Positions 1 through 64,000 of a stretch of 64,000 nt of DNA are shown here, piece by piece (the first letter of the stretch is position 1; the number at the start of each line of letters is the position of its first letter). The notes below the pieces were generated by a model. The model was not told where the DNA came from and did not search any database. It worked only from the letters and a program-made list of their open reading frames with translations. The position numbers were made by a program, and so were the translations under genes. This DNA is from Minisyncoccota bacterium. GTDB lineage: Bacteria; Patescibacteriota; Microgenomatia; UBA1400; PJMF01. Where the stretch lies: the NCBI GenBank assembly GCA_018657765.1, contig JABHWM010000018.1, positions 266,873 through 330,872 on the forward strand. The letters run 5' to 3'.

Positions 1-2
1 TA

Positions 3-143
3 AAAGTTGATAAAGAAAATCAAGCTCCTTTGCATGAAAGAGCTATAGAATATGGACAATATGTTTACTGCAAACAAGTTGTAGAAGACTTTGAAAAAAA
101 TCAATCTGAAGAAAAAGTAGAACCAACTAAGACAGTAGAATAA
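3..143 (+). CDS. C-terminal fragment of an unidentified protein, truncated by the window edge (VDKENQAPLHERAIEYGQYVYCKQVVEDFEKNQSEEKVEPTKTVE*)
   Basis: Open frame from the window start to TAA at 141-143; acidic low-complexity tail. Confidence 0.5.
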   Translation, partial: KVDKENQAPLHERAIEYGQYVYCKQVVEDFEKNQSEEKVEPTKTVE

Positions 144-185
144 AGACTTACTTTAATTAAAATCTAGAAAAATATTAACTAATTT

Positions 186-1001
186 TTAAGAAATCTTAGT
201 TCCCACATTTTGTTTTTCAACTAATAATTTAAATAAATTATCATCTTTGCCAGGGATAATATAAGAAGACACACCATATTTATCTGCAAGCTGTAGGGAT
301 TCTTCTATCTTGAGTTTCATCCCACCAGTTACATCAGCACCTCTGGTTTTTGTTAGCATTTTTTTTAATTCTGGCCAGTTTTTATTTGTAATTTCTGGTA
401 ACACTTCCTGATCTTGATCCAAAAATCCAGAAACTTCAGTAAGATGAATAATTTTTTCAACAATATAATTTTTCTCAGTGAATTTTTTTGTAAAAAATCC
501 TAAAATACTTTCTGTAGACCAAATAGTACAGCCCATTGATTCATCAACTATCACATCACCAAAAGTAACTGGAAAAAGTCCCTGTTCTAAGTAAGACTCC
601 AGTAAAACAAAAAAATCATTTTGAGCTTCTCTATTTTTTGTAATCAAAGTATTACTTGCCGAAAAAGTTACAGCCGGAACCTTTTTCTTTAAGAACTCTT
701 CAACAATAGATCTATTTAGCTGAGCAGCTCTATCTTGAACGATAGCCATTCCCAATCTACTCTCATCATTAATGAATCCGTCTATTGTTTGATACTTCTT
801 GGCTGGAACATGAGCAAAACTTCCTTGACCATGACCTATTATTAACTTTTTATCTGGTAATTCTTGTTGAATCTTTATGATTTGATCAACAATATTTTTG
901 ATTACTGATCTCTTGAGAGACATAGATGATTCTTTATTTGTGATAAAAGATCCACCAAGTTTGATTAAGATAATCGGAGTTTTTTTTGAGAATTTTTTCA
1001 T
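186..1001 (-). CDS. Isopentenyl phosphate kinase-like amino acid kinase family protein
   Basis: ILIKLGGSFITNK N-terminus and GHGQGSFAHVPAKKY motif typical of archaeal-type IPK. Confidence 0.75.
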   Translation of the reverse strand: MKKFSKKTPIILIKLGGSFITNKESSMSLKRSVIKNIVDQIIKIQQELPDKKLIIGHGQGSFAHVPAKKYQTIDGFINDESRLGMAIVQDRAAQLNRSIVEEFLKKKVPAVTFSASNTLITKNREAQNDFFVLLESYLEQGLFPVTFGDVIVDESMGCTIWSTESILGFFTKKFTEKNYIVEKIIHLTEVSGFLDQDQEVLPEITNKNWPELKKMLTKTRGADVTGGMKLKIEESLQLADKYGVSSYIIPGKDDNLFKLLVEKQNVGTKIS

Positions 1002-1020
1002 ATTAAATTATTATTCTTTA

Positions 1021-1575
1021 TTACAAATCAACTGATTTTAAAATTGCTTGTCTGGCTGCTGGTCTAATATTTTCTCGTTCATTTTCCAAAAATTCCAAAA
1101 GATCATCCTTCTTTACTACAACAACATCCATTGCTTTCTTTAACTCTTCTAACTGATCCTCATGAATTAGTAATCTTGTAACTACCCATAAAAGAAATTT
1201 TATTTCTTTTCCATAACGAATCTGTTCCATTACTCCTGAGTCAAATATCTTCTCTTGATTTTCTATATCAGGAACTACATCTAAACCAAATTCTTCTAGA
1301 GCTTCTCTTTTTAGAGCATTCTCTAAAATAAGTTTTCTTTCTTCTTCTGAAATATTTTTCAAATTTTGGTCAGTTTTTACTTTACCACTTACAAAACCCA
1401 ACATTCCAGCTTTTAAAGATGTCCAAATAGGGTGATCTTCTTCACCTCTTTCTTTCTTACCTTTCCCGCCATCTGCTTCAGATAAATAATCTTCTTCTGG
1501 CAAAGGAAGAAAAACAACATCATCCCCAGAGGTTAAAATCCCAATCACACCTTGTGTTAATTTTTCTTTAGACAT
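1021..1575 (-). CDS. NUDIX-like hydrolase
   Basis: Nudix box-like G-x(n)-REALEEFGL; the glycine-to-REx2EE spacing is expanded. Confidence 0.6.
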   Translation of the reverse strand: MSKEKLTQGVIGILTSGDDVVFLPLPEEDYLSEADGGKGKKERGEEDHPIWTSLKAGMLGFVSGKVKTDQNLKNISEEERKLILENALKREALEEFGLDVVPDIENQEKIFDSGVMEQIRYGKEIKFLLWVVTRLLIHEDQLEELKKAMDVVVVKKDDLLEFLENERENIRPAARQAILKSVDL

Positions 1576-1661
1576 ACTTTTTCATTTTCTTATAACTAGC
1601 CTTAATTGCTTTCAAGAACTATAAATATATAGTCGTAAAAATCTATAAAATCATGCAAAAT

Positions 1662-2855
1662 TTAAGGTATTTTATTTAATAAAGACTTACCAAGAGGAAC
1701 TACTGTAAAAATAGTTAATACTCCCAGTATGGTATACATTAATCTTGTTGTTCCAAAAGCAATTACTGGACCAGATATAAATGTCAAAAGTATAAAGAAA
1801 ACACCAACTAACATACTCAAAGTAGAAATAGCCGTTGCTCTATATTTTGATGAAAAATGATCATTAGTCATTCTTCCTAAGATAATCCATCTGGCCGTAG
1901 AAGACACCATTGCCCCAGCAATAAATGGTAAAGCAAACCATCCTTCTAATAAAATTCCAGGTAAAAAAGAAATAATCATAATGATGGGAAAAAATAAAAT
2001 AGAGTTTCTTTCAGAGAATATTTTTTTATTTTTCAAAAGTTTTGATAAAAGAATAATATTTAACAACCTAATAGAACCAGATATAAATCCTCTTTCACTA
2101 TCAGAAAAACCCAAATCAACCATCATAGAACTATTGAAATATATTGTTGCTGCCCAAGTAATACTACCTACAGCAATATAGAACCAAGATAATTTTTTAA
2201 GAAAAGAGTTTTTGAAAGCTTCTTTAGCTCCTTGCTTCATTTGTTTTACATAATTTTTCAAAGTAAAAATCTCTGTATCTATATCTGGTTCTATCAAAAA
2301 GAAAGAAAAGATCCCACCTAAAAGGAGAAAAAATCCTTCTAATAAAAATGGTATAAAAATATTCCATTGATAAATAATCCCACCCAGAATAGTTCCTGTA
2401 ACCAAGCCTACTTGAAAAATAACACCTTGATTTGCAACAACTTCAGAAAACTCTCTTTCCCTCTTATCTTGTTTCATAGAATCATAAAGCAAGGCTTCTG
2501 TAGAACCAGAAAGAAAAGAATCTGCTAAACCAATTAATCCTGCAACTACAACATAGTGTAAAAATGTTGTTGCAAAAGGAAATAAAAATGAGCCAGCAGA
2601 AAAAAGAAAAAATCCAACAATAATAGAAACTCTTTTTCCCAAAATATCAGCAAAAGCACCTGTTGGTAGCTCAGAAATAATATTAACAAAATATTGAAAT
2701 CCAACAAGAAAAGAAATCTGCTCTATAGAAATAATTCTACGATAAAAAACAATCCAAATAGGAATAGAAAAAACAAGAGATCTACAAAAATTAATTAAAT
2801 AATATATTGAAATGTTTTTATCAGAGATAGTATTTTTCTTTAAAAAATTGAGCAT
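1662..2855 (-). CDS. MFS transporter
   Basis: 397 aa, about 12 hydrophobic segments, ELPTGAFADILGKR motif after TM2. Confidence 0.8.
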   Translation of the reverse strand: MLNFLKKNTISDKNISIYYLINFCRSLVFSIPIWIVFYRRIISIEQISFLVGFQYFVNIISELPTGAFADILGKRVSIIVGFFLFSAGSFLFPFATTFLHYVVVAGLIGLADSFLSGSTEALLYDSMKQDKREREFSEVVANQGVIFQVGLVTGTILGGIIYQWNIFIPFLLEGFFLLLGGIFSFFLIEPDIDTEIFTLKNYVKQMKQGAKEAFKNSFLKKLSWFYIAVGSITWAATIYFNSSMMVDLGFSDSERGFISGSIRLLNIILLSKLLKNKKIFSERNSILFFPIIMIISFLPGILLEGWFALPFIAGAMVSSTARWIILGRMTNDHFSSKYRATAISTLSMLVGVFFILLTFISGPVIAFGTTRLMYTILGVLTIFTVVPLGKSLLNKIP

Positions 2856-2970
2856 AAAATAAAAAAATCAAGAAAATTTGGTAAACTTGATCAAGACCTA
2901 TTATATCTCATTCTCTAGAGAAATTTATTAAGGGAAAAGGGAAAAGGGAAAAATGCAGATATTAAATCAC

Positions 2971-5307
2971 CTACATCTTCACACGAGTTTCAATCTCAGC
3001 TTCAACAACCTCTTTATCTTTCCCATATTTGAGACGAGAGAGTTGTTTGACCATTTCAGCCAATTTAGGATTCATTCTGGCTTTGACCTCATCCATATCT
3101 TTCATCAAAGACATACTAAAAGCCGGAACTGGTTCATTGTTCACAATCGTTTTAATATAAACATGATATTTTTCAACATTAGCTAAATCTCCTTCTGTAA
3201 AAGTTGGAGAAAACTCATGCTGTAAAAAATTAGCATCAGTTATACCTACCCGGAAAGCTACTAAAGTACCAACGTTACCAAACACAGCATTCTTAACTTC
3301 TTCATCTATCTGACCAATAAACTGATTAGCAACAATAAGATTCAACTTATACTTACGAGCCTCAGATAAAATAGAAGCAAAATCTTCTGTAGCATAGTTC
3401 TGGAACTCATCAACATACAAGAAAAAATCAGTTCTTTTATCTGCATCCATATCTTGTCTACTCATAGCAGCAGTCAATACTTTTGGTACAAGAATTAGCC
3501 CCAAAAACTTTGCATCTTCTTCTCCAAGAATACCTTTGGAAAGGTTACATAAAATAATCTTCTTTTCATCCATTGCTTGACGAAAATTAAAGGCACTATA
3601 TGGCTGACCAATAATGTTTCTCATGGTTTTGTTAGTTACAAAACGACCAAATTTAGAAACAATATAATCAAGAACCTCAGATTTATGGAAATCACTAGTT
3701 TGAGCCATCTGATCAGTCCAGTATCTTTTCACAACTGGATCTTTTACCAAAGGCAATAACTCCTCAACAAATTTTTGATCTGTCAAAGCACGTACTAATT
3801 CAATAAAAGTAGAACCTTTTTTATACATGATAGTCAACATTGCATTACGAATAGCATGTTCAAACCGAGGACCAATAATACCAGTGCGGTGAGGATCATA
3901 GAGCTTATACATCAAGCCAATAACTGATCCCACAACAAAGTGTCGTTGCTCCTCTGTATCTGCTTCCATCATGTTCAGACCCATTGGTCTAGTAAGATCT
4001 GATGGATTAAAATAAATAATATCTTCTGCTCTTTCCGGTGGAATGAGTTGCAAAATATCTTCAACAAACTCTCCATGAGGATCAATAGCACAGACTCCTT
4101 CTCCATTTTCAATATCCTGCATAATCATTTCTTTGAGAAACTCAGATTTTCCTGTACCTGTTTTTCCGATGATATACATGTGTCTCTGACGATCTTTAAT
4201 ATCCATATAAACATTACGAACATCACCTCGATACTCTGACTTACCAAGGAAAAGACCTTTATGAGGAATTAAGTTTGGAGCTGGGGCGTTTTTTGCAATC
4301 AACCATTTTATATGATGGGTCTCGACTGTTTTATTAGGAAAATGAAAAATAGAAGCTAATTCTTCTGTATTTAACAAACAAGTTCCAAAACCAAAGGCTG
4401 GCATATACCTGTATATGAAATCTAACATAAATAAATGTTTTATAAAAAACCATGGTTTTTTGAATTTATTGTATGCAGAAGCAAACTGAGCAAAAGCTCC
4501 AGTTATATTACTAAGATGAGATGCTGCAGTTGTCTCATTTTGAGAAGAAACAACCATTCTTATAGAAACCCTAAATCCTGGCTTCTCTACTTTTGTAGTG
4601 ATCGCTTCCATTTCTTTTGGATCATGACCATAAGTAGCTTTTTGGGGATCTGCTTCTCGTTTTTTTTCATTTGAAATAAATTTCTTTCCTTTTTTCTTCC
4701 AACCATTTCCTTCAGGATGAATAAGTATCTGTAGAATAGCTCCTTCACCATTGCCCATTTTGGAAAAAGCTGATGTAATCAAAGATAAACCATCAGTAGG
4801 AAGATCTTTATATGTTTTGATAGGTAAATATTTGGCATTCTGAAACTTGAGATAATTAAATTCTACTTTTCCTTTTTCATTAAATATATTTACTTCATCT
4901 TGTTCTTTAATATCTGCAAATGGATAAGCTCCATGAATTTGTTTCTCAACAAGATCTCTTACCTTCTTAGTACAACTCACATAAAAAGAAATTTCCTCTT
5001 TCAAAGCAACGATTTCAAAACTAATAAGTTCTTCTGGTTTTAAAAATGAAAAAAAGCCACTTTTTTTCATAGAATGAAGACCAGCAAACATCTGTTCTGC
5101 TGCATCTATTTTGATTTCATTATCTTTTGGCAAACGAACCAGAAGTGTCACAAAATCTAGAGAATAACCTTCTCGTTTTCTGTGTTTGAACCATTGAAAA
5201 AATAAGTATCCTAGAAAAGCTAAAGCTACTATCAAAACTCCAACTAAAAGGAAATTCATAAAAAACAACGAAACTTGATTTATAAAATCTGCAGAGCCAA
5301 ACATCAT
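2971..5307 (-). CDS. VirD4/TraG-like type IV secretion coupling ATPase
   Basis: N-terminal TM; Walker A IIGKTGTGKSEFL; Walker B-like FFLYVDEFQNYA. Confidence 0.85.
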   Translation of the reverse strand: MMFGSADFINQVSLFFMNFLLVGVLIVALAFLGYLFFQWFKHRKREGYSLDFVTLLVRLPKDNEIKIDAAEQMFAGLHSMKKSGFFSFLKPEELISFEIVALKEEISFYVSCTKKVRDLVEKQIHGAYPFADIKEQDEVNIFNEKGKVEFNYLKFQNAKYLPIKTYKDLPTDGLSLITSAFSKMGNGEGAILQILIHPEGNGWKKKGKKFISNEKKREADPQKATYGHDPKEMEAITTKVEKPGFRVSIRMVVSSQNETTAASHLSNITGAFAQFASAYNKFKKPWFFIKHLFMLDFIYRYMPAFGFGTCLLNTEELASIFHFPNKTVETHHIKWLIAKNAPAPNLIPHKGLFLGKSEYRGDVRNVYMDIKDRQRHMYIIGKTGTGKSEFLKEMIMQDIENGEGVCAIDPHGEFVEDILQLIPPERAEDIIYFNPSDLTRPMGLNMMEADTEEQRHFVVGSVIGLMYKLYDPHRTGIIGPRFEHAIRNAMLTIMYKKGSTFIELVRALTDQKFVEELLPLVKDPVVKRYWTDQMAQTSDFHKSEVLDYIVSKFGRFVTNKTMRNIIGQPYSAFNFRQAMDEKKIILCNLSKGILGEEDAKFLGLILVPKVLTAAMSRQDMDADKRTDFFLYVDEFQNYATEDFASILSEARKYKLNLIVANQFIGQIDEEVKNAVFGNVGTLVAFRVGITDANFLQHEFSPTFTEGDLANVEKYHVYIKTIVNNEPVPAFSMSLMKDMDEVKARMNPKLAEMVKQLSRLKYGKDKEVVEAEIETRVKM

Positions 5308-6437
5308 GATTTATCTTCCTCTGGTAAACGATAAATAACTTTTCCAGAAAAAACCTTCATTATTTTCTTACTCCATTCTACAAGCCAACGAACACTAAGC
5401 TTGGGGCTTTTATGAGCACTTTTCTTTTCTAGTTCTGGAGTAATCGGCAATACAACAACTGGCTGAGATGGGTAAGGATGATTATTGGGCTGTGTCATCG
5501 AGCCGTCAGCAATTACTATTTCCTGTGGAGCTGTGTCTGCATGCTGCTCTACTTTTTGTAAATAACTTTCTACTTCTGGAGAAATTTCTGGAGTTGGTTC
5601 TACTTCAACTTGTTGTGCTCCGCGAGCAGCATCTATGGCAATTTGATCTAAGGAAGCACTATCTGCTGCTTCTTTACTTCCTGCAGAACTAACCGGATTC
5701 TGAGGATTTAAAGTATCTGTAGATTTTTGAATAACTTGAGGAATAACCTGTGAAATAAGGCCTGTTTGGTCTACTGAATTTTCTAGTGGCTGAACTGGTA
5801 AAGATGGCTGCTGATTATTTGGTTCAGGAATAGTCTCAGTTTGTTGAGTTACGACTGGCTGAGTCTCCGCTACTTTATCTTCAGGTAAAGTTTTTTCTAC
5901 AGGTTGAACTAACTTATTCACTTGAGTTGATAAGGCTTCTTGTGCAGCTACTTTACTCTTTGTATCAGAGGCTTCTGCTTCAGCAATAGCTTTTTCTAAA
6001 AGATCTAGATCATTATTAGAATCAGGAATTTTCTCTAAATTTTCTTTTTCAACTAAAGAACTATCTTTACTACCTACCTCAGGAATATTTTTATCAACTA
6101 AGTTTTTCAAATCAGCTAATTCATCTTTTTTATCTTCTGAAACAGAGATATTAGTCTTACTCAATTTTTCCAATTCATCCAAAACACTATCTGTGTCTGG
6201 AGAATCATTAACTGGATCTATAGAAAGGGGGCTTGTAGATACTGGAGTAACTACTGGATCAATAGAATTTACTACAGGGTTATCACTCAAACTATCATCA
6301 TTTTTAATAGGGCTAGCTGGTTGATTTGAACTACCACCACTTAGACTTCTCTTCAATAAACTACCCACTGCAGAATTAGGATTACCAACAAAACTACTTA
6401 CCATTCTTTGAGATGATTGGGCAGACGAATCAGACAC
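5304..6437 (-). CDS. Low-complexity (P/S/T/Q/E-rich) protein translationally coupled to the VirD4-like gene
   Basis: GTG start at 6437; ATGA overlap with the downstream ATPase gene; repetitive acidic/Pro/Gln composition. Confidence 0.6.
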   Translation of the reverse strand: MSDSSAQSSQRMVSSFVGNPNSAVGSLLKRSLSGGSSNQPASPIKNDDSLSDNPVVNSIDPVVTPVSTSPLSIDPVNDSPDTDSVLDELEKLSKTNISVSEDKKDELADLKNLVDKNIPEVGSKDSSLVEKENLEKIPDSNNDLDLLEKAIAEAEASDTKSKVAAQEALSTQVNKLVQPVEKTLPEDKVAETQPVVTQQTETIPEPNNQQPSLPVQPLENSVDQTGLISQVIPQVIQKSTDTLNPQNPVSSAGSKEAADSASLDQIAIDAARGAQQVEVEPTPEISPEVESYLQKVEQHADTAPQEIVIADGSMTQPNNHPYPSQPVVVLPITPELEKKSAHKSPKLSVRWLVEWSKKIMKVFSGKVIYRLPEEDKS

Positions 6438-6499
6438 CTATCTATAATACTTGTTTTCTCAAGCAGAAGGAAGAAGATAAAACATAAAAAAATACATAA

Positions 6500-7090
6500 C
6501 TAGAATAGTTGTAGATTTTCTCCAACTGGAATCTCTAACACCATCTCCACTAACCCAGGAGATTCATAAATAGATAAATTTTCTTGACGCTGTAAATCAA
6601 CAGGAGGCAACATATTTCTTTCTACCTCAATTATTTCTCCCTCTTTGATCCAAAATAAATCTATTGCAAACAACATATCCTTCATCCAAAAAGAAGTTTT
6701 TACTGATTCTGGAAAAACAAATAACATTCCATCAATTCTTTTCTCTGAATCTAAACCTACTATCTCATCACTATCTTCTAGATTCTTTCTCCCACCCAAA
6801 CCTTTAGTGATACTTTCTGGAGTATTAACTACTTCTACCATTAATAATTCTTCTCCGATCTGCCACTCTACTACAGAATGATCTGGAACACTTTTCAAAA
6901 ATCCTAGAATATCTTTTTCATCCACATTTTTATCTAGCTGATTACTTGTTTTATTAATAAAAGATTTATCAGTCTTTAAACCAAAAAAAGAAAATAAACT
7001 CAAATCTCCAGTTATATAAACAACACCAGCCATAACCCCTAAGATAAAAACTAGTATTGCTAACAATTTTTTATACATTTTTCTTTTCAA
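6500..7090 (-). CDS. DUF192 family protein with N-terminal TM
   Basis: ITKGLGGRKNL...GMLFVFPESVKTSFWMKDMLFAIDLFWI pattern typical of DUF192. Confidence 0.85.
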   Translation of the reverse strand: MKRKMYKKLLAILVFILGVMAGVVYITGDLSLFSFFGLKTDKSFINKTSNQLDKNVDEKDILGFLKSVPDHSVVEWQIGEELLMVEVVNTPESITKGLGGRKNLEDSDEIVGLDSEKRIDGMLFVFPESVKTSFWMKDMLFAIDLFWIKEGEIIEVERNMLPPVDLQRQENLSIYESPGLVEMVLEIPVGENLQLF

Positions 7091-7853
7091 GATTACACTT
7101 ACAACTATCCAAAACCTGATTGTTTTTCCTCAGCCAAAAATATGTCAAAAATAATTCTATACACAAAATACTCCATTGATTTACCCCAAGACCAAAGTAA
7201 ACACTACTCCTATCTATACGTAAAAAATCAAGGAAAAATCTGATAATTCCATAGTACATCAGATACCATAAAAAAAACTTTCCAGAACCCAACTGCCAGC
7301 GTTTATTTTTCTCAAAAAATACAAGTATTAACCAACCAATCATCACCATTAATCCTTCATATAAAAACAGTGGATGAAAATGTGAAAACTCTTCAAAACC
7401 AGCCAGCCTTTTTTCAAAAGGAATAAATATCTTCCATGGCAGATCTGTTGGCAAACCATATAACTCTTGGTTTATCGCATTAGCAACTCGCCCGATTGAT
7501 TGTGCAACAGGTAATCCAAAAACAACACTATCTAGAAACAAATTTTTTTTAATTAATTTTTTTGAGAAAAAAAGAAAAAGATATAGCCCAATAAATCCTC
7601 CAAAAATAGCTCCTAAAATACTTAGGCCACCTTGCCAAACATAAAAAATATCTAATAAATTATCTCTATACAAATAAAAATCTGTCCAAACATGCCAAGA
7701 TCTAGCACCGATAATCCCACCCACCAAAGTCCAAAAAAATCCTAAAGAAAAAAATCGTTCAGAAATACCAATCGATAGAGCTTTTTTTTCTGCCAATAAA
7801 AAACCAATCAAAGTTGCTAGTCCTACAATAAAACCATACCAATGAAACTGCAT
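7071..7853 (-). CDS. lgt: Prolipoprotein diacylglyceryl transferase
   Basis: N-terminal MQFHWYGF; GARSWHV; GRVANAINQELYGLPTDLPW; HPLFLYEG. Confidence 0.92.
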   Translation of the reverse strand: MQFHWYGFIVGLATLIGFLLAEKKALSIGISERFFSLGFFWTLVGGIIGARSWHVWTDFYLYRDNLLDIFYVWQGGLSILGAIFGGFIGLYLFLFFSKKLIKKNLFLDSVVFGLPVAQSIGRVANAINQELYGLPTDLPWKIFIPFEKRLAGFEEFSHFHPLFLYEGLMVMIGWLILVFFEKNKRWQLGSGKFFLWYLMYYGIIRFFLDFLRIDRSSVYFGLGVNQWSILCIELFLTYFWLRKNNQVLDSCKCNLEKKNV

Positions 7854-7880
7854 ATTTTTACCATAAATTTATTTACTTAT

Positions 7881-8519
7881 TTATAAAATAACAAAAAAAT
7901 GAAGAAGTATAAAAAACAAGCTAGTTATAACAAAAATTCCAGACATGTTTTGTTGAGTTGGAGCAATTCTAACTAAAGAAAAATATTTCTTAAAAAAGGT
8001 AGTAGGCATTTTTAGAGTTTGATACATTTCTGTAAGCAAAAACAAAAACATCCCACTAATCATCCCTACGGCCAAGAAACTACCAGAGGAAGTAAAAACA
8101 AATAAAGCAGTTGGAATTAAAGAAAGCAAATAAAGAGTTGAGTGCGTAACAATAAATTTAGACTGTTTTTTTTCGACTTTTTCAATCTCTTGAACAGCTG
8201 TAGCAAATTGGTAATCTTCTTCTGGCTCAGGTGCCAAAATATTTTCATCAATTAAGTTTTTAGTTAAATCAGAATCATCTTGATAAAATTTATATAAATA
8301 TTCTTCATCTGCAATGATAAAAATAATTCCTAGTAAAACTCCAATCACTAGTTTTACAAAATCCCAGATATCTTTTGTAAAGAAAAAAACTATCAAAAGA
8401 TACCCTGCAGCCACTATTAAGTGCCACATGTATTTTTTTAATATTTCCATATTTATTTCTTTTTTATCTGAAAGATTAACTGATTTTTCTAAATTATTTT
8501 CTTTATTTACATCAATCAT
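7881..8519 (-). CDS. Hypothetical multi-TM membrane protein
   Basis: 212 aa ORF with several hydrophobic segments. Confidence 0.6.
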   Translation of the reverse strand: MIDVNKENNLEKSVNLSDKKEINMEILKKYMWHLIVAAGYLLIVFFFTKDIWDFVKLVIGVLLGIIFIIADEEYLYKFYQDDSDLTKNLIDENILAPEPEEDYQFATAVQEIEKVEKKQSKFIVTHSTLYLLSLIPTALFVFTSSGSFLAVGMISGMFLFLLTEMYQTLKMPTTFFKKYFSLVRIAPTQQNMSGIFVITSLFFILLHFFVIL

Positions 8520-9697
8520 GATTTTATCTCCTCTGGAAATTTCAGATTTAATATTTTTTCTACACTAAAATCAACTTTTTCCTTAAAATCTTGATCTGCT
8601 TCATAAATACTTTCTAGAAAAACAACAATTTCTTGTAAATCTTCATAAGCAACTTTCTCACCAAAAACAAGCACATCATTTCCAGCCATCACTGCTAACA
8701 ATGCTGTTTCTGATAAACTTCTTTCTTCCCCATTCTCTTTAGTGGTAATGGCTGACTTCATTTCTAGAGCGTCTGTAAAAATAACAACTTGAGGAAAATG
8801 AATCGGAAATGGATCTAAACAAATAGAACTCAAACTACATGGTAGACTTTCTGTTCTTCCTGTAATAACAGTGTGAGCAGACATCACCCCAATATTAGGA
8901 AATGATTTAAAAATACTTTCAAATGGAGCTGTATCTTGAGACTCAATATAAATCTCTTCCTGGTTAAAGTGTAAATCTTTGGTCACACTGCCTATACCAG
9001 GATAATGTTTTACTACAGATAAAATTCCCTGAGAACCAAAAGCTTGAATATAGTTTTTAGCAGAGGCTAAAGTCTCTGTTTGATCTTCGCAAGCTCTAGA
9101 TCTCAAAAAAGAACCTGTCCTAGGAGAATCTAATACTGGAGCAAAAACAATATTTACACCTACAGATCTTAATTCCCTTGCAGAATCTTCAAAAAGAGAT
9201 AGTTTTTTTCCAGTAGATTCTTGACATATCTCCTTCCAACTTGGTAAAGAAATAAATCCTTTTCCACTTAATCTTTGAACTGTTCCACCTTCATGATCTA
9301 CTGCCACTAACGGGATGTATCCACCTCTAGAAACAGGCAAGCTTTTACTAAATCCTTTCATTGTTTCCATAGAAATTTTAGAACCAAAAACAGTAATAAA
9401 ACCAGGGCTTGAATCAGAAATATTCTGTAATTCTCCTGCTATAGAAGATTCTTTTATGCTAGATAAAGAAACAGGTAAAGCAATAAGTTGCCAGATTTTT
9501 TCTTCTGGAGTTAATGTTTCTAGCTCTAGTTGTAAAGGAGTTTTTGTTGGTTCTAGAATTTCTTCTGCAATAGGTTCATCTTGAGTTCTTATTTTTTCTG
9601 CATAACGCAAAAATGGTCTTTGAAAAAAATTATAACCACTAAGAATAACTAAAATAAAAAGGATAATAATAATGTTTCTTGTAGAAGAGTTATTCAT
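8516..9697 (-). CDS. Glycoside hydrolase family 3 N-terminal domain protein (beta-N-acetylhexosaminidase-like)
   Basis: VAVDHEGGTVQRL, VFAPVLDSPRTGSFLRSRACED, VVKHYPGIGSV and VIFTDALEM motifs; N-terminal signal anchor. Confidence 0.88.
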   Translation of the reverse strand: MNNSSTRNIIIILFILVILSGYNFFQRPFLRYAEKIRTQDEPIAEEILEPTKTPLQLELETLTPEEKIWQLIALPVSLSSIKESSIAGELQNISDSSPGFITVFGSKISMETMKGFSKSLPVSRGGYIPLVAVDHEGGTVQRLSGKGFISLPSWKEICQESTGKKLSLFEDSARELRSVGVNIVFAPVLDSPRTGSFLRSRACEDQTETLASAKNYIQAFGSQGILSVVKHYPGIGSVTKDLHFNQEEIYIESQDTAPFESIFKSFPNIGVMSAHTVITGRTESLPCSLSSICLDPFPIHFPQVVIFTDALEMKSAITTKENGEERSLSETALLAVMAGNDVLVFGEKVAYEDLQEIVVFLESIYEADQDFKEKVDFSVEKILNLKFPEEIKS

Positions 9698-9699
9698 AT

Positions 9700-10104
9700 C
9701 TAAAAAAGTCCCTTCTCTATCCCTTTATTTCCATTACTTTTACTAGTTTTTTTCTTTTTATTATCAACTTCACCTTGCTCTTTTTCTAGCTTTAACTGCT
9801 TCACTTTCCACATAAATAAGCGTGATTTACTCCTAGCATTTGAATCACTTATAAAAGAAAGTGCTCTCTCTAGGATAGCTCTCTTTTCCAACTTTGCCAT
9901 CCTCATATACAAACCAACTCGCTTTAAATCATCCAATTCTATTGCCAAGCGATAACCAAAATCTTGAAATTCCTGAGTAATATAACCACCTTTATCTTTT
10001 AGTTTGAATTTATCAAATAAAGTCCCAGCTGCTTCAAAACCAACTTTTTTCTTGGTTTTTTTTCTTGTTTTAGGCTTGAACTGAGAGAAGAGATCATTTG
10101 ACAT
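9700..10104 (-). CDS. Hypothetical protein
   Basis: 134 aa basic ORF in a minus-strand gene run. Confidence 0.55.
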   Translation of the reverse strand: MSNDLFSQFKPKTRKKTKKKVGFEAAGTLFDKFKLKDKGGYITQEFQDFGYRLAIELDDLKRVGLYMRMAKLEKRAILERALSFISDSNARSKSRLFMWKVKQLKLEKEQGEVDNKKKKTSKSNGNKGIEKGLF

Positions 10105-10163
10105 AGAAAATAATAAAATTTACTTACCTTTTTAGGGTATAAATCTATATCTATTCTAGCAGA

Positions 10164-11399
10164 TCAATCCTCATGTTTTTTATTAATCAAGAGACTTAAT
10201 AAAACTCCAACTCCACCTACAACGAAAAGACCATCCCACTCCATAGAAGAGAAAAGGAAAATACTGGCAAAAATAGCCCAGAAAAGGAAAGAAGCAAAAC
10301 TAATAATCATTTCTCTATAAGTAAAATAAGAAAAAGCTTCTCTCCCTTTACCTCTATTCATGAGAACTCTATCAAAAAATAACCAATGAAAATTACCAGT
10401 AATCTTATCTAGAGAATCAACAATCGCTATAGACCAAAATCCAAGAACTTGAGAACGTAACACCCATAAAAAGGAAAGAACTCCTCCAGAAAGAAAAAAT
10501 GGTTTTCTACGAGCTTTTGAATCAAGCTTCATACCAATAAAGAGACTCATTATCATCGAAACCAAAAAAGATAAACTGTAAATAATTCCTACTTTTTCTG
10601 TATTTCCCAATATCAAAAATATATATAATGGCCAGATATAAATAGAGTTGTCATGAATAGCTTTCCCAAAAATAGACAATCCAAGCTTCCAGAATCTACC
10701 ATCTCCAAGCCAAAAAGATAATTCTTTGACAGATATAGAGTCTTTTTCATGAGGAAAATCAAGAAAATAAGAAATTAAAGAACCTACTGCTACGAATCCA
10801 ACACCCACTGTAAAGAGTATTTCATAACCAAAAAGATAAATAATAAAACCACTAAGTGCCGGAGCAATCAACCAAGTTAAATTCAAAAGAACTTGTAAAA
10901 ACCCAAGATCTTTTCCCATTCTAGATCTACGAGCACCTTTGGATAAAAGAGTATTAAAGCCCCCCCACATCAAAGATGTCGCAATACTATCTGCAGGGAT
11001 AGCTAACCACAACCAATTAATATTTCCTCCTGCAAAACGTAAAGCAATCAGCTCTACAGCATATGATAAAAAAGACAACATAAAACTTGCAGAGAATCCA
11101 TATTTTCTCATAAAGTTGCCGGCTGGAATCAATGTGAGGAAAACAAAAGCCCTAGTTAAAGCAAAAAATAAAGAAAGAAGTACAACTCCACTTTGGAAAG
11201 ATGTTAATCCAAAATTAGAAAAAAATCCTGTCTCTTGTCCGAGCTGAAACAAAAATACAGGTAAGAAAAATAAAGCAAATTTATTTGCCAATTCACGAAC
11301 AACGCGAATCCCAAATAATAGTTTCATGTTTTTGGAACCATCTATAGAAATTCTAGGAAAATGAAAATGATGAGAATGATTAAAATTAATGTTAGGCAT
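10164..11399 (-). CDS. MFS transporter
   Basis: 411 aa, about 12 hydrophobic segments; ends with TGA. Confidence 0.75.
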   Translation of the reverse strand: MPNINFNHSHHFHFPRISIDGSKNMKLLFGIRVVRELANKFALFFLPVFLFQLGQETGFFSNFGLTSFQSGVVLLSLFFALTRAFVFLTLIPAGNFMRKYGFSASFMLSFLSYAVELIALRFAGGNINWLWLAIPADSIATSLMWGGFNTLLSKGARRSRMGKDLGFLQVLLNLTWLIAPALSGFIIYLFGYEILFTVGVGFVAVGSLISYFLDFPHEKDSISVKELSFWLGDGRFWKLGLSIFGKAIHDNSIYIWPLYIFLILGNTEKVGIIYSLSFLVSMIMSLFIGMKLDSKARRKPFFLSGGVLSFLWVLRSQVLGFWSIAIVDSLDKITGNFHWLFFDRVLMNRGKGREAFSYFTYREMIISFASFLFWAIFASIFLFSSMEWDGLFVVGGVGVLLSLLINKKHED

Positions 11400-11430
11400 G
11401 TTTTTGGCTTTTTAAAAAAAGAAGCTCAGG

Positions 11431-11946
11431 CTAGTGTAACAAGTCTTGGGCCACTTGCTCAATGACAACTTCTAAAGTTTTTTCTTCTTCTGGTCTAAAA
11501 GAAGAAAGCACATAATCAGATCCAGGAATATTTCTATTACCATCCCGACCATCGATTCCTACTCGCAAATGAATAAAGTTTTTTGTTCCAAGATGCTGGT
11601 AAATAGAGGCTAAACCATTATGAACTTTGGGACCAACTCCTTTTTGATTTTTTTTAGCTCCCAAAATAACATCAAGATCATCATGAATAACTACTAGATC
11701 TTCTTCTGGATCTATTTGAAAATAATCACAAACAGCTCTGACGGCTCTGCCAGATTCATTCATAAAAGTTTGTGGTTTTACCAAAATAAAATCTGTATTC
11801 TTTGCTGTTTTTGAAAGAAGTTTTGTAGAATCTTTAAAAGAAAGACCTAGTTTTTCAGCCAAAACATCAGCAACCCTAAAACCAACATTATGTCTTGTTT
11901 TTAAATACTTATCACCAATATTTCCTAGACCAACTATAACTTTCAT
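11431..11946 (-). CDS. pth: Peptidyl-tRNA hydrolase
   Basis: VGLGNIGDKYLKTRHNVGF, VKPQTFMNESGRAV, VIHDDLDV, HNGLASI. Confidence 0.95.
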   Translation of the reverse strand: MKVIVGLGNIGDKYLKTRHNVGFRVADVLAEKLGLSFKDSTKLLSKTAKNTDFILVKPQTFMNESGRAVRAVCDYFQIDPEEDLVVIHDDLDVILGAKKNQKGVGPKVHNGLASIYQHLGTKNFIHLRVGIDGRDGNRNIPGSDYVLSSFRPEEEKTLEVVIEQVAQDLLH

Positions 11947-12031
11947 GTGACCAATTGTACCAACCTGCTTTACAATATACGAACATAAAAAAAATAATTA
12001 TATAAATAAAATTTGTTTTCCATACCTAAAT

Positions 12032-12886
12032 ATGCCTAAAAACCCTTTTTTCTCCATAGTTATCCCTACTCTTAATGAAGAAAAATATCTTCCGATTCTA
12101 TTGGAAGATCTATCTAATCAAACTTTTACTGATTTTGAAATAATTCATGTTGATGGAGATTCAGAAGATCTTACTATTGAAAAAGCAAGTGAGTGGAAAA
12201 ATAAAATATCTATAAAAACAGAAAAAACAGAAGCTCGTAATGTCGCTTTTCAGAGAAATCTAGGAGGAGAAAAAGCAACAGGACAGTGGATTATTTTCAT
12301 GGATGCAGATAACAAACTTCCAGAATATTTTTTACAAGGAATTAAATATAGATTAGATGAAAGTATAGAAACAGATCTCTTTACCACTTGGATAAAAGTT
12401 GAAGAAAAAACAAGAAAATATCAAACAATAGAAACAGCTATCAATTTTAACCAAGAGATATCTAAAATTATTGGAAAAGAGATTGCTTTTGGAGCTATGA
12501 TTGGTGTCAAAAAAGAAATTTTTAATAAAATAAAGTTTGATGAAAAACATAAAGTAGGTGAAGATGGGTTTTTTGTTCACTCCGTGATAAAAGCCGGATA
12601 TAATTTTAGTTTATTTAGAGATCCTACATATTTTTACTCGATGAGAAGAGTTGAAAAAGAAGGAACTTTCAAAATGTTAATTATTGCTTCTCAAATAGCA
12701 ATAAAATATCTACAAGGAAAAAAATTCACCGAAAAAAACTATGGTTACACCATGAAAGGTGGAGAATACTATGATCAAATAACTACTTCTCCACTAAAAA
12801 ATATTTTTTCTACAATAGAAGCTGCCTCTGAAAAACAACTTCAAAGAGTAAAACAAATCTTGAATAACTTCAAAAATATTACTTAA
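12032..12886 (+). CDS. Glycosyltransferase family 2
   Basis: FFSIVIPTLNEEKYLPILLEDLSNQTF; IIFMDADNKLP. Confidence 0.88.
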   Translation: MPKNPFFSIVIPTLNEEKYLPILLEDLSNQTFTDFEIIHVDGDSEDLTIEKASEWKNKISIKTEKTEARNVAFQRNLGGEKATGQWIIFMDADNKLPEYFLQGIKYRLDESIETDLFTTWIKVEEKTRKYQTIETAINFNQEISKIIGKEIAFGAMIGVKKEIFNKIKFDEKHKVGEDGFFVHSVIKAGYNFSLFRDPTYFYSMRRVEKEGTFKMLIIASQIAIKYLQGKKFTEKNYGYTMKGGEYYDQITTSPLKNIFSTIEAASEKQLQRVKQILNNFKNIT

Positions 12887-13580
12887 ATAATTTTTTAAAA
12901 AAACTATTGTGACTAAAAATCATCTTAAGATAACGATGGGGATAATCTAAATAAGAAAAGCTTATTTTTTTCCAACGTCTATCTGACACTTCAACTAAAA
13001 AATCTGGATCAAAAACAACTTTACCAATATTTTTATCTGTTAAATGGACCGATAAATCTGCATCTTCGTGTACCAAATTATCATCTTTACAGGTAAAATC
13101 TTTAACCTTTTCCCAGGCATCTTTTCTAATTGCCATATTGGGACCATAGAGACAATCACTTCCCATAATTTTCTTAAAAGAGGAGTAATACATCTTTCCA
13201 GTAATTTTTAATATTCTTTCTAGTTTTTGATCTGCAAAGAAAGTTGCCCCTGAAAAAGCAACTAATTCTGAATCTAATTCAAAGCGTTTTTTTATTCCTT
13301 TAACCCAATTTCTAGGAACCAAAGTATCTGCATCTATTCGTCCAAGAATCTGATATTTAGCAGCGTCAAAGCCTTTGTTTCTAGCTGGGATAATTCCTTG
13401 TTTTTTTTCTGTCAATATTTTTACTGGAAATTTTTTTGCAAGAGAGATTGTTTTATCTGTAGAATTATTGTCAACAATAATTACTTCGTCTGGTAAAACT
13501 TCTTGATCAAAAAGATGTTCTAAACAACTAGTTATATGATTTTCTTCATTAAAAACTGGAATAACTACAGATATCTTCAT
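12879..13580 (-). CDS. Glycosyltransferase family 2
   Basis: MKISVVIPVFNEENHI; ILGRIDADTLVPRNWV. Confidence 0.88.
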   Translation of the reverse strand: MKISVVIPVFNEENHITSCLEHLFDQEVLPDEVIIVDNNSTDKTISLAKKFPVKILTEKKQGIIPARNKGFDAAKYQILGRIDADTLVPRNWVKGIKKRFELDSELVAFSGATFFADQKLERILKITGKMYYSSFKKIMGSDCLYGPNMAIRKDAWEKVKDFTCKDDNLVHEDADLSVHLTDKNIGKVVFDPDFLVEVSDRRWKKISFSYLDYPHRYLKMIFSHNSFFKKLFK

Positions 13581-13586
13581 TTATTT

Positions 13587-14420
13587 TTATACCTTTATAA
13601 AAGTTTTTATTTGTTTTGATAATTCATTGGGATTATTAAATGGAATTACATGACAATCATTTGGAAAAATAACCAAATTAGAATTTTCAATATTTTCATC
13701 TAGATGGTGTGCTTCTGATAGAGAAATTACTTTATCTTTAGCCCCATGAATGATAAGTGTAGGAGTAGAAATATCATTAAGCAAATAATCATAATTTACT
13801 AAAAACATATGACTAAGAACTGCAAGATATGGTTGGAGTGTTGTGTAATATATATCAGAAATAATTCTCTTAATATTAAAATCACTTGTTCCAGAAAATT
13901 TTTCAAAAGATATTCTTTTAGTTTTTCCCAAATTTATTGGTAACTTAAAAAACATCTTTATTAAAAAACCAAAAAATCTAGAATATTTATAAAATATAGT
14001 ATTAAAAAATGGCTTAGTACTAGTAGCAACAAGAATAACTTTTTTGGGCTTTATTTTTAGTTGTTGAACTACTTTCAAAATAATTGTCCCACCTAGACAA
14101 TGACCAACTAAAATAAAGTTTTTTATGGGGTGAGTTTCTAAAAATAACAAAATATCTTTAACAAAAAAATCAATATTATAATCAGAAATATTCTTTGGAC
14201 AATCTGATAAACCATGAGCTCTCAAGTCAAAAGTAAGCGTACGATAACCCTTATTTTGAAAAAATAAAACTTGTTTATCCCAAGCTCTCAAATTTCCACC
14301 AAAACCATGAATAAAAACAATAGTTTCCTTTTTATTTTTTTCTCCACCAAGTTCATAGAAAATTTTTGTTCCATCAAATGAAATAAAAAAACTATCATTT
14401 TGGGGTTGTTGTTTTTCCAT
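13587..14420 (-). CDS. Alpha/beta hydrolase
   Basis: IVFIHGFGGNLRAWDKQ; LVGHCLGGTIIL nucleophile elbow. Confidence 0.82.
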   Translation of the reverse strand: MEKQQPQNDSFFISFDGTKIFYELGGEKNKKETIVFIHGFGGNLRAWDKQVLFFQNKGYRTLTFDLRAHGLSDCPKNISDYNIDFFVKDILLFLETHPIKNFILVGHCLGGTIILKVVQQLKIKPKKVILVATSTKPFFNTIFYKYSRFFGFLIKMFFKLPINLGKTKRISFEKFSGTSDFNIKRIISDIYYTTLQPYLAVLSHMFLVNYDYLLNDISTPTLIIHGAKDKVISLSEAHHLDENIENSNLVIFPNDCHVIPFNNPNELSKQIKTFIKV

Positions 14421-14422
14421 GA

Positions 14423-16285
14423 TTACTTCAAATGACTAATACTAGATAATTCCTCGACAGTTGTAGCTTGATCTACCTTTTTATCATCCCTAAAACGAAC
14501 CAAACGAGGAAAACGCAAAGCTTTCCCTAAATTTTCTTTAGTTTTGCCAGCAGCATGAACCTGAGACTTGGTAATCTCATCCGCTGCAATCTCTACAACC
14601 AATCCTGGTTCTACCCAAACATCTGGATATAGATTTTTGTGAACTATATATTCTGAAGGCTTTATATCAGCTATTGATTTTCCAGAACTATTTTCTACTA
14701 CCAAATTATCTGTTCTTTTTCTAAATTCTCTAAATTGATCATCTGTAAGACCTGTACCAACCTTTGCTACAGTCTCTATTTTTTTGGTTTTTTCATTAAT
14801 AACTCCTGCCAAAAACGCTCCCAAACCAAAAGCTGCCCTCTTTCCTCTTCCTCTGTAATACCCCATTACCACACAATCCAAAGTATCATTTAACTTTCCC
14901 TGCTGACCCTCTACTTCCTTGATTTTTACCCATCTCCAGCCTTTACGACCACTCTTATAAAGAGAGTCGTGCTTCTTCATTACAGCCCCTTCCAAACCTA
15001 GAGCTAATTGTTCTTCATGGAACTCTCTTAGTTGTGTGGCATCAGTTGTGACGATAAAAGGTGTTGGAATAAAAATAGTTGCTTTTTTTGTTAGTTTGGC
15101 CAATGTTTTCTTTCGTTCTTCCAGTGGAACATTCAATAAAGATTCTTCATTTATAGATAAAACATCAAATACATAAAAATGCACTGGTATCTCTGCAGCT
15201 TTTTCACTAACACCATGTTTTCTTCTTCTAGTAGATGTTTCCTGAAAAGGAAGAATTTCACCAGTCTCTTTACTAATACCCACTACTTCCCCATCTAGAA
15301 TACAACTCTCACAATCTAGCTCTACCAAAGCTTCTAACAACTCTGGAAACATATGAGAAGTCTCTTCTAGATTTCTAGTAAAAGATCTGACTGAATTTGT
15401 CTTTTTATCTACATGAATCTGTACCCGCAACCCATCATACTTGGGCTCTGCAATCACCTTATCCATTTTTTCAATAATTTCCTGAGCTGAGTTAAGTCTT
15501 TGACATAAAGCAGGAACCACAGGAATTCCAGATGTAGTTTGGTATTTTTCTATCAAAAACTCATTACTCTCTGAATCCTTCAAATACATCTGTGCCAAAA
15601 TACCCAAGTCTGCTTTTCTTTGAAAAAGTTCCTCTAGAATTTTTGAGTCTTCTTTGGATCCTATTTTTGCCCAGGATAAAGCATCCAATATGGTCATTGT
15701 AGAAAACCCTAACCGGAGTTTACCAACAACTATTCTGCTCACAAAACGAATAGAAACAGGATCTAGAGTTTGTAGAAGTCTGAGCAACTGATTAGTTTTT
15801 CTTTCTTGAGATCCAGATCCAGAGTCTTGGGCTATCTTTTTGAGATCTTCATAGACATCTAGAATTTCTCTATTTTCAGTTTTTGAATTTGTAGATTTTT
15901 TTTCTTTTGCTTCATAGATCTTTGTAAAAACTTCTTGAGCAACCTCTCCTACATCACCCATTTTTTTATACATCTCATTAACTTTTTTTTCATATAAATC
16001 ATCAGTAGTTTCATCAAATAAATTGGAAATAGGTAATCCTTCTCCATAGATATCTGGATTCTGTGCCATTTCCTGCACTAGAACACGCAAGACCATTTTT
16101 GCCGAAAGTTGAAACTCAAGAGATTTATATTCTGGAACAAGCCTTCCTAATGATAAATAAATAGCAAAAGGGATTTCTTCTTTATTCAAAAGAGAAAAAA
16201 GTTCTGATAGTTGTGAGGTCATTCCCAAACGAGAAGGTGTTTGTTCTGTTTTGAGTAAGTATTGTGAGAATTTTGAAAAAAGCAT
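14423..16285 (-). CDS. ATP-dependent DNA ligase (archaeal/eukaryotic-like)
   Basis: AEPKYDGLRVQIH adenylation motif; DGEVVGI; GLEGAVMKKHDSLYKSGRKGWRWVKIK. Confidence 0.93.
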   Translation of the reverse strand: MLFSKFSQYLLKTEQTPSRLGMTSQLSELFSLLNKEEIPFAIYLSLGRLVPEYKSLEFQLSAKMVLRVLVQEMAQNPDIYGEGLPISNLFDETTDDLYEKKVNEMYKKMGDVGEVAQEVFTKIYEAKEKKSTNSKTENREILDVYEDLKKIAQDSGSGSQERKTNQLLRLLQTLDPVSIRFVSRIVVGKLRLGFSTMTILDALSWAKIGSKEDSKILEELFQRKADLGILAQMYLKDSESNEFLIEKYQTTSGIPVVPALCQRLNSAQEIIEKMDKVIAEPKYDGLRVQIHVDKKTNSVRSFTRNLEETSHMFPELLEALVELDCESCILDGEVVGISKETGEILPFQETSTRRRKHGVSEKAAEIPVHFYVFDVLSINEESLLNVPLEERKKTLAKLTKKATIFIPTPFIVTTDATQLREFHEEQLALGLEGAVMKKHDSLYKSGRKGWRWVKIKEVEGQQGKLNDTLDCVVMGYYRGRGKRAAFGLGAFLAGVINEKTKKIETVAKVGTGLTDDQFREFRKRTDNLVVENSSGKSIADIKPSEYIVHKNLYPDVWVEPGLVVEIAADEITKSQVHAAGKTKENLGKALRFPRLVRFRDDKKVDQATTVEELSSISHLK

Positions 16286-16418
16286 ATGTAAGTAGTTTCA
16301 GATTCTACTAGATTTGTGGTGGAGAGTCAGGGAGAGAAAAATAAAAAAATATTAAGCCTATATTGTTTTATGATATAATATTTACTTCTTATTTTTAATA
16401 AAAGAGAGAAAAATAAAA

Positions 16419-16592
16419 ATGTCTGAAAAAAAAGAATATGATTCAAATGACACAAGACCAGCTTGGCAACAGCTAAATGATGAGAGACCAGAAAAACAAG
16501 TTGATCCTTTAACACCAGAACAAACACAGAAAGCAGAAACATCTTTTGCTGAAGTGGTTGCCCAATCTGTTATTAAACAATTAAAAAAATAA
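16419..16592 (+). CDS. Small hypothetical protein (57 aa: MSEKKEYDSNDTRPAWQQLNDERPEKQVDPLTPEQTQKAETSFAEVVAQSVIKQLKK)
   Basis: ATG-TAA frame read directly; TATAAT ~40 nt upstream; first of four tandem small ORFs. Confidence 0.5.
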   Translation: MSEKKEYDSNDTRPAWQQLNDERPEKQVDPLTPEQTQKAETSFAEVVAQSVIKQLKK

Positions 16593-16599
16593 ACCAAAA

Positions 16600-16743
16600 A
16601 TGAATAAAGAACTATCACAAAAATTACTAGAACAAGCTTTTGGATTCACCTCTAATAAACCTGATCCAGAACCAGCTCCTCATCCAGATTCCACAGAAAG
16701 ACCTAGCGGAGGTGACCATCCTATTCCTAAGGAAGAAGACTAA
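16600..16743 (+). CDS. Small hypothetical protein (47 aa: MNKELSQKLLEQAFGFTSNKPDPEPAPHPDSTERPSGGDHPIPKEED)
   Basis: ATG-TAA frame immediately following the previous ORF. Confidence 0.45.
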   Translation: MNKELSQKLLEQAFGFTSNKPDPEPAPHPDSTERPSGGDHPIPKEED

Positions 16744-16766
16744 ACCAATCTTCAAAACCTCTTCAA

Positions 16767-16976
16767 ATGAATAAATACCTCAAAATAACTCCCCCTGAAA
16801 TAAAGAGAGCTATTTATGATTCTTTTCAAAATAAAAAAGAAGGTTTTCTTCAACAAGACCTAATAGAATTAATGAAAGAAGAATTTCCTATTCTTCTAAC
16901 AATAATGGCTACTCAACTAGATAAACTAGAAACAATCTTAGAAAATTTCTTTGAAAGAAAAAATGGAAAAATATAA
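16767..16976 (+). CDS. Small hypothetical protein
   Basis: 69 aa ORF in the tandem small-ORF cluster. Confidence 0.5.
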   Translation: MNKYLKITPPEIKRAIYDSFQNKKEGFLQQDLIELMKEEFPILLTIMATQLDKLETILENFFERKNGKI

Positions 16977-17145
16977 TTATAGAAAATTGACTCCAGCCGA
17001 AGAAAAAAAATACTTTCAATATTGGAGAGATAAAATCACTGGACCAGAAAAGAAAAGAGTTGGGAAAAAGTTTAGAAAAAAACTAACAATCCTAGCAAAA
17101 AATGGAAAAAGTGAAAAAGGTATCCCTGCCTACATCAAAGAATAA
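16951..17145 (+). CDS. Small basic hypothetical protein
   Basis: 64 aa ORF overlapping the previous ORF by 26 nt; 3' end overlaps the convergent Fic gene. Confidence 0.45.
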   Translation: MKEKMEKYNYRKLTPAEEKKYFQYWRDKITGPEKKRVGKKFRKKLTILAKNGKSEKGIPAYIKE

Positions 17146-18260
17146 TGAACCCCTTTGGTCACACCTTCTTTTTTCACTACACCTTTTTTGATCAAATCCC
17201 GCACATCTCGTAAAATAGTATCTACAGAAATATTGGGTAAAACCCTTTGAGCATCATCCGATGTCATCTGACCTTGATTTTGTAAAAGCTCCAATAAAAT
17301 AATCTGTCTCTCAGAGAGAGCAACTTGTTTTCCTAGCTCTTTTTTTAGTTTCAAATCTTTGGAGAGCTTCTGAACTTGGTGTTTTACTTTATCTATCTCG
17401 ACAGCTAATCCATAACAAAAGTACTCCATCCAAAAAGTCATATCAGAATCTGCTTTTTGTTGAACAGATAAAAGTGCTTTGTAATATTGATCTACATCAT
17501 TATCAAAATACTGTTCTATAGAGAAAAATCTCTTAAAATCATATCCAAGTAAATATAAAACTAAAGTTGCAAAAGCTCTGGCTGTTCTACCATTTCCCTC
17601 TACATAAGGATGAACATAAACTAACTGATAGTGAACAATAGCAGCCTTAAAAATAGGATGAATATGAACATTTACTGGATCATTGAGCCAAGAAAATAGT
17701 TCAGAAATAAGAAAAGGCACTTCAACAGAAACAGGAGGACGAAAAACAACTTCTCCAGCCCCGACTCCCTGAACAATCACTTGTTTTTGACGAAATCCCC
17801 CAATATGAGAATCTTCTTCCAAAAGGCCTTTCATAGTCAGAGAATGAAGGGTATGAAGAGTTTCCAAAGTAAACTCTGGTTTTCTTCCCATTATTTTTTG
17901 TTGATCTATCCACATTAATACATTACGATAATTGATTACTTCTTGGATATCTCTTTCTCTGGCAATAACACCTGTTTTTTCAGAAATTTCTTTTGTATCA
18001 AAATCTCCTTTAAGATGAATTACTTGAGAAGCTTGCTCTGCACTAAGATCATTTCCTTCTATTTTTGTACCAAAATGAACAGTCCTTGTAAGAGCTTCGT
18101 CACGAAACTTTGCTTCCCAAGAAGGAACTAAAGGAGCGCTATCAATCAAGGCTTTACTGGCCTCGATGCTAGCTATATATGTCAATAAATTATGAGTAAT
18201 CTGAAAAGATGGCTGATACATTTTGATAGTATTGTAGAATAATTTCTGCATAATTTGCAA
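17130..18260 (-). CDS. Fic family protein with C-terminal helix-turn-helix-like region
   Basis: HPYVEGNGRTARA (HxFx[D/E]GNGRxxR); FGTKIEGNDLS N-terminal motif; C-terminal wHTH-like segment. Confidence 0.9.
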   Translation of the reverse strand: MQIMQKLFYNTIKMYQPSFQITHNLLTYIASIEASKALIDSAPLVPSWEAKFRDEALTRTVHFGTKIEGNDLSAEQASQVIHLKGDFDTKEISEKTGVIARERDIQEVINYRNVLMWIDQQKIMGRKPEFTLETLHTLHSLTMKGLLEEDSHIGGFRQKQVIVQGVGAGEVVFRPPVSVEVPFLISELFSWLNDPVNVHIHPIFKAAIVHYQLVYVHPYVEGNGRTARAFATLVLYLLGYDFKRFFSIEQYFDNDVDQYYKALLSVQQKADSDMTFWMEYFCYGLAVEIDKVKHQVQKLSKDLKLKKELGKQVALSERQIILLELLQNQGQMTSDDAQRVLPNISVDTILRDVRDLIKKGVVKKEGVTKGVHYSLM

Positions 18261-18350
18261 GGAATTTATAATAATTCTCTGAAAATATCTTTAATTACCT
18301 ATAATTACTTAATTACTCCCTTTACTTTTTATCTAGTATAATGATCAGAT

Positions 18351-18689
18351 ATGTCAAAAATAGATGCTCCAGCAACAATTCAAGAAATGCCTTTAGTTAT
18401 TATCAAAAATATGGTTGCTCTAGCTACCAGTGGCTTTGGTGTTGTTGTTGCTCTGGCCTGGAATGAAGCTATTAAAACAAGTGTTCAAACATACATTGCT
18501 CCAATTCTTGGAGAAAATAGTGGTGTAATTTCACTATTTATCTATGCAATTATCGTTACATTTTTGGCTGTGATAGTTACTATGCAACTAGCCAAAATTC
18601 AAAAATCTCTTGAGGAAGTTAATAACTCTATCCTGAATAACAAACCTCAAAATAATAAAAATACTGCTACAACTAAAAATAAAAAATAA
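18351..18689 (+). CDS. DUF5654-like membrane protein
   Basis: VALATSGFGVVVALAWNEAIK with two TM segments. Confidence 0.6.
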   Translation: MSKIDAPATIQEMPLVIIKNMVALATSGFGVVVALAWNEAIKTSVQTYIAPILGENSGVISLFIYAIIVTFLAVIVTMQLAKIQKSLEEVNNSILNNKPQNNKNTATTKNKK

Positions 18690-18694
18690 AATAC

Positions 18695-19498
18695 ATGACT
18701 TCTCAAGATTCTATTGACCTACATTTTAAGAAACTTTTTCTTTCAAACCCAGACTCACATAAAGGTGAAAATGGAAAACTACTCATTATTGGGGGTTCAG
18801 AACTTTTTCATGCTGCTAGTAAGTGGAGTTTGGATACTGCTTCAAAAATAGTAGATATGGTTTTTTATTCTTCTGTTCCAGAAAATAATGAATTAATAAC
18901 TTTGGCCAAAAAAAACTTTTGGAATGGAATAGTTATTTCTAGAGGAGATATTGAAAAATATATTGAAGAAGCAGATTGTGTATTAATTGGGCCTGGAATG
19001 GATAGATCTACTGACACAGAAAAAATCACTAATGACCTATTATCCAAATATCCAGATAAAAAATGGGTGATTGATGCAGGTGCCCTACAGATGATAGATA
19101 TAAAACTTTTGAATAAAAATCATATTATTACTCCTCATAAAAAAGAAATGATTTTGTTACAAAAAAATGGTTTTGATAAAGAAAATTTCCAAGGGACTAT
19201 TCTACTAAAAGGAAAAGTAGACACTATAACTTCCCAACAAGAAAAATTAGAAATAACTGGCGGAAACTCTGGCATGACCAAAGGTGGAACTGGAGACGTC
19301 TTGGCTGGATTAGTTGCTTCTTTATATTGCAAAAATGATGCTCTCACTTCTAGCGTGGTAGGAAGTTTTGTAAATAAAAAAGCAGGAGATATATTATTCG
19401 AAAAAGTCGGCCCTTATTTTAATACTTCTGATTTAGTAGAGATAATTCCCAAAGCTCTGTGGGATCAACAACAGCAAATTTACAAAAAAATTCAATAA
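18695..19498 (+). CDS. nnrD: ADP-dependent NAD(P)H-hydrate dehydratase (YjeF C-terminal / ribokinase-like)
   Basis: HKGENGKLLIIGGSELFHAA; IGPGMDRS; GGNSGMTKGGTGDVLAGLV. Confidence 0.85.
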   Translation: MTSQDSIDLHFKKLFLSNPDSHKGENGKLLIIGGSELFHAASKWSLDTASKIVDMVFYSSVPENNELITLAKKNFWNGIVISRGDIEKYIEEADCVLIGPGMDRSTDTEKITNDLLSKYPDKKWVIDAGALQMIDIKLLNKNHIITPHKKEMILLQKNGFDKENFQGTILLKGKVDTITSQQEKLEITGGNSGMTKGGTGDVLAGLVASLYCKNDALTSSVVGSFVNKKAGDILFEKVGPYFNTSDLVEIIPKALWDQQQQIYKKIQ

Positions 19499-19606
19499 AT
19501 TTATATTATAAGCATGAATACTAGTATTATGGGATAAATAATATTATAATGCATAAGCATTATCATAATTTTGGTAATGTAAATTCAATTGATCAGGAGG
19601 ATCAAA

Positions 19607-19783
19607 ATGGAAATATATTTTCTTGTTGGACTCTTCTTGGTGATTATGGGATCAGGCATCCTATTATTTCGCCATTGGAAGAAAAAAAATACAAGCTGGC
19701 TGGATGAAGTAGCTCCTAACTACGAAACAGAGACTACAATTCCTGAAAATACAAGCTGGCTAGATGACGCAACAAAAGAATAA
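19607..19783 (+). CDS. Small single-TM protein with duplicated NTSWLD motif
   Basis: ATG at 19607 preceded by AGGAGG; followed by a strong terminator; the ORF track starts at an upstream TTG (19589). Confidence 0.65.
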   Translation: MEIYFLVGLFLVIMGSGILLFRHWKKKNTSWLDEVAPNYETETTIPENTSWLDDATKE

Positions 19784-19800
19784 GCATCTTTTAGAGATGC

Positions 19801-19828
19801 ACCCCGCTGTTTCAGCGGGGTTTTTTTA
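19801..19828 (+). terminator. Rho-independent terminator
   Basis: accccgctg-ttt-cagcggggt perfect 9-bp stem followed by a T run. Confidence 0.92.
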
Positions 19829-19930
19829 TTTTCTATTAAAATAGAAAAAAGAAAATTCTAATCATATCAAAGAGAATTTAAGATAAAATATGCTGAATTT
19901 AGTCTTTATAGCTAAATTTTTTTACCAAAT

Positions 19931-20980
19931 CTATAAACTAATAACAGCCAACCCTTTTACTTTCTTTTTCAAAAACTCTTCTGTCTCTTCATTCGCTGTC
20001 GTAATAATAGTTTGATATTTTCCAACTAACTCCAGAACCATATTTTGAGCTTCTTCATCCAACTCAGAAAAAATATCATCCAAAAGAAACAATGGTTTTT
20101 GGTCTTGAGCCTTTTCTACAAACTGTAGCTCACCTAACTTTAACCACAAAACACCTAATCGTTGTTGTCCTCTAGAACCAAAAGCAGAAACATCTCTATT
20201 CTTGAGCTTATCACTAGCAAAAAGTACTTGAAAATCATCTTTGTGAGGCCCCTTCAAAAAATGACCAGCAGCAATAGCTCTATCACGATGAGAATCCACT
20301 TCTTCCTGATTTATTTCTGAAATTACATATTTAACATTAAAATCAAAAGGGAAATCTACCGTTCTGAGGAAACTAAAAAATAATTGTCTTTTTTCTTGAA
20401 GATAAATACCATGTTTTACTAACATCATTTCCCAATATTTCAACACAGATCTAGGTTGGGTACCTTCTCTGACAAACTCCAAAAACTTATTTATTCTCTT
20501 CAAAGCCTGATCATACATATGAAGAGATTGAGCATAAGAAGGATCTGTTGTGGATAAGATAGAATCAATAAAAGATCTTCTTCTGCCTCTGGAACCTTCT
20601 ATTAATCTCATATCTTCTGGTCTAAACACCACAGAAAAAAACTGACCTACAAAGTTTTTCTTTCTTTTCTTGGCTCCATTCAAGGAAAAATGTCTTTTAA
20701 GAGTTCTTTTTCCCTGCAAAATTCCTCTAGTAAGAGTTACTTCCAAAATATCACCACTGACCTTACCTCCAACTCTCCCCAACTCTTTATCAAAAGAAAT
20801 CATTTCCTCTATCACAGAGGCTCTAAAACTATCTCCATGTGATAAAAGATTAATGCCTTCTATTATAGAAGTTTTACCAACTCCATTTTTACCAGACAAG
20901 AGAGTTCTTTCTGAAAAAGAAAACTTCTTTTGCGAAAAAATTCGAAAATCTTGGAATAATATTGATTCAATTATTTTCAT
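19931..20980 (-). CDS. recF: DNA replication and repair protein RecF
   Basis: LLSGKNGVGKTSIIEGINLLSHGDSFR; VVFRPEDMRLIEGSRGRRRSFID; GPHKDDF; SRGQQR; LLDDIFSELD. Confidence 0.95.
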   Translation of the reverse strand: MKIIESILFQDFRIFSQKKFSFSERTLLSGKNGVGKTSIIEGINLLSHGDSFRASVIEEMISFDKELGRVGGKVSGDILEVTLTRGILQGKRTLKRHFSLNGAKKRKKNFVGQFFSVVFRPEDMRLIEGSRGRRRSFIDSILSTTDPSYAQSLHMYDQALKRINKFLEFVREGTQPRSVLKYWEMMLVKHGIYLQEKRQLFFSFLRTVDFPFDFNVKYVISEINQEEVDSHRDRAIAAGHFLKGPHKDDFQVLFASDKLKNRDVSAFGSRGQQRLGVLWLKLGELQFVEKAQDQKPLFLLDDIFSELDEEAQNMVLELVGKYQTIITTANEETEEFLKKKVKGLAVISL

Positions 20981-20993
20981 AAATTTTTATAAT

Positions 20994-21377
20994 CTAATAA
21001 ACACTACCTAATTTATTGCTTTTTCTCCAAGCATACCAAAAACGAAAAAATAAGTAGAACAAAACCATTTGCCATAAAATACAAAAGTAAACTATCCAGT
21101 ATTTAATAAAAACAACCCAATTACTATCCAAAAATAGAAAACCATATTGACCAAACTCACCTAGTATCAATCCTAATAAGTAAATAAATAACAAACAAAA
21201 CACAGGAAAGAAAATCAGTATTTTAAACAATTTTTTCTTTACCAAAAACTGAACTGTTTGGTATGGATGAAAGAATAATCCTTGAATAACCTCAAACATT
21301 GCATAAATTAATGAAAAAAACCAATAAGCTGACTTCATCTTCGAAGGAAAAACTAGCTTTAATTTTTTACTTTTCAT
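20994..21377 (-). CDS. Hypothetical multi-TM protein
   Basis: 127 aa, hydrophobic; start overlaps the end of the upstream ORF. Confidence 0.5.
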   Translation of the reverse strand: MKSKKLKLVFPSKMKSAYWFFSLIYAMFEVIQGLFFHPYQTVQFLVKKKLFKILIFFPVFCLLFIYLLGLILGEFGQYGFLFLDSNWVVFIKYWIVYFCILWQMVLFYLFFRFWYAWRKSNKLGSVY

Positions 21378-21562
21378 TATTTCAGTAACCCAACTTTAAT
21401 AGCTGATAACAAAGCAGAAAAAACAACGATAAATTTCAAAGTATTCCTAACAAAAACACTAGATAACGCACCAATTTTGTCTGGCAACAAATGATTTTTC
21501 TCAAGAATAGATTGTTGAAATGCTTCTTTTTCCAAAAGTTTTAAAAATTGTTTTTCTTCCAT
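21377..21562 (-). CDS. Small single-TM protein downstream of the ECF sigma gene
   Basis: 61 aa with soluble N-terminus and one C-terminal hydrophobic helix. Confidence 0.45.
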   Translation of the reverse strand: MEEKQFLKLLEKEAFQQSILEKNHLLPDKIGALSSVFVRNTLKFIVVFSALLSAIKVGLLK

Positions 21563-21597
21563 TTATTTTTTCCCAAAAAGTATCACTAATATTAAAA

Positions 21598-22167
21598 CTA
21601 TGATCCTTTTACTAAAACAGGAGCCTCTTCATATATTTTCCTAAACTCAACTCTAGCTCTAAACAAATCTGATTCCACAGATTTTACTGTTTTTCCAAAC
21701 AAAGAAGCAATTTCTTTCACTCTTTTTTTATCAACATACTTCAATAACAGAAGCTCTCTTGTCTCTTTTTTCATTTTACCTAGAGTAATTTGCACCATTT
21801 CAGAAATTTCTTGAGAACTTTTCAAAGGATTTTGTAAAATTTCATCAAAAAGAGGAATTGTTTTTAAAGCTTTTTTTGCATATTTTTTGCGATAATAATC
21901 AGCTATCTCATGTCGAAGAATACTAACCATCCAAGTTTTTAAACGAGACTCTCCTCGAAACAAAGGAAGTTGCCTTAAAGAATTAATAAATGTTTCTTGA
22001 ACAATCTCTTCTACGTCTGTAAAGTTAGAAACTTTTTTCAGAGTAATAGCCATAAGATATGGAAAAAAAATGGTATACCAATCTTTAACTTTATTTTTAT
22101 CTCCTTCACGAAGACCTTTTAAAAGTAATTGCTCTGCTTTTATAGAAAATGATTTACTAGACTCCAT
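21598..22167 (-). CDS. ECF-type RNA polymerase sigma factor
   Basis: Region 2 FTDVEEIVQETFINSLRQLPLFRGESRLKTWMVSILRHEIADYYRKK; region 4 LLLKYVDKKRVKEIASLFGKTVKSVESDLFRAR; start placed at MESSKSF (ORF track extends to 22188). Confidence 0.88.
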   Translation of the reverse strand: MESSKSFSIKAEQLLLKGLREGDKNKVKDWYTIFFPYLMAITLKKVSNFTDVEEIVQETFINSLRQLPLFRGESRLKTWMVSILRHEIADYYRKKYAKKALKTIPLFDEILQNPLKSSQEISEMVQITLGKMKKETRELLLLKYVDKKRVKEIASLFGKTVKSVESDLFRARVEFRKIYEEAPVLVKGS

Positions 22168-22177
22168 TGTTTCCTGA

Positions 22178-22183
22178 TATAAT
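22178..22183 (+). promoter_or_regulatory. Extended -10 promoter (TGATATAAT) 9 nt upstream of the first pilin-like start codon
   Basis: TGaTATAAT read directly; ATG at 22193. Confidence 0.65.
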
Positions 22184-22192
22184 ATCATCTAC

Positions 22193-22528
22193 ATGATCAG
22201 TTCACTAATTGCACAAAACACAGGCGCTGGTGGCTTAGAGTTGGGATCAACCCTAAAACTCAGTAATGGAACTCCAGTAAAAGATGTCTATCAAACCCCA
22301 GCTGACCTTGTAAACCTTATTGTTCCAAACATGTTTGTTCTTGGAGGAGTTATTATTTTTGGAATGTTAATTCTTGCTGGATATAAATATATTCTGAATA
22401 CTTCAAAAGGAACTCAAGAAGCTTATGAGATATTCAAAAATGCAGTCATTGGTTTTGTAGTCATGTTTTCCGCTTATTGGATAGTTCAAGTAATAAAACT
22501 AGTCACAGGAGCAGACATTCCTTTATAA
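22193..22528 (+). CDS. Two-TM VirB2/TrbC-like pilin-like protein
   Basis: Two hydrophobic helices; ILAGYKYIL...AVIGFVVMFSAYWIVQVI matches the family pattern. Confidence 0.65.
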   Translation: MISSLIAQNTGAGGLELGSTLKLSNGTPVKDVYQTPADLVNLIVPNMFVLGGVIIFGMLILAGYKYILNTSKGTQEAYEIFKNAVIGFVVMFSAYWIVQVIKLVTGADIPL

Positions 22529-22562
22529 AAAAACGTAAAGGTACTACAATAATCAGATACAA

Positions 22563-22994
22563 ATGAAAAAACTCACTAGATTTATACTAACAACTCCACT
22601 TTTTTTAACTATTTCCAGTGTTATAAATGCTCAATCACCTCCCTCTGGTAGTAGTGTTTTTGGAACAATAAACCCACCGGCTGGTGTAGATAAATACAAC
22701 GCAGCTAGTTCTGGAGGAATTGGTTTAATACTTTTTGCTTCAAATGGAATTAAAATTGCAACCACTGTAGCTGGAGTATGGGTTATGTTGAACTTTATTC
22801 TAGCTGGCTGGAAATATGTTGTTTCTTCTGGAGACTCCAAAGCTCACTCAGAAGCTACTACAATGATGACTAACAGTGTCATTGGTCTAGCAATAATTGT
22901 TGGTTCTTACACGATAGCTGCCATTTTTGGACTAATCTTCTTTGGAGATGCTACATACATTCTCAACCCACAGTTAGAAGGAGTAGGAATTTAA
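22563..22994 (+). CDS. Pilin-like protein with signal peptide
   Basis: Signal peptide; LNFILAGWKYVVSSGDSKAHSEATTMMTNSVIGLAIIVGSYTIAAI. Confidence 0.7.
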   Translation: MKKLTRFILTTPLFLTISSVINAQSPPSGSSVFGTINPPAGVDKYNAASSGGIGLILFASNGIKIATTVAGVWVMLNFILAGWKYVVSSGDSKAHSEATTMMTNSVIGLAIIVGSYTIAAIFGLIFFGDATYILNPQLEGVGI

Positions 22995-22995
22995 T

Positions 22996-23397
22996 ATGTT
23001 ACCAATATTTTCTTTGATCACTCAAAATAAAAAAATAGATCTTGGTGGATTTACTCCTCCTACAGATGCTTATAGTAAAGATTCTGGTGCATCAGTAGAT
23101 GGAGCTGAAGCTTTAACAAATCTAGAACTTTTTATCTCTAATATTATTGGTTTTATGACAGCTCTTGGTGGAATTTTCTTTGTAATTTACTTTGTACTTG
23201 GTGCTTTTGAGTGGATAACTAGTAGTGGAGATAAAGGGAAACTCGAAACTGCTCGTAATAAAATGGTAAATGGAGCTATTGGAATGGTTCTTCTTGTTGC
23301 AGCTTATGGAATAATTGGTTTATTGGGAAGTTTTATCGGAATAGATATGCTAAATCCAGCAGAACAAATTAACCAGATATACGAAACTATAAAATAA
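22996..23397 (+). CDS. Pilin-like protein
   Basis: GAFEWITSSGDKGKLETARNKMVNGAIGMVLLVAAYGIIGL. Confidence 0.7.
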   Translation: MLPIFSLITQNKKIDLGGFTPPTDAYSKDSGASVDGAEALTNLELFISNIIGFMTALGGIFFVIYFVLGAFEWITSSGDKGKLETARNKMVNGAIGMVLLVAAYGIIGLLGSFIGIDMLNPAEQINQIYETIK

Positions 23398-23410
23398 ACT
23401 AAAAAAAGGT

Positions 23411-23866
23411 TTGGTAAATATAAAAACCTTTAAAAGAAAAATTAAGATCAAAATGAAAAAAAAATCAGCTCTTTTATCTCTCAGTCTCTTTATTAGCAAC
23501 TTTTTCTTGTTTGCAAAAAACTCATTTGCAGAATTAAGCAATCCTGTTGTTGAGGGAAGTTTGGGCAGTGGTTCTAGTGAAGCAGCAGAAGGAACTACTT
23601 TTGCTACTTATTTTGTTTTCTTTTGGAATGCCTTGATAAGCATTGGTGCCATTATGGTATTAATCTTTTTTATCTGGGGAGCTATTGAATGGATTTCCAG
23701 TGGTGGTGATAAAGGTAAAGTAGAAAATGCCAGAAATAGAATCACCCAAGCAGTAATTGGTTTGATTATTCTAGTAGGTTCTTATGCAATCATTGGCTTT
23801 ATCAGTGAAATATTCTTTGGAGAAGCCTTTAATGTCTTACAAATTAGTATTCCAGAAGCGGTTTAA
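23411..23866 (+). CDS. Pilin-like protein with signal peptide
   Basis: IWGAIEWISSGGDKGKVENARNRITQAVIGLIILVGSYAIIGF; the ATG at 23453 (MKKKSALLSLSLF) may be the true start. Confidence 0.7.
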   Translation: MVNIKTFKRKIKIKMKKKSALLSLSLFISNFFLFAKNSFAELSNPVVEGSLGSGSSEAAEGTTFATYFVFFWNALISIGAIMVLIFFIWGAIEWISSGGDKGKVENARNRITQAVIGLIILVGSYAIIGFISEIFFGEAFNVLQISIPEAV

Positions 23867-23869
23867 ATT

Positions 23870-24217
23870 ATGTCTCAAAAAATAGCTGCAACTATAGATA
23901 TAGCTGGACAAGCAGCTAGAGCTGATCTTCCAGGAGCTGGAAGCAGAAATCCTCAAGATGGTTTTGGTAATTTATTAAGTGGTCTTATGAGTGGAGCTAT
24001 GGTAATTGCCGCAATAATGGTACTTCTCTACCTCATTTGGGGAGCAATCGAGTGGATCACTAGCGGTGGAGACAAAGGAAAAGTAGAAGCAGCTAGATCC
24101 AAAATTACAACAGCTGTAACTGGAATTATTGTTCTTGCTGCAACGACTGCTATCTTTATGATAGTTCAACAATTATTGGGTATTTGTGTACTTAGTATTG
24201 GTAGAGGAAGTTGTTAA
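23870..24217 (+). CDS. Pilin-like protein
   Basis: LIWGAIEWITSGGDKGKVEAARSKITTAVTGIIVLAATTAI. Confidence 0.7.
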   Translation: MSQKIAATIDIAGQAARADLPGAGSRNPQDGFGNLLSGLMSGAMVIAAIMVLLYLIWGAIEWITSGGDKGKVEAARSKITTAVTGIIVLAATTAIFMIVQQLLGICVLSIGRGSC

Positions 24218-24230
24218 AAAGAAAGAAATT

Positions 24231-25052
24231 ATGGACAAACCACATATTGATATTTTTCAAGAAATTGAAACTAGAAGAACTGAATTAAGTGTTGCTATAG
24301 AAGAAACCGTCGCTCCAATAAATAAGTTGCTTGGTAAAAAAATTGCTAAGAAAATACTAATGATGAATTTTGGAAAATCAACTTTAGAAAATTGTCAAAA
24401 AAAAGATGGAATTGGAGGATTAAATCAAAAAGAAGGAATAGTTCAACAAGCTGATGAATTTAAAGATGATAAAACTCAAAAAGTTATTTTTAAAAGAATA
24501 ATAAGAAGTCGTAAAGATGATCACTCAACTAATGTAGATATTACTAGTACTGAAGAGCAATATAAACATAAAGCTGATAATCAAATTTTTTCTGGTGATC
24601 TTGAAACCAAATTTGAACTATCAAAATCAGAGAATGGAACAACTATAAATATGATAGTTCCATTAGAATTATTCCTCGGAGAAACAGAATTAGACTCAGA
24701 ATGGACAATTCCAAAACTAAGAGAACAGTATCCATCATTAGATAGAGTCCTTAAAGAAAAGAGAGAGATTGACCAAAATGGGATATTATCCTGGTGTAAA
24801 ATAGAAATTGAAATAGAAGATGGAGAAGCTGTTTTAAAAAAATTAGAAACAAAACATATAAAAAAGAAACCTTTTGCAAAAATAAGAAGAGCTTTTTTAA
24901 AAGATAAATTTTCTTCTTCACACAAATTATTTCTCAATGTTTATACAGATCATATAAACAATGAAACTCATGAAGAAGGATTAAAAGGAGTACTATTAAA
25001 TCAAAAAGCACCTGAAGGATGGTCTATTTTTACCGGAGATTTAGAAGAATAA
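24231..25052 (+). CDS. Hypothetical soluble protein embedded in the pilin-like gene array
   Basis: MDKPHIDIFQEIE start preferred over the overlapping upstream ATG at 24186; no TM. Confidence 0.6.
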   Translation: MDKPHIDIFQEIETRRTELSVAIEETVAPINKLLGKKIAKKILMMNFGKSTLENCQKKDGIGGLNQKEGIVQQADEFKDDKTQKVIFKRIIRSRKDDHSTNVDITSTEEQYKHKADNQIFSGDLETKFELSKSENGTTINMIVPLELFLGETELDSEWTIPKLREQYPSLDRVLKEKREIDQNGILSWCKIEIEIEDGEAVLKKLETKHIKKKPFAKIRRAFLKDKFSSSHKLFLNVYTDHINNETHEEGLKGVLLNQKAPEGWSIFTGDLEE

Positions 25053-25135
25053 AAACCTTTTTGACCTAAGCCATAAAAACTTGATATAATAACAATAAGG
25101 AATTTTTTAATAAGAAATTAATAATAAGGATAAAT

Positions 25136-25540
25136 ATGAATAAAATTCAAAAATTTGCACTCTCAACAGGGATCTCCTTGAGTAGTCTTGCAGCCGTGGC
25201 TCTACCAGTAGCTGCTGCTACAAAGATAACTAATACTAATGTAGATCCTGGAAAAGGCTTTGCTACAGATTTTGGAGGCATGATTAATGGTCTTCTTAGT
25301 TTTGTAATGGTTATCGCTGCTCTATTGGTCTTCATGTACCTCATCTGGGGTGGAATTGAATGGATCACAAGTGGTGGTGATAAAGGTAAAACAGAATCTG
25401 CAAGAAACAAAATTACTTCTGCGATCATTGGACTCGTAGTTGTTGCTGCTTCATATGCTGTCCTTACACTAGCTCTTAACTTCCTAGGCTTCACTGACCT
25501 CAATGATGTCTTCACAACCAAGACTATTGATGGAAAATAA
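25136..25540 (+). CDS. Pilin-like protein with signal peptide
   Basis: LIWGGIEWITSGGDKGKTESARNKITSAIIGLVVVAASYAV; terminator downstream. Confidence 0.72.
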   Translation: MNKIQKFALSTGISLSSLAAVALPVAAATKITNTNVDPGKGFATDFGGMINGLLSFVMVIAALLVFMYLIWGGIEWITSGGDKGKTESARNKITSAIIGLVVVAASYAVLTLALNFLGFTDLNDVFTTKTIDGK

Positions 25541-25560
25541 GCTTTTTAAATAAAGAAATT

Positions 25561-25591
25561 AAAAACCCTGCCTTAAAAAGCAGGGTTTTTT
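25561..25591 (+). terminator. Rho-independent terminator
   Basis: aaaaccctgc...gcagggtttttt inverted repeat plus T run. Confidence 0.88.
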
Positions 25592-25656
25592 GTTACCAAG
25601 ATTCTCATGTATAATAAATCTGCACCCTTAAAGACATCATTAATAAAGAAATAAAT

Positions 25657-26082
25657 ATGACCTTTTTCCAAAAAATCTCAAAAAAAATCACAATCCTATC
25701 TACAACTATTGGATTATTCATCTTCTCTGCTCTACCAGCTCAAGCTCAAAGCTCTGCTTGGCAAGGAGTTTGTGTTAGTGATAAAGATGCTGATGTAGCA
25801 ACTCTACAGGGTTTGCAATGTTTACTAGCTAATATTTTGGGTGTTTTTCTTACTACTATAGGAATTGCAGCCTTCTTAATGTTAGTTGTTGGTGGATTTA
25901 GACTTTTAATATCTGGAGGAAATACTACTCATGTAGACAAAGCAAAAAGCTCAATTACTTTTGCCATTGTAGGATTAGTGGTTGCACTCAGTGCTTTTGT
26001 TATCTTGAATCTTGTTGCAGAATTTACAGGAGTTCAAACTATTTTGAATTTTGTAATTCCTACTTCTGATAAGCAGTGGTAA
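25657..26082 (+). CDS. Pilin-like protein with signal peptide
   Basis: Signal peptide; GGFRLLISGGNTTHVDKAKSSITFAIVGLVVALSAFVI. Confidence 0.7.
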   Translation: MTFFQKISKKITILSTTIGLFIFSALPAQAQSSAWQGVCVSDKDADVATLQGLQCLLANILGVFLTTIGIAAFLMLVVGGFRLLISGGNTTHVDKAKSSITFAIVGLVVALSAFVILNLVAEFTGVQTILNFVIPTSDKQW

Positions 26083-26096
26083 TAAATTCAAGAAAA

Positions 26097-26795
26097 CTAC
26101 TTTCCAAACCGTCTCTGCCTATCATTTAGTTCCAAAATAGCTTTTTCTAGATCTTTTTTACCAAAATCAGGCATCAAAGTATCTGTAAAATATAATTCTG
26201 AGTAATTACATTGCCATAAAAGGAAACCTGATAAACGCTGATCACCTCCTGGTCTAATAATCAGATCTGGTTCTGGCATATCAGCTGTATCCAGATATTT
26301 AGAAAAATCTTCTGCAGACAATTTATCTGTAGAAAGTTCTCCTGTTTTTACTTTTTTACTTATTTTTTCTACAGCTCTCAAGATTTCATCTCTTCCACCA
26401 TAATTAAGAGCAAAATTAACCGTTAATTTATTATTATTCTTTGTTTTTTCTTGCCAAAGAGTCATATTCTCCTGAATATCTTGATCAAAACGAGAAATAT
26501 CCCCTATTGTTTGAATTTTTACCCCAAGTTCATTGAGTTCTTTCACCTGAACATCAAAAAGCTCTCTAAAAAGACTCATTAATGCTTTTACTTCTCTAGG
26601 ATTTCTATTCCAGTTTTCTGTACTAAAAGCCCACAAAGTAAGATAAGAAATATCAAAATCTATAGCTGCTTTGACTACTCTTTCTATCCCCTCTCTAGCC
26701 ATTTTTTGATGACCAATGATAACGTCTAGACCTTTTTTCTTGGCCCAACGTCTATTTCCATCCATAATAATAGCTATGTGTTTTGGTGTTTTCAT
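26097..26795 (-). CDS. uppS: Isoprenyl transferase (undecaprenyl diphosphate synthase-like)
   Basis: HIAIIMDGNRRWAKKKGL; LTLWAFSTENWNR; NYGGRDEI; RPGGDQRLSGFLLWQCNYSELYF. Confidence 0.93.
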   Translation of the reverse strand: MKTPKHIAIIMDGNRRWAKKKGLDVIIGHQKMAREGIERVVKAAIDFDISYLTLWAFSTENWNRNPREVKALMSLFRELFDVQVKELNELGVKIQTIGDISRFDQDIQENMTLWQEKTKNNNKLTVNFALNYGGRDEILRAVEKISKKVKTGELSTDKLSAEDFSKYLDTADMPEPDLIIRPGGDQRLSGFLLWQCNYSELYFTDTLMPDFGKKDLEKAILELNDRQRRFGK

Positions 26796-26944
26796 ATATT
26801 AATTAGTCGCAAAAAATAGTAAAAATCCTGCAAATAAAATACAAACTAGTTTTTTAATTTTATATATCTTGAATTTATTGAAACTTTAAGCCAACTCTAA
26901 ACAACACCCTCCAGAGGAAAATCATGATACAATACTCTTTATAT

Positions 26945-29209
26945 ATGGATAGCCGTTACGATCACCTTACAACAGAAGAATCTTTATATAAAGCTTGGGA
27001 AAAAGCTAATGCTTTCTCACCAGAAGTTTCTTCTGAAGTTGTAAATAATTCTGATACAGCTAATTCAGAAAAAAACAAAAAAACTTTTACAATCATAATG
27101 CCACCACCTAATGCTAATGATCCTCTTCATATTGGTCATGCTATGTTTTTGACTATAGAAGATATCTTAATTCGTTTTCATAGAATGATGGGAGATAAAA
27201 CTCTTTGGCTTCCAGGAACAGATCATGCTGGAATAGAAACTCAATTTGTTTTCGAGAAAAAACTAAGAAAAAAGAAACAAAGTAGATTTCAATTTGACCG
27301 AGACACTCTCTATAAAATGATCTGGGACTATGTTCAAGAAAACTCTGATATTGCTGTAGAACAAATGAAAAAAATAGGTGCGAGTGCAGATTGGGATAGA
27401 TTTACTTTTATGCTTGATAAAAAAGTAGTAGATCAAGTAATAGAGACCTTTTTCAAACTTAATACTGACAAACTTCTTTATAGAGATGAACAATTAGTCA
27501 ACTACTGTACTCATTGCGGAACTAGTTTTTCAGAACTTGAAGTTGTTTATAAAGACCAAACTTCTCCACTCTATTATGTCAAATATCCTCTAGTAGAAAA
27601 TCCTTCAGAATTTCTAGTGGTAGCTACAGTTAGACCAGAGCCAATCTTTGCAGACACTCACCTCGCTGTAAATCCAACAGATAAAAAAAACAAACACCTG
27701 ATTGGAAAAAAAGCTATTAATCCTTTGACCAAAGAAAAAATGGAAATTATTGGAGATGAGTTTGTAGATCCAGAATTTGGTACAGGAATTGTGAAGCTAA
27801 CTCCAGCTCATGATGCAAATGATTTTAAAGTTGCCAAAGAACATAATTTACCTCTTCATCAGGCTATTAATCTCCAGGGAAAAATTACTGCAAAAGGTGG
27901 TAAATATGCTGGTATGAGAATCAAAGCAGCTAGAGAAGCTGTCGTTAAAGATCTCCAAGAAAATGGTCTTATAGAAAAAATTGATGAAAACTACAATAAC
28001 AGAATAAGTACTTGTTACAGATGTAAAAGACCCATCGAACCACTACTTCTTCCACAGTTTTTTATCAAAGTAAAACCTCTTACAGAACCTGTTCTAGAAT
28101 CACTAAAAAATAAAGAATTTACAGTTCATGGAGCAGGTCATGACAAGATTCTAAAACATTGGCTAGAAAACCTTCGTGACTGGAATATTTCACGCCAAAT
28201 AGTCTGGGGAATAAGAATTCCTGTTTGGTACTCTGCTTCAGAAAATCCAGAGATAATGGTAAGCTTTTTAAATAAAGAAAATGAAAAAGTACATGGAAAA
28301 TTAGGAGAAATTATTAAATCTGGAGTTAAACTGGAAACCATAAAAAAAGGACTCCAAGAACTCAGAGCTCCTATGGAAGCAAAGTTTATTGTCGATACAG
28401 ATTCTCCGGGAGAAGAATATCTGCAAGAAACAGATACTTTTGATACTTGGTTCAGCTCTGCTCAATGGCCTTTCACCACACTAAAAAAAGAGAAAAACAA
28501 TGATTTTGAAGAATTTTATCCTACCCAAGTAATGGAAACAGGATATGACATTCTCCCCTTTTGGGTCATGAGAATGCTCATGATGGGTAAGTATGTCACA
28601 GGCCAACTTCCTTTTACTGACGTTTACCTTCACGGCCTCGTAAGAGATCAAAAAGGACAAAAAATGAGTAAGAGTAAGGGAAATGTGGTCAACCCACTAG
28701 ATATAGCCGAAAAATATGGGTCTGATGCTCTTAGAATGGCTCTTGTGATTAGATCGTCAGCTGGTTTGGATAAATCAATGGGAGATCAAGATTTTAGAGC
28801 AATGAGAAACTTCTCTAATAAAATCTGGAATGCTTCTAGATTTGTTCTAGAACACCTAGATCTTTCTCAAGAAGGTGAAGAAAAAACAAATATTGAGTTC
28901 GATGAGAAATTAGAAAAAGTAGTGGCTATTATTACTAAAAACCTCAATAAATTTCAAATAGGACTTGCCGCAGAAACTATTTACAACGAGTTTTGGCATT
29001 GGTTCTGTGATGAACAAATAGAAACAGCAAAAACCGGAAAATTGGCCGGTGAAAAGCTAGTTTATGGACTCAAGACATTTATAACTCTCCTCCACCCTTT
29101 TGTGCCTTTTGTTACAGAAGCTGTCTGGCAAGAGATGTATCAAAAAAAAGTAGTAGAAACACCACTATTGATTACTACTTCCTGGCCAAACAAAAACTTG
29201 TCACAATAA
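26945..29209 (+). CDS. valS: Valyl-tRNA synthetase
   Basis: PPPNANDPLHIGHAMF (HIGH); PGTDHAGIETQ; KMSKSKGNVVNP; start refined to MDSRYDHL behind TGATACAAT. Confidence 0.92.
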   Translation: MDSRYDHLTTEESLYKAWEKANAFSPEVSSEVVNNSDTANSEKNKKTFTIIMPPPNANDPLHIGHAMFLTIEDILIRFHRMMGDKTLWLPGTDHAGIETQFVFEKKLRKKKQSRFQFDRDTLYKMIWDYVQENSDIAVEQMKKIGASADWDRFTFMLDKKVVDQVIETFFKLNTDKLLYRDEQLVNYCTHCGTSFSELEVVYKDQTSPLYYVKYPLVENPSEFLVVATVRPEPIFADTHLAVNPTDKKNKHLIGKKAINPLTKEKMEIIGDEFVDPEFGTGIVKLTPAHDANDFKVAKEHNLPLHQAINLQGKITAKGGKYAGMRIKAAREAVVKDLQENGLIEKIDENYNNRISTCYRCKRPIEPLLLPQFFIKVKPLTEPVLESLKNKEFTVHGAGHDKILKHWLENLRDWNISRQIVWGIRIPVWYSASENPEIMVSFLNKENEKVHGKLGEIIKSGVKLETIKKGLQELRAPMEAKFIVDTDSPGEEYLQETDTFDTWFSSAQWPFTTLKKEKNNDFEEFYPTQVMETGYDILPFWVMRMLMMGKYVTGQLPFTDVYLHGLVRDQKGQKMSKSKGNVVNPLDIAEKYGSDALRMALVIRSSAGLDKSMGDQDFRAMRNFSNKIWNASRFVLEHLDLSQEGEEKTNIEFDEKLEKVVAIITKNLNKFQIGLAAETIYNEFWHWFCDEQIETAKTGKLAGEKLVYGLKTFITLLHPFVPFVTEAVWQEMYQKKVVETPLLITTSWPNKNLSQ

Positions 29210-29213
29210 GCTC

Positions 29214-29654
29214 ATGAGTTATTTTATCTTGATTACTAGACTTTTAATATCACTTTTTTTTAATTTTAGTATTTTCTTTCTAGAAAAATTCTTTATTAAT
29301 AAAAAGTTCTTATGGCTCAATGGTTCGCTCAGTGTTTTTGCTGCTTTGTTTTTTTTGGTTACTTTATTCTCAAAAACTTTTTCTCCACCAGAACACCCAG
29401 CTTCTTTACCTATTTCTTTTGAAAAAGCTACTTTTTTAGAAAATCAAGAAATCAAGAGATTATTTATAACTACAGAAGAAGCAACCAAAATTCTAGAAAC
29501 AAATGAATCAATATTAGAGAAACAAGAGTTTTTGCCTCAAAGCTATGTCATAAATATGGCTGTTTTATCTCAAGTAACAAAACAATACAAAAAAGCGGAC
29601 TATTATTTTAAAACAGCCCGCTATATTGATCCAAATATGGATATTTTTCAGTAA
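29214..29654 (+). CDS. Hypothetical membrane-anchored protein with TPR-like C-terminus
   Basis: N-terminal TMs; C-terminal VLSQVTKQYKKADYYFKTARYIDPN. Confidence 0.5.
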   Translation: MSYFILITRLLISLFFNFSIFFLEKFFINKKFLWLNGSLSVFAALFFLVTLFSKTFSPPEHPASLPISFEKATFLENQEIKRLFITTEEATKILETNESILEKQEFLPQSYVINMAVLSQVTKQYKKADYYFKTARYIDPNMDIFQ

Positions 29655-29677
29655 TATAAAATCACTAAAAAGAAAAT

Positions 29678-30349
29678 TTATTCTTTTTTAGGTTCTTCTT
29701 CAGAAGATTCTGGTTTATCTTCTTTGGTTTCTTCATCTGTTTTTTCAGCACCTTCTTCACCTTCAACTATTTCTTCTGGTTCTTCGATAACTTCTTCTTT
29801 TTGTCCTTGAACAATAACTAGTGGTTCATCTTCTCCACTATCTCCAAGAATTAAAGTTACTTTGGTAGGATCAAAGTCCAAATCTTTATAAGTAATTGTT
29901 TGACCGATTTCTGTTAAGCTCTCTGCAGAAAATACAAATTTTTCTGGAAGATCTGTTGGTAAAGCTTCAACCTCTACTGAGTCTTTAACAATAACAAGAG
30001 TTGCCTCTGCCACATCGAACTCACCTTCTATCTCAACTGGAATTTCTGTAGTAACTTTTTCTTTCAAACTTACTTGATGAAAAGAAGCGTGAATATATTT
30101 TCCAGAAATAGGATCTATCTGAACTTCTTCAATAAGAACAGGACGTTTCTTTGTTTCACCATCAACAGCCATATAAATAAGTCCACTCTCCCCGACTTCA
30201 TTATATAGGTTTAGAAAAGCTTGAGCTTCCATCTGAATAGCCAAAGATTTTCCTTCACCAAAGATATTAGCTGGAACAACTCCAGATTTACGAAGTGCTT
30301 TGAGCTTCATATCTCCTCTAGTTTGAACTGTAAAATTAGTTTGAGTCAT
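29678..30349 (-). CDS. rplY: 50S ribosomal protein bL25 (CTC form)
   Basis: LRKSGVVPANIFGEGKS; VQIDPISGKYIHASFHQV; acidic low-complexity C-terminal tail. Confidence 0.9.
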   Translation of the reverse strand: MTQTNFTVQTRGDMKLKALRKSGVVPANIFGEGKSLAIQMEAQAFLNLYNEVGESGLIYMAVDGETKKRPVLIEEVQIDPISGKYIHASFHQVSLKEKVTTEIPVEIEGEFDVAEATLVIVKDSVEVEALPTDLPEKFVFSAESLTEIGQTITYKDLDFDPTKVTLILGDSGEDEPLVIVQGQKEEVIEEPEEIVEGEEGAEKTDEETKEDKPESSEEEPKKE

Positions 30350-30934
30350 TTTATTTCTTTCTTTTATTAAAAATCAATTATTATTCTTTATATCGCTTTT
30401 TTATTTCAAAAAAACCAGGCGTACATTGTATCATACCTTTACTGGAGTTATAACCAAAAATAATCTTTAAGAAAATATAAATGCTAACTATGTATAAATA
30501 TATCAATCTATAAAACAAAACATTTGGCGAAAATATTTATTGTTTTAATTGATACATCGCTCTAAATACTATAGAGAAATTAAACTCACGTGAAATTAAA
30601 TTTAGCAAATAGAGACAAAAAGAAAGATTTTTTACTCAAGTAAAGACTATTTTTAATACTGATTTTAATAGTCCGCGTCAGGTTAATGTCAGATTAGTAT
30701 GATATAAGCAAATGGATTTAGAATTCAAATTCTAAAAACCTGAAATAAAACTGAAATATATTTAACAAAATTAGTTTTAGTTAGTAGAGATATCTCCATG
30801 AATAGACTAGATAAAACTCCACTAAAAAAACTTTAAAAACACCTAGAACTAGGTTTAATTATGTGATTAGATCTATAAAATATTTAAAATAAAAATAACT
30901 TAAATTCAGAAGATTAAAAAAAGGAATATAAAGA

Positions 30935-33889
30935 TTATCTATTCTGCAAACTTACTCCAACAAAATAATGATCATCTTCAGAAGAAATAAACTCCAAAGT
31001 ATCCCCTACCAACTCCCCTTGTGGAGCAATTAAAGTAGGTTTTTTGCCAGGAAAATATAAAGTTGTTTGTAGTTGGTCTCTTTCAATACCTGGTTGTTTT
31101 TGGTCAAATAAAAGGAATGAAAATGGTTCATCAGAGACCTTTTCTGTTTCATAAGTATATTGAACAGTGATGATTGAATCTTTAGGCACTTCAACAGGAA
31201 TACCCACAACCTTTCTTTCTTTATCCACATAGACACTTGCTAGTCCCCCATCAATCTTTTTACCATCAACCAGAACCTCTTTAGGCTGAGTGTTTTTACC
31301 AGATATAAACCTGAGATACATTTTATAACTTCCTAGAGGCCATCCATCAGATTTTGCTGTATTTTTATAAACAATAGTTCTCACGTGGCTAATATTCTTT
31401 CCTGTAAAATCAATTCTTTCTTGAATATCTCTGTGTATATACTCATTTACTCTGTTCAAACCAATGTTAGTTTCTATCTGGTACATTTGATTTACGATAC
31501 AATTAGTTTGAGGAAATCGTTGTGGACAAACTGGGGAAATCACTTCTCCATTCCAGCCGAGTTCTTTTAATATTTTTGAGTTATTTTCATCAAAAATACT
31601 CAATAAAATGTTCTTTTTCTCTAAACCATCTATTAATGACACTACTAACTCCCCTGCTTGATCTGGTTCTAGATTTTTTAAAGCCTGAAAAAATTGGGTA
31701 TAAACTACAAAAGAATAATCTTTTTGGGATGGATCATCCTGAACAAACTCATCATCTGAATGGAACTCTACCCTTTCCAAGAGATTTTCTTTAGTCAAAA
31801 TCTCTTGATATTCTGGAATCTCTAAGCTATCTATAGACTTGATTAAATCTTGTAAAACAAGGTAATTGATAGCAAACACACCATCTACTTGTTTTTTGAG
31901 AGATTCTTTTATAAACCAGGCTACCCTTTTGGCAGTTGTTGGAAAATCAGGATCCCAATTACTATCTCTCATAAACCAATTCTTCTCTCCTAGATACTTC
32001 TGAAGTTCAACTGGAGACTCAACTACTCCAGGTAGTCTTGAATCCACCTCATTAGTATTAAAAACTTGAGAATCAATCAATAAACCTTTATCAAAAGTAA
32101 GTAAAACAAAACCTTGTATAAAACCACCTGTTGGTCTTATTTCTAGATTATTTTGTAATAAAACAGCATAGGTTTTTTTACCATTTCCTCCAAAAACATC
32201 AGTGAAAAAAGATGGTAGCTTCTGAGTAAGAGCTATTTTCTTTCTATATGTTTCTAAAAAAGAACTCCATTTTTTCTGTTCTTCTGTCTCTTCTGGATAA
32301 AGATAAAAAAGAGCTTCTTCTACTCCAGATATTTGAGTCTCAATACTCTCAGAAATTTCTATTATCTCTTGAGGAAAAACAGCTACAGTATCACCATTAC
32401 CTAAAACTCCCAAAGAATACTGTTTTATTTTGTTTTCAAGTTCTACTTGAGACAATTGAAGCTGTTCAAAATCTTGAAATAAATTGGCAATTATTGACTT
32501 TTCTAATAAAACTTCCCCAAGTAAATTCTCATAACTAGAAATTTGTTTATCTAGAGAATCAGGCCAAAAACCTGTTTTATATTGAGTATAGTTTTGAGGT
32601 GTATTTTTGGAAAAATACTGTAAAAAATCTTTTTTAGCAAAGAAAAGAGTTGTTTCCAACATAATCCAAAGAGCAAGTATTATCCCACCCAATATCATCA
32701 CCCCTACCCCACCAAAGAAAAGGATTTTATTTTTCTTTGATTTTTCTGAGATCTTTTTTACTATTTTAACCTTCTCATCCATTCTTTTTACTTTTTTACT
32801 ACTTCTTTTTTCTTTAAAAAGACGTGAGAGCTCTCCTTCTACTTGGTTTTGCTTTTGTTTTTTTATGTTTTTAGACTGATATATAGGTTTTTCTTCCTCT
32901 TTTAGACCAGGTGAGTTTTTATCACCAACCATGAATTTATCATTAGTTCTATTCAAAGACTGTTTTTCCATCTCTAACAAGCTTTTAGAGGTATTTTGAG
33001 AGGCACTATCTTCTTGTTTTTTTATTTCATTTTTATCTGTTTCAATATTTTGGGCTTTTATAGAAACTTCTTGGAGAACCTTTTCAGAAATAGAGTGGGG
33101 GAGTTCCCTTATTTTATTAATCCATTGATCTTTATTTTGAATAAATAAATCTATGTTTTCTTTAATATTACTCGATATTTTAACCGTTAAAAAAGAGGAT
33201 AAGTCCAAAGACTTTCTTTCCGCTTCTATAGGAATTATTTCTAAATATTCTTTGTAATATGTTGAAAAAATCTTTGTAAAATAATCAAGACTCTTGGTAC
33301 TTAAAGCTGTTTTACCTTGAATAATAACTTTTTGATTAGTGTGAGGTTTAAAAAGAGCTGTTTTTATAGTTTCAACAACCCCTTTTAGATCTGTATAAAA
33401 AGCTTCTTTCTCTGGGTCAAAAAGAACACTTTTATCAAGACCCTGTAGGGAAGTTTTTAGGATAACTGGAATAAATTCTGGAGCAAAAAAATCTCTGATA
33501 AGAAAAAATTGAGCTTGAGGAAAATCTTCTAGAATAGAAGTTAAATGTTTCTCAGAATCTAGTTGAGAATTTTCTTCAAATGGAAAAGTAAATTTTTCAG
33601 GTAAAACTCCAACAATAACGACTGGAACATTAGAAATTTTCTTCAATAAGTTTTGAATATTTTTAAGACTTTTTTTGCTATTAAAATCAACCCACCAGAC
33701 TATTTTATAAATATTTTTATTATTAAAAGAATCAATATCCAAATGATTCAGCTCTTGTTTTGATAAAAGCCAAGTTTCTATTTGATACTCTTGAAAAGAT
33801 TCTTTAATTTCCTCTAAAAACGGCAAATATTCACCCAAAAGTAGAACACTAGGATTTTCCGAGACAACTTGTGTGCGAAATGAAGACAT
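30935..33889 (-). CDS. DUF4012 domain-containing membrane protein
   Basis: TYAVLLQNNLEIRPTGGFIQGFVLLTFDKGLLID; DSNWDPDFPTTAKRVAWF; central TM. Confidence 0.85.
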   Translation of the reverse strand: MSSFRTQVVSENPSVLLLGEYLPFLEEIKESFQEYQIETWLLSKQELNHLDIDSFNNKNIYKIVWWVDFNSKKSLKNIQNLLKKISNVPVVIVGVLPEKFTFPFEENSQLDSEKHLTSILEDFPQAQFFLIRDFFAPEFIPVILKTSLQGLDKSVLFDPEKEAFYTDLKGVVETIKTALFKPHTNQKVIIQGKTALSTKSLDYFTKIFSTYYKEYLEIIPIEAERKSLDLSSFLTVKISSNIKENIDLFIQNKDQWINKIRELPHSISEKVLQEVSIKAQNIETDKNEIKKQEDSASQNTSKSLLEMEKQSLNRTNDKFMVGDKNSPGLKEEEKPIYQSKNIKKQKQNQVEGELSRLFKEKRSSKKVKRMDEKVKIVKKISEKSKKNKILFFGGVGVMILGGIILALWIMLETTLFFAKKDFLQYFSKNTPQNYTQYKTGFWPDSLDKQISSYENLLGEVLLEKSIIANLFQDFEQLQLSQVELENKIKQYSLGVLGNGDTVAVFPQEIIEISESIETQISGVEEALFYLYPEETEEQKKWSSFLETYRKKIALTQKLPSFFTDVFGGNGKKTYAVLLQNNLEIRPTGGFIQGFVLLTFDKGLLIDSQVFNTNEVDSRLPGVVESPVELQKYLGEKNWFMRDSNWDPDFPTTAKRVAWFIKESLKKQVDGVFAINYLVLQDLIKSIDSLEIPEYQEILTKENLLERVEFHSDDEFVQDDPSQKDYSFVVYTQFFQALKNLEPDQAGELVVSLIDGLEKKNILLSIFDENNSKILKELGWNGEVISPVCPQRFPQTNCIVNQMYQIETNIGLNRVNEYIHRDIQERIDFTGKNISHVRTIVYKNTAKSDGWPLGSYKMYLRFISGKNTQPKEVLVDGKKIDGGLASVYVDKERKVVGIPVEVPKDSIITVQYTYETEKVSDEPFSFLLFDQKQPGIERDQLQTTLYFPGKKPTLIAPQGELVGDTLEFISSEDDHYFVGVSLQNR

Positions 33890-34125
33890 AGACAGATATA
33901 TTCCATTGTATGGATTTAAAGAGAGATTGGAAAGGAGAGATTAAATGATTGTTAGCGCTTTTTAAAAACATCATTTTAATAGACCTATAATTGACTATTA
34001 TTACAAATCATATTATAATAAATGAGTGTTTTTAAATAAAATAACTTTAAATGCAAGATTATTTTTATTTTTTAATACAAGATTGTTCTTTTTAAGAAAG
34101 TCATACACCGAGGAGGTGATAACTA

Positions 34126-34281
34126 ATGGAAGATCAGAGTCCACTTAAAAACTCTTTTAGACTTTTACTAGAAGGTGGAGTGATTGTGGCTGTATTTGGC
34201 CTTTCAGCAGCACTATCTGCTGAATTAATAGGATTGCCTTTATATACAGCCCTTAGGCTTCTTTATGGTTTTAAAAAATAA
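34126..34281 (+). CDS. Small membrane protein (51 aa: MEDQSPLKNSFRLLLEGGVIVAVFGLSAALSAELIGLPLYTALRLLYGFKK)
   Basis: Strong SD AGGAGGTGAT 5 nt upstream; terminator follows; one hydrophobic span. Confidence 0.65.
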   Translation: MEDQSPLKNSFRLLLEGGVIVAVFGLSAALSAELIGLPLYTALRLLYGFKK

Positions 34282-34291
34282 AGAAAGAACA

Positions 34292-34323
34292 AAAAAGGCA
34301 CTTCTTAACAGGAGTGCCTTTTT
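34292..34323 (+). terminator. Rho-independent terminator (bidirectional-looking)
   Basis: aaaaaggcact...agtgccttttt inverted repeat. Confidence 0.85.
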
Positions 34324-34335
34324 ACATTTTTTTTT

Positions 34336-34785
34336 CTACTCTGAATAAGCATCCATAGCTTGATTTGCCAATAAGTCTGCTTCTTTATTTTTATCACGAA
34401 GTACATGTTTTATTTTTATAGGGTAGGGGAGAGACTCTATAATTCTCCAGGATTTTATAACAAATGTCTGTAAACGAGCTTCTTTTACTCTCCAGTTTTT
34501 ATTTACTTGTTCAACAACTAGTTTTGAATCTAGAAACAAAGTAACTGACTCTATCTTTTCTTTTTTTGAAAACTCAGCTAACCACTCTAAAGCTTCAACA
34601 AAAGCCATATATTCTGATTCATTATTTGTTTTTTTACCAAAAAAAGAACTTTTTTCAAAAACAACAGATCCTTCTGTAGTCTTAACAAAAACACCACCAC
34701 CAGCTATTCCTGGATTTCCTCTAGCACCGCCATCTGTATAAATCTCTAAATTCATGTTTTTAGTTTTCTTCAGAACTTTCGTCAA
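34336..34785 (-). CDS. rnhA: Ribonuclease HI-like protein
   Basis: LEIYTDGGARGNPGIAGGGV; NNESEYMAFVEALEWL; LDSKLVVEQVNKNW; DKNKEADLLANQAMD. Confidence 0.92.
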   Translation of the reverse strand: MTKVLKKTKNMNLEIYTDGGARGNPGIAGGGVFVKTTEGSVVFEKSSFFGKKTNNESEYMAFVEALEWLAEFSKKEKIESVTLFLDSKLVVEQVNKNWRVKEARLQTFVIKSWRIIESLPYPIKIKHVLRDKNKEADLLANQAMDAYSE

Positions 34786-35275
34786 TATTTTCTTCTATTT
34801 CTTCTGAAATAGCTTCTTTAATACGAATAACTAAAATTCTGCCATAAGCATCATCTTCTGAAAAGGTTTCAATATCACTAAAATCTTCATTCTCTCCAAT
34901 AGTGGAGTGAATCAAAAATCTCTCATAAGAATTCAAGTTATTAAAAACATATTCTCTACCTGTTTCTCTTACTTTTTCTGCAATAGAAAGAGCTTTTTCT
35001 TGAAGACGAACTTCTTTTTCTTTTTTATAACCATTAATATCAATAGTGAGACGCTCTTTTTCATCTATTTCATCTTGATGAGCCAAACGAACCAAAATCT
35101 CTAGAGCATCTAGAGTTTCACCTTTAGCACCGATAAAATGTTTCGCGTTCTCTTCAGGTAAAATAACATTCAAATAAATCTTATCTCCCTCTTTTGTTTC
35201 TTCAAAAGAAATATCTGATTCTTCTAGTTCATAGAAGTCAAAAATACGAATGATTCTGTCTTTAATTTTTTGCAT
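34760..35275 (-). CDS. jag: Jag/KhpB-like KH-R3H RNA-binding protein
   Basis: FIGAKGETLDALEILVRLA (KH); R3H-like LNSYERFLIHSTI; position after yidC. Confidence 0.9.
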   Translation of the reverse strand: MQKIKDRIIRIFDFYELEESDISFEETKEGDKIYLNVILPEENAKHFIGAKGETLDALEILVRLAHQDEIDEKERLTIDINGYKKEKEVRLQEKALSIAEKVRETGREYVFNNLNSYERFLIHSTIGENEDFSDIETFSEDDAYGRILVIRIKEAISEEIEENIDESSEEN

Positions 35276-35323
35276 TATTTATTTATACCCTTTTGAATTT
35301 TATATATTAAAGGGTTTTACCTT

Positions 35324-36070
35324 TCAGTTACGGTTTGTTACGAACCTATTATAATAAATTTTTAAACCACCAAGTCCAGAAACAAAGTATTGTTGACCAA
35401 TACTAAAGACTGTACTTATTACCCAATAAAGAGCTAATCCAGAAGGAAAACGAGAAGCTAAAACACCCATCATGACAGGCATGATAAAGATCATTTGCTG
35501 TTGCATAGTGGCTGCCATATCAGCAGTATTTTCTTCTTTTTTATTTAATTTTTGAACTTTTTTACTTTTACTTTTATTTGGAACAATGTCTCTAACTTCA
35601 CCACCTGGGGAGACCATTAAAGAAAGAATTAACTGTGTAACACCAGCTAAAATAGGTAAAATATAAGTAGAATCTGGTTGACTCAAGTTAAACCAAAAAA
35701 ACTGAATATCCTGTCCATCTGGAATTCCTCCAGAAAGAAAAGAAGTCATTGCTCTATAGAGAACTATAATCACAAAAAATTGAAGAAGTTGAGGTATACA
35801 TCCTGCTACAGGATTTGCATTATATTTTTGATATAACTCCATTTGAGCTTGTTGAAGTTTTTTCTTGTTTTTTCCGTATTTTTTAGTTAATTTTTTTAGT
35901 TCTGGTTGAAGTTCTTTTAGTTTTTGTTGAGCCTTTATAGAAGACATTGTCAAAGGAAAAATAGCAGCTTTTGTCAAAAGCGTAAAAGCAACAATTGACC
36001 AACCCAAACTACCCAATATTTCACTAAGAAAAACTAAAAAACGAATGCTTTGTTCTATTAAGTAACCCAT
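35324..36070 (-). CDS. yidC: Membrane protein insertase YidC
   Basis: GSLGWSIVAFTLLTKAAIFPLTMSSIKAQQKLKELQPELKKL; NPVAGCIPQLLQFFVIIVLYRA; FPSGLALYWVISTVFSIGQQYF. Confidence 0.95.
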   Translation of the reverse strand: MGYLIEQSIRFLVFLSEILGSLGWSIVAFTLLTKAAIFPLTMSSIKAQQKLKELQPELKKLTKKYGKNKKKLQQAQMELYQKYNANPVAGCIPQLLQFFVIIVLYRAMTSFLSGGIPDGQDIQFFWFNLSQPDSTYILPILAGVTQLILSLMVSPGGEVRDIVPNKSKSKKVQKLNKKEENTADMAATMQQQMIFIMPVMMGVLASRFPSGLALYWVISTVFSIGQQYFVSGLGGLKIYYNRFVTNRN

Positions 36071-36079
36071 AAAATTCCT

Positions 36080-36286
36080 TTACCAACAAGTAACTAGGCG
36101 TAAAAGCCCCTTTATCGATCCAACGATTGTACCATGTCTTTCTATTTGTGCTTGAGTATATCTACTACAAGTAGGAGTGTGTTTACACTTACTACTAAAT
36201 CCAAAAATACTATAAAAAATTTGATGTTTAAATGTACCTAGAGATTGATATGTTTTGAAGAGAAATTTTCTAAATATTTTGGACAT
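36080..36286 (-). CDS. yidD: Membrane protein insertion efficiency factor YidD
   Basis: CKHTPTCSRYTQAQIERHGTIVGSIKGLLRLVTCW. Confidence 0.92.
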   Translation of the reverse strand: MSKIFRKFLFKTYQSLGTFKHQIFYSIFGFSSKCKHTPTCSRYTQAQIERHGTIVGSIKGLLRLVTCW

Positions 36287-36305
36287 GTTTTTTTAAATAA
36301 AATGT

Positions 36306-36719
36306 TTATTTTGAAGTTTTATTTATCTTTTTAAAAGAATCTAATATAAACTTTTCTATCTCTATTAAATCTTTTTTTATAATTTGTTTTTTTTCTTCAG
36401 TAATTTTCCCTTTAGAAGTCACTCTAAAAATAGCTCTTAATTTTTTAGTTTCTAAATTTATAAGATATTTTGGAATATGATTAAAAAAGAAACGCTTATA
36501 AGCATTTCTATCTACAGCTAATACTACTTTTTTCTTGGGTACTATTACTGCAAACTGATTTTCATCAGCTTTACTATTGAAATCAAAATTAACAGTAAAA
36601 TTTGAAGTTTTAAAATAAAATTCAGAAAATATTTTCTTTGTTTCTAAATCTCTTAGATTGAGTTTTTTTGACTTTGATAACATAAAATAGACCAATTGAT
36701 TTAAAAGTCTATTATACAA
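36306..36719 (-). CDS. rnpA: Ribonuclease P protein component
   Basis: Basic protein with AVDRNAYKRFFF (RNR-like motif) between rpmH and yidD. Confidence 0.82.
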   Translation of the reverse strand: MYNRLLNQLVYFMLSKSKKLNLRDLETKKIFSEFYFKTSNFTVNFDFNSKADENQFAVIVPKKKVVLAVDRNAYKRFFFNHIPKYLINLETKKLRAIFRVTSKGKITEEKKQIIKKDLIEIEKFILDSFKKINKTSK

Positions 36720-36746
36720 AAAATTAAGAATAAAAAATTATAAAAA

Positions 36747-36902
36747 CTAGACTTTTTTAATAACAGTAAGTTTTTTTCTACCTTTATTACGTCTGCGTTT
36801 AAGTACTAAACGGCCAGCTGCTGTAGACATTCTTTTCAAAAACCCATGAGTTCTAAGTCTTTTTTTCTTTTTTGGTTGCCAAGTGCGTTTTGTCTTTGCC
36901 AT
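36747..36902 (-). CDS. rpmH: 50S ribosomal protein bL34
   Basis: Translated by hand: [51 protein letters not shown]; absent from the ORF track because it is short. Confidence 0.96.
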
Positions 36903-36910
36903 AGGCGAGG

Positions 36911-36916
36911 ATTATA
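36911..36916 (-). promoter_or_regulatory. -10 box (TGATATAAT) 8 nt upstream of the rpmH ATG
   Basis: Reverse complement TGATATAAT-CCTCGCCT-ATG. Confidence 0.7.
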
Positions 36917-36944
36917 TCATAATTTAAAGAATTTTATGACTAAT

Positions 36945-38054
36945 TTATGATTGATTTGTTCTGAAAGGCATCACAATATATAAATAATCTTTTTCATTAG
37001 GAAACTCCAAAGCTACTGGTTTCAAACTTTCATTCATTTTAAAAATTATCTCACCCTCTTTTTGAGTATTTAAAAAATCAAGTAAATATGTAGCATTAAA
37101 GGCTATTTCTTGAGGTTCTCCATCATATTTAATAACTATTTCACCAGAATATTCTCCTGAAGAAGGGGATTGTGCTGTTACTTTGATCAAATCTTTTTCT
37201 AAAAATAATCTAACAATATTAGAACTTTCTTTGGCAAATAGAAAAGCTCTTTTTACCTGAGTTACTAGATCTTTAAGATCTAGTTTTATTGAATGAATAA
37301 ATTCTTCTGGAATTATTTTTTTATAAGGTGGGTAATCTCCTTCAATCAATCTGACATAAATTTTGATTCCATCAACGATAAAAAGAACTTGTTTCAGCTC
37401 TTCAGCTATTTTAAAATCAACTGTTTCAGAGTCTGACTGGTTCATCATTCTGAAAACTTCATTCAACGCTTTTACTGGCACTAATAAGTCTTTTTCTAAT
37501 CCTTTAATTTGCTGTGGATATTTTAAAGTAGCCAATCTGTAACCATCTGTGGCAGCAATTTCTAGTTTATCTTTTTGAAAAGAAAAGAGTAGAGAAGTTA
37601 ATATCGGCCTGGTTTGATCTTGAGCTGCCGCAAAAGTTATATATTTATCTAATTTCTGTAAAAGATCTTTTGGAAGAGAGTGGGTTTCTCCTGTAACAAT
37701 AGGAAATTGAGGATATTCTTCGGTTGATTGAAACGGCAATGAGCTTTTACTCTTGTTATAGGCAATTACTAAAGAAGTATCTTTTTGCTGAATCTTAATA
37801 TCACCAGCTGAAAAAGAGAAAACCAAGTTTTTAAAGATATCACCCAGAACAACACATTCTCCTTCTGTTTCTATAACTGCTGGGATAGTGCTTTTGATTC
37901 CCAAAAATAAATCTGTTGCTGCCAAAGTTAAAGTATTATTTTCTGCCTTTAAATAAATAGAAGACAAAATAGGTAATTGAGGTTTACTAGGAATTGCTTT
38001 TTGTAAACTAGTTAGAGCTGCTTTTAGATTTTCTTGTAAAACTGTTATTTTCAT
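36945..38054 (-). CDS. dnaN: DNA polymerase III beta subunit (sliding clamp)
   Basis: MKITVLQENLKAALTSLQKAIPSKPQLPILSSIYLKA; TDGYRLA; C-terminal YIVMPFR. Confidence 0.95.
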   Translation of the reverse strand: MKITVLQENLKAALTSLQKAIPSKPQLPILSSIYLKAENNTLTLAATDLFLGIKSTIPAVIETEGECVVLGDIFKNLVFSFSAGDIKIQQKDTSLVIAYNKSKSSLPFQSTEEYPQFPIVTGETHSLPKDLLQKLDKYITFAAAQDQTRPILTSLLFSFQKDKLEIAATDGYRLATLKYPQQIKGLEKDLLVPVKALNEVFRMMNQSDSETVDFKIAEELKQVLFIVDGIKIYVRLIEGDYPPYKKIIPEEFIHSIKLDLKDLVTQVKRAFLFAKESSNIVRLFLEKDLIKVTAQSPSSGEYSGEIVIKYDGEPQEIAFNATYLLDFLNTQKEGEIIFKMNESLKPVALEFPNEKDYLYIVMPFRTNQS

Positions 38055-38099
38055 TTATTTCCTTAAAAGTATGTATTTTTTTTCTTTCTTCCTATGTAT

Positions 38100-38343
38100 A
38101 TATATATGCAGTAATAGTAATAATAGAAGCTGTTGATAAGTGGAAAAGCCAACGTTTTTTCCTCTAGTTATTATACGAAAAACATTGTGTATTTACCAGC
38201 TTTAGCTTTCTTTATAACTTTGTGTATTGTGAAGGAAAACTATGTGGAAAGCGACTGCTTATTCACAAATTAAAAAAGTTATTATTAGTTTTCAACCATC
38301 TTTACACAGACTTATTAACAGACTTTTCCACAATTGTGTATAA
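38100..38343. other. Candidate oriC component in the dnaA-dnaN intergenic region
   Basis: DnaA box-like TTATTCACA (38259-38267) and TGTGTATAA (38335-38343, reverse of TTATACACA), plus several ttgtgtatt/tttccaca near-matches in AT-rich DNA. Confidence 0.6.
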
Positions 38344-39876
38344 CTAACGCTTAGAAACAGCAGTTAGTGATATTCTTAGAGCAGAAATATCTTGTTTTAT
38401 CAATGTTTCTTCTTTTATTTCCTTTTCTATTTTATTAATAGCATGCAACACACTAGTATGATCTCTCCCCGAGAACCATTTTCCAATTTCTTCTAAAGGC
38501 ATATTTAACTCTTTTCTCAAGATATACATTGCCACATGTCTAGCAGTAACTATATCTTTAACTCTTCTTCTTCCTTTAACAGCACTCTGTTTTATTCTAT
38601 AGTGATTAGCTACTATTTTTATAACCTCTTGAGGTTTAACCCTAATAACAGGAGTTTTAATCATTGTTACTTCTGATTTTAATAATGATTGAATTAATTC
38701 TTCATTTATAGTTTTATTTTTTAGTTCTACCTCTGAACGAATGAGTTTAACTATCCCTTCAATTCTTCTAGCTCCATCTACTTTTGATGAGATTAATTGA
38801 GCTAACTCCATAGGAAGATCAATCTTATTAGCCTGGGCTTTAATTAATAAAATAGCTGTTCTCAATTCAAAAGAAGGCTGTTGAATATCAATCATTAGAC
38901 CTGCTTCAAATCTGGATCTAAGTCTAGATTCTAATAAATTAATTTCATGAGGAGGCTTATCAGAAGTAAGAATTACTTGAGAAGCTTGTTTTGTAAGAGC
39001 ATTAAAAGTGTGAAAAAATTCTTCTTGCACCGCATTTTTACCAGCAATAAACTGGATATCATCTATTAAAAGAATATCTGTATTTCTATATTTTTTCTTA
39101 AAATCAAAAGCTTTCTTTTTTTGGATAGCATTAATGATTTCATTAGTAAATTCTTCTCCTGTACAGTAGATCATGTTTGTTTCTGGAGATTGTTTCAGAA
39201 TATTATTACCAATAGATTGCATCAGATGAGTTTTACCAACACCAACACCTCCATAAAGGAATAGAGGATTATATGCTACTCCGGGGTTATTAGAGACAGC
39301 TGTAGCGGCTGCATGAGCCATTTCATTAGTAGTAGAGACAGCAAAAGTTTTGAAGTTATAGTCTTGTCTCAAACCAATTCTTTTAGCTGCTGTTTTAGAT
39401 CTATCTTGAAAACTAGCTTGCAAGTTATGTGCAGAAAATAATTCATCTACTGTAGGTGATGAATTATTATTAGAAAAAGCCAAGAGATTATCTGTTTTCT
39501 TTTTTTTAGGAGAACTCAAGTTATCTGCTGGGTTATTTTTATCTTTGTCTTTTGTTTTTGAGGTATCTTCTTTTTTCTGAGTAAAAGCCAATGGATTACC
39601 AATAATAAATTCAATATCAACTGTTTTATTAAGATTTTTTTCTAAAGTCTCTTTTAACTGGGTATATAGGTTTTTTTTAAGATTAGTGGCATGAAAAGCA
39701 GTAGAGCAAGTAATTGTAGCTAAAGCTTGATTTTGTTGATCTATTTCTACTTTGGTCAAAGGATTTGAAACAATCCAAGTATTAAAAACAGCTGGAGTTA
39801 GCTGTGTTTTTAAACTATTTTGACTAGCTTTCCAGATTTCAGTAATCTCACTTTCAGAAAGTGTTTGAGTAAACAT
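38344..39876 (-). CDS. dnaA: Chromosomal replication initiator protein DnaA
   Basis: NPLFLYGGVGVGKTHLMQSIGN; DILLIDDIQFIAGKN; domain IV RRVKDIVTARHVAMYI and GRDHTSVLHA. Confidence 0.97.
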   Translation of the reverse strand: MFTQTLSESEITEIWKASQNSLKTQLTPAVFNTWIVSNPLTKVEIDQQNQALATITCSTAFHATNLKKNLYTQLKETLEKNLNKTVDIEFIIGNPLAFTQKKEDTSKTKDKDKNNPADNLSSPKKKKTDNLLAFSNNNSSPTVDELFSAHNLQASFQDRSKTAAKRIGLRQDYNFKTFAVSTTNEMAHAAATAVSNNPGVAYNPLFLYGGVGVGKTHLMQSIGNNILKQSPETNMIYCTGEEFTNEIINAIQKKKAFDFKKKYRNTDILLIDDIQFIAGKNAVQEEFFHTFNALTKQASQVILTSDKPPHEINLLESRLRSRFEAGLMIDIQQPSFELRTAILLIKAQANKIDLPMELAQLISSKVDGARRIEGIVKLIRSEVELKNKTINEELIQSLLKSEVTMIKTPVIRVKPQEVIKIVANHYRIKQSAVKGRRRVKDIVTARHVAMYILRKELNMPLEEIGKWFSGRDHTSVLHAINKIEKEIKEETLIKQDISALRISLTAVSKR

Positions 39877-39949
39877 TTATTCCTTATATAGGGCAGAGAT
39901 ATATTTATTTAATTTGTTTTTTATAAAATCTTTGGGACAGATTAAGACT

Positions 39950-39995
39950 TAGTTGCTCAGTTATACACTGAGTTTTCCACATTGTGGAGAGGAGT
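39950..39995. other. Second candidate DnaA-binding/oriC element upstream of dnaA
   Basis: ctcagTTATACACtgag and tccaca-t-tgtgga inverted repeats. Confidence 0.5.
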
Positions 39996-39997
39996 TT

Positions 39998-42097
39998 TTA
40001 CTCAGTTGGAGGAGAGTAATCATCAATAGTGTAATAACCAGCATATTGCTTTGGATTAGAGTTATTTTTTTTAGAAACTTCTACTTTTTTATTATCATTT
40101 TCTTTTTTTGTATTTGATTCAGTTACTTTAATCTCTTCATTCTTAGAAGTTTGTTCTACTTTAATTTCATTATTAATTGCAGTTTTATTTTGTTGTTCTT
40201 GTTTTTCTTTTCTTTTCTTTAAAAACGAAGGTTTATGTTTATTTTTTTCGGCTTCTAGTTTTTGTTGCTTTTCTTTTTTTAATTTTTTTATTTCATCTTG
40301 TCTACGAAGAATCTCTTCTGGATTTGTAGTAATAACTTCATGTTCTTCATCACTAGCTACAACTTTTAGAGCAACGTGATTTTGACCAGCAAAGAAAACA
40401 CCTTCTCCAACATCTGCCGAGACAAGTAGTTGTCTTTCTCCTTCAGAAAGGTAAAAAGTCTCTGCTAATACAGGAATTGAAGCTGTAGACTGTTTCATTA
40501 AGAATTGAATAGAAGCGTTACTAACAATAGCTTTTCCATAATCATTATGTAAAAAGTCTTCTACATCCTGGGTAATAGTGGTGATTCCTAGATAATATTT
40601 CCTGGCTCTTTTTACCATAGAGTGAATAAAAGAAGCACTATCTTGATGTTTCATGAAATACCAAGCCTCATCAATAACAAGAACTCTTTTCTTGAGGTTT
40701 TTCTTTATTCTTGTCCAGATAAAGTCTAGAATAATAAACATTGCAACAGGGCGTAGTTCTTCTTCCATTTCTTTTACAGAAAAAACAGTAAACGGATTTG
40801 TAATATTAATATTAGATGGTTTGTCAAAAATACCTCTAGAAGATCCAGTAATAAACTTCTCTAAACGAGCAGCTATATCATTAGCATGTTCATTTTCCAT
40901 ACCTATAAGAGCTTTATAAAGATCTTCCATCAGAGGAGGTTCATTAGTTTGAGTAACTGGATCTGGAGTTATTCCTTTGGCTTTGTAAGCAGCAATTAAA
41001 GCTCTATCTAATAAAGCATCTTGTTGAGCAGTCATTTCACCAAGCATGACTTTAAGAAGTCCATGAAGTGTGAGAATTTTCTGTCCAAGTTCATTTTCAC
41101 CTTCTTCATACATTGCAGAAAGATCAAAAGGATTAATTTTTGTATCTGATCCAAAAGTAAAGTTAATATATTCACCACCTACTTTATCTGAAAGCTCTTC
41201 ATATTCATGTTCTGGATCAAGAACAATAACTTCAGCATCAAACATTAACTGTCTAATTATTTCTAATTTTACTGTGTATGATTTTCCTGCACCAGATTTA
41301 GCAAAGATAACCATATTTGCATTTTCCATTTTAAAACGATCAAAAATCACTAATGAATCATTATGTTCATTTATTCCATAAAGAACACCTGTTTCCATGG
41401 TCAACTCTGAAGATGTAAAAGGAAAAGTAGTTGCCAAAGAAGTAGTATCCATATTTCTGGTAACAAGAAGTTTATCTTTACCCATTGGTAAAGTTGTTTT
41501 GAAACCCTCATCCATCTGCAACGTCGCTTTTTTGGAAACAATAAGTAAAGAACCCATCATTGATTGGATGTTTTTTGTTACTTTATTTAGGTTATCTAGG
41601 TTGGGAGCTGTCAGAGTTATATAAAGTCCAAATTGAAAAAATCGTTCTGATCCGGCAGCTAGTTGTTCTCTAATAGTACGGGCATCACTTAGTTTAATTT
41701 CTGTATTAATATTACTAATTTTTCCAGATCTAACATCAGATTGAATTTCAGCTTCCATTTCTGTAATTTTTCTTTTGAGATTATCCAAAACTTCAGAAGA
41801 ATCTACTGGATAAACAAACATCGAAATATTTGCTTGATTAGGATAGTTGATGAGCGGGGATAACCAGTTAGCTGGAACTGTTCTAGGATATCCGGCAACA
41901 AAAAGAGTTCTAGTATATGTTGAGTTTATTTGTTGAAAAGTAAAATCTACCTCTATTGCCTCAGGGGCAATAATATCCTGAATAGTCACTAGTCCTTGAG
42001 AGAACTCTCTAACTTTCTCCATTTCTTTTTGCTCTTGAGTTAGTTTTACAGGAGCATCAGATTTATTTTTATTTAGAAAAGGCAGTTGAAAAGGCAT
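39998..42097 (-). CDS. VirB4/TraC-like type IV secretion ATPase
   Basis: Walker A FAKSGAGKSYTVKLEI; VIVLDPEHEYEEL; Walker B RVLVIDEAWYFMKH; TITQDVEDFL. Confidence 0.92.
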   Translation of the reverse strand: MPFQLPFLNKNKSDAPVKLTQEQKEMEKVREFSQGLVTIQDIIAPEAIEVDFTFQQINSTYTRTLFVAGYPRTVPANWLSPLINYPNQANISMFVYPVDSSEVLDNLKRKITEMEAEIQSDVRSGKISNINTEIKLSDARTIREQLAAGSERFFQFGLYITLTAPNLDNLNKVTKNIQSMMGSLLIVSKKATLQMDEGFKTTLPMGKDKLLVTRNMDTTSLATTFPFTSSELTMETGVLYGINEHNDSLVIFDRFKMENANMVIFAKSGAGKSYTVKLEIIRQLMFDAEVIVLDPEHEYEELSDKVGGEYINFTFGSDTKINPFDLSAMYEEGENELGQKILTLHGLLKVMLGEMTAQQDALLDRALIAAYKAKGITPDPVTQTNEPPLMEDLYKALIGMENEHANDIAARLEKFITGSSRGIFDKPSNINITNPFTVFSVKEMEEELRPVAMFIILDFIWTRIKKNLKKRVLVIDEAWYFMKHQDSASFIHSMVKRARKYYLGITTITQDVEDFLHNDYGKAIVSNASIQFLMKQSTASIPVLAETFYLSEGERQLLVSADVGEGVFFAGQNHVALKVVASDEEHEVITTNPEEILRRQDEIKKLKKEKQQKLEAEKNKHKPSFLKKRKEKQEQQNKTAINNEIKVEQTSKNEEIKVTESNTKKENDNKKVEVSKKNNSNPKQYAGYYTIDDYSPPTE

Positions 42098-42105
42098 CTT
42101 TATCC

Positions 42106-42111
42106 ATTGTA
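42106..42111 (-). promoter_or_regulatory. -10 box (TACAAT) 8 nt upstream of the VirB4-like ATG
   Basis: Reverse complement TTACAAT-GGATAAAG-ATG. Confidence 0.55.
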
Positions 42112-42193
42112 ACTAAATTAAAGTTTTAGTGTAAGAACCAGACCAGTATTAAAATGATCTATTTTTATTTATTTTGTTATTTATTAATCTTAT

Positions 42194-43375
42194 TTATAAT
42201 TCTGCAACAGGAGGTAGCTTCTGTTTTTTTACTTCTAAAATAGGTTTTTGATCTTTAGACTGAGGTTGTGTAATGGGTGGTTCTACTACTGGAGAGTTAA
42301 TAGGAGCTTGTTGGACAACAGGTGTTTCAATAGCTAGTTTCAAGTTATTTATTTTATTTTGAGAAGAATCTTCAATAATATTTGTTTGGAGATTACCTTT
42401 TTTACTTTCAGTTTGAAAAATAGTTTGTTCCTTTTTTATTTGTGGAGGAATATTTTGAGGAGGTAAAGAATCTAATTCAACATTATTTTGTGGAACATTA
42501 ATAGTAGCTGTAGATTTAGGTGTATTTTGATCTAGATTAGTAGCATCTGGGGTTTCAGGAATATCTTTTGGAACAACTGCAGACTCGGTTATATCTGCTG
42601 TACCTGCTTCTGGAATTTCTTCTGGAGAGTTGAATGTTTCTTTATTTGAATTATTATCTTGAGTTAAACTCTCAAGAGGAGCAAGATCTGGAGTCGTTTG
42701 TGCTTGAACACCCATTGTCGTGTAGCTCTGATTATCTGTAATCTGTTGCCCTTCATAAGCTTCTGGATTGTAACTATTATAAAAGAACTCAATAATTTCT
42801 TGAGTTAATATTTGTCTAGCATAAAGACCAATTCTATTAAATTGAGCAATAAGGTGATCTCTTCTTGGTTCTAAAACACCTATTCCTTTTTCCAAAATAG
42901 CTGTTTTTTGTTCTCTAGTTAAATCGGGGACACTTTTTCCAGGTAAAACACTTTGTGGAGTAATCATACCTACTTCGCCAGGGTTTGCTGGAATGACTAC
43001 ATAGAATTTCTTATCAAGAACATTTCTTTCTTTAATGAGTTTTCCAACAAATCCTTGATATCTTTTAATTAATTCTTTTTTATTATTAGTTGATGCTTTT
43101 TCTGCTTGTTCATCTAATAGGTGAAGGTAAGCAGTAGCATCTTTGGTCTTTGAACTAATAATAATTTGAATAGGAAAATTCAATGAGTTTAATAAAGAGG
43201 CATAAGCATAGATAATAGCATCTTGTTCTTGTTCTGCTAAAAGGCCAAAATTCATAGCACTAACTACCAAAATCATTGAGATAGTACCATCTTTTAGGAT
43301 CACTACATCGCTAGTAATATCAAAAATATCTAAGAATTTTTGGGTAGTAGAAGAAATTTCATTAACGTCTGGCAT
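42194..43375 (-). CDS. TraC-like/VirB4 N-terminal-like protein with disordered C-terminus
   Basis: FLDIFDITSDVVILKDGTISMILVVSAMNFGLLAEQEQDAIIYAYASLLNSL; located between PrgI and VirB4; Q/P/N-rich tail. Confidence 0.6.
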   Translation of the reverse strand: MPDVNEISSTTQKFLDIFDITSDVVILKDGTISMILVVSAMNFGLLAEQEQDAIIYAYASLLNSLNFPIQIIISSKTKDATAYLHLLDEQAEKASTNNKKELIKRYQGFVGKLIKERNVLDKKFYVVIPANPGEVGMITPQSVLPGKSVPDLTREQKTAILEKGIGVLEPRRDHLIAQFNRIGLYARQILTQEIIEFFYNSYNPEAYEGQQITDNQSYTTMGVQAQTTPDLAPLESLTQDNNSNKETFNSPEEIPEAGTADITESAVVPKDIPETPDATNLDQNTPKSTATINVPQNNVELDSLPPQNIPPQIKKEQTIFQTESKKGNLQTNIIEDSSQNKINNLKLAIETPVVQQAPINSPVVEPPITQPQSKDQKPILEVKKQKLPPVAEL

Positions 43376-43447
43376 ATTTATATCTATGGTACTAGAAAAC
43401 TAGAGTAAGTCGCAATGTGTAAACTTATTTAGGAATTTTTTGTTTTT

Positions 43448-44506
43448 TTATGTAGACCTTAATTCTAGAGGTTCTACTATTTTTCCACTAAGAGAGATAG
43501 TTTTTTCTTCAAAACTAAGATTTTGTTTTTGTACAGAAACAATATAACTACCATTTGGTAGAGCAGTACTTATAGAAAATTGACCAAGCAAGTTTGTTTT
43601 TAAAGCATGAATAACTTTACCCTGAGTATTTTTAATTTGGATAGTAGCTTGATCTACTAATTTATTATTAGTTGTTAAAACCATTCCTACAAGAACATTG
43701 GGTTTATCTGGTTGTTTTGGAAAGGGGAGAGAATTACTAGTATCTACTTTTTTGTCTGGAACAACATAACTCTGCTGGTTTGATTTTTCTACAGCAACAG
43801 CTGGTGTTGCAATATTTAAGGATTCTTTATTATTAATAGGTTGTTCTGGAGTTAGTTTCCGTTTATTTTTTACTTTTAATGTTTGTTGTTGCTGTTGTTG
43901 AAAAACAATATTTTCTCTATTAGATTTTTTTAAATTTTCTTTTTTTGCCAGATTTCTTACTTTTGGAGTAAGGTTTGGTTTTACTTTTTGAGGAGTTGAT
44001 TTAACTTTATCAACTTCAACTTCCTCATACATAGATAGAATTTCTTGCATTCTTATTTGTTCTGCACTATCCATCTGGTTTATTTTTTTAGGGTTATTAA
44101 CAGAACTGAGATATTCTTTGATTCTTTGTCTTCTTGCTGGAGAAAGATCTATATTAACAGCTTCTTCTTCCTCTTTTGTTTCTTGTCTTTTTTTGTGAGT
44201 AAAAGCAAAAGGAATAGAGGTTTCTTTTTTCCAGTAAAATTTTGTAGGGCTATAAATTCTTTTGAAAAAAACAGAAATCCAGTGATCTAATGGTCTTTCT
44301 TCAATAGGAACAAAAGCCACCATTACCCCAAATCCAGCTGATAAAATAATAAGAGTCCATTTTATAATTCCAATAAGATTAGTGCTGTAAATAATGACAC
44401 CAATGATTACTCCCACAGCAATAAAGGCAAATTGCTTGAGGGTCATGTTTCCGACAATATGGAATTTATATCCTACAACATCGGTAGGAATAGGATGTTC
44501 ACGCAT
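43448..44506 (-). CDS. PrgI family protein with C-terminal carboxypeptidase-regulatory (Ig-like) domain
   Basis: MREHPIPTDVVGYKFHIVGNMTLKQFAFIAVGVIIGVI...VPIEERPLDHWISVFFKRIYSPTKFYWKK; C-terminal VTTNNKLVDQATIQIKNTQGKVIHALKTNLLGQFSI. Confidence 0.82.
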   Translation of the reverse strand: MREHPIPTDVVGYKFHIVGNMTLKQFAFIAVGVIIGVIIYSTNLIGIIKWTLIILSAGFGVMVAFVPIEERPLDHWISVFFKRIYSPTKFYWKKETSIPFAFTHKKRQETKEEEEAVNIDLSPARRQRIKEYLSSVNNPKKINQMDSAEQIRMQEILSMYEEVEVDKVKSTPQKVKPNLTPKVRNLAKKENLKKSNRENIVFQQQQQQTLKVKNKRKLTPEQPINNKESLNIATPAVAVEKSNQQSYVVPDKKVDTSNSLPFPKQPDKPNVLVGMVLTTNNKLVDQATIQIKNTQGKVIHALKTNLLGQFSISTALPNGSYIVSVQKQNLSFEEKTISLSGKIVEPLELRST

Positions 44507-44624
44507 ACTGTGTTTATCTTAGCGTTTCTGAGTGGTGGTTTCTAGTCCCGATAGAATTTTTTAATTTAGCTTATTTATAGTTAATAGTACTCTTAAAAGA
44601 GTATTTTTATTTTTAATAACTTTT

Positions 44625-45590
44625 CTACTCTGAAATTTTTACTGCTGGAGTTATTATTTCTGCTTGGATTGTTTTACCTTCATTATTTACTAGTTCTCCA
44701 GAAAAACGGTAGAAAGGATAACCGATGGCTTCTTTGGTATCTACTCTATATTCAAAACTAACTTTTTCTAAATCTCCAGATTTAATATCTTTAATGCTAT
44801 ATAAAGCTCCATCATCACTATAAGAGTTAATAATAACTGCTTGTTCGTTGTTTATATTTTCTATAGCTTTTTCTATAGAGATAGTAGATAAACTATTATC
44901 TGTTGGAAAAACAGCTAATAAATCAGATTGAAAAACAATTTTTTGAACTTCATATTCTGCATTAACAATAACCGAGAATAAAGGAGCTGGTTTATGATCA
45001 ATAAAAACAGGAATAGAGTTAATGGAGTAAGTAAAAGGTATTTCTACAGCATTAGCCTCATTTCTTTCACCAAGATGCATTTCTATTTCACCATGTAGAT
45101 ACCTTATGTTCTTACTAAGAGTTTTAGTTTCAATATTTGGAAAAACTTCAGAAATAAATGTTTCAGCACTTTTAATAGCTTTATTAACATCAGTAACTAA
45201 ATTGGGTTTAATATAACTTTTTTTGGAAAAAGTGTACTCATCATTTATATTATTATAAGAAAGTGAGTAGCTTTCTCCAGTCCAAAGAGTATTTAATGAA
45301 GGATGTCTTTTTAATTGATATTTTTGAATTAAATTGTCTTTGATATCATCGACAGTTGTACTACTAAATTGCACGCCAAGTGAAGATATCTTTTTGGGTG
45401 TTTTTATTGATTGACCTACAAAATATATTTGAGAAAAAGTTGTCTTTTCATTATCTCTGTTAGTATTAATAAAAGTTGTTTTTTCAACAACACTTTCTTG
45501 TGGAGTTATTAATCTTATAAAAATAACAATAATAAAACTAATAATAGAAACTATTAGTAATTTCTTTTTCCAATTATTTTTATTCATCAT
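44625..45590 (-). CDS. Hypothetical membrane-anchored extracytoplasmic protein
   Basis: Single N-terminal TM then ~290 aa soluble domain; start overlaps the end of the upstream gene. Confidence 0.6.
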   Translation of the reverse strand: MMNKNNWKKKLLIVSIISFIIVIFIRLITPQESVVEKTTFINTNRDNEKTTFSQIYFVGQSIKTPKKISSLGVQFSSTTVDDIKDNLIQKYQLKRHPSLNTLWTGESYSLSYNNINDEYTFSKKSYIKPNLVTDVNKAIKSAETFISEVFPNIETKTLSKNIRYLHGEIEMHLGERNEANAVEIPFTYSINSIPVFIDHKPAPLFSVIVNAEYEVQKIVFQSDLLAVFPTDNSLSTISIEKAIENINNEQAVIINSYSDDGALYSIKDIKSGDLEKVSFEYRVDTKEAIGYPFYRFSGELVNNEGKTIQAEIITPAVKISE

Positions 45591-48500
45591 AACAACTCCT
45601 TACAGGATCGCCTGGTTTTATACTTAGTCCATCTGGCATCATTGGAGCTAGCCCAGAAGGAGATGAGTTCCTTCCATATTTGGCCCAGTCTAAATGAACT
45701 CCTCCCATTCCTGTTGTTCCCATAAAGCCAATGACATCTCCTGGAGAAACTTCTTTACAACCACTATCTATGCCATTTGTTGCATGCATATGAGAGAACT
45801 GAAAAGTTCCTTTATCTCCAGCATCTAACATGACGTGTATTCCATAAATACTAGAGTCTCTAGTTCCTGGACAGGCAGTTCCTTCAAATGGAGTATATAT
45901 AGGAGTTCCTTCTGCATTAACAATATCGAAAGCATCCCATATTTTATGGGTAGATCCAGAGCCCTGATTGAAAGGTAGTTGTAGCATTACTCCACTAGCA
46001 GGCCAGCAACCTTCTCCCTGTGAATAGTCACCAACATAAATAACCTCTCCTGTAACAGCAGTATCAGTACCTTCTTTACCTGTTTCTGGATCTTTTCCAA
46101 ACACTTCTAGCTGGAAACTATTTAGTATAGATGCATCATTATATTTCTCATCAAAACTCTCTGAGTAACTTAAAGATACTTCATCACCTGGTTCTAAAAT
46201 CATTCCTTCATAGAGTTCTGTAAAATCTAGTATTTCTTTTACTCTATCTGGAATATTAGGAACTGGTTTACCTTTTTCTTCCCAAGCTTTTTTACTGTGA
46301 TTTACTTTGAGAGTATCTTGGGCATTTAATATCTGAATTGTATAGTTTCCTTTTGGTTTAATAACAATAGTATATTCTACTTCTAGAGGAAAAGATGGAG
46401 TTTCACATTTATTTTCTGGACAACCAACAGCAAAAGCTCTTTTTTCTATAGTCACATATTCAGAAAGTTTTCCTTCTGGCCCTAAAGAGGCTGTAGCTAA
46501 CGGATCTACCACAGGAAAATCTGCCAATAAAGCACCTGTCTCTATAGCTCTCATCATCATGTTTCCACCAGCAAGTACAGCAACTGTACCAAGAATAGCT
46601 TGACCAGCAATATGATTGGCCCCAATGTGTGTTAGTGTTTCTCCTAAAAAATCAGTTGGTTGAAATGTAGTTCCAAGGCCAGCTTTTGCCAACCCTGTTT
46701 CAGCTCCAGTTGGAGCTCCTTTGAAAGCTTCTGTTCCTGGAAAACCAAGCTTTCCTCTAGGTTGAATAATATTAGGTCTGCTAGCACCACCACCAAAAAG
46801 TTTTGAGAGACCTTGTTCTAGACCATAGCCAGTCCATCCACCAGCAATAGATCCTGCAACAGCTCCACCTGGGCCACCTACTAATCCTCCAATTATTCCA
46901 CCAGCAGCGGCTCCAATTCTTCCTCCCCAGGACATAAGAGGAACAATAAGTGACATTAATCCAGCAGCTCCACCAGCTATAAGTAGTTTTCTGCCTTTTT
47001 TTGTGGAGGCTAGTTTTGCGATGATACCAAGAGCTGGGTTTATAGACCCTGCTGCAAGGGTGGTTGCCTTACTAACTCCCTTTTCTGCTATTTCTTGAGC
47101 AACCTTTTCTTTGGCTTTTTTCCCAAATTTAGACTTCAAACCCTTTGCAGCTTTTTTTAAAGCTTTAGTTTTTCTTTTGGCATTTTTTTGAAAATTACGA
47201 ACACCAGACACAGGATTTTTTATTTGCAAATGTGGAGAAATAATAGAAGAGGAAACTCCATTATCATGAGATTGGTCATATGTTCCTCCAGTTAGGGCGA
47301 GACTAAGGTCTCTAGGAACAAAAGTTGTGTCTGTTGCGATGTTTTGTAAGACTTTAGGATCATCACTATATCCAAGTCTATTGAGAATGAGTATTCTATT
47401 TTTTTCTGGTATTACTTCCCATTGTTTACTTCGGAAAAGTTCTGCTTTTTCTCTATTTGTAGGAGATTCTTTTCCATGAATAAAGCCCACAACTTCTCTA
47501 GGTGAAGAATGAATGTCTTTGGATTTTTTTTGAAAAGCTATTATTGGTCTTACAACAGAGGTTTTAACAAACTCATGGTGCTCTTCTTTTGAAAGGAAAC
47601 CTTCTTTATTTTCTAAAAGTGCTAGAGTCTCCTGTAAAACAAAAAGTTGTTCATTGAGTAAAAGAACATTACCTGTATCTCTTGCTAAAACTGATTTTCT
47701 AAGAGAATTTACTTTTTTGAGTGAAAGTAAAAACTCTTTATTATATGGAATATCATCTCCAAAAAGAATTTTAAATGATTTTTCGTCAAGGTGTTCAAAA
47801 ACCTCTTCTGGAAGTCTTATTCCTCCTGCTGCAGAATCTATAATATTTGTTACATTTAGCTTTGCTAAAGCAATTTTATCTGCAGATACACCTATTCTTT
47901 TGAGTTCTTTTTCTAAAAATTCATCACTTTCTTTAGTAAGGTAGTTAGTGTCATTCTTTACTATTTTTTCTTTGGCTAAAGACTCTAAAATAGGTTTTAG
48001 TTGTTCCTGTATCTCTGGATTACTAGCTAATTCTTTGATAAGAGGTTTTACACTAGTTTGTTTTTCTGCCTCAGTAATTGCTTTTTCTATTTGTTCTTTT
48101 ACTTTTGAATCTGTTGTTGTTTCTAGAGTGTTAACAATATGTTTGTTGACAATATTTAGTGCTGAAGAATCGTTATATATCAAACCAAGATATTCACCCA
48201 TTAGTGTTAGTCTAGTTTCTGGACTTGTTAGTTTATCTAGGTTTCCTTTACCTATTACAGATGAGAAAAAGCCCATTGTCTTTTTTGATAAGGCCTCTCT
48301 TAGTTCTTGAGAATTTTGTAAAGTTCCAGGTGGTAATCCATTTTGTTTTTCTAGCTGAACAAGTGCTATTTGACTAAAAAGAATTGATTGGTCTCTAAGT
48401 TCTTTACTAAATAGAAGCTTTTTTGTTTCTAGAGGGTCTAGGCGTTTTACTGAATCTTTATCTTTGGGTGTTTCTGTGGTTTTTGTTTCATCTATATCAT

Positions 48501-49170
48501 CTCCATCTGCAGGAGAATCTGAAGATTTTTTACCGGGAGATGTTTTTTTTGAATCTTCTTCAAAGCTTAGATCTATAGTTTCTTTTTCATCAGTGCTATC
48601 TTCATCTGTTTTTTCTTCACCATCATCTTCAGTATCTTCCCCAAAAACATCATTAAGGAAAAAAGTAGTAATCGGTTTTATATAGTTTGTGAGAAGCCCA
48701 TTAAGATCTTTATCTTGAGAATCTGTGATTTTGTCATCAAAATTAGAGCCATCACAGTAGAGGAGAATAGCAGATAACTGATTAGTGATATCATCACTAG
48801 TTTTTTTATTTTCTTTTTTTTGGTAATTAGTAATAAAACTATTTATGTCAGAGCTATTTACTGCCAAGAAAGACTTTACTATTTTAAAGAAAAAGAAGGC
48901 TATGTCACTTTTATATAAAAAGAAATCTGGATTTTCTCCTTCTTCTAATTGGGATCTATCATTTGTTGTAAAGTAAAGAGTAGATGAAGCTTCATTTTTT
49001 ATATTTTCAAAAATACTAGAAAAAGGATAATCTATTCTGGAATAATTTTGTTGAAGATTACTTCTATTAAGAATATCCAAAAAACGCTTAATATTATCTT
49101 TTGTTAGGGGTGTTCTGGCTTTTTTTAGAACAAATGGGCCACTGCTAGTTTTTTGTGATCTATCAGACAT
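45580..49170 (-). CDS. Very large T4SS-associated protein with glycine-zipper membrane segment and C-terminal M23-like peptidase domain
   Basis: Glycine zipper GGRIGAAAGGIIGGLVGGPGGAVAGSIAGG; M23-like HKIWDAFDI...GTPIYTPFEG...FSHMHATNG...VSPGDVIGFMGTTGMGGVHLDW. Confidence 0.75.
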   Translation of the reverse strand: MSDRSQKTSSGPFVLKKARTPLTKDNIKRFLDILNRSNLQQNYSRIDYPFSSIFENIKNEASSTLYFTTNDRSQLEEGENPDFFLYKSDIAFFFFKIVKSFLAVNSSDINSFITNYQKKENKKTSDDITNQLSAILLYCDGSNFDDKITDSQDKDLNGLLTNYIKPITTFFLNDVFGEDTEDDGEEKTDEDSTDEKETIDLSFEEDSKKTSPGKKSSDSPADGDDIDETKTTETPKDKDSVKRLDPLETKKLLFSKELRDQSILFSQIALVQLEKQNGLPPGTLQNSQELREALSKKTMGFFSSVIGKGNLDKLTSPETRLTLMGEYLGLIYNDSSALNIVNKHIVNTLETTTDSKVKEQIEKAITEAEKQTSVKPLIKELASNPEIQEQLKPILESLAKEKIVKNDTNYLTKESDEFLEKELKRIGVSADKIALAKLNVTNIIDSAAGGIRLPEEVFEHLDEKSFKILFGDDIPYNKEFLLSLKKVNSLRKSVLARDTGNVLLLNEQLFVLQETLALLENKEGFLSKEEHHEFVKTSVVRPIIAFQKKSKDIHSSPREVVGFIHGKESPTNREKAELFRSKQWEVIPEKNRILILNRLGYSDDPKVLQNIATDTTFVPRDLSLALTGGTYDQSHDNGVSSSIISPHLQIKNPVSGVRNFQKNAKRKTKALKKAAKGLKSKFGKKAKEKVAQEIAEKGVSKATTLAAGSINPALGIIAKLASTKKGRKLLIAGGAAGLMSLIVPLMSWGGRIGAAAGGIIGGLVGGPGGAVAGSIAGGWTGYGLEQGLSKLFGGGASRPNIIQPRGKLGFPGTEAFKGAPTGAETGLAKAGLGTTFQPTDFLGETLTHIGANHIAGQAILGTVAVLAGGNMMMRAIETGALLADFPVVDPLATASLGPEGKLSEYVTIEKRAFAVGCPENKCETPSFPLEVEYTIVIKPKGNYTIQILNAQDTLKVNHSKKAWEEKGKPVPNIPDRVKEILDFTELYEGMILEPGDEVSLSYSESFDEKYNDASILNSFQLEVFGKDPETGKEGTDTAVTGEVIYVGDYSQGEGCWPASGVMLQLPFNQGSGSTHKIWDAFDIVNAEGTPIYTPFEGTACPGTRDSSIYGIHVMLDAGDKGTFQFSHMHATNGIDSGCKEVSPGDVIGFMGTTGMGGVHLDWAKYGRNSSPSGLAPMMPDGLSIKPGDPVRSCYDE

Positions 49171-49178
49171 CTTTTTTT

Positions 49179-49184
49179 ATTATA
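49179..49184 (-). promoter_or_regulatory. -10 box (TATAAT) 8 nt upstream of the 49170 ATG
   Basis: Reverse complement GCTATAAT-AAAAAAAG-ATG. Confidence 0.6.
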
Positions 49185-49237
49185 GCTTCTGCTAGAGATA
49201 AACGCACGGGGTAGTGGTAGACAGGTTTTTGATTTTT

Positions 49238-51049
49238 CTATATCAGTCCAGCAACAAATGAACCAAGGCCTACAGATGTTGGAATATCTTTTGTTGGAGG
49301 TTTTTTTTCAGAAAGAGAATTGTTTTTGAATTTTTTTGTAGAAGGAGTTCCGGCTCCAGAAGAATCATAATTCATCTCACAATTAAGACACCAGCTGCAT
49401 TCTCCGATCCAAGTATTATCAGTGCCACATTTTAGACAGCTTCCCATTTTCCATTCTTTAGCTCTATCATTACCAATAAAATTGGATAAATCCATTCTAG
49501 ATAAGCTAGCTGGATTTAAAGCTCCATTGGCTTGTAAGTTAGCCAATTGCTGGACACTACTAAAAGGACTGAGAGCCACACATTCCACCAGAGAAGTATC
49601 AAAAGCTTTTATAGCAGAGGAAAAACCAAGACTACTGGATAAAGATAAAGCAAAGGCTTCTTCATCTAGGTTGCCAAATTTTTTGAAATGTTCAAATAAA
49701 GAAAAACGTTTTTTTGTAGATATTTTTTTTGTATCCAGAATACCGGCCAGAACAACTCTTTTCATAAAGTTTTCTAACTTTTGCACAGAAGAAGGGCTTG
49801 TTTGTTGCCCTGGTGTTGTTTCTTTTTCTACCACATCTAGTAATAACTCAGCATATTCTTCTAGAGAAGATTCCATTTTTTTGATTTTATTTCTGGTGAT
49901 TTTTTGTTGGAGTCTTTTGAAGAATTTTTTTTCTGGGAAAAGAGTGAAGAAAGTTTCTGAAGCTGTTTTTGTATGAAGGTTTTCTGGAAGAGTAATGAGT
50001 GTGTTCATTATAAATTCTTCTTTTTTTGCAAATTCTAGATTTTCAAAGTTACTAGGAGTTTTTTTACCAAGAGATCTGAAAAGTTTTGTATGATCATCCC
50101 ATCCTTTAGGAGCCATGTGTTGATCATGAAGGAGGATAAATCTATTTAATTCTGGGATAAAAACTGGTTGAGCGATGACGATAATACTGAGATTTCCTTC
50201 ATGAATAGCAGATTGGGGCATGACATAGAGATATTTGGGGCCTAGAGAAATAGAACCAGCGTGATTTTCTATTCCCATTTTTTTACGGACATCTGGTTGG
50301 ATGAAAGTAAAAGATTTTGTTGGAGAAAGAGTTTTCCAGCCTTTGCTTTCTAGCTCTTGAGTTGTTTGTTCTGCAGAGTGGGGGAGAGTTCTGTTTTCTT
50401 TTAAGTTCTTTGAAGGTGTTGAATCAATTTCTGACTGATTTTTTGCCAAAAGAGAAATTAGGGCATGTGGAGAATTAGAAAAAATACTCTGTAAAGCTTG
50501 GAGAAGGTTTTCTATCTGCTTTTTTTCCAAACCATATCTGGCTTTTTCTGCTTGGTTGATAGCTATAGATTCTACAGCTTCTTCACAAATTTGGAGTAAA
50601 TCAGGACGGAGTTTATATAAATCATCATAAAGAGCTAGATTTCCAGCTGGTTTTTGAGAAATATCATAAGCCAGGTGAGTTATGGGTAGTTTTTGTGTTT
50701 CTGAAAGAATAGAGCGGAAGAAATATACTAAGAGGTCTTTTTGTTCTTGTCTGTTATTGAGGGGTATTACTTCTCTGATGATAAAGTTGAGGATAACAAT
50801 GAGTTTGTCTTGGGAAGGGTTGGGAATTTCTGGGATGAGTGTGGTCTGTTTTTCTTTTTCTGTTTGTTTTTGTAAATTAGTAAGTAAAGAAGTATTCTCT
50901 AGCTTATATTTTGAAGAAGTCGCTGGTTTTCTTGAGATAGATTTTTCTACTGGAGTAGGGAAGATTTCTCTAAAAAAAGCTGCAGGAATAGAACCTGTCG
51001 GCAAGACTGAGTTTGATGGTTGGTCAAAAATTATTGGTTCATGTAACAC
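49238..51049 (-). CDS. Hypothetical protein with C-terminal zinc-ribbon-like motif, head of the minus-strand T4SS-region gene run
   Basis: CLKCGTDNTWIGECSWCLNCE; start revised to GTG 51049 (AGGAG-N5-GTG) from the TTG at 51085 in the ORF track. Confidence 0.65.
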   Translation of the reverse strand: MLHEPIIFDQPSNSVLPTGSIPAAFFREIFPTPVEKSISRKPATSSKYKLENTSLLTNLQKQTEKEKQTTLIPEIPNPSQDKLIVILNFIIREVIPLNNRQEQKDLLVYFFRSILSETQKLPITHLAYDISQKPAGNLALYDDLYKLRPDLLQICEEAVESIAINQAEKARYGLEKKQIENLLQALQSIFSNSPHALISLLAKNQSEIDSTPSKNLKENRTLPHSAEQTTQELESKGWKTLSPTKSFTFIQPDVRKKMGIENHAGSISLGPKYLYVMPQSAIHEGNLSIIVIAQPVFIPELNRFILLHDQHMAPKGWDDHTKLFRSLGKKTPSNFENLEFAKKEEFIMNTLITLPENLHTKTASETFFTLFPEKKFFKRLQQKITRNKIKKMESSLEEYAELLLDVVEKETTPGQQTSPSSVQKLENFMKRVVLAGILDTKKISTKKRFSLFEHFKKFGNLDEEAFALSLSSSLGFSSAIKAFDTSLVECVALSPFSSVQQLANLQANGALNPASLSRMDLSNFIGNDRAKEWKMGSCLKCGTDNTWIGECSWCLNCEMNYDSSGAGTPSTKKFKNNSLSEKKPPTKDIPTSVGLGSFVAGLI

Positions 51050-51296
51050 AAAAGCTCCTCTATTTAGAGGAGCATCGGGAGGCAAGTTTATTGTTTCTAT
51101 GCAGTTTTTTGCAAAAAAATATGCCCGATGCTCGTCGGAAAGAATTTTTTTTAATTCTTTCTACTTCATTTTTTTATAAAAAAACGAAGGTAGCACTCTG
51201 ACCGGACTTGTCTTTTTCTAGAGAAAATTTATCTAGTAAAAGCGTTACCGTTGCGGCACAGTCCCAGGATCTAACTGGACTTCCGAGTGGTAAGTG
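51047..51296 (-). ncRNA. Candidate cobalamin-like riboswitch plus translational expression platform
   Basis: Minus strand: CACTC-GGAA-[GTCCAGTTAGATCCTGGGAC]-[ACTG-TGCCGCAA-CGGT]-AA-CGC-[hairpin]-AAGTCCGGTCA-GAGTG, followed by 10-bp antisequestor and 8-bp SD-sequestering hairpins. Confidence 0.5.
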
Positions 51297-51425
51297 ATTT
51301 ATAGCATAGAGGAGGGAGGGGTGTCTATATAAAAATGATAAAAATAGATGTTTATAATAAAAAAACTATGAGATGTCTTTATAGAGGTTTTTTTGAAGGA
51401 AAAATGGTAAAATATATTAAAGTAT

Positions 51426-53924
51426 ATGCCTATAGAAAATAATTATCATTCGTTTGAAGAAATAGCTGAAAATTTACCAGACGGAGTTCTTGATCTAGAT
51501 CAACTTTCTATACCATCAGAGAATAGTAAGCTTTTTAAAAACTTATTTAATGGTTTTGAGAATTTTTCTTTTAAAGAGGGTAAAGTAAATGAAGCTATTA
51601 AAGATAGAAATATTCTTGACGTAGCAATAAAAACTCTAGTTAAATTGTGGAGTGAGTTAGATAATTTAAAAACATCTTTTGCTCAAAAAAGCATGTCAGG
51701 CGAATCTTATCCTGGAATAACTCCAGAAACAGATATTCTTAAAGTGACTGAGTCAGAAGATATTTTTAAAGGATTAATTTTTTCCTATTTAGTTGATATA
51801 AGTGCTATTTTGGAAAAAATAGATCAAGAATATTTACAGAATGAATTTTTTAATGAAACTGGTTTTTCGATATCTGGGGAGTATCCAGAAGATGAGGAAA
51901 ATCTGGATGAAGCTTCTAAAGAAAAGTTAAAAGAAAAGTTAAAGCCAATTGCTATAGATAGAATAGAAAGACTTTTTACTGAAATTGTTTGGTCTGAACA
52001 ACCAATAAAAGGAAATGATAACAATGATCAGAGGATGACAGCTCCTTTAAAAGGTCTTTCTGAAGAGAAAATAAAAGAAGCTGGTATTAATGACTTAGTT
52101 ATTGAATTTTTAGATGGACCAGATAAAAAACGCTGGGAAATGATTTTTGATGTTTTAAATGGTTTTGCAGAAGGAGCTTCCAAAGGACTAGATGCAAAGC
52201 AATTATCTTGGAAAAATGTTATTGATTCTAGAGAAGCAGCTGCAGGTCATACAGATTTTTCACAAATAGAAGCTTTGGGTAGAAGGCCTGAAGTTTTTCC
52301 TGTTTTAGAAGAGATGATATCTCTTTTAAGAAAGGGTCTAGTTACTTATTATGTAACTTTTGAAAAAGATGGTGATAATTATCATCCAGATAGTATAGAT
52401 GCTAAAAAAATTAAAGATTCTGCCAAAGAAAAAATTTCATCTTTGAAAGAGCAGTTAGAAGATCCTTTAATTGATGACGAAGAAGCAGCTGAGATAGAAT
52501 CGAAAATTAAAGATTTAGAAGAAGAATTACTCAGTTCTTTGAAAAAATCATTAGATGGTTTTGAAAAAAAACTAGTAGAAGTTATTCCTGGGCAGGATAT
52601 TCCTGATTTTGCTAAAGAAATAAAATATAATTACACCCAAAATGGAGAACCAAAAGAAGCAACTTCTTCTTTTGGGACAATGTCTACTGAAGAATACTTG
52701 AAACAAAAATTTCCTGATGTGCCAAATCATATAATGGGTGTTGTTTTTATGATTACAGTAATTGGAGAATTTAGATTGAAGTTTTTTGCTGAATACTATT
52801 CTAGATATCTAAAATCTCCTGATTCTACTTTTGATACTAGACCACTAGAAGTTCATGCTCCAATGTCTAGGATTTTATATGCAATAAGAGCTTATGGAAG
52901 AGTAACAAAAGAGTTCAGGTTACTGTGGCAAATATTTCGTTTACCAGAAAAAGATCTTGATCATGCATTAACTGAAGAAGTTAAGTATCCAACAAAAGAT
53001 AAAAAATTATTTCCATATAGAAAAGGAGATTTAACTGAAGACAATTTACTTGATTATAAATTTAATGCTCTAGACGGAGAGTTTCTTCCTAAAAATGCTA
53101 AGTTAAAAGCAGATGGAGAATCATATAAAAATGATCCTGATACGGCTGTTGATAATGATAATGTTGAAAGAGCTATTGAAGTTAGAGATCATGTTAGGAC
53201 TAATTTTACAATTGAAGAAACAGCTATTACCCCAGTAAGGCTTCCCTCAGATTTATTTATATTAAGTATGCCTTGTGATGTAATGTTTAGTGATCTAGTA
53301 GATCCAAATAATCTAGAGAATGATTCTTATAATAAAGAAACGTTTAAACTATTTAATGAAGCTTATACTTATTTTGCGAAATTCTTAAAAGAAATTCAGT
53401 TGCCAATAAATGTAAAAACTCCAACAGAAGCTAAACAGAAAATAAACTCTTTAGCAAGAAAAATATCTCCATTCAAAGCATTTTTTGGTTTGATGCCAGA
53501 AGACACTACAAGAGGAATTGTTTTTAGAAAAATGATTCAACAATCTTTGCTTATTATTACAAAAAATATATTTAATCAGTTAGCTAAAAGCATTGATTAT
53601 AAATCAATGAAGGGGCTTACTAAGTATGGTAAATTAACTTTTAGAGAATTTTTTGTTAGTGAAATAGCTATGGAAGAATTTGTAATTCCAAATACTCTAA
53701 TAAGAGTAGTTGCAAATTATTTGGGAAATATTTTTAAAAGATATGAAAATTCTCAACATATTTCTGATTTTTTCTCTACAGCAACAGGAAGTGTATTTGG
53801 TAAGTTTGCAATAGCTGAGGATACTGGTTTAAGAAACCCTATTAAAATTACAAGAGAAGCAGCCCGTAGGGAAGCTCTCATAGATTCAGTTTTATCAGAT
53901 ACTCCTTTAGAGGATGAAAAATAA
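51426..53924 (+). CDS. Large hypothetical soluble protein (832 aa) in the T4SS region
   Basis: Long ORF; TATATT 7 nt upstream of the ATG; no recognised motif. Confidence 0.75.
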   Translation: MPIENNYHSFEEIAENLPDGVLDLDQLSIPSENSKLFKNLFNGFENFSFKEGKVNEAIKDRNILDVAIKTLVKLWSELDNLKTSFAQKSMSGESYPGITPETDILKVTESEDIFKGLIFSYLVDISAILEKIDQEYLQNEFFNETGFSISGEYPEDEENLDEASKEKLKEKLKPIAIDRIERLFTEIVWSEQPIKGNDNNDQRMTAPLKGLSEEKIKEAGINDLVIEFLDGPDKKRWEMIFDVLNGFAEGASKGLDAKQLSWKNVIDSREAAAGHTDFSQIEALGRRPEVFPVLEEMISLLRKGLVTYYVTFEKDGDNYHPDSIDAKKIKDSAKEKISSLKEQLEDPLIDDEEAAEIESKIKDLEEELLSSLKKSLDGFEKKLVEVIPGQDIPDFAKEIKYNYTQNGEPKEATSSFGTMSTEEYLKQKFPDVPNHIMGVVFMITVIGEFRLKFFAEYYSRYLKSPDSTFDTRPLEVHAPMSRILYAIRAYGRVTKEFRLLWQIFRLPEKDLDHALTEEVKYPTKDKKLFPYRKGDLTEDNLLDYKFNALDGEFLPKNAKLKADGESYKNDPDTAVDNDNVERAIEVRDHVRTNFTIEETAITPVRLPSDLFILSMPCDVMFSDLVDPNNLENDSYNKETFKLFNEAYTYFAKFLKEIQLPINVKTPTEAKQKINSLARKISPFKAFFGLMPEDTTRGIVFRKMIQQSLLIITKNIFNQLAKSIDYKSMKGLTKYGKLTFREFFVSEIAMEEFVIPNTLIRVVANYLGNIFKRYENSQHISDFFSTATGSVFGKFAIAEDTGLRNPIKITREAARREALIDSVLSDTPLEDEK

Positions 53925-53997
53925 TTCTATACAGATTTTTATTATTATAAAGTTGTTTTAAGTTTTAAAATAGCTTTTTTAATTATTTGTTTTAAAT

Positions 53998-55716
53998 TTA
54001 TTCATTATCATGGTCATGAATAACATTTCCTCCACCACCATCTAATCTTTCCACAACATCTTCAAAATCTTCCATTCTTACTTTTCTCTTATGTCCTTCA
54101 GGATTATATCTTTTATCTAATGGATCAGTTGCTAAATTTAATATATCTGGCTGATTAGCATTTGTTTTACGACTTATATAGTCAGCTGCTTTAAATGCTG
54201 GTTCAGCCCATTTTCTTCCTGCATATGCGCCAGTTTTATTTGCTTTTGCTTCTTTTATTTTTTCAGGGTCAGTTGGGATAGCTGCCTCTATAGATTGACC
54301 CATAGATGCGCCACCTCTTTTCGCTTTATAAAATTCATTAGCCATACCAGCTGCACCTCTAACACCACCAAGACCCAATGCTACCCCTCTTGTTCCAAGA
54401 GGAACACCTTCTTTAGCTTGACTTACTGCCTTCATAGCCAACGTTTCCCAGATACCACCATCTATCTTCATAGCTTTTTTCATCTCTGCTATAAGTTCTG
54501 GGATTATAAGAATAATACCAATACCAACAAGACTCATAATGACACTACCAGATCCTCTACCTATAAGATAAGGAGGCATAAAACCACCAGTACTGAGGTC
54601 ACCCTTGGTAAACATCTCATAGAGAATAAGAGAAAATAAAACCATAGGGAAAGCCAATAGATTACCAAAAACTAATTTCATCCAATATCCAACATTTGCT
54701 TTACCAGGGATAGCTCCCATCATCAGTAGAATCGGAGCCATAACAATAGCAATAATAATAGTAATGTAAATCTTGAGTAGTTCGAAAAATAATTTGAAAA
54801 CTCCGATCAAAATAGCTATAGAGATAATAAGCCCCAACGTAAGGCCACCAATCCATCCAAGAACGTCACCAATGGCACTAGTGTTAATAGATGCTGCAAA
54901 TTCTTTTACAGCTTCATTCATATTAGCAAAAGCTCCATTATTATTTACTCCAGTAACAAGATCCCAGCCTATTTGGATGAAGGTTTTACTCATCAGTTCT
55001 GTCCCGCCTTCTGGTTTGAACAAACCAATCATCAGATACATTAGTAAGTACATAAGGTCTATCAAAAATCCAGCAATAGCATACGAGAAAGTAACAAAGA
55101 CTAGGGCAACAACTATTCCAGGAATAGCTTGCTGAGCAGTAACAACAGCTTGTCCATCAATTTTCTGGCGGAACATAATCATAAAACCAATAATCAAAAA
55201 GATTGCTACAAAGAAGAAGTAAGCAACATTTCTGAATACTTTCCAGGTTTCTAGTACTGGATCTAATGATGCAAAACCCAAACCTTGAGCTTGAGCTCTG
55301 GGGATAATATGTGCATCTTGTAAAAGTCCTGCTACATAGGTAGTTCCAGAAGCAGCAGGAGTGTAGAGCATGGCTATTGCCTGAGTTGTTTGGCCAATTA
55401 GTCCGCCATTACCATATTTTTCATAAACGAGTCTTTTTTCTTCATCTGTTGCATTCATCATGGCAGTTGTAGATGGGCCAGCAACAGTTAATAGTCCATC
55501 TGCCTGAAGTATTTCTGATGTTTTTGGAAGATGTTTTTCTAGGTCTGTAGAATTTGGATCTTTTAAGCTTTCAATAAGACTATTTGTATTTTTTTCTATA
55601 CTTTTATTTTTTTTGAATAATTCCCAAAAAGGGACAGCTCTAGCCGGTTTTGCTGCAGCAAAAGAACTTACTATAAGGAAAACAAAGAAAATAGCGACCC
55701 GGGTGAGATGCTTCAT
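53998..55716 (-). CDS. VirB6/TrbL-like polytopic membrane protein
   Basis: Signal peptide, about 6-7 hydrophobic segments including LFFELLKIYITIIIAIVMAPILLMMGAIPGK, soluble C-terminal tail. Confidence 0.7.
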   Translation of the reverse strand: MKHLTRVAIFFVFLIVSSFAAAKPARAVPFWELFKKNKSIEKNTNSLIESLKDPNSTDLEKHLPKTSEILQADGLLTVAGPSTTAMMNATDEEKRLVYEKYGNGGLIGQTTQAIAMLYTPAASGTTYVAGLLQDAHIIPRAQAQGLGFASLDPVLETWKVFRNVAYFFFVAIFLIIGFMIMFRQKIDGQAVVTAQQAIPGIVVALVFVTFSYAIAGFLIDLMYLLMYLMIGLFKPEGGTELMSKTFIQIGWDLVTGVNNNGAFANMNEAVKEFAASINTSAIGDVLGWIGGLTLGLIISIAILIGVFKLFFELLKIYITIIIAIVMAPILLMMGAIPGKANVGYWMKLVFGNLLAFPMVLFSLILYEMFTKGDLSTGGFMPPYLIGRGSGSVIMSLVGIGIILIIPELIAEMKKAMKIDGGIWETLAMKAVSQAKEGVPLGTRGVALGLGGVRGAAGMANEFYKAKRGGASMGQSIEAAIPTDPEKIKEAKANKTGAYAGRKWAEPAFKAADYISRKTNANQPDILNLATDPLDKRYNPEGHKRKVRMEDFEDVVERLDGGGGNVIHDHDNE

Positions 55717-55826
55717 TGTAGTGATTATTGTACGTCAAGAACAATAAAAGGCAAACCTGCAAAAAGGTAAAAACACTCGATTGAATACTACAAAATAGTA
55801 CAAATATAGTCTATACTATCTCTTAC

Positions 55827-56678
55827 ATGATAGCGCTAGAACAAGTTAATTCTCTCAAAGAATATTTTGAATCAGCAGAAACAATAGCTGTTGTTTTGGG
55901 TGCAAAACCATCAGTAGATCAAATTGCTCTTGCTAGTGCAGTTTTTGAAGGTTGTAAATCTCTTCAAAAAGATGTCGGCTTATATTCCCCCAAAAAAATT
56001 AAAGATGAACATTTTGAATCTTTAGAAAACATACAGACAGAACTTGGTAAACAAAACTTAGTTATGTCCTTTGACTATGATGAACAAGCTGTTGATAAAG
56101 TTAGTTATCATATCGGAGAAGAAACAAAGAAGTTTTATCTCACTATAAAACCAAAAAAAGGAAATATTCCTTTGGATCCAAAAACAGTTGATTTTTCTTA
56201 TGCTGGGGCAGACATAGATCTTATTTTCTTAATAGGTGTTCATGATCTAGAAACTCTAGATCAATTATATTTTGGTTATGAATCATTATATGAAAATAGC
56301 TATGTAGTGACCTTTCATACTTTCAAACCAGAAATAGGAACTACTCAGTTTGATTTATCTGGTGCCAGTAGCATGAGTGAGGGAGTTATTGATATCTTGG
56401 AAAGTCTGGGTATGAGTCTTAATGAACCAATGGCCACTTCGTTATTGATGGGTCTTGAGACTGCTACGAAAAATCTACAGTCTTTAACTACTACAGCAGA
56501 AACTTTTGATAGTGTTGCAAAGTTACTACGAGCAGGAGCTAGAAGAATCAAAAGAAAAGAATCTCCGACTATTACTTTGACAGCAGAAAAGAAAAAAATA
56601 GTTCGTAGGAAGATAAAAAAAGTTTTGAAGAAATCTTCTACAAAAACTGCAGCAAAAATAACCGTTTCAAAAAAGTAA
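55827..56678 (+). CDS. Degenerate DHH-type phosphoesterase-like protein with basic C-terminal tail
   Basis: Fold-like pattern SVDQIALASAVFEGC...DIDLIFLIGVHDLETLD...SGASSMSEGVIDILESLG...TSLLMGLETAT; canonical DHH replaced by FHT; Lys/Arg-rich tail. Confidence 0.55.
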   Translation: MIALEQVNSLKEYFESAETIAVVLGAKPSVDQIALASAVFEGCKSLQKDVGLYSPKKIKDEHFESLENIQTELGKQNLVMSFDYDEQAVDKVSYHIGEETKKFYLTIKPKKGNIPLDPKTVDFSYAGADIDLIFLIGVHDLETLDQLYFGYESLYENSYVVTFHTFKPEIGTTQFDLSGASSMSEGVIDILESLGMSLNEPMATSLLMGLETATKNLQSLTTTAETFDSVAKLLRAGARRIKRKESPTITLTAEKKKIVRRKIKKVLKKSSTKTAAKITVSKK

Positions 56679-56743
56679 ATGGAAAAGATTTTTCAAAGTA
56701 TAAAAATATAAGTTTAGAGTTTAATAAATAGATTGAATTCTAT

Positions 56744-59398
56744 TTATTTAATGTTCCCACAATCCATTGTAAAAGTATCCATAGTACAGACACAGTAATT
56801 AGCTCCGCCACAACCATCTACTTCTTCATAGTCTCCACAAGCTGGTTGAACAAGGTTTTCTAGAGGAACTCCATAGTTTCTACCAGCCATCATGTAGTAA
56901 AGTTGTTCTGTAGATGGGGTAGAGCCATTAGCAGTTTTATATTGTTCTACAAGCCAGCCTCTTTCTGATTTTCTTTTTCGCAAAGTATAATCTAGCTGAG
57001 TTTTTATATCACAAGCTACATCTGGATTTTCTCTAGATTCTTTGATCCATGGGTCTGTCGTATCAGTTATAAATTCATCAGCTTGAGGACAACCATCTTT
57101 ATCAATACATTGAGGAATCAAGACACCTGTTATTTGTGAAGCTCCACAATCATTAACGATAATATCTCCACAACTCATGCTTTTTTCTCCAGCTAATATT
57201 TTTCGTAGCATCGGGCTGGCTTCTATTTGTAATAATCCCCAAAGTAACTGAGCATCATTAGGATCATTACCAGCAGTACTGCAAGTTAATCTCATGAGTT
57301 CATTCATTGTTGGTAGGTTTACTGTCAAAGCTTTTAGATCTGTGCATGATTTTTCTTCTGCATTTGGATCATCTATATTATCTGGGTCATATCCCTGACA
57401 TCTTCCTAGAAAGAGATCTTCTGTTCTTTTACAGTCTTTTATATAGTCATGGGCTTTGGTACCAATTCCTCTGAGTGTTTCTTGTATTTTTCTAATAGTC
57501 CAACCAAGCTCTCCTCCAAGAATTCTCATTGGTTCCTGGGGATTTTCTGCAACACTCCCTGTAAATTCTTTTGTAGGGCATTGTTCACAATAAGGGCTGT
57601 AACCATCTTCATTTTTTTTGGGACAATGTTCTACACAGCCAGGTGGTTGGTGATAAATAAAACTGAAAGTATCTGATTCACTTTTCAGATTTGCACTAGT
57701 TTCAATGAATGTAAGATTTTCTGGGATGATGCCACATTTTCCATCAAAATCTTCTACACAGTTATTCTCTACAATATTTTTGAATTCTTCTGTAGTAAAC
57801 ATTTGTTGGAGAGTTTTATTAATATAATCCATATCAGAGCCATATGGAGTAACTAGGTGAGCTCTAACTGCTATTGGATCAAGATCAAGGGCACCATTCA
57901 CTTCAGTATCTTTGACAATAATATTCCAGTCAAAACCATAATTATCATCTGAAGGAATCACCCTAGAGAAAAAAGGATCACGAAATTCTCGTTGATTGTC
58001 TTCATTAACAATAGCGTTAGATCCTAGCTCACTTACTATTTCATAAGATCCTTCAAAGCCTCCACAGCTTTGTCCTGCTCCATTTATTTGGTCTATAAGA
58101 GATCTGAGTAAATAACTTTCTGGTTTACTAGGAGAGAGAATACATTGGGGAAGTGCTCCACAGTTTATAATAAGTTCATCTCTATTTTCTGGTCTCAGTT
58201 TGAATGCAATATCTCCTATATATTCGGCTCTTTCTTTTTTGATGTCATCAAGGTGTTTTTCTATTCTTTCTGCAGGACTTAGTAAATAGCTTGTTATTTT
58301 GGCCGAATCTGTAAGATTGGGTAAAGAGAAAATCATATTAGTGGCTGTTATTGGTACTTTAAAACCAATAACTATAGGAGCATGTTTTTTGATAGGCATT
58401 CTCTCATGAGTTGCTCCCCATACTGGAGCTGGTTTTTGTATTTGTAAGAAGTCAAAAATATCTTTATTTGAATCAAATAAACTTGGGTTAACTTTTTCAT
58501 TTCCTTCCATAACATTTTGTTTTATGGAAACTACCAAAAAAGCCAATCTATATAAGCCATCTATATTAAGCGGCATTTTGGTAATAGCTTCTTCTATTGG
58601 TTCTATGTCTTTTTTGAATTCTGATTGACTAATTCCAAATTCTTCCTGCATATCTGGATTCCATCCGCTCATAAGATCACTACAGCTAAAGTTTTTATCT
58701 GGATTTAATTTACTTTTTCTTTTGAATAGAGCTCTTGTTGTTTCAAAGAGACCAAAGGCTCCAAACTCAGAGCCAGGAGCTCCTACCTGGTTTACATAAC
58801 AGGGCCCACCATTTTCGAATTTGTCACAAAAGTATCTATTATAGACACTATAAAGATTGTTGTACTTTACAACACACTGTTGTTCTCTAGACATAAGTGC
58901 AGTGGCAACTCCAGAAGAGTTTAATTCATCTGAAGAAGTTTTTAGATTATTTGCACCAAAATAACCTTCGTATGAAGAAATCTTTGTAGTATCTGGAAAA
59001 TCTTCATCACCTTGGAATAGGGGAATCTTCCCTTCTGCAAATTTTCCTTCATAACTAGCACCGGCTGTTAATCTAACTGGTTTTTCATATTCTTCAAAGT
59101 ATTGTCTGATTGATCCACTGACTTGTCCGCTAATCCACCATTTTGGTTTTGCGCACTGAACTTCATAACCTTGGTCGTAGGCCATTTGGTAGGTGATAAT
59201 ATCTTGGAGTTCGTCAGTATCTCCTATTGAATATTTATCATCTAAAACAAGAGGTAGATAGTTATAAACCTCTGGATCTTTACGAGTATAGTTAACAGCA
59301 TCATCACTAGATGCAGCGTTTACTAGAGAGTTTTTCCCAATGAAAAACAGAAAGAAAGAAAAAATAGCTAGTAATGTAATAGAAAATTTGAGTTTCAC
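56744..59398 (-). CDS. Large secreted Cys-containing T4SS-region protein
   Basis: GTG start, signal peptide, many Cys pairs (e.g. CVEHCPKKNEDGYSPYCEQC), no obvious TM after the signal. Confidence 0.65.
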   Translation of the reverse strand: MKLKFSITLLAIFSFFLFFIGKNSLVNAASSDDAVNYTRKDPEVYNYLPLVLDDKYSIGDTDELQDIITYQMAYDQGYEVQCAKPKWWISGQVSGSIRQYFEEYEKPVRLTAGASYEGKFAEGKIPLFQGDEDFPDTTKISSYEGYFGANNLKTSSDELNSSGVATALMSREQQCVVKYNNLYSVYNRYFCDKFENGGPCYVNQVGAPGSEFGAFGLFETTRALFKRKSKLNPDKNFSCSDLMSGWNPDMQEEFGISQSEFKKDIEPIEEAITKMPLNIDGLYRLAFLVVSIKQNVMEGNEKVNPSLFDSNKDIFDFLQIQKPAPVWGATHERMPIKKHAPIVIGFKVPITATNMIFSLPNLTDSAKITSYLLSPAERIEKHLDDIKKERAEYIGDIAFKLRPENRDELIINCGALPQCILSPSKPESYLLRSLIDQINGAGQSCGGFEGSYEIVSELGSNAIVNEDNQREFRDPFFSRVIPSDDNYGFDWNIIVKDTEVNGALDLDPIAVRAHLVTPYGSDMDYINKTLQQMFTTEEFKNIVENNCVEDFDGKCGIIPENLTFIETSANLKSESDTFSFIYHQPPGCVEHCPKKNEDGYSPYCEQCPTKEFTGSVAENPQEPMRILGGELGWTIRKIQETLRGIGTKAHDYIKDCKRTEDLFLGRCQGYDPDNIDDPNAEEKSCTDLKALTVNLPTMNELMRLTCSTAGNDPNDAQLLWGLLQIEASPMLRKILAGEKSMSCGDIIVNDCGASQITGVLIPQCIDKDGCPQADEFITDTTDPWIKESRENPDVACDIKTQLDYTLRKRKSERGWLVEQYKTANGSTPSTEQLYYMMAGRNYGVPLENLVQPACGDYEEVDGCGGANYCVCTMDTFTMDCGNIK

Positions 59399-59406
59399 GT
59401 AAACTT

Positions 59407-59412
59407 ATTATA
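59407..59412 (-). promoter_or_regulatory. -10 box (TATAAT) 8 nt upstream of the GTG start at 59398
   Basis: Reverse complement GGGGTATAAT-AAGTTTAC-GTG. Confidence 0.65.
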
Positions 59413-59491
59413 CCCCGAAATAAAGAATGATTTTTGTATGGATTTTTTTAATTCTCAATGAGCTAAAAAGTTTTAAAGTTTTAGGGAAAAT

Positions 59492-59950
59492 TTATAAAAT
59501 TGAAATTCCAAAGATTGCTTCAAGAATTTGAGTAATCCAGTAAGAAGAGAATAAAACTAAGAATCCAACAATAGCCATTGTGACTCTTTTCTGTCCTTCT
59601 TGAAGAGATTTCGAGTTAGCAGCTCCACCTAGAATCTGTAATCCTCCTGCAACAATCATCACAAAAAGAACTAATCCAGCTAGTGGAAAAGCAAAAGTTA
59701 GTGCTCTAGAAATTATTCCACCAGGAGTAGAAAGCTCTGCTGCGTGGGGTGAGTTCTCTGTGAGTAATGGGTCAAAGTTGTCTAGGACATCCCCTGTAAC
59801 CTCAAAAGTATCTGGATCAGGTAAGCCAGTATTCTGAGCAAAAACGTTACTTGGAGTTTTTAGAATAAAGATAGAAAGGATAACTAAAAAGACAAAGTTG
59901 AAAATATTTTTCAGACTAGTTGCTTTTTTTATTTCTTTTTTTATGTTCAC
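59492..59950 (-). CDS. Pilin-like two-TM protein with signal peptide
   Basis: LVLFVMIVAGGLQILGGAANSKSLQEGQKRVTMAIVGFLVLFSSYWITQIL. Confidence 0.7.
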   Translation of the reverse strand: MNIKKEIKKATSLKNIFNFVFLVILSIFILKTPSNVFAQNTGLPDPDTFEVTGDVLDNFDPLLTENSPHAAELSTPGGIISRALTFAFPLAGLVLFVMIVAGGLQILGGAANSKSLQEGQKRVTMAIVGFLVLFSSYWITQILEAIFGISIL

Positions 59951-59975
59951 TTACTTCCTTTTTTATTAAAGTAAT

Positions 59976-61238
59976 TTATCCGCCAAATCCAGGAATCTGG
60001 AATAGACTTACTCCTATAAATCTTAACATAGTAATAGATAGAATTATAAATACCAAACCAATGATTGCAGAAGTAATTTGTTCTTGAGCATCTTTGGTAG
60101 CTTGGGCATCTCCCTGTGAGACTGATAAGCGGAAAGCTCCAGCTAGAATAAGTAATAATGTAGCTCCACCTCCAACACTAAGTCCTAATGTCATGAAAGT
60201 TTTTATAATACTTTCTGGATTTGCAGGGATACAGCCAATAGCTGTCCAGATCCCTTGTATGCCATCAACTCCACCTTCAAGACAAGCTTCACAATCTCCT
60301 CTTTCTCCATCAGGTATTTGTTCGCATAATGCAAAATCTACAAAAACTGCTCCAGAAGAGACATCTGTTTTTGTTTCTTCACAACGATCGTCACAGTAAT
60401 CTTCGACTTGAAAAGAAGCTTCACAGTCAGGGAATTTATAGTTTGCGCCACCTCTAACTTCTTCTACAAATATAGAGTATGTTCCTGCTGGGTCTGCTTT
60501 GAAAGTTCCAGTAGCTTTACCACCAGAAGCAGATACAGTATCATCATCTGCAACAGGCCAGCCATCTGTTCCGATAACAAATCGAACTTTACCTGTAAAT
60601 GGGTCGCCATTACCATCAGCTAGACCTTCAGCTTCTATAGTAGTTGTTGTATCTCCAGCTTCAGAACAACCAGGCACATAACAGGTGTCACCTCGTCTGT
60701 TTTGGGATATAAATAATTTACAGTCTCCACCGGTGTTATTTTTTGTGGTTTGGTAGGTACCCACCTCACATAATTTATTCTTCTTAAGAGAAACATTAAC
60801 TTCATAGAGAAAAACATAATGAGTATCATTTTCTCCAGATGCTGTAGCGTTAGCTAAAGCTTCTTTTTCATCAACTACCCAAGTAACAATTCCATTTTGA
60901 ACTGTAAGTGTAACTGTTCCATCTCCTCCTGTATAAGTTCCATTTTTGTTTATTTCAAATCTCTCAGTTTGAGCTTCATCATCACTATTAGTGCCACCTT
61001 TTATCTTAAGATAATATTTAGTATCTGGATCAAAATTACCACTCATATCGATTTTTATAGTATGAGTATCTCCCTTTTCCCATTTTGGAAGAGTTACACC
61101 TGTTCCAGCTTGAACTCCCCTACAGGAGCCGACAGCTTGAGTCTGGGTTGTTGCAGCTAGAAAGATAAAAATGCTCAAAAAAACTATTCGTATATTACGA
61201 GAAGTTGAATCAGCTAAAAACTTAAATATATTTTTCAT
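59976..61238 (-). CDS. Secreted Cys-rich/Ig-like ectodomain fused to a C-terminal pilin-like two-TM module
   Basis: Signal peptide; beta-rich repeats; C-terminal LLLILAGAFRLSVSQGDAQATKDAQEQITSAIIGLVFIILSITML. Confidence 0.7.
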   Translation of the reverse strand: MKNIFKFLADSTSRNIRIVFLSIFIFLAATTQTQAVGSCRGVQAGTGVTLPKWEKGDTHTIKIDMSGNFDPDTKYYLKIKGGTNSDDEAQTERFEINKNGTYTGGDGTVTLTVQNGIVTWVVDEKEALANATASGENDTHYVFLYEVNVSLKKNKLCEVGTYQTTKNNTGGDCKLFISQNRRGDTCYVPGCSEAGDTTTTIEAEGLADGNGDPFTGKVRFVIGTDGWPVADDDTVSASGGKATGTFKADPAGTYSIFVEEVRGGANYKFPDCEASFQVEDYCDDRCEETKTDVSSGAVFVDFALCEQIPDGERGDCEACLEGGVDGIQGIWTAIGCIPANPESIIKTFMTLGLSVGGGATLLLILAGAFRLSVSQGDAQATKDAQEQITSAIIGLVFIILSITMLRFIGVSLFQIPGFGG

Positions 61239-61377
61239 AAATATGTCTATTTATCTGAATAAACATAATCCAGATAGGCCTGTATTTTATCATGGCTCAC
61301 ATGGCTTCAGCTAGTCGCATCTTAGTTGAAAACCACACCTCGATTTAGTTGCAGGTCTATATATAATGATGTTAATT

Positions 61378-63162
61378 GTGTTAAGACGAAAAAGAATTCT
61401 AGCTTTTGCGTTGTTCTTCCTGTTAGTTGGTGGTAGTTTTTCTATTACCTCTTTTACTTCTTTTTTTGATAGTTTTTCAAACTCATTTTTCGTCAAGGCT
61501 CAGGATCCTGTAGAAGCTTTACAGCAACAAATAGATGATTTAGAGAAATTAAAACAATTATCAGAGCAGGCTACAGATCCTTTAGAAAATGAACTGGACT
61601 CTTTAGAGAAGAAAATTTCTTCAGCTCAACTGGGAATAGCTGCTGCTCAAAATCAAACAAAAGAATTAGAAGGTGATATTAACAATAGGGAAGAGGATTT
61701 GGTTGTTCAATATATTATTTTTACCAATAGAATTGCTCAACAATATAAACGCTCTCGTACTTTTTCTCCATTAATGTTGTTTTTTAATAGTGGTACCGCT
61801 AGTAAGTTAACAAAAACTTTGGCATACAGTACTTCTGTTCAAGCACAGGATAATAGGTTAATAAGGTCTTTGACTGATGAGATTACCTCTCTTGAGTTAG
61901 ATAAACAAAAACTAGAAAATGATCAGGTAACATTAGCTTCTCTTGAGAAACAACTGGGTATTCAGGCTAATTTTTTTCAAGTAGAAATAGGTAAAGCAAG
62001 AAATTATCAGAATGATCTAGCTGGTCAAATAGCCACACTTTCTGCACAACAGCAGGCTATTATTAACGCTCGTTCTGGGACATACACAACTTCTGTTGGC
62101 GAGGTTCCTTTGGCAGACGACTTTAATGCTTCTATTGGTTATAAAGCTTCAGCTCCAGGTAATTCTTTTGCAGTCTTTAGTTTTGGAGCATATACCCATA
62201 GAAATGGAATGAGTCAGTATGGAGCTAATGCTAGGGCTAAAGAAGGGCAGTCTGTAGAAGAAATTTTGGCAGCCTACTATCCAGGAACAACTATTAATAA
62301 AGATTATCCAGAAATGGGCTCTATTAATGTAGAGGGTTATGGATCGATTTCTTTTGAAGATACATATTTACAAGGTATTTATGAAATGCCAGCTAGCTGG
62401 CATGTGAATGCTTTGAAGGCACAAGCAATCGCGGCTAGAACTTTTGCTATCAAATATACTAATAACGGTTCTGGAACTATTTGTACAACGGAGAGTTGTC
62501 AAGTTTTTAAGAATTCTCCAAAAGGAGGAAATTGGCAGACGGCAGTTAATGATACTAAGAAATGGGTCTTAGTAGATGGAGGTGGAAATCCAGTTTCTAC
62601 TCAATATGCTTCTACTCATGGTGGTTACAGTAATACTAGTGGCTGGGACACAACAGATAAATCAAATTCTGGAGATTGGTCTACTAGAGCTTGGGAAAAT
62701 AAGGGAAGCAGTCCTTGGTTTTATAAATCTTGGTATAGATCTGGATATTCTTCTAGTGGGGCAAATTGTGGTAGAGCGCATCCATGGCTTTCCCAAGAAG
62801 AGTTCTCTGACATTATTAATGCTTGGGTAGTTCGTAAAAATCCTAATGGAGCTGATGTAAATAGAATTACTCCAGTAACTATTAATGAATGTAATATTGG
62901 TGGTCAGGGTGGAGATCCTTATTCATTATCTGAGCTTCGTGATAAAGCAAATGGCTCTGGTGGGGCAGTAACTAGTATCTCATCTGTCTCTGTAAGTCAT
63001 AATGGCAGTGGGCAGACAGCCACAGTGTCAGTTAATACCAATAGAGGAACCATTTCTATTGCTGGGAGTGAATTCAAAGAGAGTTTTAATCTAAGAGCTC
63101 CTGGGTATTTACGAATTCCTCAGAGTAGTTTTAGCTTCTTTAATATTGAGCATAAAAATTAA
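61378..63162 (+). CDS. SpoIID/LytB-like protein with N-terminal coiled coil
   Basis: HRNGMSQYGANARAKEGQSVEEILAAYYPGTTI; MPASWHVNALKAQAIAARTFAIKY; N-terminal coiled coil; start refined to GTG 61378 behind TATAAT 61362-61367. Confidence 0.82.
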   Translation: MLRRKRILAFALFFLLVGGSFSITSFTSFFDSFSNSFFVKAQDPVEALQQQIDDLEKLKQLSEQATDPLENELDSLEKKISSAQLGIAAAQNQTKELEGDINNREEDLVVQYIIFTNRIAQQYKRSRTFSPLMLFFNSGTASKLTKTLAYSTSVQAQDNRLIRSLTDEITSLELDKQKLENDQVTLASLEKQLGIQANFFQVEIGKARNYQNDLAGQIATLSAQQQAIINARSGTYTTSVGEVPLADDFNASIGYKASAPGNSFAVFSFGAYTHRNGMSQYGANARAKEGQSVEEILAAYYPGTTINKDYPEMGSINVEGYGSISFEDTYLQGIYEMPASWHVNALKAQAIAARTFAIKYTNNGSGTICTTESCQVFKNSPKGGNWQTAVNDTKKWVLVDGGGNPVSTQYASTHGGYSNTSGWDTTDKSNSGDWSTRAWENKGSSPWFYKSWYRSGYSSSGANCGRAHPWLSQEEFSDIINAWVVRKNPNGADVNRITPVTINECNIGGQGGDPYSLSELRDKANGSGGAVTSISSVSVSHNGSGQTATVSVNTNRGTISIAGSEFKESFNLRAPGYLRIPQSSFSFFNIEHKN

Positions 63163-63250
63163 TTTTATAGTATTTTATTTTTCATTATCTAAATGAAAAA
63201 AAATGTTATATTACTTTAATAAAGTATTAGATTAAGTAAGAAAGAAAAAT

Positions 63251-63574
63251 ATGGCTGAATTTTTTGGAAAACATAGAGAAAAAAGGATCGCTATAGAAGA
63301 TGTTTTATTAGATGAAATTAAATTAGGTCAACAGGTAGATATTCTTGTAAAAAAACAAAAATGCATATTAGAGTTTTCAGCAGCTTCTGAAAAACAAGAA
63401 ATGTGGATATTAAAAACCAAAAATAAAATTGAGGATTTAGCATTTGATAGTACCTCTTTAGTGGTTAGTCGTTTAATGAAAAAAGGGAAAGTTGATATTG
63501 TTCCAATACCAGGATATAGTGGTTCTCCTTTAGGGATAATTATAATGGTTTCTAAAGAAACAGAAGATAATTAA
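63251..63574 (+). CDS. Hypothetical small soluble protein
   Basis: 107 aa ORF. Confidence 0.5.
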   Translation: MAEFFGKHREKRIAIEDVLLDEIKLGQQVDILVKKQKCILEFSAASEKQEMWILKTKNKIEDLAFDSTSLVVSRLMKKGKVDIVPIPGYSGSPLGIIIMVSKETEDN

Positions 63575-63596
63575 TTTTTTCTAGATAATTTTAATT

Positions 63597-63995
63597 TTAA
63601 GTAAAAGCTTTTTTAAACCCAAGTCTATTGAGTGGATTTTCTTTTTTTTGCTGGTTTTTAGATTGAATATTTATTTGGTTTGGATTTTTTTTAGTAACTT
63701 TTGGTAGAGAAAATTCTTTTTTCTGTAATGGATCTGGCAAAGATTCTTGTTTTGTAGTCGAAAGTTGAGGTGTGTCACTTGGCTCCAAAGCAATTTTTGT
63801 GGGTTCTGGAAGAGTTCTAAGCTTTTTTGCTTCTGGTAGAGCAGGTGTTTCACCTGGGTAAAGTAAATGAATATCTTCATCAGGATTGTATGGTCTGATA
63901 ACTCCCAGTGGCTTTGAGCGATACATAAGCAAAAAACTCTCTCCCTTTTCAAGTGACTTCCTGATAGGAGCAAATTTCTGCCGGAGTTGTTTCAT
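63597..63995 (-). CDS. Phd/YefM-like antitoxin-domain protein with long Pro/Lys-rich tail (N-terminus probably beyond the window)
   Basis: MKQLRQKFAPIRKSLEKGESFLLMYRSKPLGVIRP resembles the Phd fold; open frame continues to the window edge. Confidence 0.5.
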   Translation of the reverse strand: MKQLRQKFAPIRKSLEKGESFLLMYRSKPLGVIRPYNPDEDIHLLYPGETPALPEAKKLRTLPEPTKIALEPSDTPQLSTTKQESLPDPLQKKEFSLPKVTKKNPNQINIQSKNQQKKENPLNRLGFKKAFT

Positions 63996-64000
63996 TGAAA

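Follow-up and report, generated by a model that had tools for sequence, protein, structure and literature searches.

The minus strand of the window (i.e. the whole 64,000-nucleotide stretch of DNA that was analysed) carries, directly ahead of a long gene with no known domain, two overlapping helices, one of which contains a Shine-Dalgarno (SD) sequence. Their arrangement raises the question as to whether they form a genetic switch and, if so, what it senses, at which level it acts and which genes it controls. An earlier note described them as a classical translational switch directly downstream of an aptamer-like element, and placed both helices, the SD and the start codon exactly where we find them. 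GAGCATCGGG at 51133-51124 is the exact and perfect complement of CCCGATGCTC at 51079-51070; the resultant 10-bp helix is termed H_A (5' arm, GAGCAUCGGG; 3' arm, CCCGAUGCUC). A perfect 8-bp hairpin, GCTCCTCT-AAAT-AGAGGAGC, lies at 51073-51054 (in the RNA, GCUCCUCU-AAAU-AGAGGAGC, termed H_T); its 3' arm contains the SD, AGGAG (51059-51055), and is followed by TTTT (UUUU in the RNA; 51053-51050) and GTG (51049-51047). H_A and H_T overlap by 4 nt (GCUC).

A cobalamin-class aptamer upstream of the helices

The proposed aptamer is real and is of the cobalamin class. It spans 51289-51192 on the minus strand, with P1 formed by 51289-51285 and 51198-51194 (core CUGUGCCGCAACGGU; AAGUCCGGUC). An Rfam scan at the gathering threshold gave no match in the window and a search of its own genome with RF00174 likewise gave none; a permissive Rfam scan matched the AdoCbl model, RF01482, at 51303-51164 with 28.1 bits (E 0.0034), versus a gathering score of 50. 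RF01482 and RF01689 (AdoCbl-II) are the families closest to the window aptamer in Rfam, and several relatives exceed the gathering scores, with the RF01482 cut-off being reached by 6 of the 20 relatives scanned (at 50-58 bits) and that of RF01689 by one of the 20 (at 40.7 bits). Compared with these families, the window copy is below the cut-off, has a shortened P1/P2 region and has a diverged L4 loop, which differs from the GUGAAAAUC of its relatives. The low Rfam score and the diverged loop could mean that ligand binding is reduced or altered.

A covariance model (R1) built from two sequences, i.e. the window and G001, the second genome compared from the window genus, matched 31 of 48 genomes of the family. 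An improved model (R2), which scores the window aptamer at 71.6 bits, matched 35 of the 48, as well as 55/94 genomes in the order and 106/384 sampled over the phylum, the element nearly always being present as one copy per genome carrying it. The aptamer helices covary strongly: over 22 pairs in 77 distinct sequences, 88.5% of cells are paired with 418 double changes, a level attained in 0 of 500 shuffles, with slid controls giving at most 54%. A pattern scan of named genomes located the element in five records, titled Patescibacteria group, Saccharibacteria, Parcubacteria, Taylorbacteria and Magasanikbacteria; full-text searches of a literature library turned up no description of a cobalamin riboswitch in Patescibacteria.

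The leader probably starts from a promoter at 51327-51298 (minus strand; TAGACA-N18-TATAAA), which is not flagged by a generic sigma-70 scan and has the same spacing in G001 (TAGACA-N18-TATAAC). With the promoter so placed, CTCCTCTAT (51314-51306) would fall in the promoter spacer and hence outside the RNA. The minimum-energy fold of the full-length sequence is dominated by a long-range pairing between CTCCTCTAT and the SD; this was rejected because CTCCTCTAT would sit in the interval separating the probable -35 box from the -10 box, and G001 does not conserve it. Between the aptamer and the helix P13, the predicted fold has two AU-rich linker hairpins (51189-51139, minus strand, i.e. 51189-51164 and 51161-51139); these are also present in G001, with different sequence, and are missing from many relatives, so they are probably a spacer.

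P13 and the L5-L13 kissing loop

The earlier account lacked the decisive third helix, P13, and the kissing loop to L5, which would couple ligand binding to the switch. The P13/L13 hairpin, UCCGA-CGAGCA-UCGGG, spans 51139-51124 (minus strand), such that the 5' arm of H_A shares bases with L13 and with the 3' strand of P13. Its loop, CGAGCA, is predicted to dock on loop L5 of the aptamer (UGCCG, 51258-51254, minus strand) via 5 bp with one bulged base (UGCCG x CG-A-GCA). P13/L13 is the published name of this element, and a 1-2-nt bulge in the loop-loop helix is reported to make docking cobalamin-dependent (PMC10907184). At the sequence level, the L5-L13 kissing loop with a 1-2-nt bulge that identifies cobalamin riboswitches (clan CL00101) is present in the window.

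Both partners are strongly conserved. Of 78 elements, 74 have UGCCG as L5, and where L5 varies L13 changes to match; 66 of the 78 have CGNGCA as L13, and the single-base L13 variants CGUGCA, CGCGCA and CGGGCA alter the bulge only. In G022 (GGCCG with CGCGCC) and at loci L107, L100 and L102, two-sided changes preserve all 5 bp, versus 4 if the loop were the consensus one. L093 likewise retains 5 bp, but as a test it is weaker, because under lenient scoring the consensus loop can reach 5 as well. These matched changes were picked by eye and are supportive rather than a blind test. All aligned family sequences but one have a small hairpin, NNGA-CGAGCA-UCNN, just upstream of or inside the 10-bp arm. 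The exception is L026, an additional copy that precedes the gene for a class I ribonucleotide reductase (RNR) subunit and has CGAGCA a few bases upstream. The P13 stem varies, yet stays paired (CCGA/UCGG, UUGA/UCAA, CUGA/UCAG, CCAA/UUGG): in 29 sequences 89.7% of cells are paired with 22 double changes, which 0 of 500 shuffles equalled (slid controls, at most 45%). Over the phylum, P13 takes the form UCC-CGAGCA-GGA and similar.

Competition between the helices and a proposed mechanism

Conservation of the two original helices, which the earlier note had proposed as a check on its reading, was also observed: G001 keeps both, together with UUUU and GTG, and they are conserved in further relatives. 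Both arms of H_A are conserved across the family and are nearly invariant, giving little covariation evidence; an automatic scan, which overlooks some cases, recovered the exact 4-nt overlap with the hairpin at roughly half of 30 family loci. For H_T, 95.5% of cells are paired in 16 sequences (0/500 shuffles).

Free folding of 51142-51030 gives H_A at 88% and P13 at 4%. When P13 is forced, H_T is predicted at 100% with SD exposure of 0%, whereas forcing H_A gives a mean SD exposure of 45%, because a residual CUCU/AGAG helix remains. The SD is predicted to be sequestered in one state and free in the other, as expected of a classical translational riboswitch, with H_A exposing it only in part. 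The view of the two helices as mutually exclusive needs qualification: they do compete, but share only 4 nt, and 6 bp of H_A can coexist with the full hairpin at equal predicted energy (-25.3 versus -25.2 kcal/mol). With exclusivity limited to 4 nt, equilibrium folding alone would give a weak switch (the predicted equilibrium SD exposure shifts from 21% to 0%), and a strong one would need a decision made co-transcriptionally, a need which favours some role for termination.

We consider it highly probable that the hairpins are the expression platform of an OFF riboswitch for cobalamin, with adenosylcobalamin (AdoCbl) being the probable form. With B12 bound, L5 of the aptamer would dock on L13 (CGAGCA) and stabilize P13, which would consume the 5' arm of H_A and so let the 51073-51054 hairpin form; this hairpin, being terminator-shaped and burying the SD of GTG 51049, would turn the gene off at the level of transcription, translation or both. 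Without B12, P13 would be weak and H_A, made before the 3' arm of the hairpin is transcribed, would win, opening the outer half of the hairpin and enabling expression of the first gene of a type IV secretion operon. The scheme builds on what was directly observed, i.e. the sequence, conservation and covariation of the aptamer, P13, kissing loop and hairpin, along with the predicted ordering of energies; from these we infer the ligand, the sign of regulation, the co-transcriptional order of events and any division of the effect between termination and SD blocking. Since activating members are known among corrinoid riboswitches (PMC10653944), repression cannot be taken for granted.

The mechanism is of a known type. 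In the B12-repressed metE riboswitch of Priestia megaterium, P13 stabilized by the kissing loop allows a terminator to form; failing that stabilization, the 3' strand of P13 goes into an antiterminator (PMC10653944). The ordering predicted for the window is the same, in that formation of P13 precludes H_A, and H_A in turn precludes the hairpin. By contrast, L5 of the P. megaterium metE element is UCCCG and pairs contiguously, whereas UGCCG in the window pairs with CG-A-GCA with a bulge; moreover, in the window the terminator-like stem also holds the ribosome-binding site, the start codon follows the U-run and the gene is not metE. The translational cobalamin riboswitches env8HyCbl and E. coli btuB resemble the window element in that the kissing loop controls access to the ribosome-binding site, and env8, too, has a bulge in its loop-loop helix (PMC10653944, PMC10907184). 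In env8, however, the ribosome-binding site is in the P13 loop itself, whereas the window employs a separate downstream hairpin and a third competing helix. On sequence grounds, the element is a real and conserved cobalamin-class expression platform of this known type, with an unusual apparent fusion of terminator and ribosome-binding site.

Transcriptional or translational control

The earlier note took the hairpin to be a classical translational switch. The SD does lie within it, but in 24 of the 34 family elements inspected (20 of 30 by pattern, plus L053, L073, L074 and L133, which were read individually) the equivalent hairpin is an intrinsic terminator, i.e. GCUCCC/GGGAGC, or GCUCC...GGAG at least, followed by U4-U7, and the gene usually begins beyond it at a separate start codon. 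H_T, with its 8-bp stem and its tail, UUUUGUGUUA, is itself terminator-like in a terminator scan, with fewer than five consecutive U's. The elements differ in how the terminator is placed relative to the gene. Where they precede the 240-aa family B gene (see below), the start codon has its own SD and comes later in the sequence; in the window genus and G016, by comparison, the stem contains the SD, and the U-run ends at GTG or TTG. At L017 and L073 (G011, G017), translation would begin at an ATG within the terminator hairpin's loop, and the coding sequence crosses the 3' arm and U-run (MRSFF...), whereas the elements of G010, G029, G002 and G024 (L016, L028, L030, L035) are without a terminator, with P13 abutting the ATG. 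Within one family, the output hairpin of one riboswitch can thus be a plain terminator, a terminator bearing a ribosome-binding site or start codon, or absent.

Because the hairpin is both terminator-like and bears the ribosome-binding site in the window genus, dual control of transcription and translation appears likelier than control of translation only, a reading drawn from the family comparison and the terminator scan. A purely translational switch, in which the hairpin only hides the SD while RNA polymerase reads through, is possible, but we do not favour it. The ideal spacing of AGGAG and GTG is consistent with it, as are the shortening of the U-run to four in the window genus and the four loci lacking a terminator, where P13 itself is beside the ATG; against these, the hairpin with UUUUGUGUU is still terminator-like in the scan, a U4-U7 terminator is retained by most relatives, including two in which it falls within the coding sequence (L017, L073), and the predicted shift in equilibrium SD exposure is modest. 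That the hairpin acts purely as a transcriptional attenuator, the position of the SD being incidental, seems to us unlikely. Although most family elements have the terminator and the 4-nt overlap fits a co-transcriptional decision, a full-length message retaining the hairpin would be poorly translated, since the stem contains the SD and the start codon follows at a distance of 5 nt, and the U-run is no longer than UUUUGUGUU.

The ligand and its context in relatives

The dual-control riboswitch that we favour would have cobalamin as its ligand, an assignment for which the circumstantial evidence comprises the B12-linked genes beside the switches of relatives and an AdoCbl-dependent RNR in the window genome. 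In other parts of the phylum, the switch is followed by DUF4430 and DUF6580 genes, which we take to be B12-uptake-like, and in relatives it also precedes operons of nrdR and an AdoCbl-dependent RNR. The window genome has, beside nrdR, a gene for a ribonucleoside triphosphate reductase of the AdoCbl-dependent class II; the enzyme scores 263 bits against a curated model cut-off of 340, and its only PDB relative is RTPR, 1l1l. PF02310 and NrdJ_Z searches had suggested that the genome lacks a B12 enzyme, a picture corrected by this RTPR-type class II enzyme, the presence of which makes a sensor for the cofactor reasonable in the window organism. Class II RNRs are present in 42 of the 48 family genomes, including that of the window; the riboswitch accompanies the enzyme in 33 of the 42 versus 2 of the 6 genomes without it (Fisher p 0.04), an association that is weak given incomplete genomes and relatedness.

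A degenerate or re-tuned RNA of the cobalamin class, i.e. one that no longer senses cobalamin or that senses another corrinoid or small molecule, is improbable. The low Rfam score, the changed L4 loop and a PF02310 search that did not find this B12-binding domain in the genome point towards it, but the core, L5/L13 and P13 are intact and conserved with G001, and the genome retains its AdoCbl-dependent RNR. The notion that the two hairpins arose by chance and have no regulatory role can safely be set aside: the AT-rich leader has many hairpins, but only one perfect hairpin of at least 8 bp in the 64-kb window has a 5' arm that can pair instead within a 10-bp helix from further upstream, the arrangement appearing in 0 of 12 shuffles of the whole window and in 0 of 20,000 local dinucleotide shuffles, and the covariation and conservation across a bacterial family already refute it.

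Some loci of relatives have features of their own. At L091 (2275-4521) the class II RNR of the riboswitch operon appears to be intein-bearing, with LAGLIDADG and intein-splicing domains, and that at L096 (2200-4500), which gives the same split match, also looks intein-bearing. L054 (G015; 13322-14638, minus strand) has a second cobalamin-class riboswitch before a fused ATP-cone/class I RNR beta-like protein. In a metagenome-assembled genome titled Saccharibacteria (L062; WQTP01000036.1), the element precedes an RNR-like open reading frame, and the downstream open reading frame resembles, by eye only, a cob(I)alamin adenosyltransferase.

The controlled gene and its operon

The gene following the switch (51049-49238, minus strand) encodes a 603-aa protein with a GTG start. 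Its reading frame is open upstream to TTG 51085 in the window; in G001, however, whose first-gene protein shares 62% identity with that of the window, the frame is closed by a TAA immediately ahead of the 3' arm of the hairpin, with no other start codon nearby after it. GTG 51049, as proposed in the earlier note, is therefore well supported as the likely start codon. The 603-aa protein has no Pfam match and no meaningful NCBIfam match, a search against the genome contigs found no relatives of it, and its single-sequence structure prediction has a mean pLDDT of 35.6. It belongs to one of three uncharacterised families encoded directly downstream of the riboswitch (A, ~600 aa; B, ~240 aa; C, ~360 aa; the window, L013-L040 and L090-L104). 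Family A, that of the window, is a cluster of 20 members which, in the loci examined, is present only at this position; family C has the same position before nrdR and AdoCbl-dependent RNR genes in other families of the order. Families A and C have a short common region by profile comparison (95.8% probability, 58 columns) and, judged by this, are distantly related, whereas no homology was detected between families A and B.

Downstream, co-directional genes at 49170-39998 (minus strand) encode an M23-peptidase protein (PF01551), a 321-aa protein, PrgI (PF12666) and VirB4 in two parts (CD1110-type VirB4, 387 bits); after these secretion genes come dnaA and dnaN (39876-36945; DnaA 443 bits, DnaN 287 bits). 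The same gene order as in the window occurs in G001, G016, G042 and G027. We infer that the first gene heads a VirB4/PrgI type IV secretion operon that would be co-transcribed throughout, and the switch probably shuts off this first gene when B12 is plentiful. In the related Saccharibacteria, type IV secretion is essential, with its role being described as completely unknown (PMC11665869).

More speculative, and rather doubtful at present, is the proposal that, in these ultrasmall bacteria with their AdoCbl-dependent RNR, B12 shortage switches on the whole type IV secretion operon together with the unknown protein, via a terminator turned into a combined terminator and ribosome-binding site; if so, secretion might supply the cell with nucleotides, DNA or B12 taken from a host. 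The covariance models find a cobalamin-class switch in over a quarter of the phylum genomes sampled, and it provides a testable link from B12 supply to first-gene families that are as yet uncharacterised and also, in the window genus and a few others, to a type IV secretion operon. Beyond a divergent 832-aa gene, the window has more conjugation-type genes at 53998-59398, including one for an Mbov_0396-like membrane protein, such that the secretion cluster spans the riboswitch locus.
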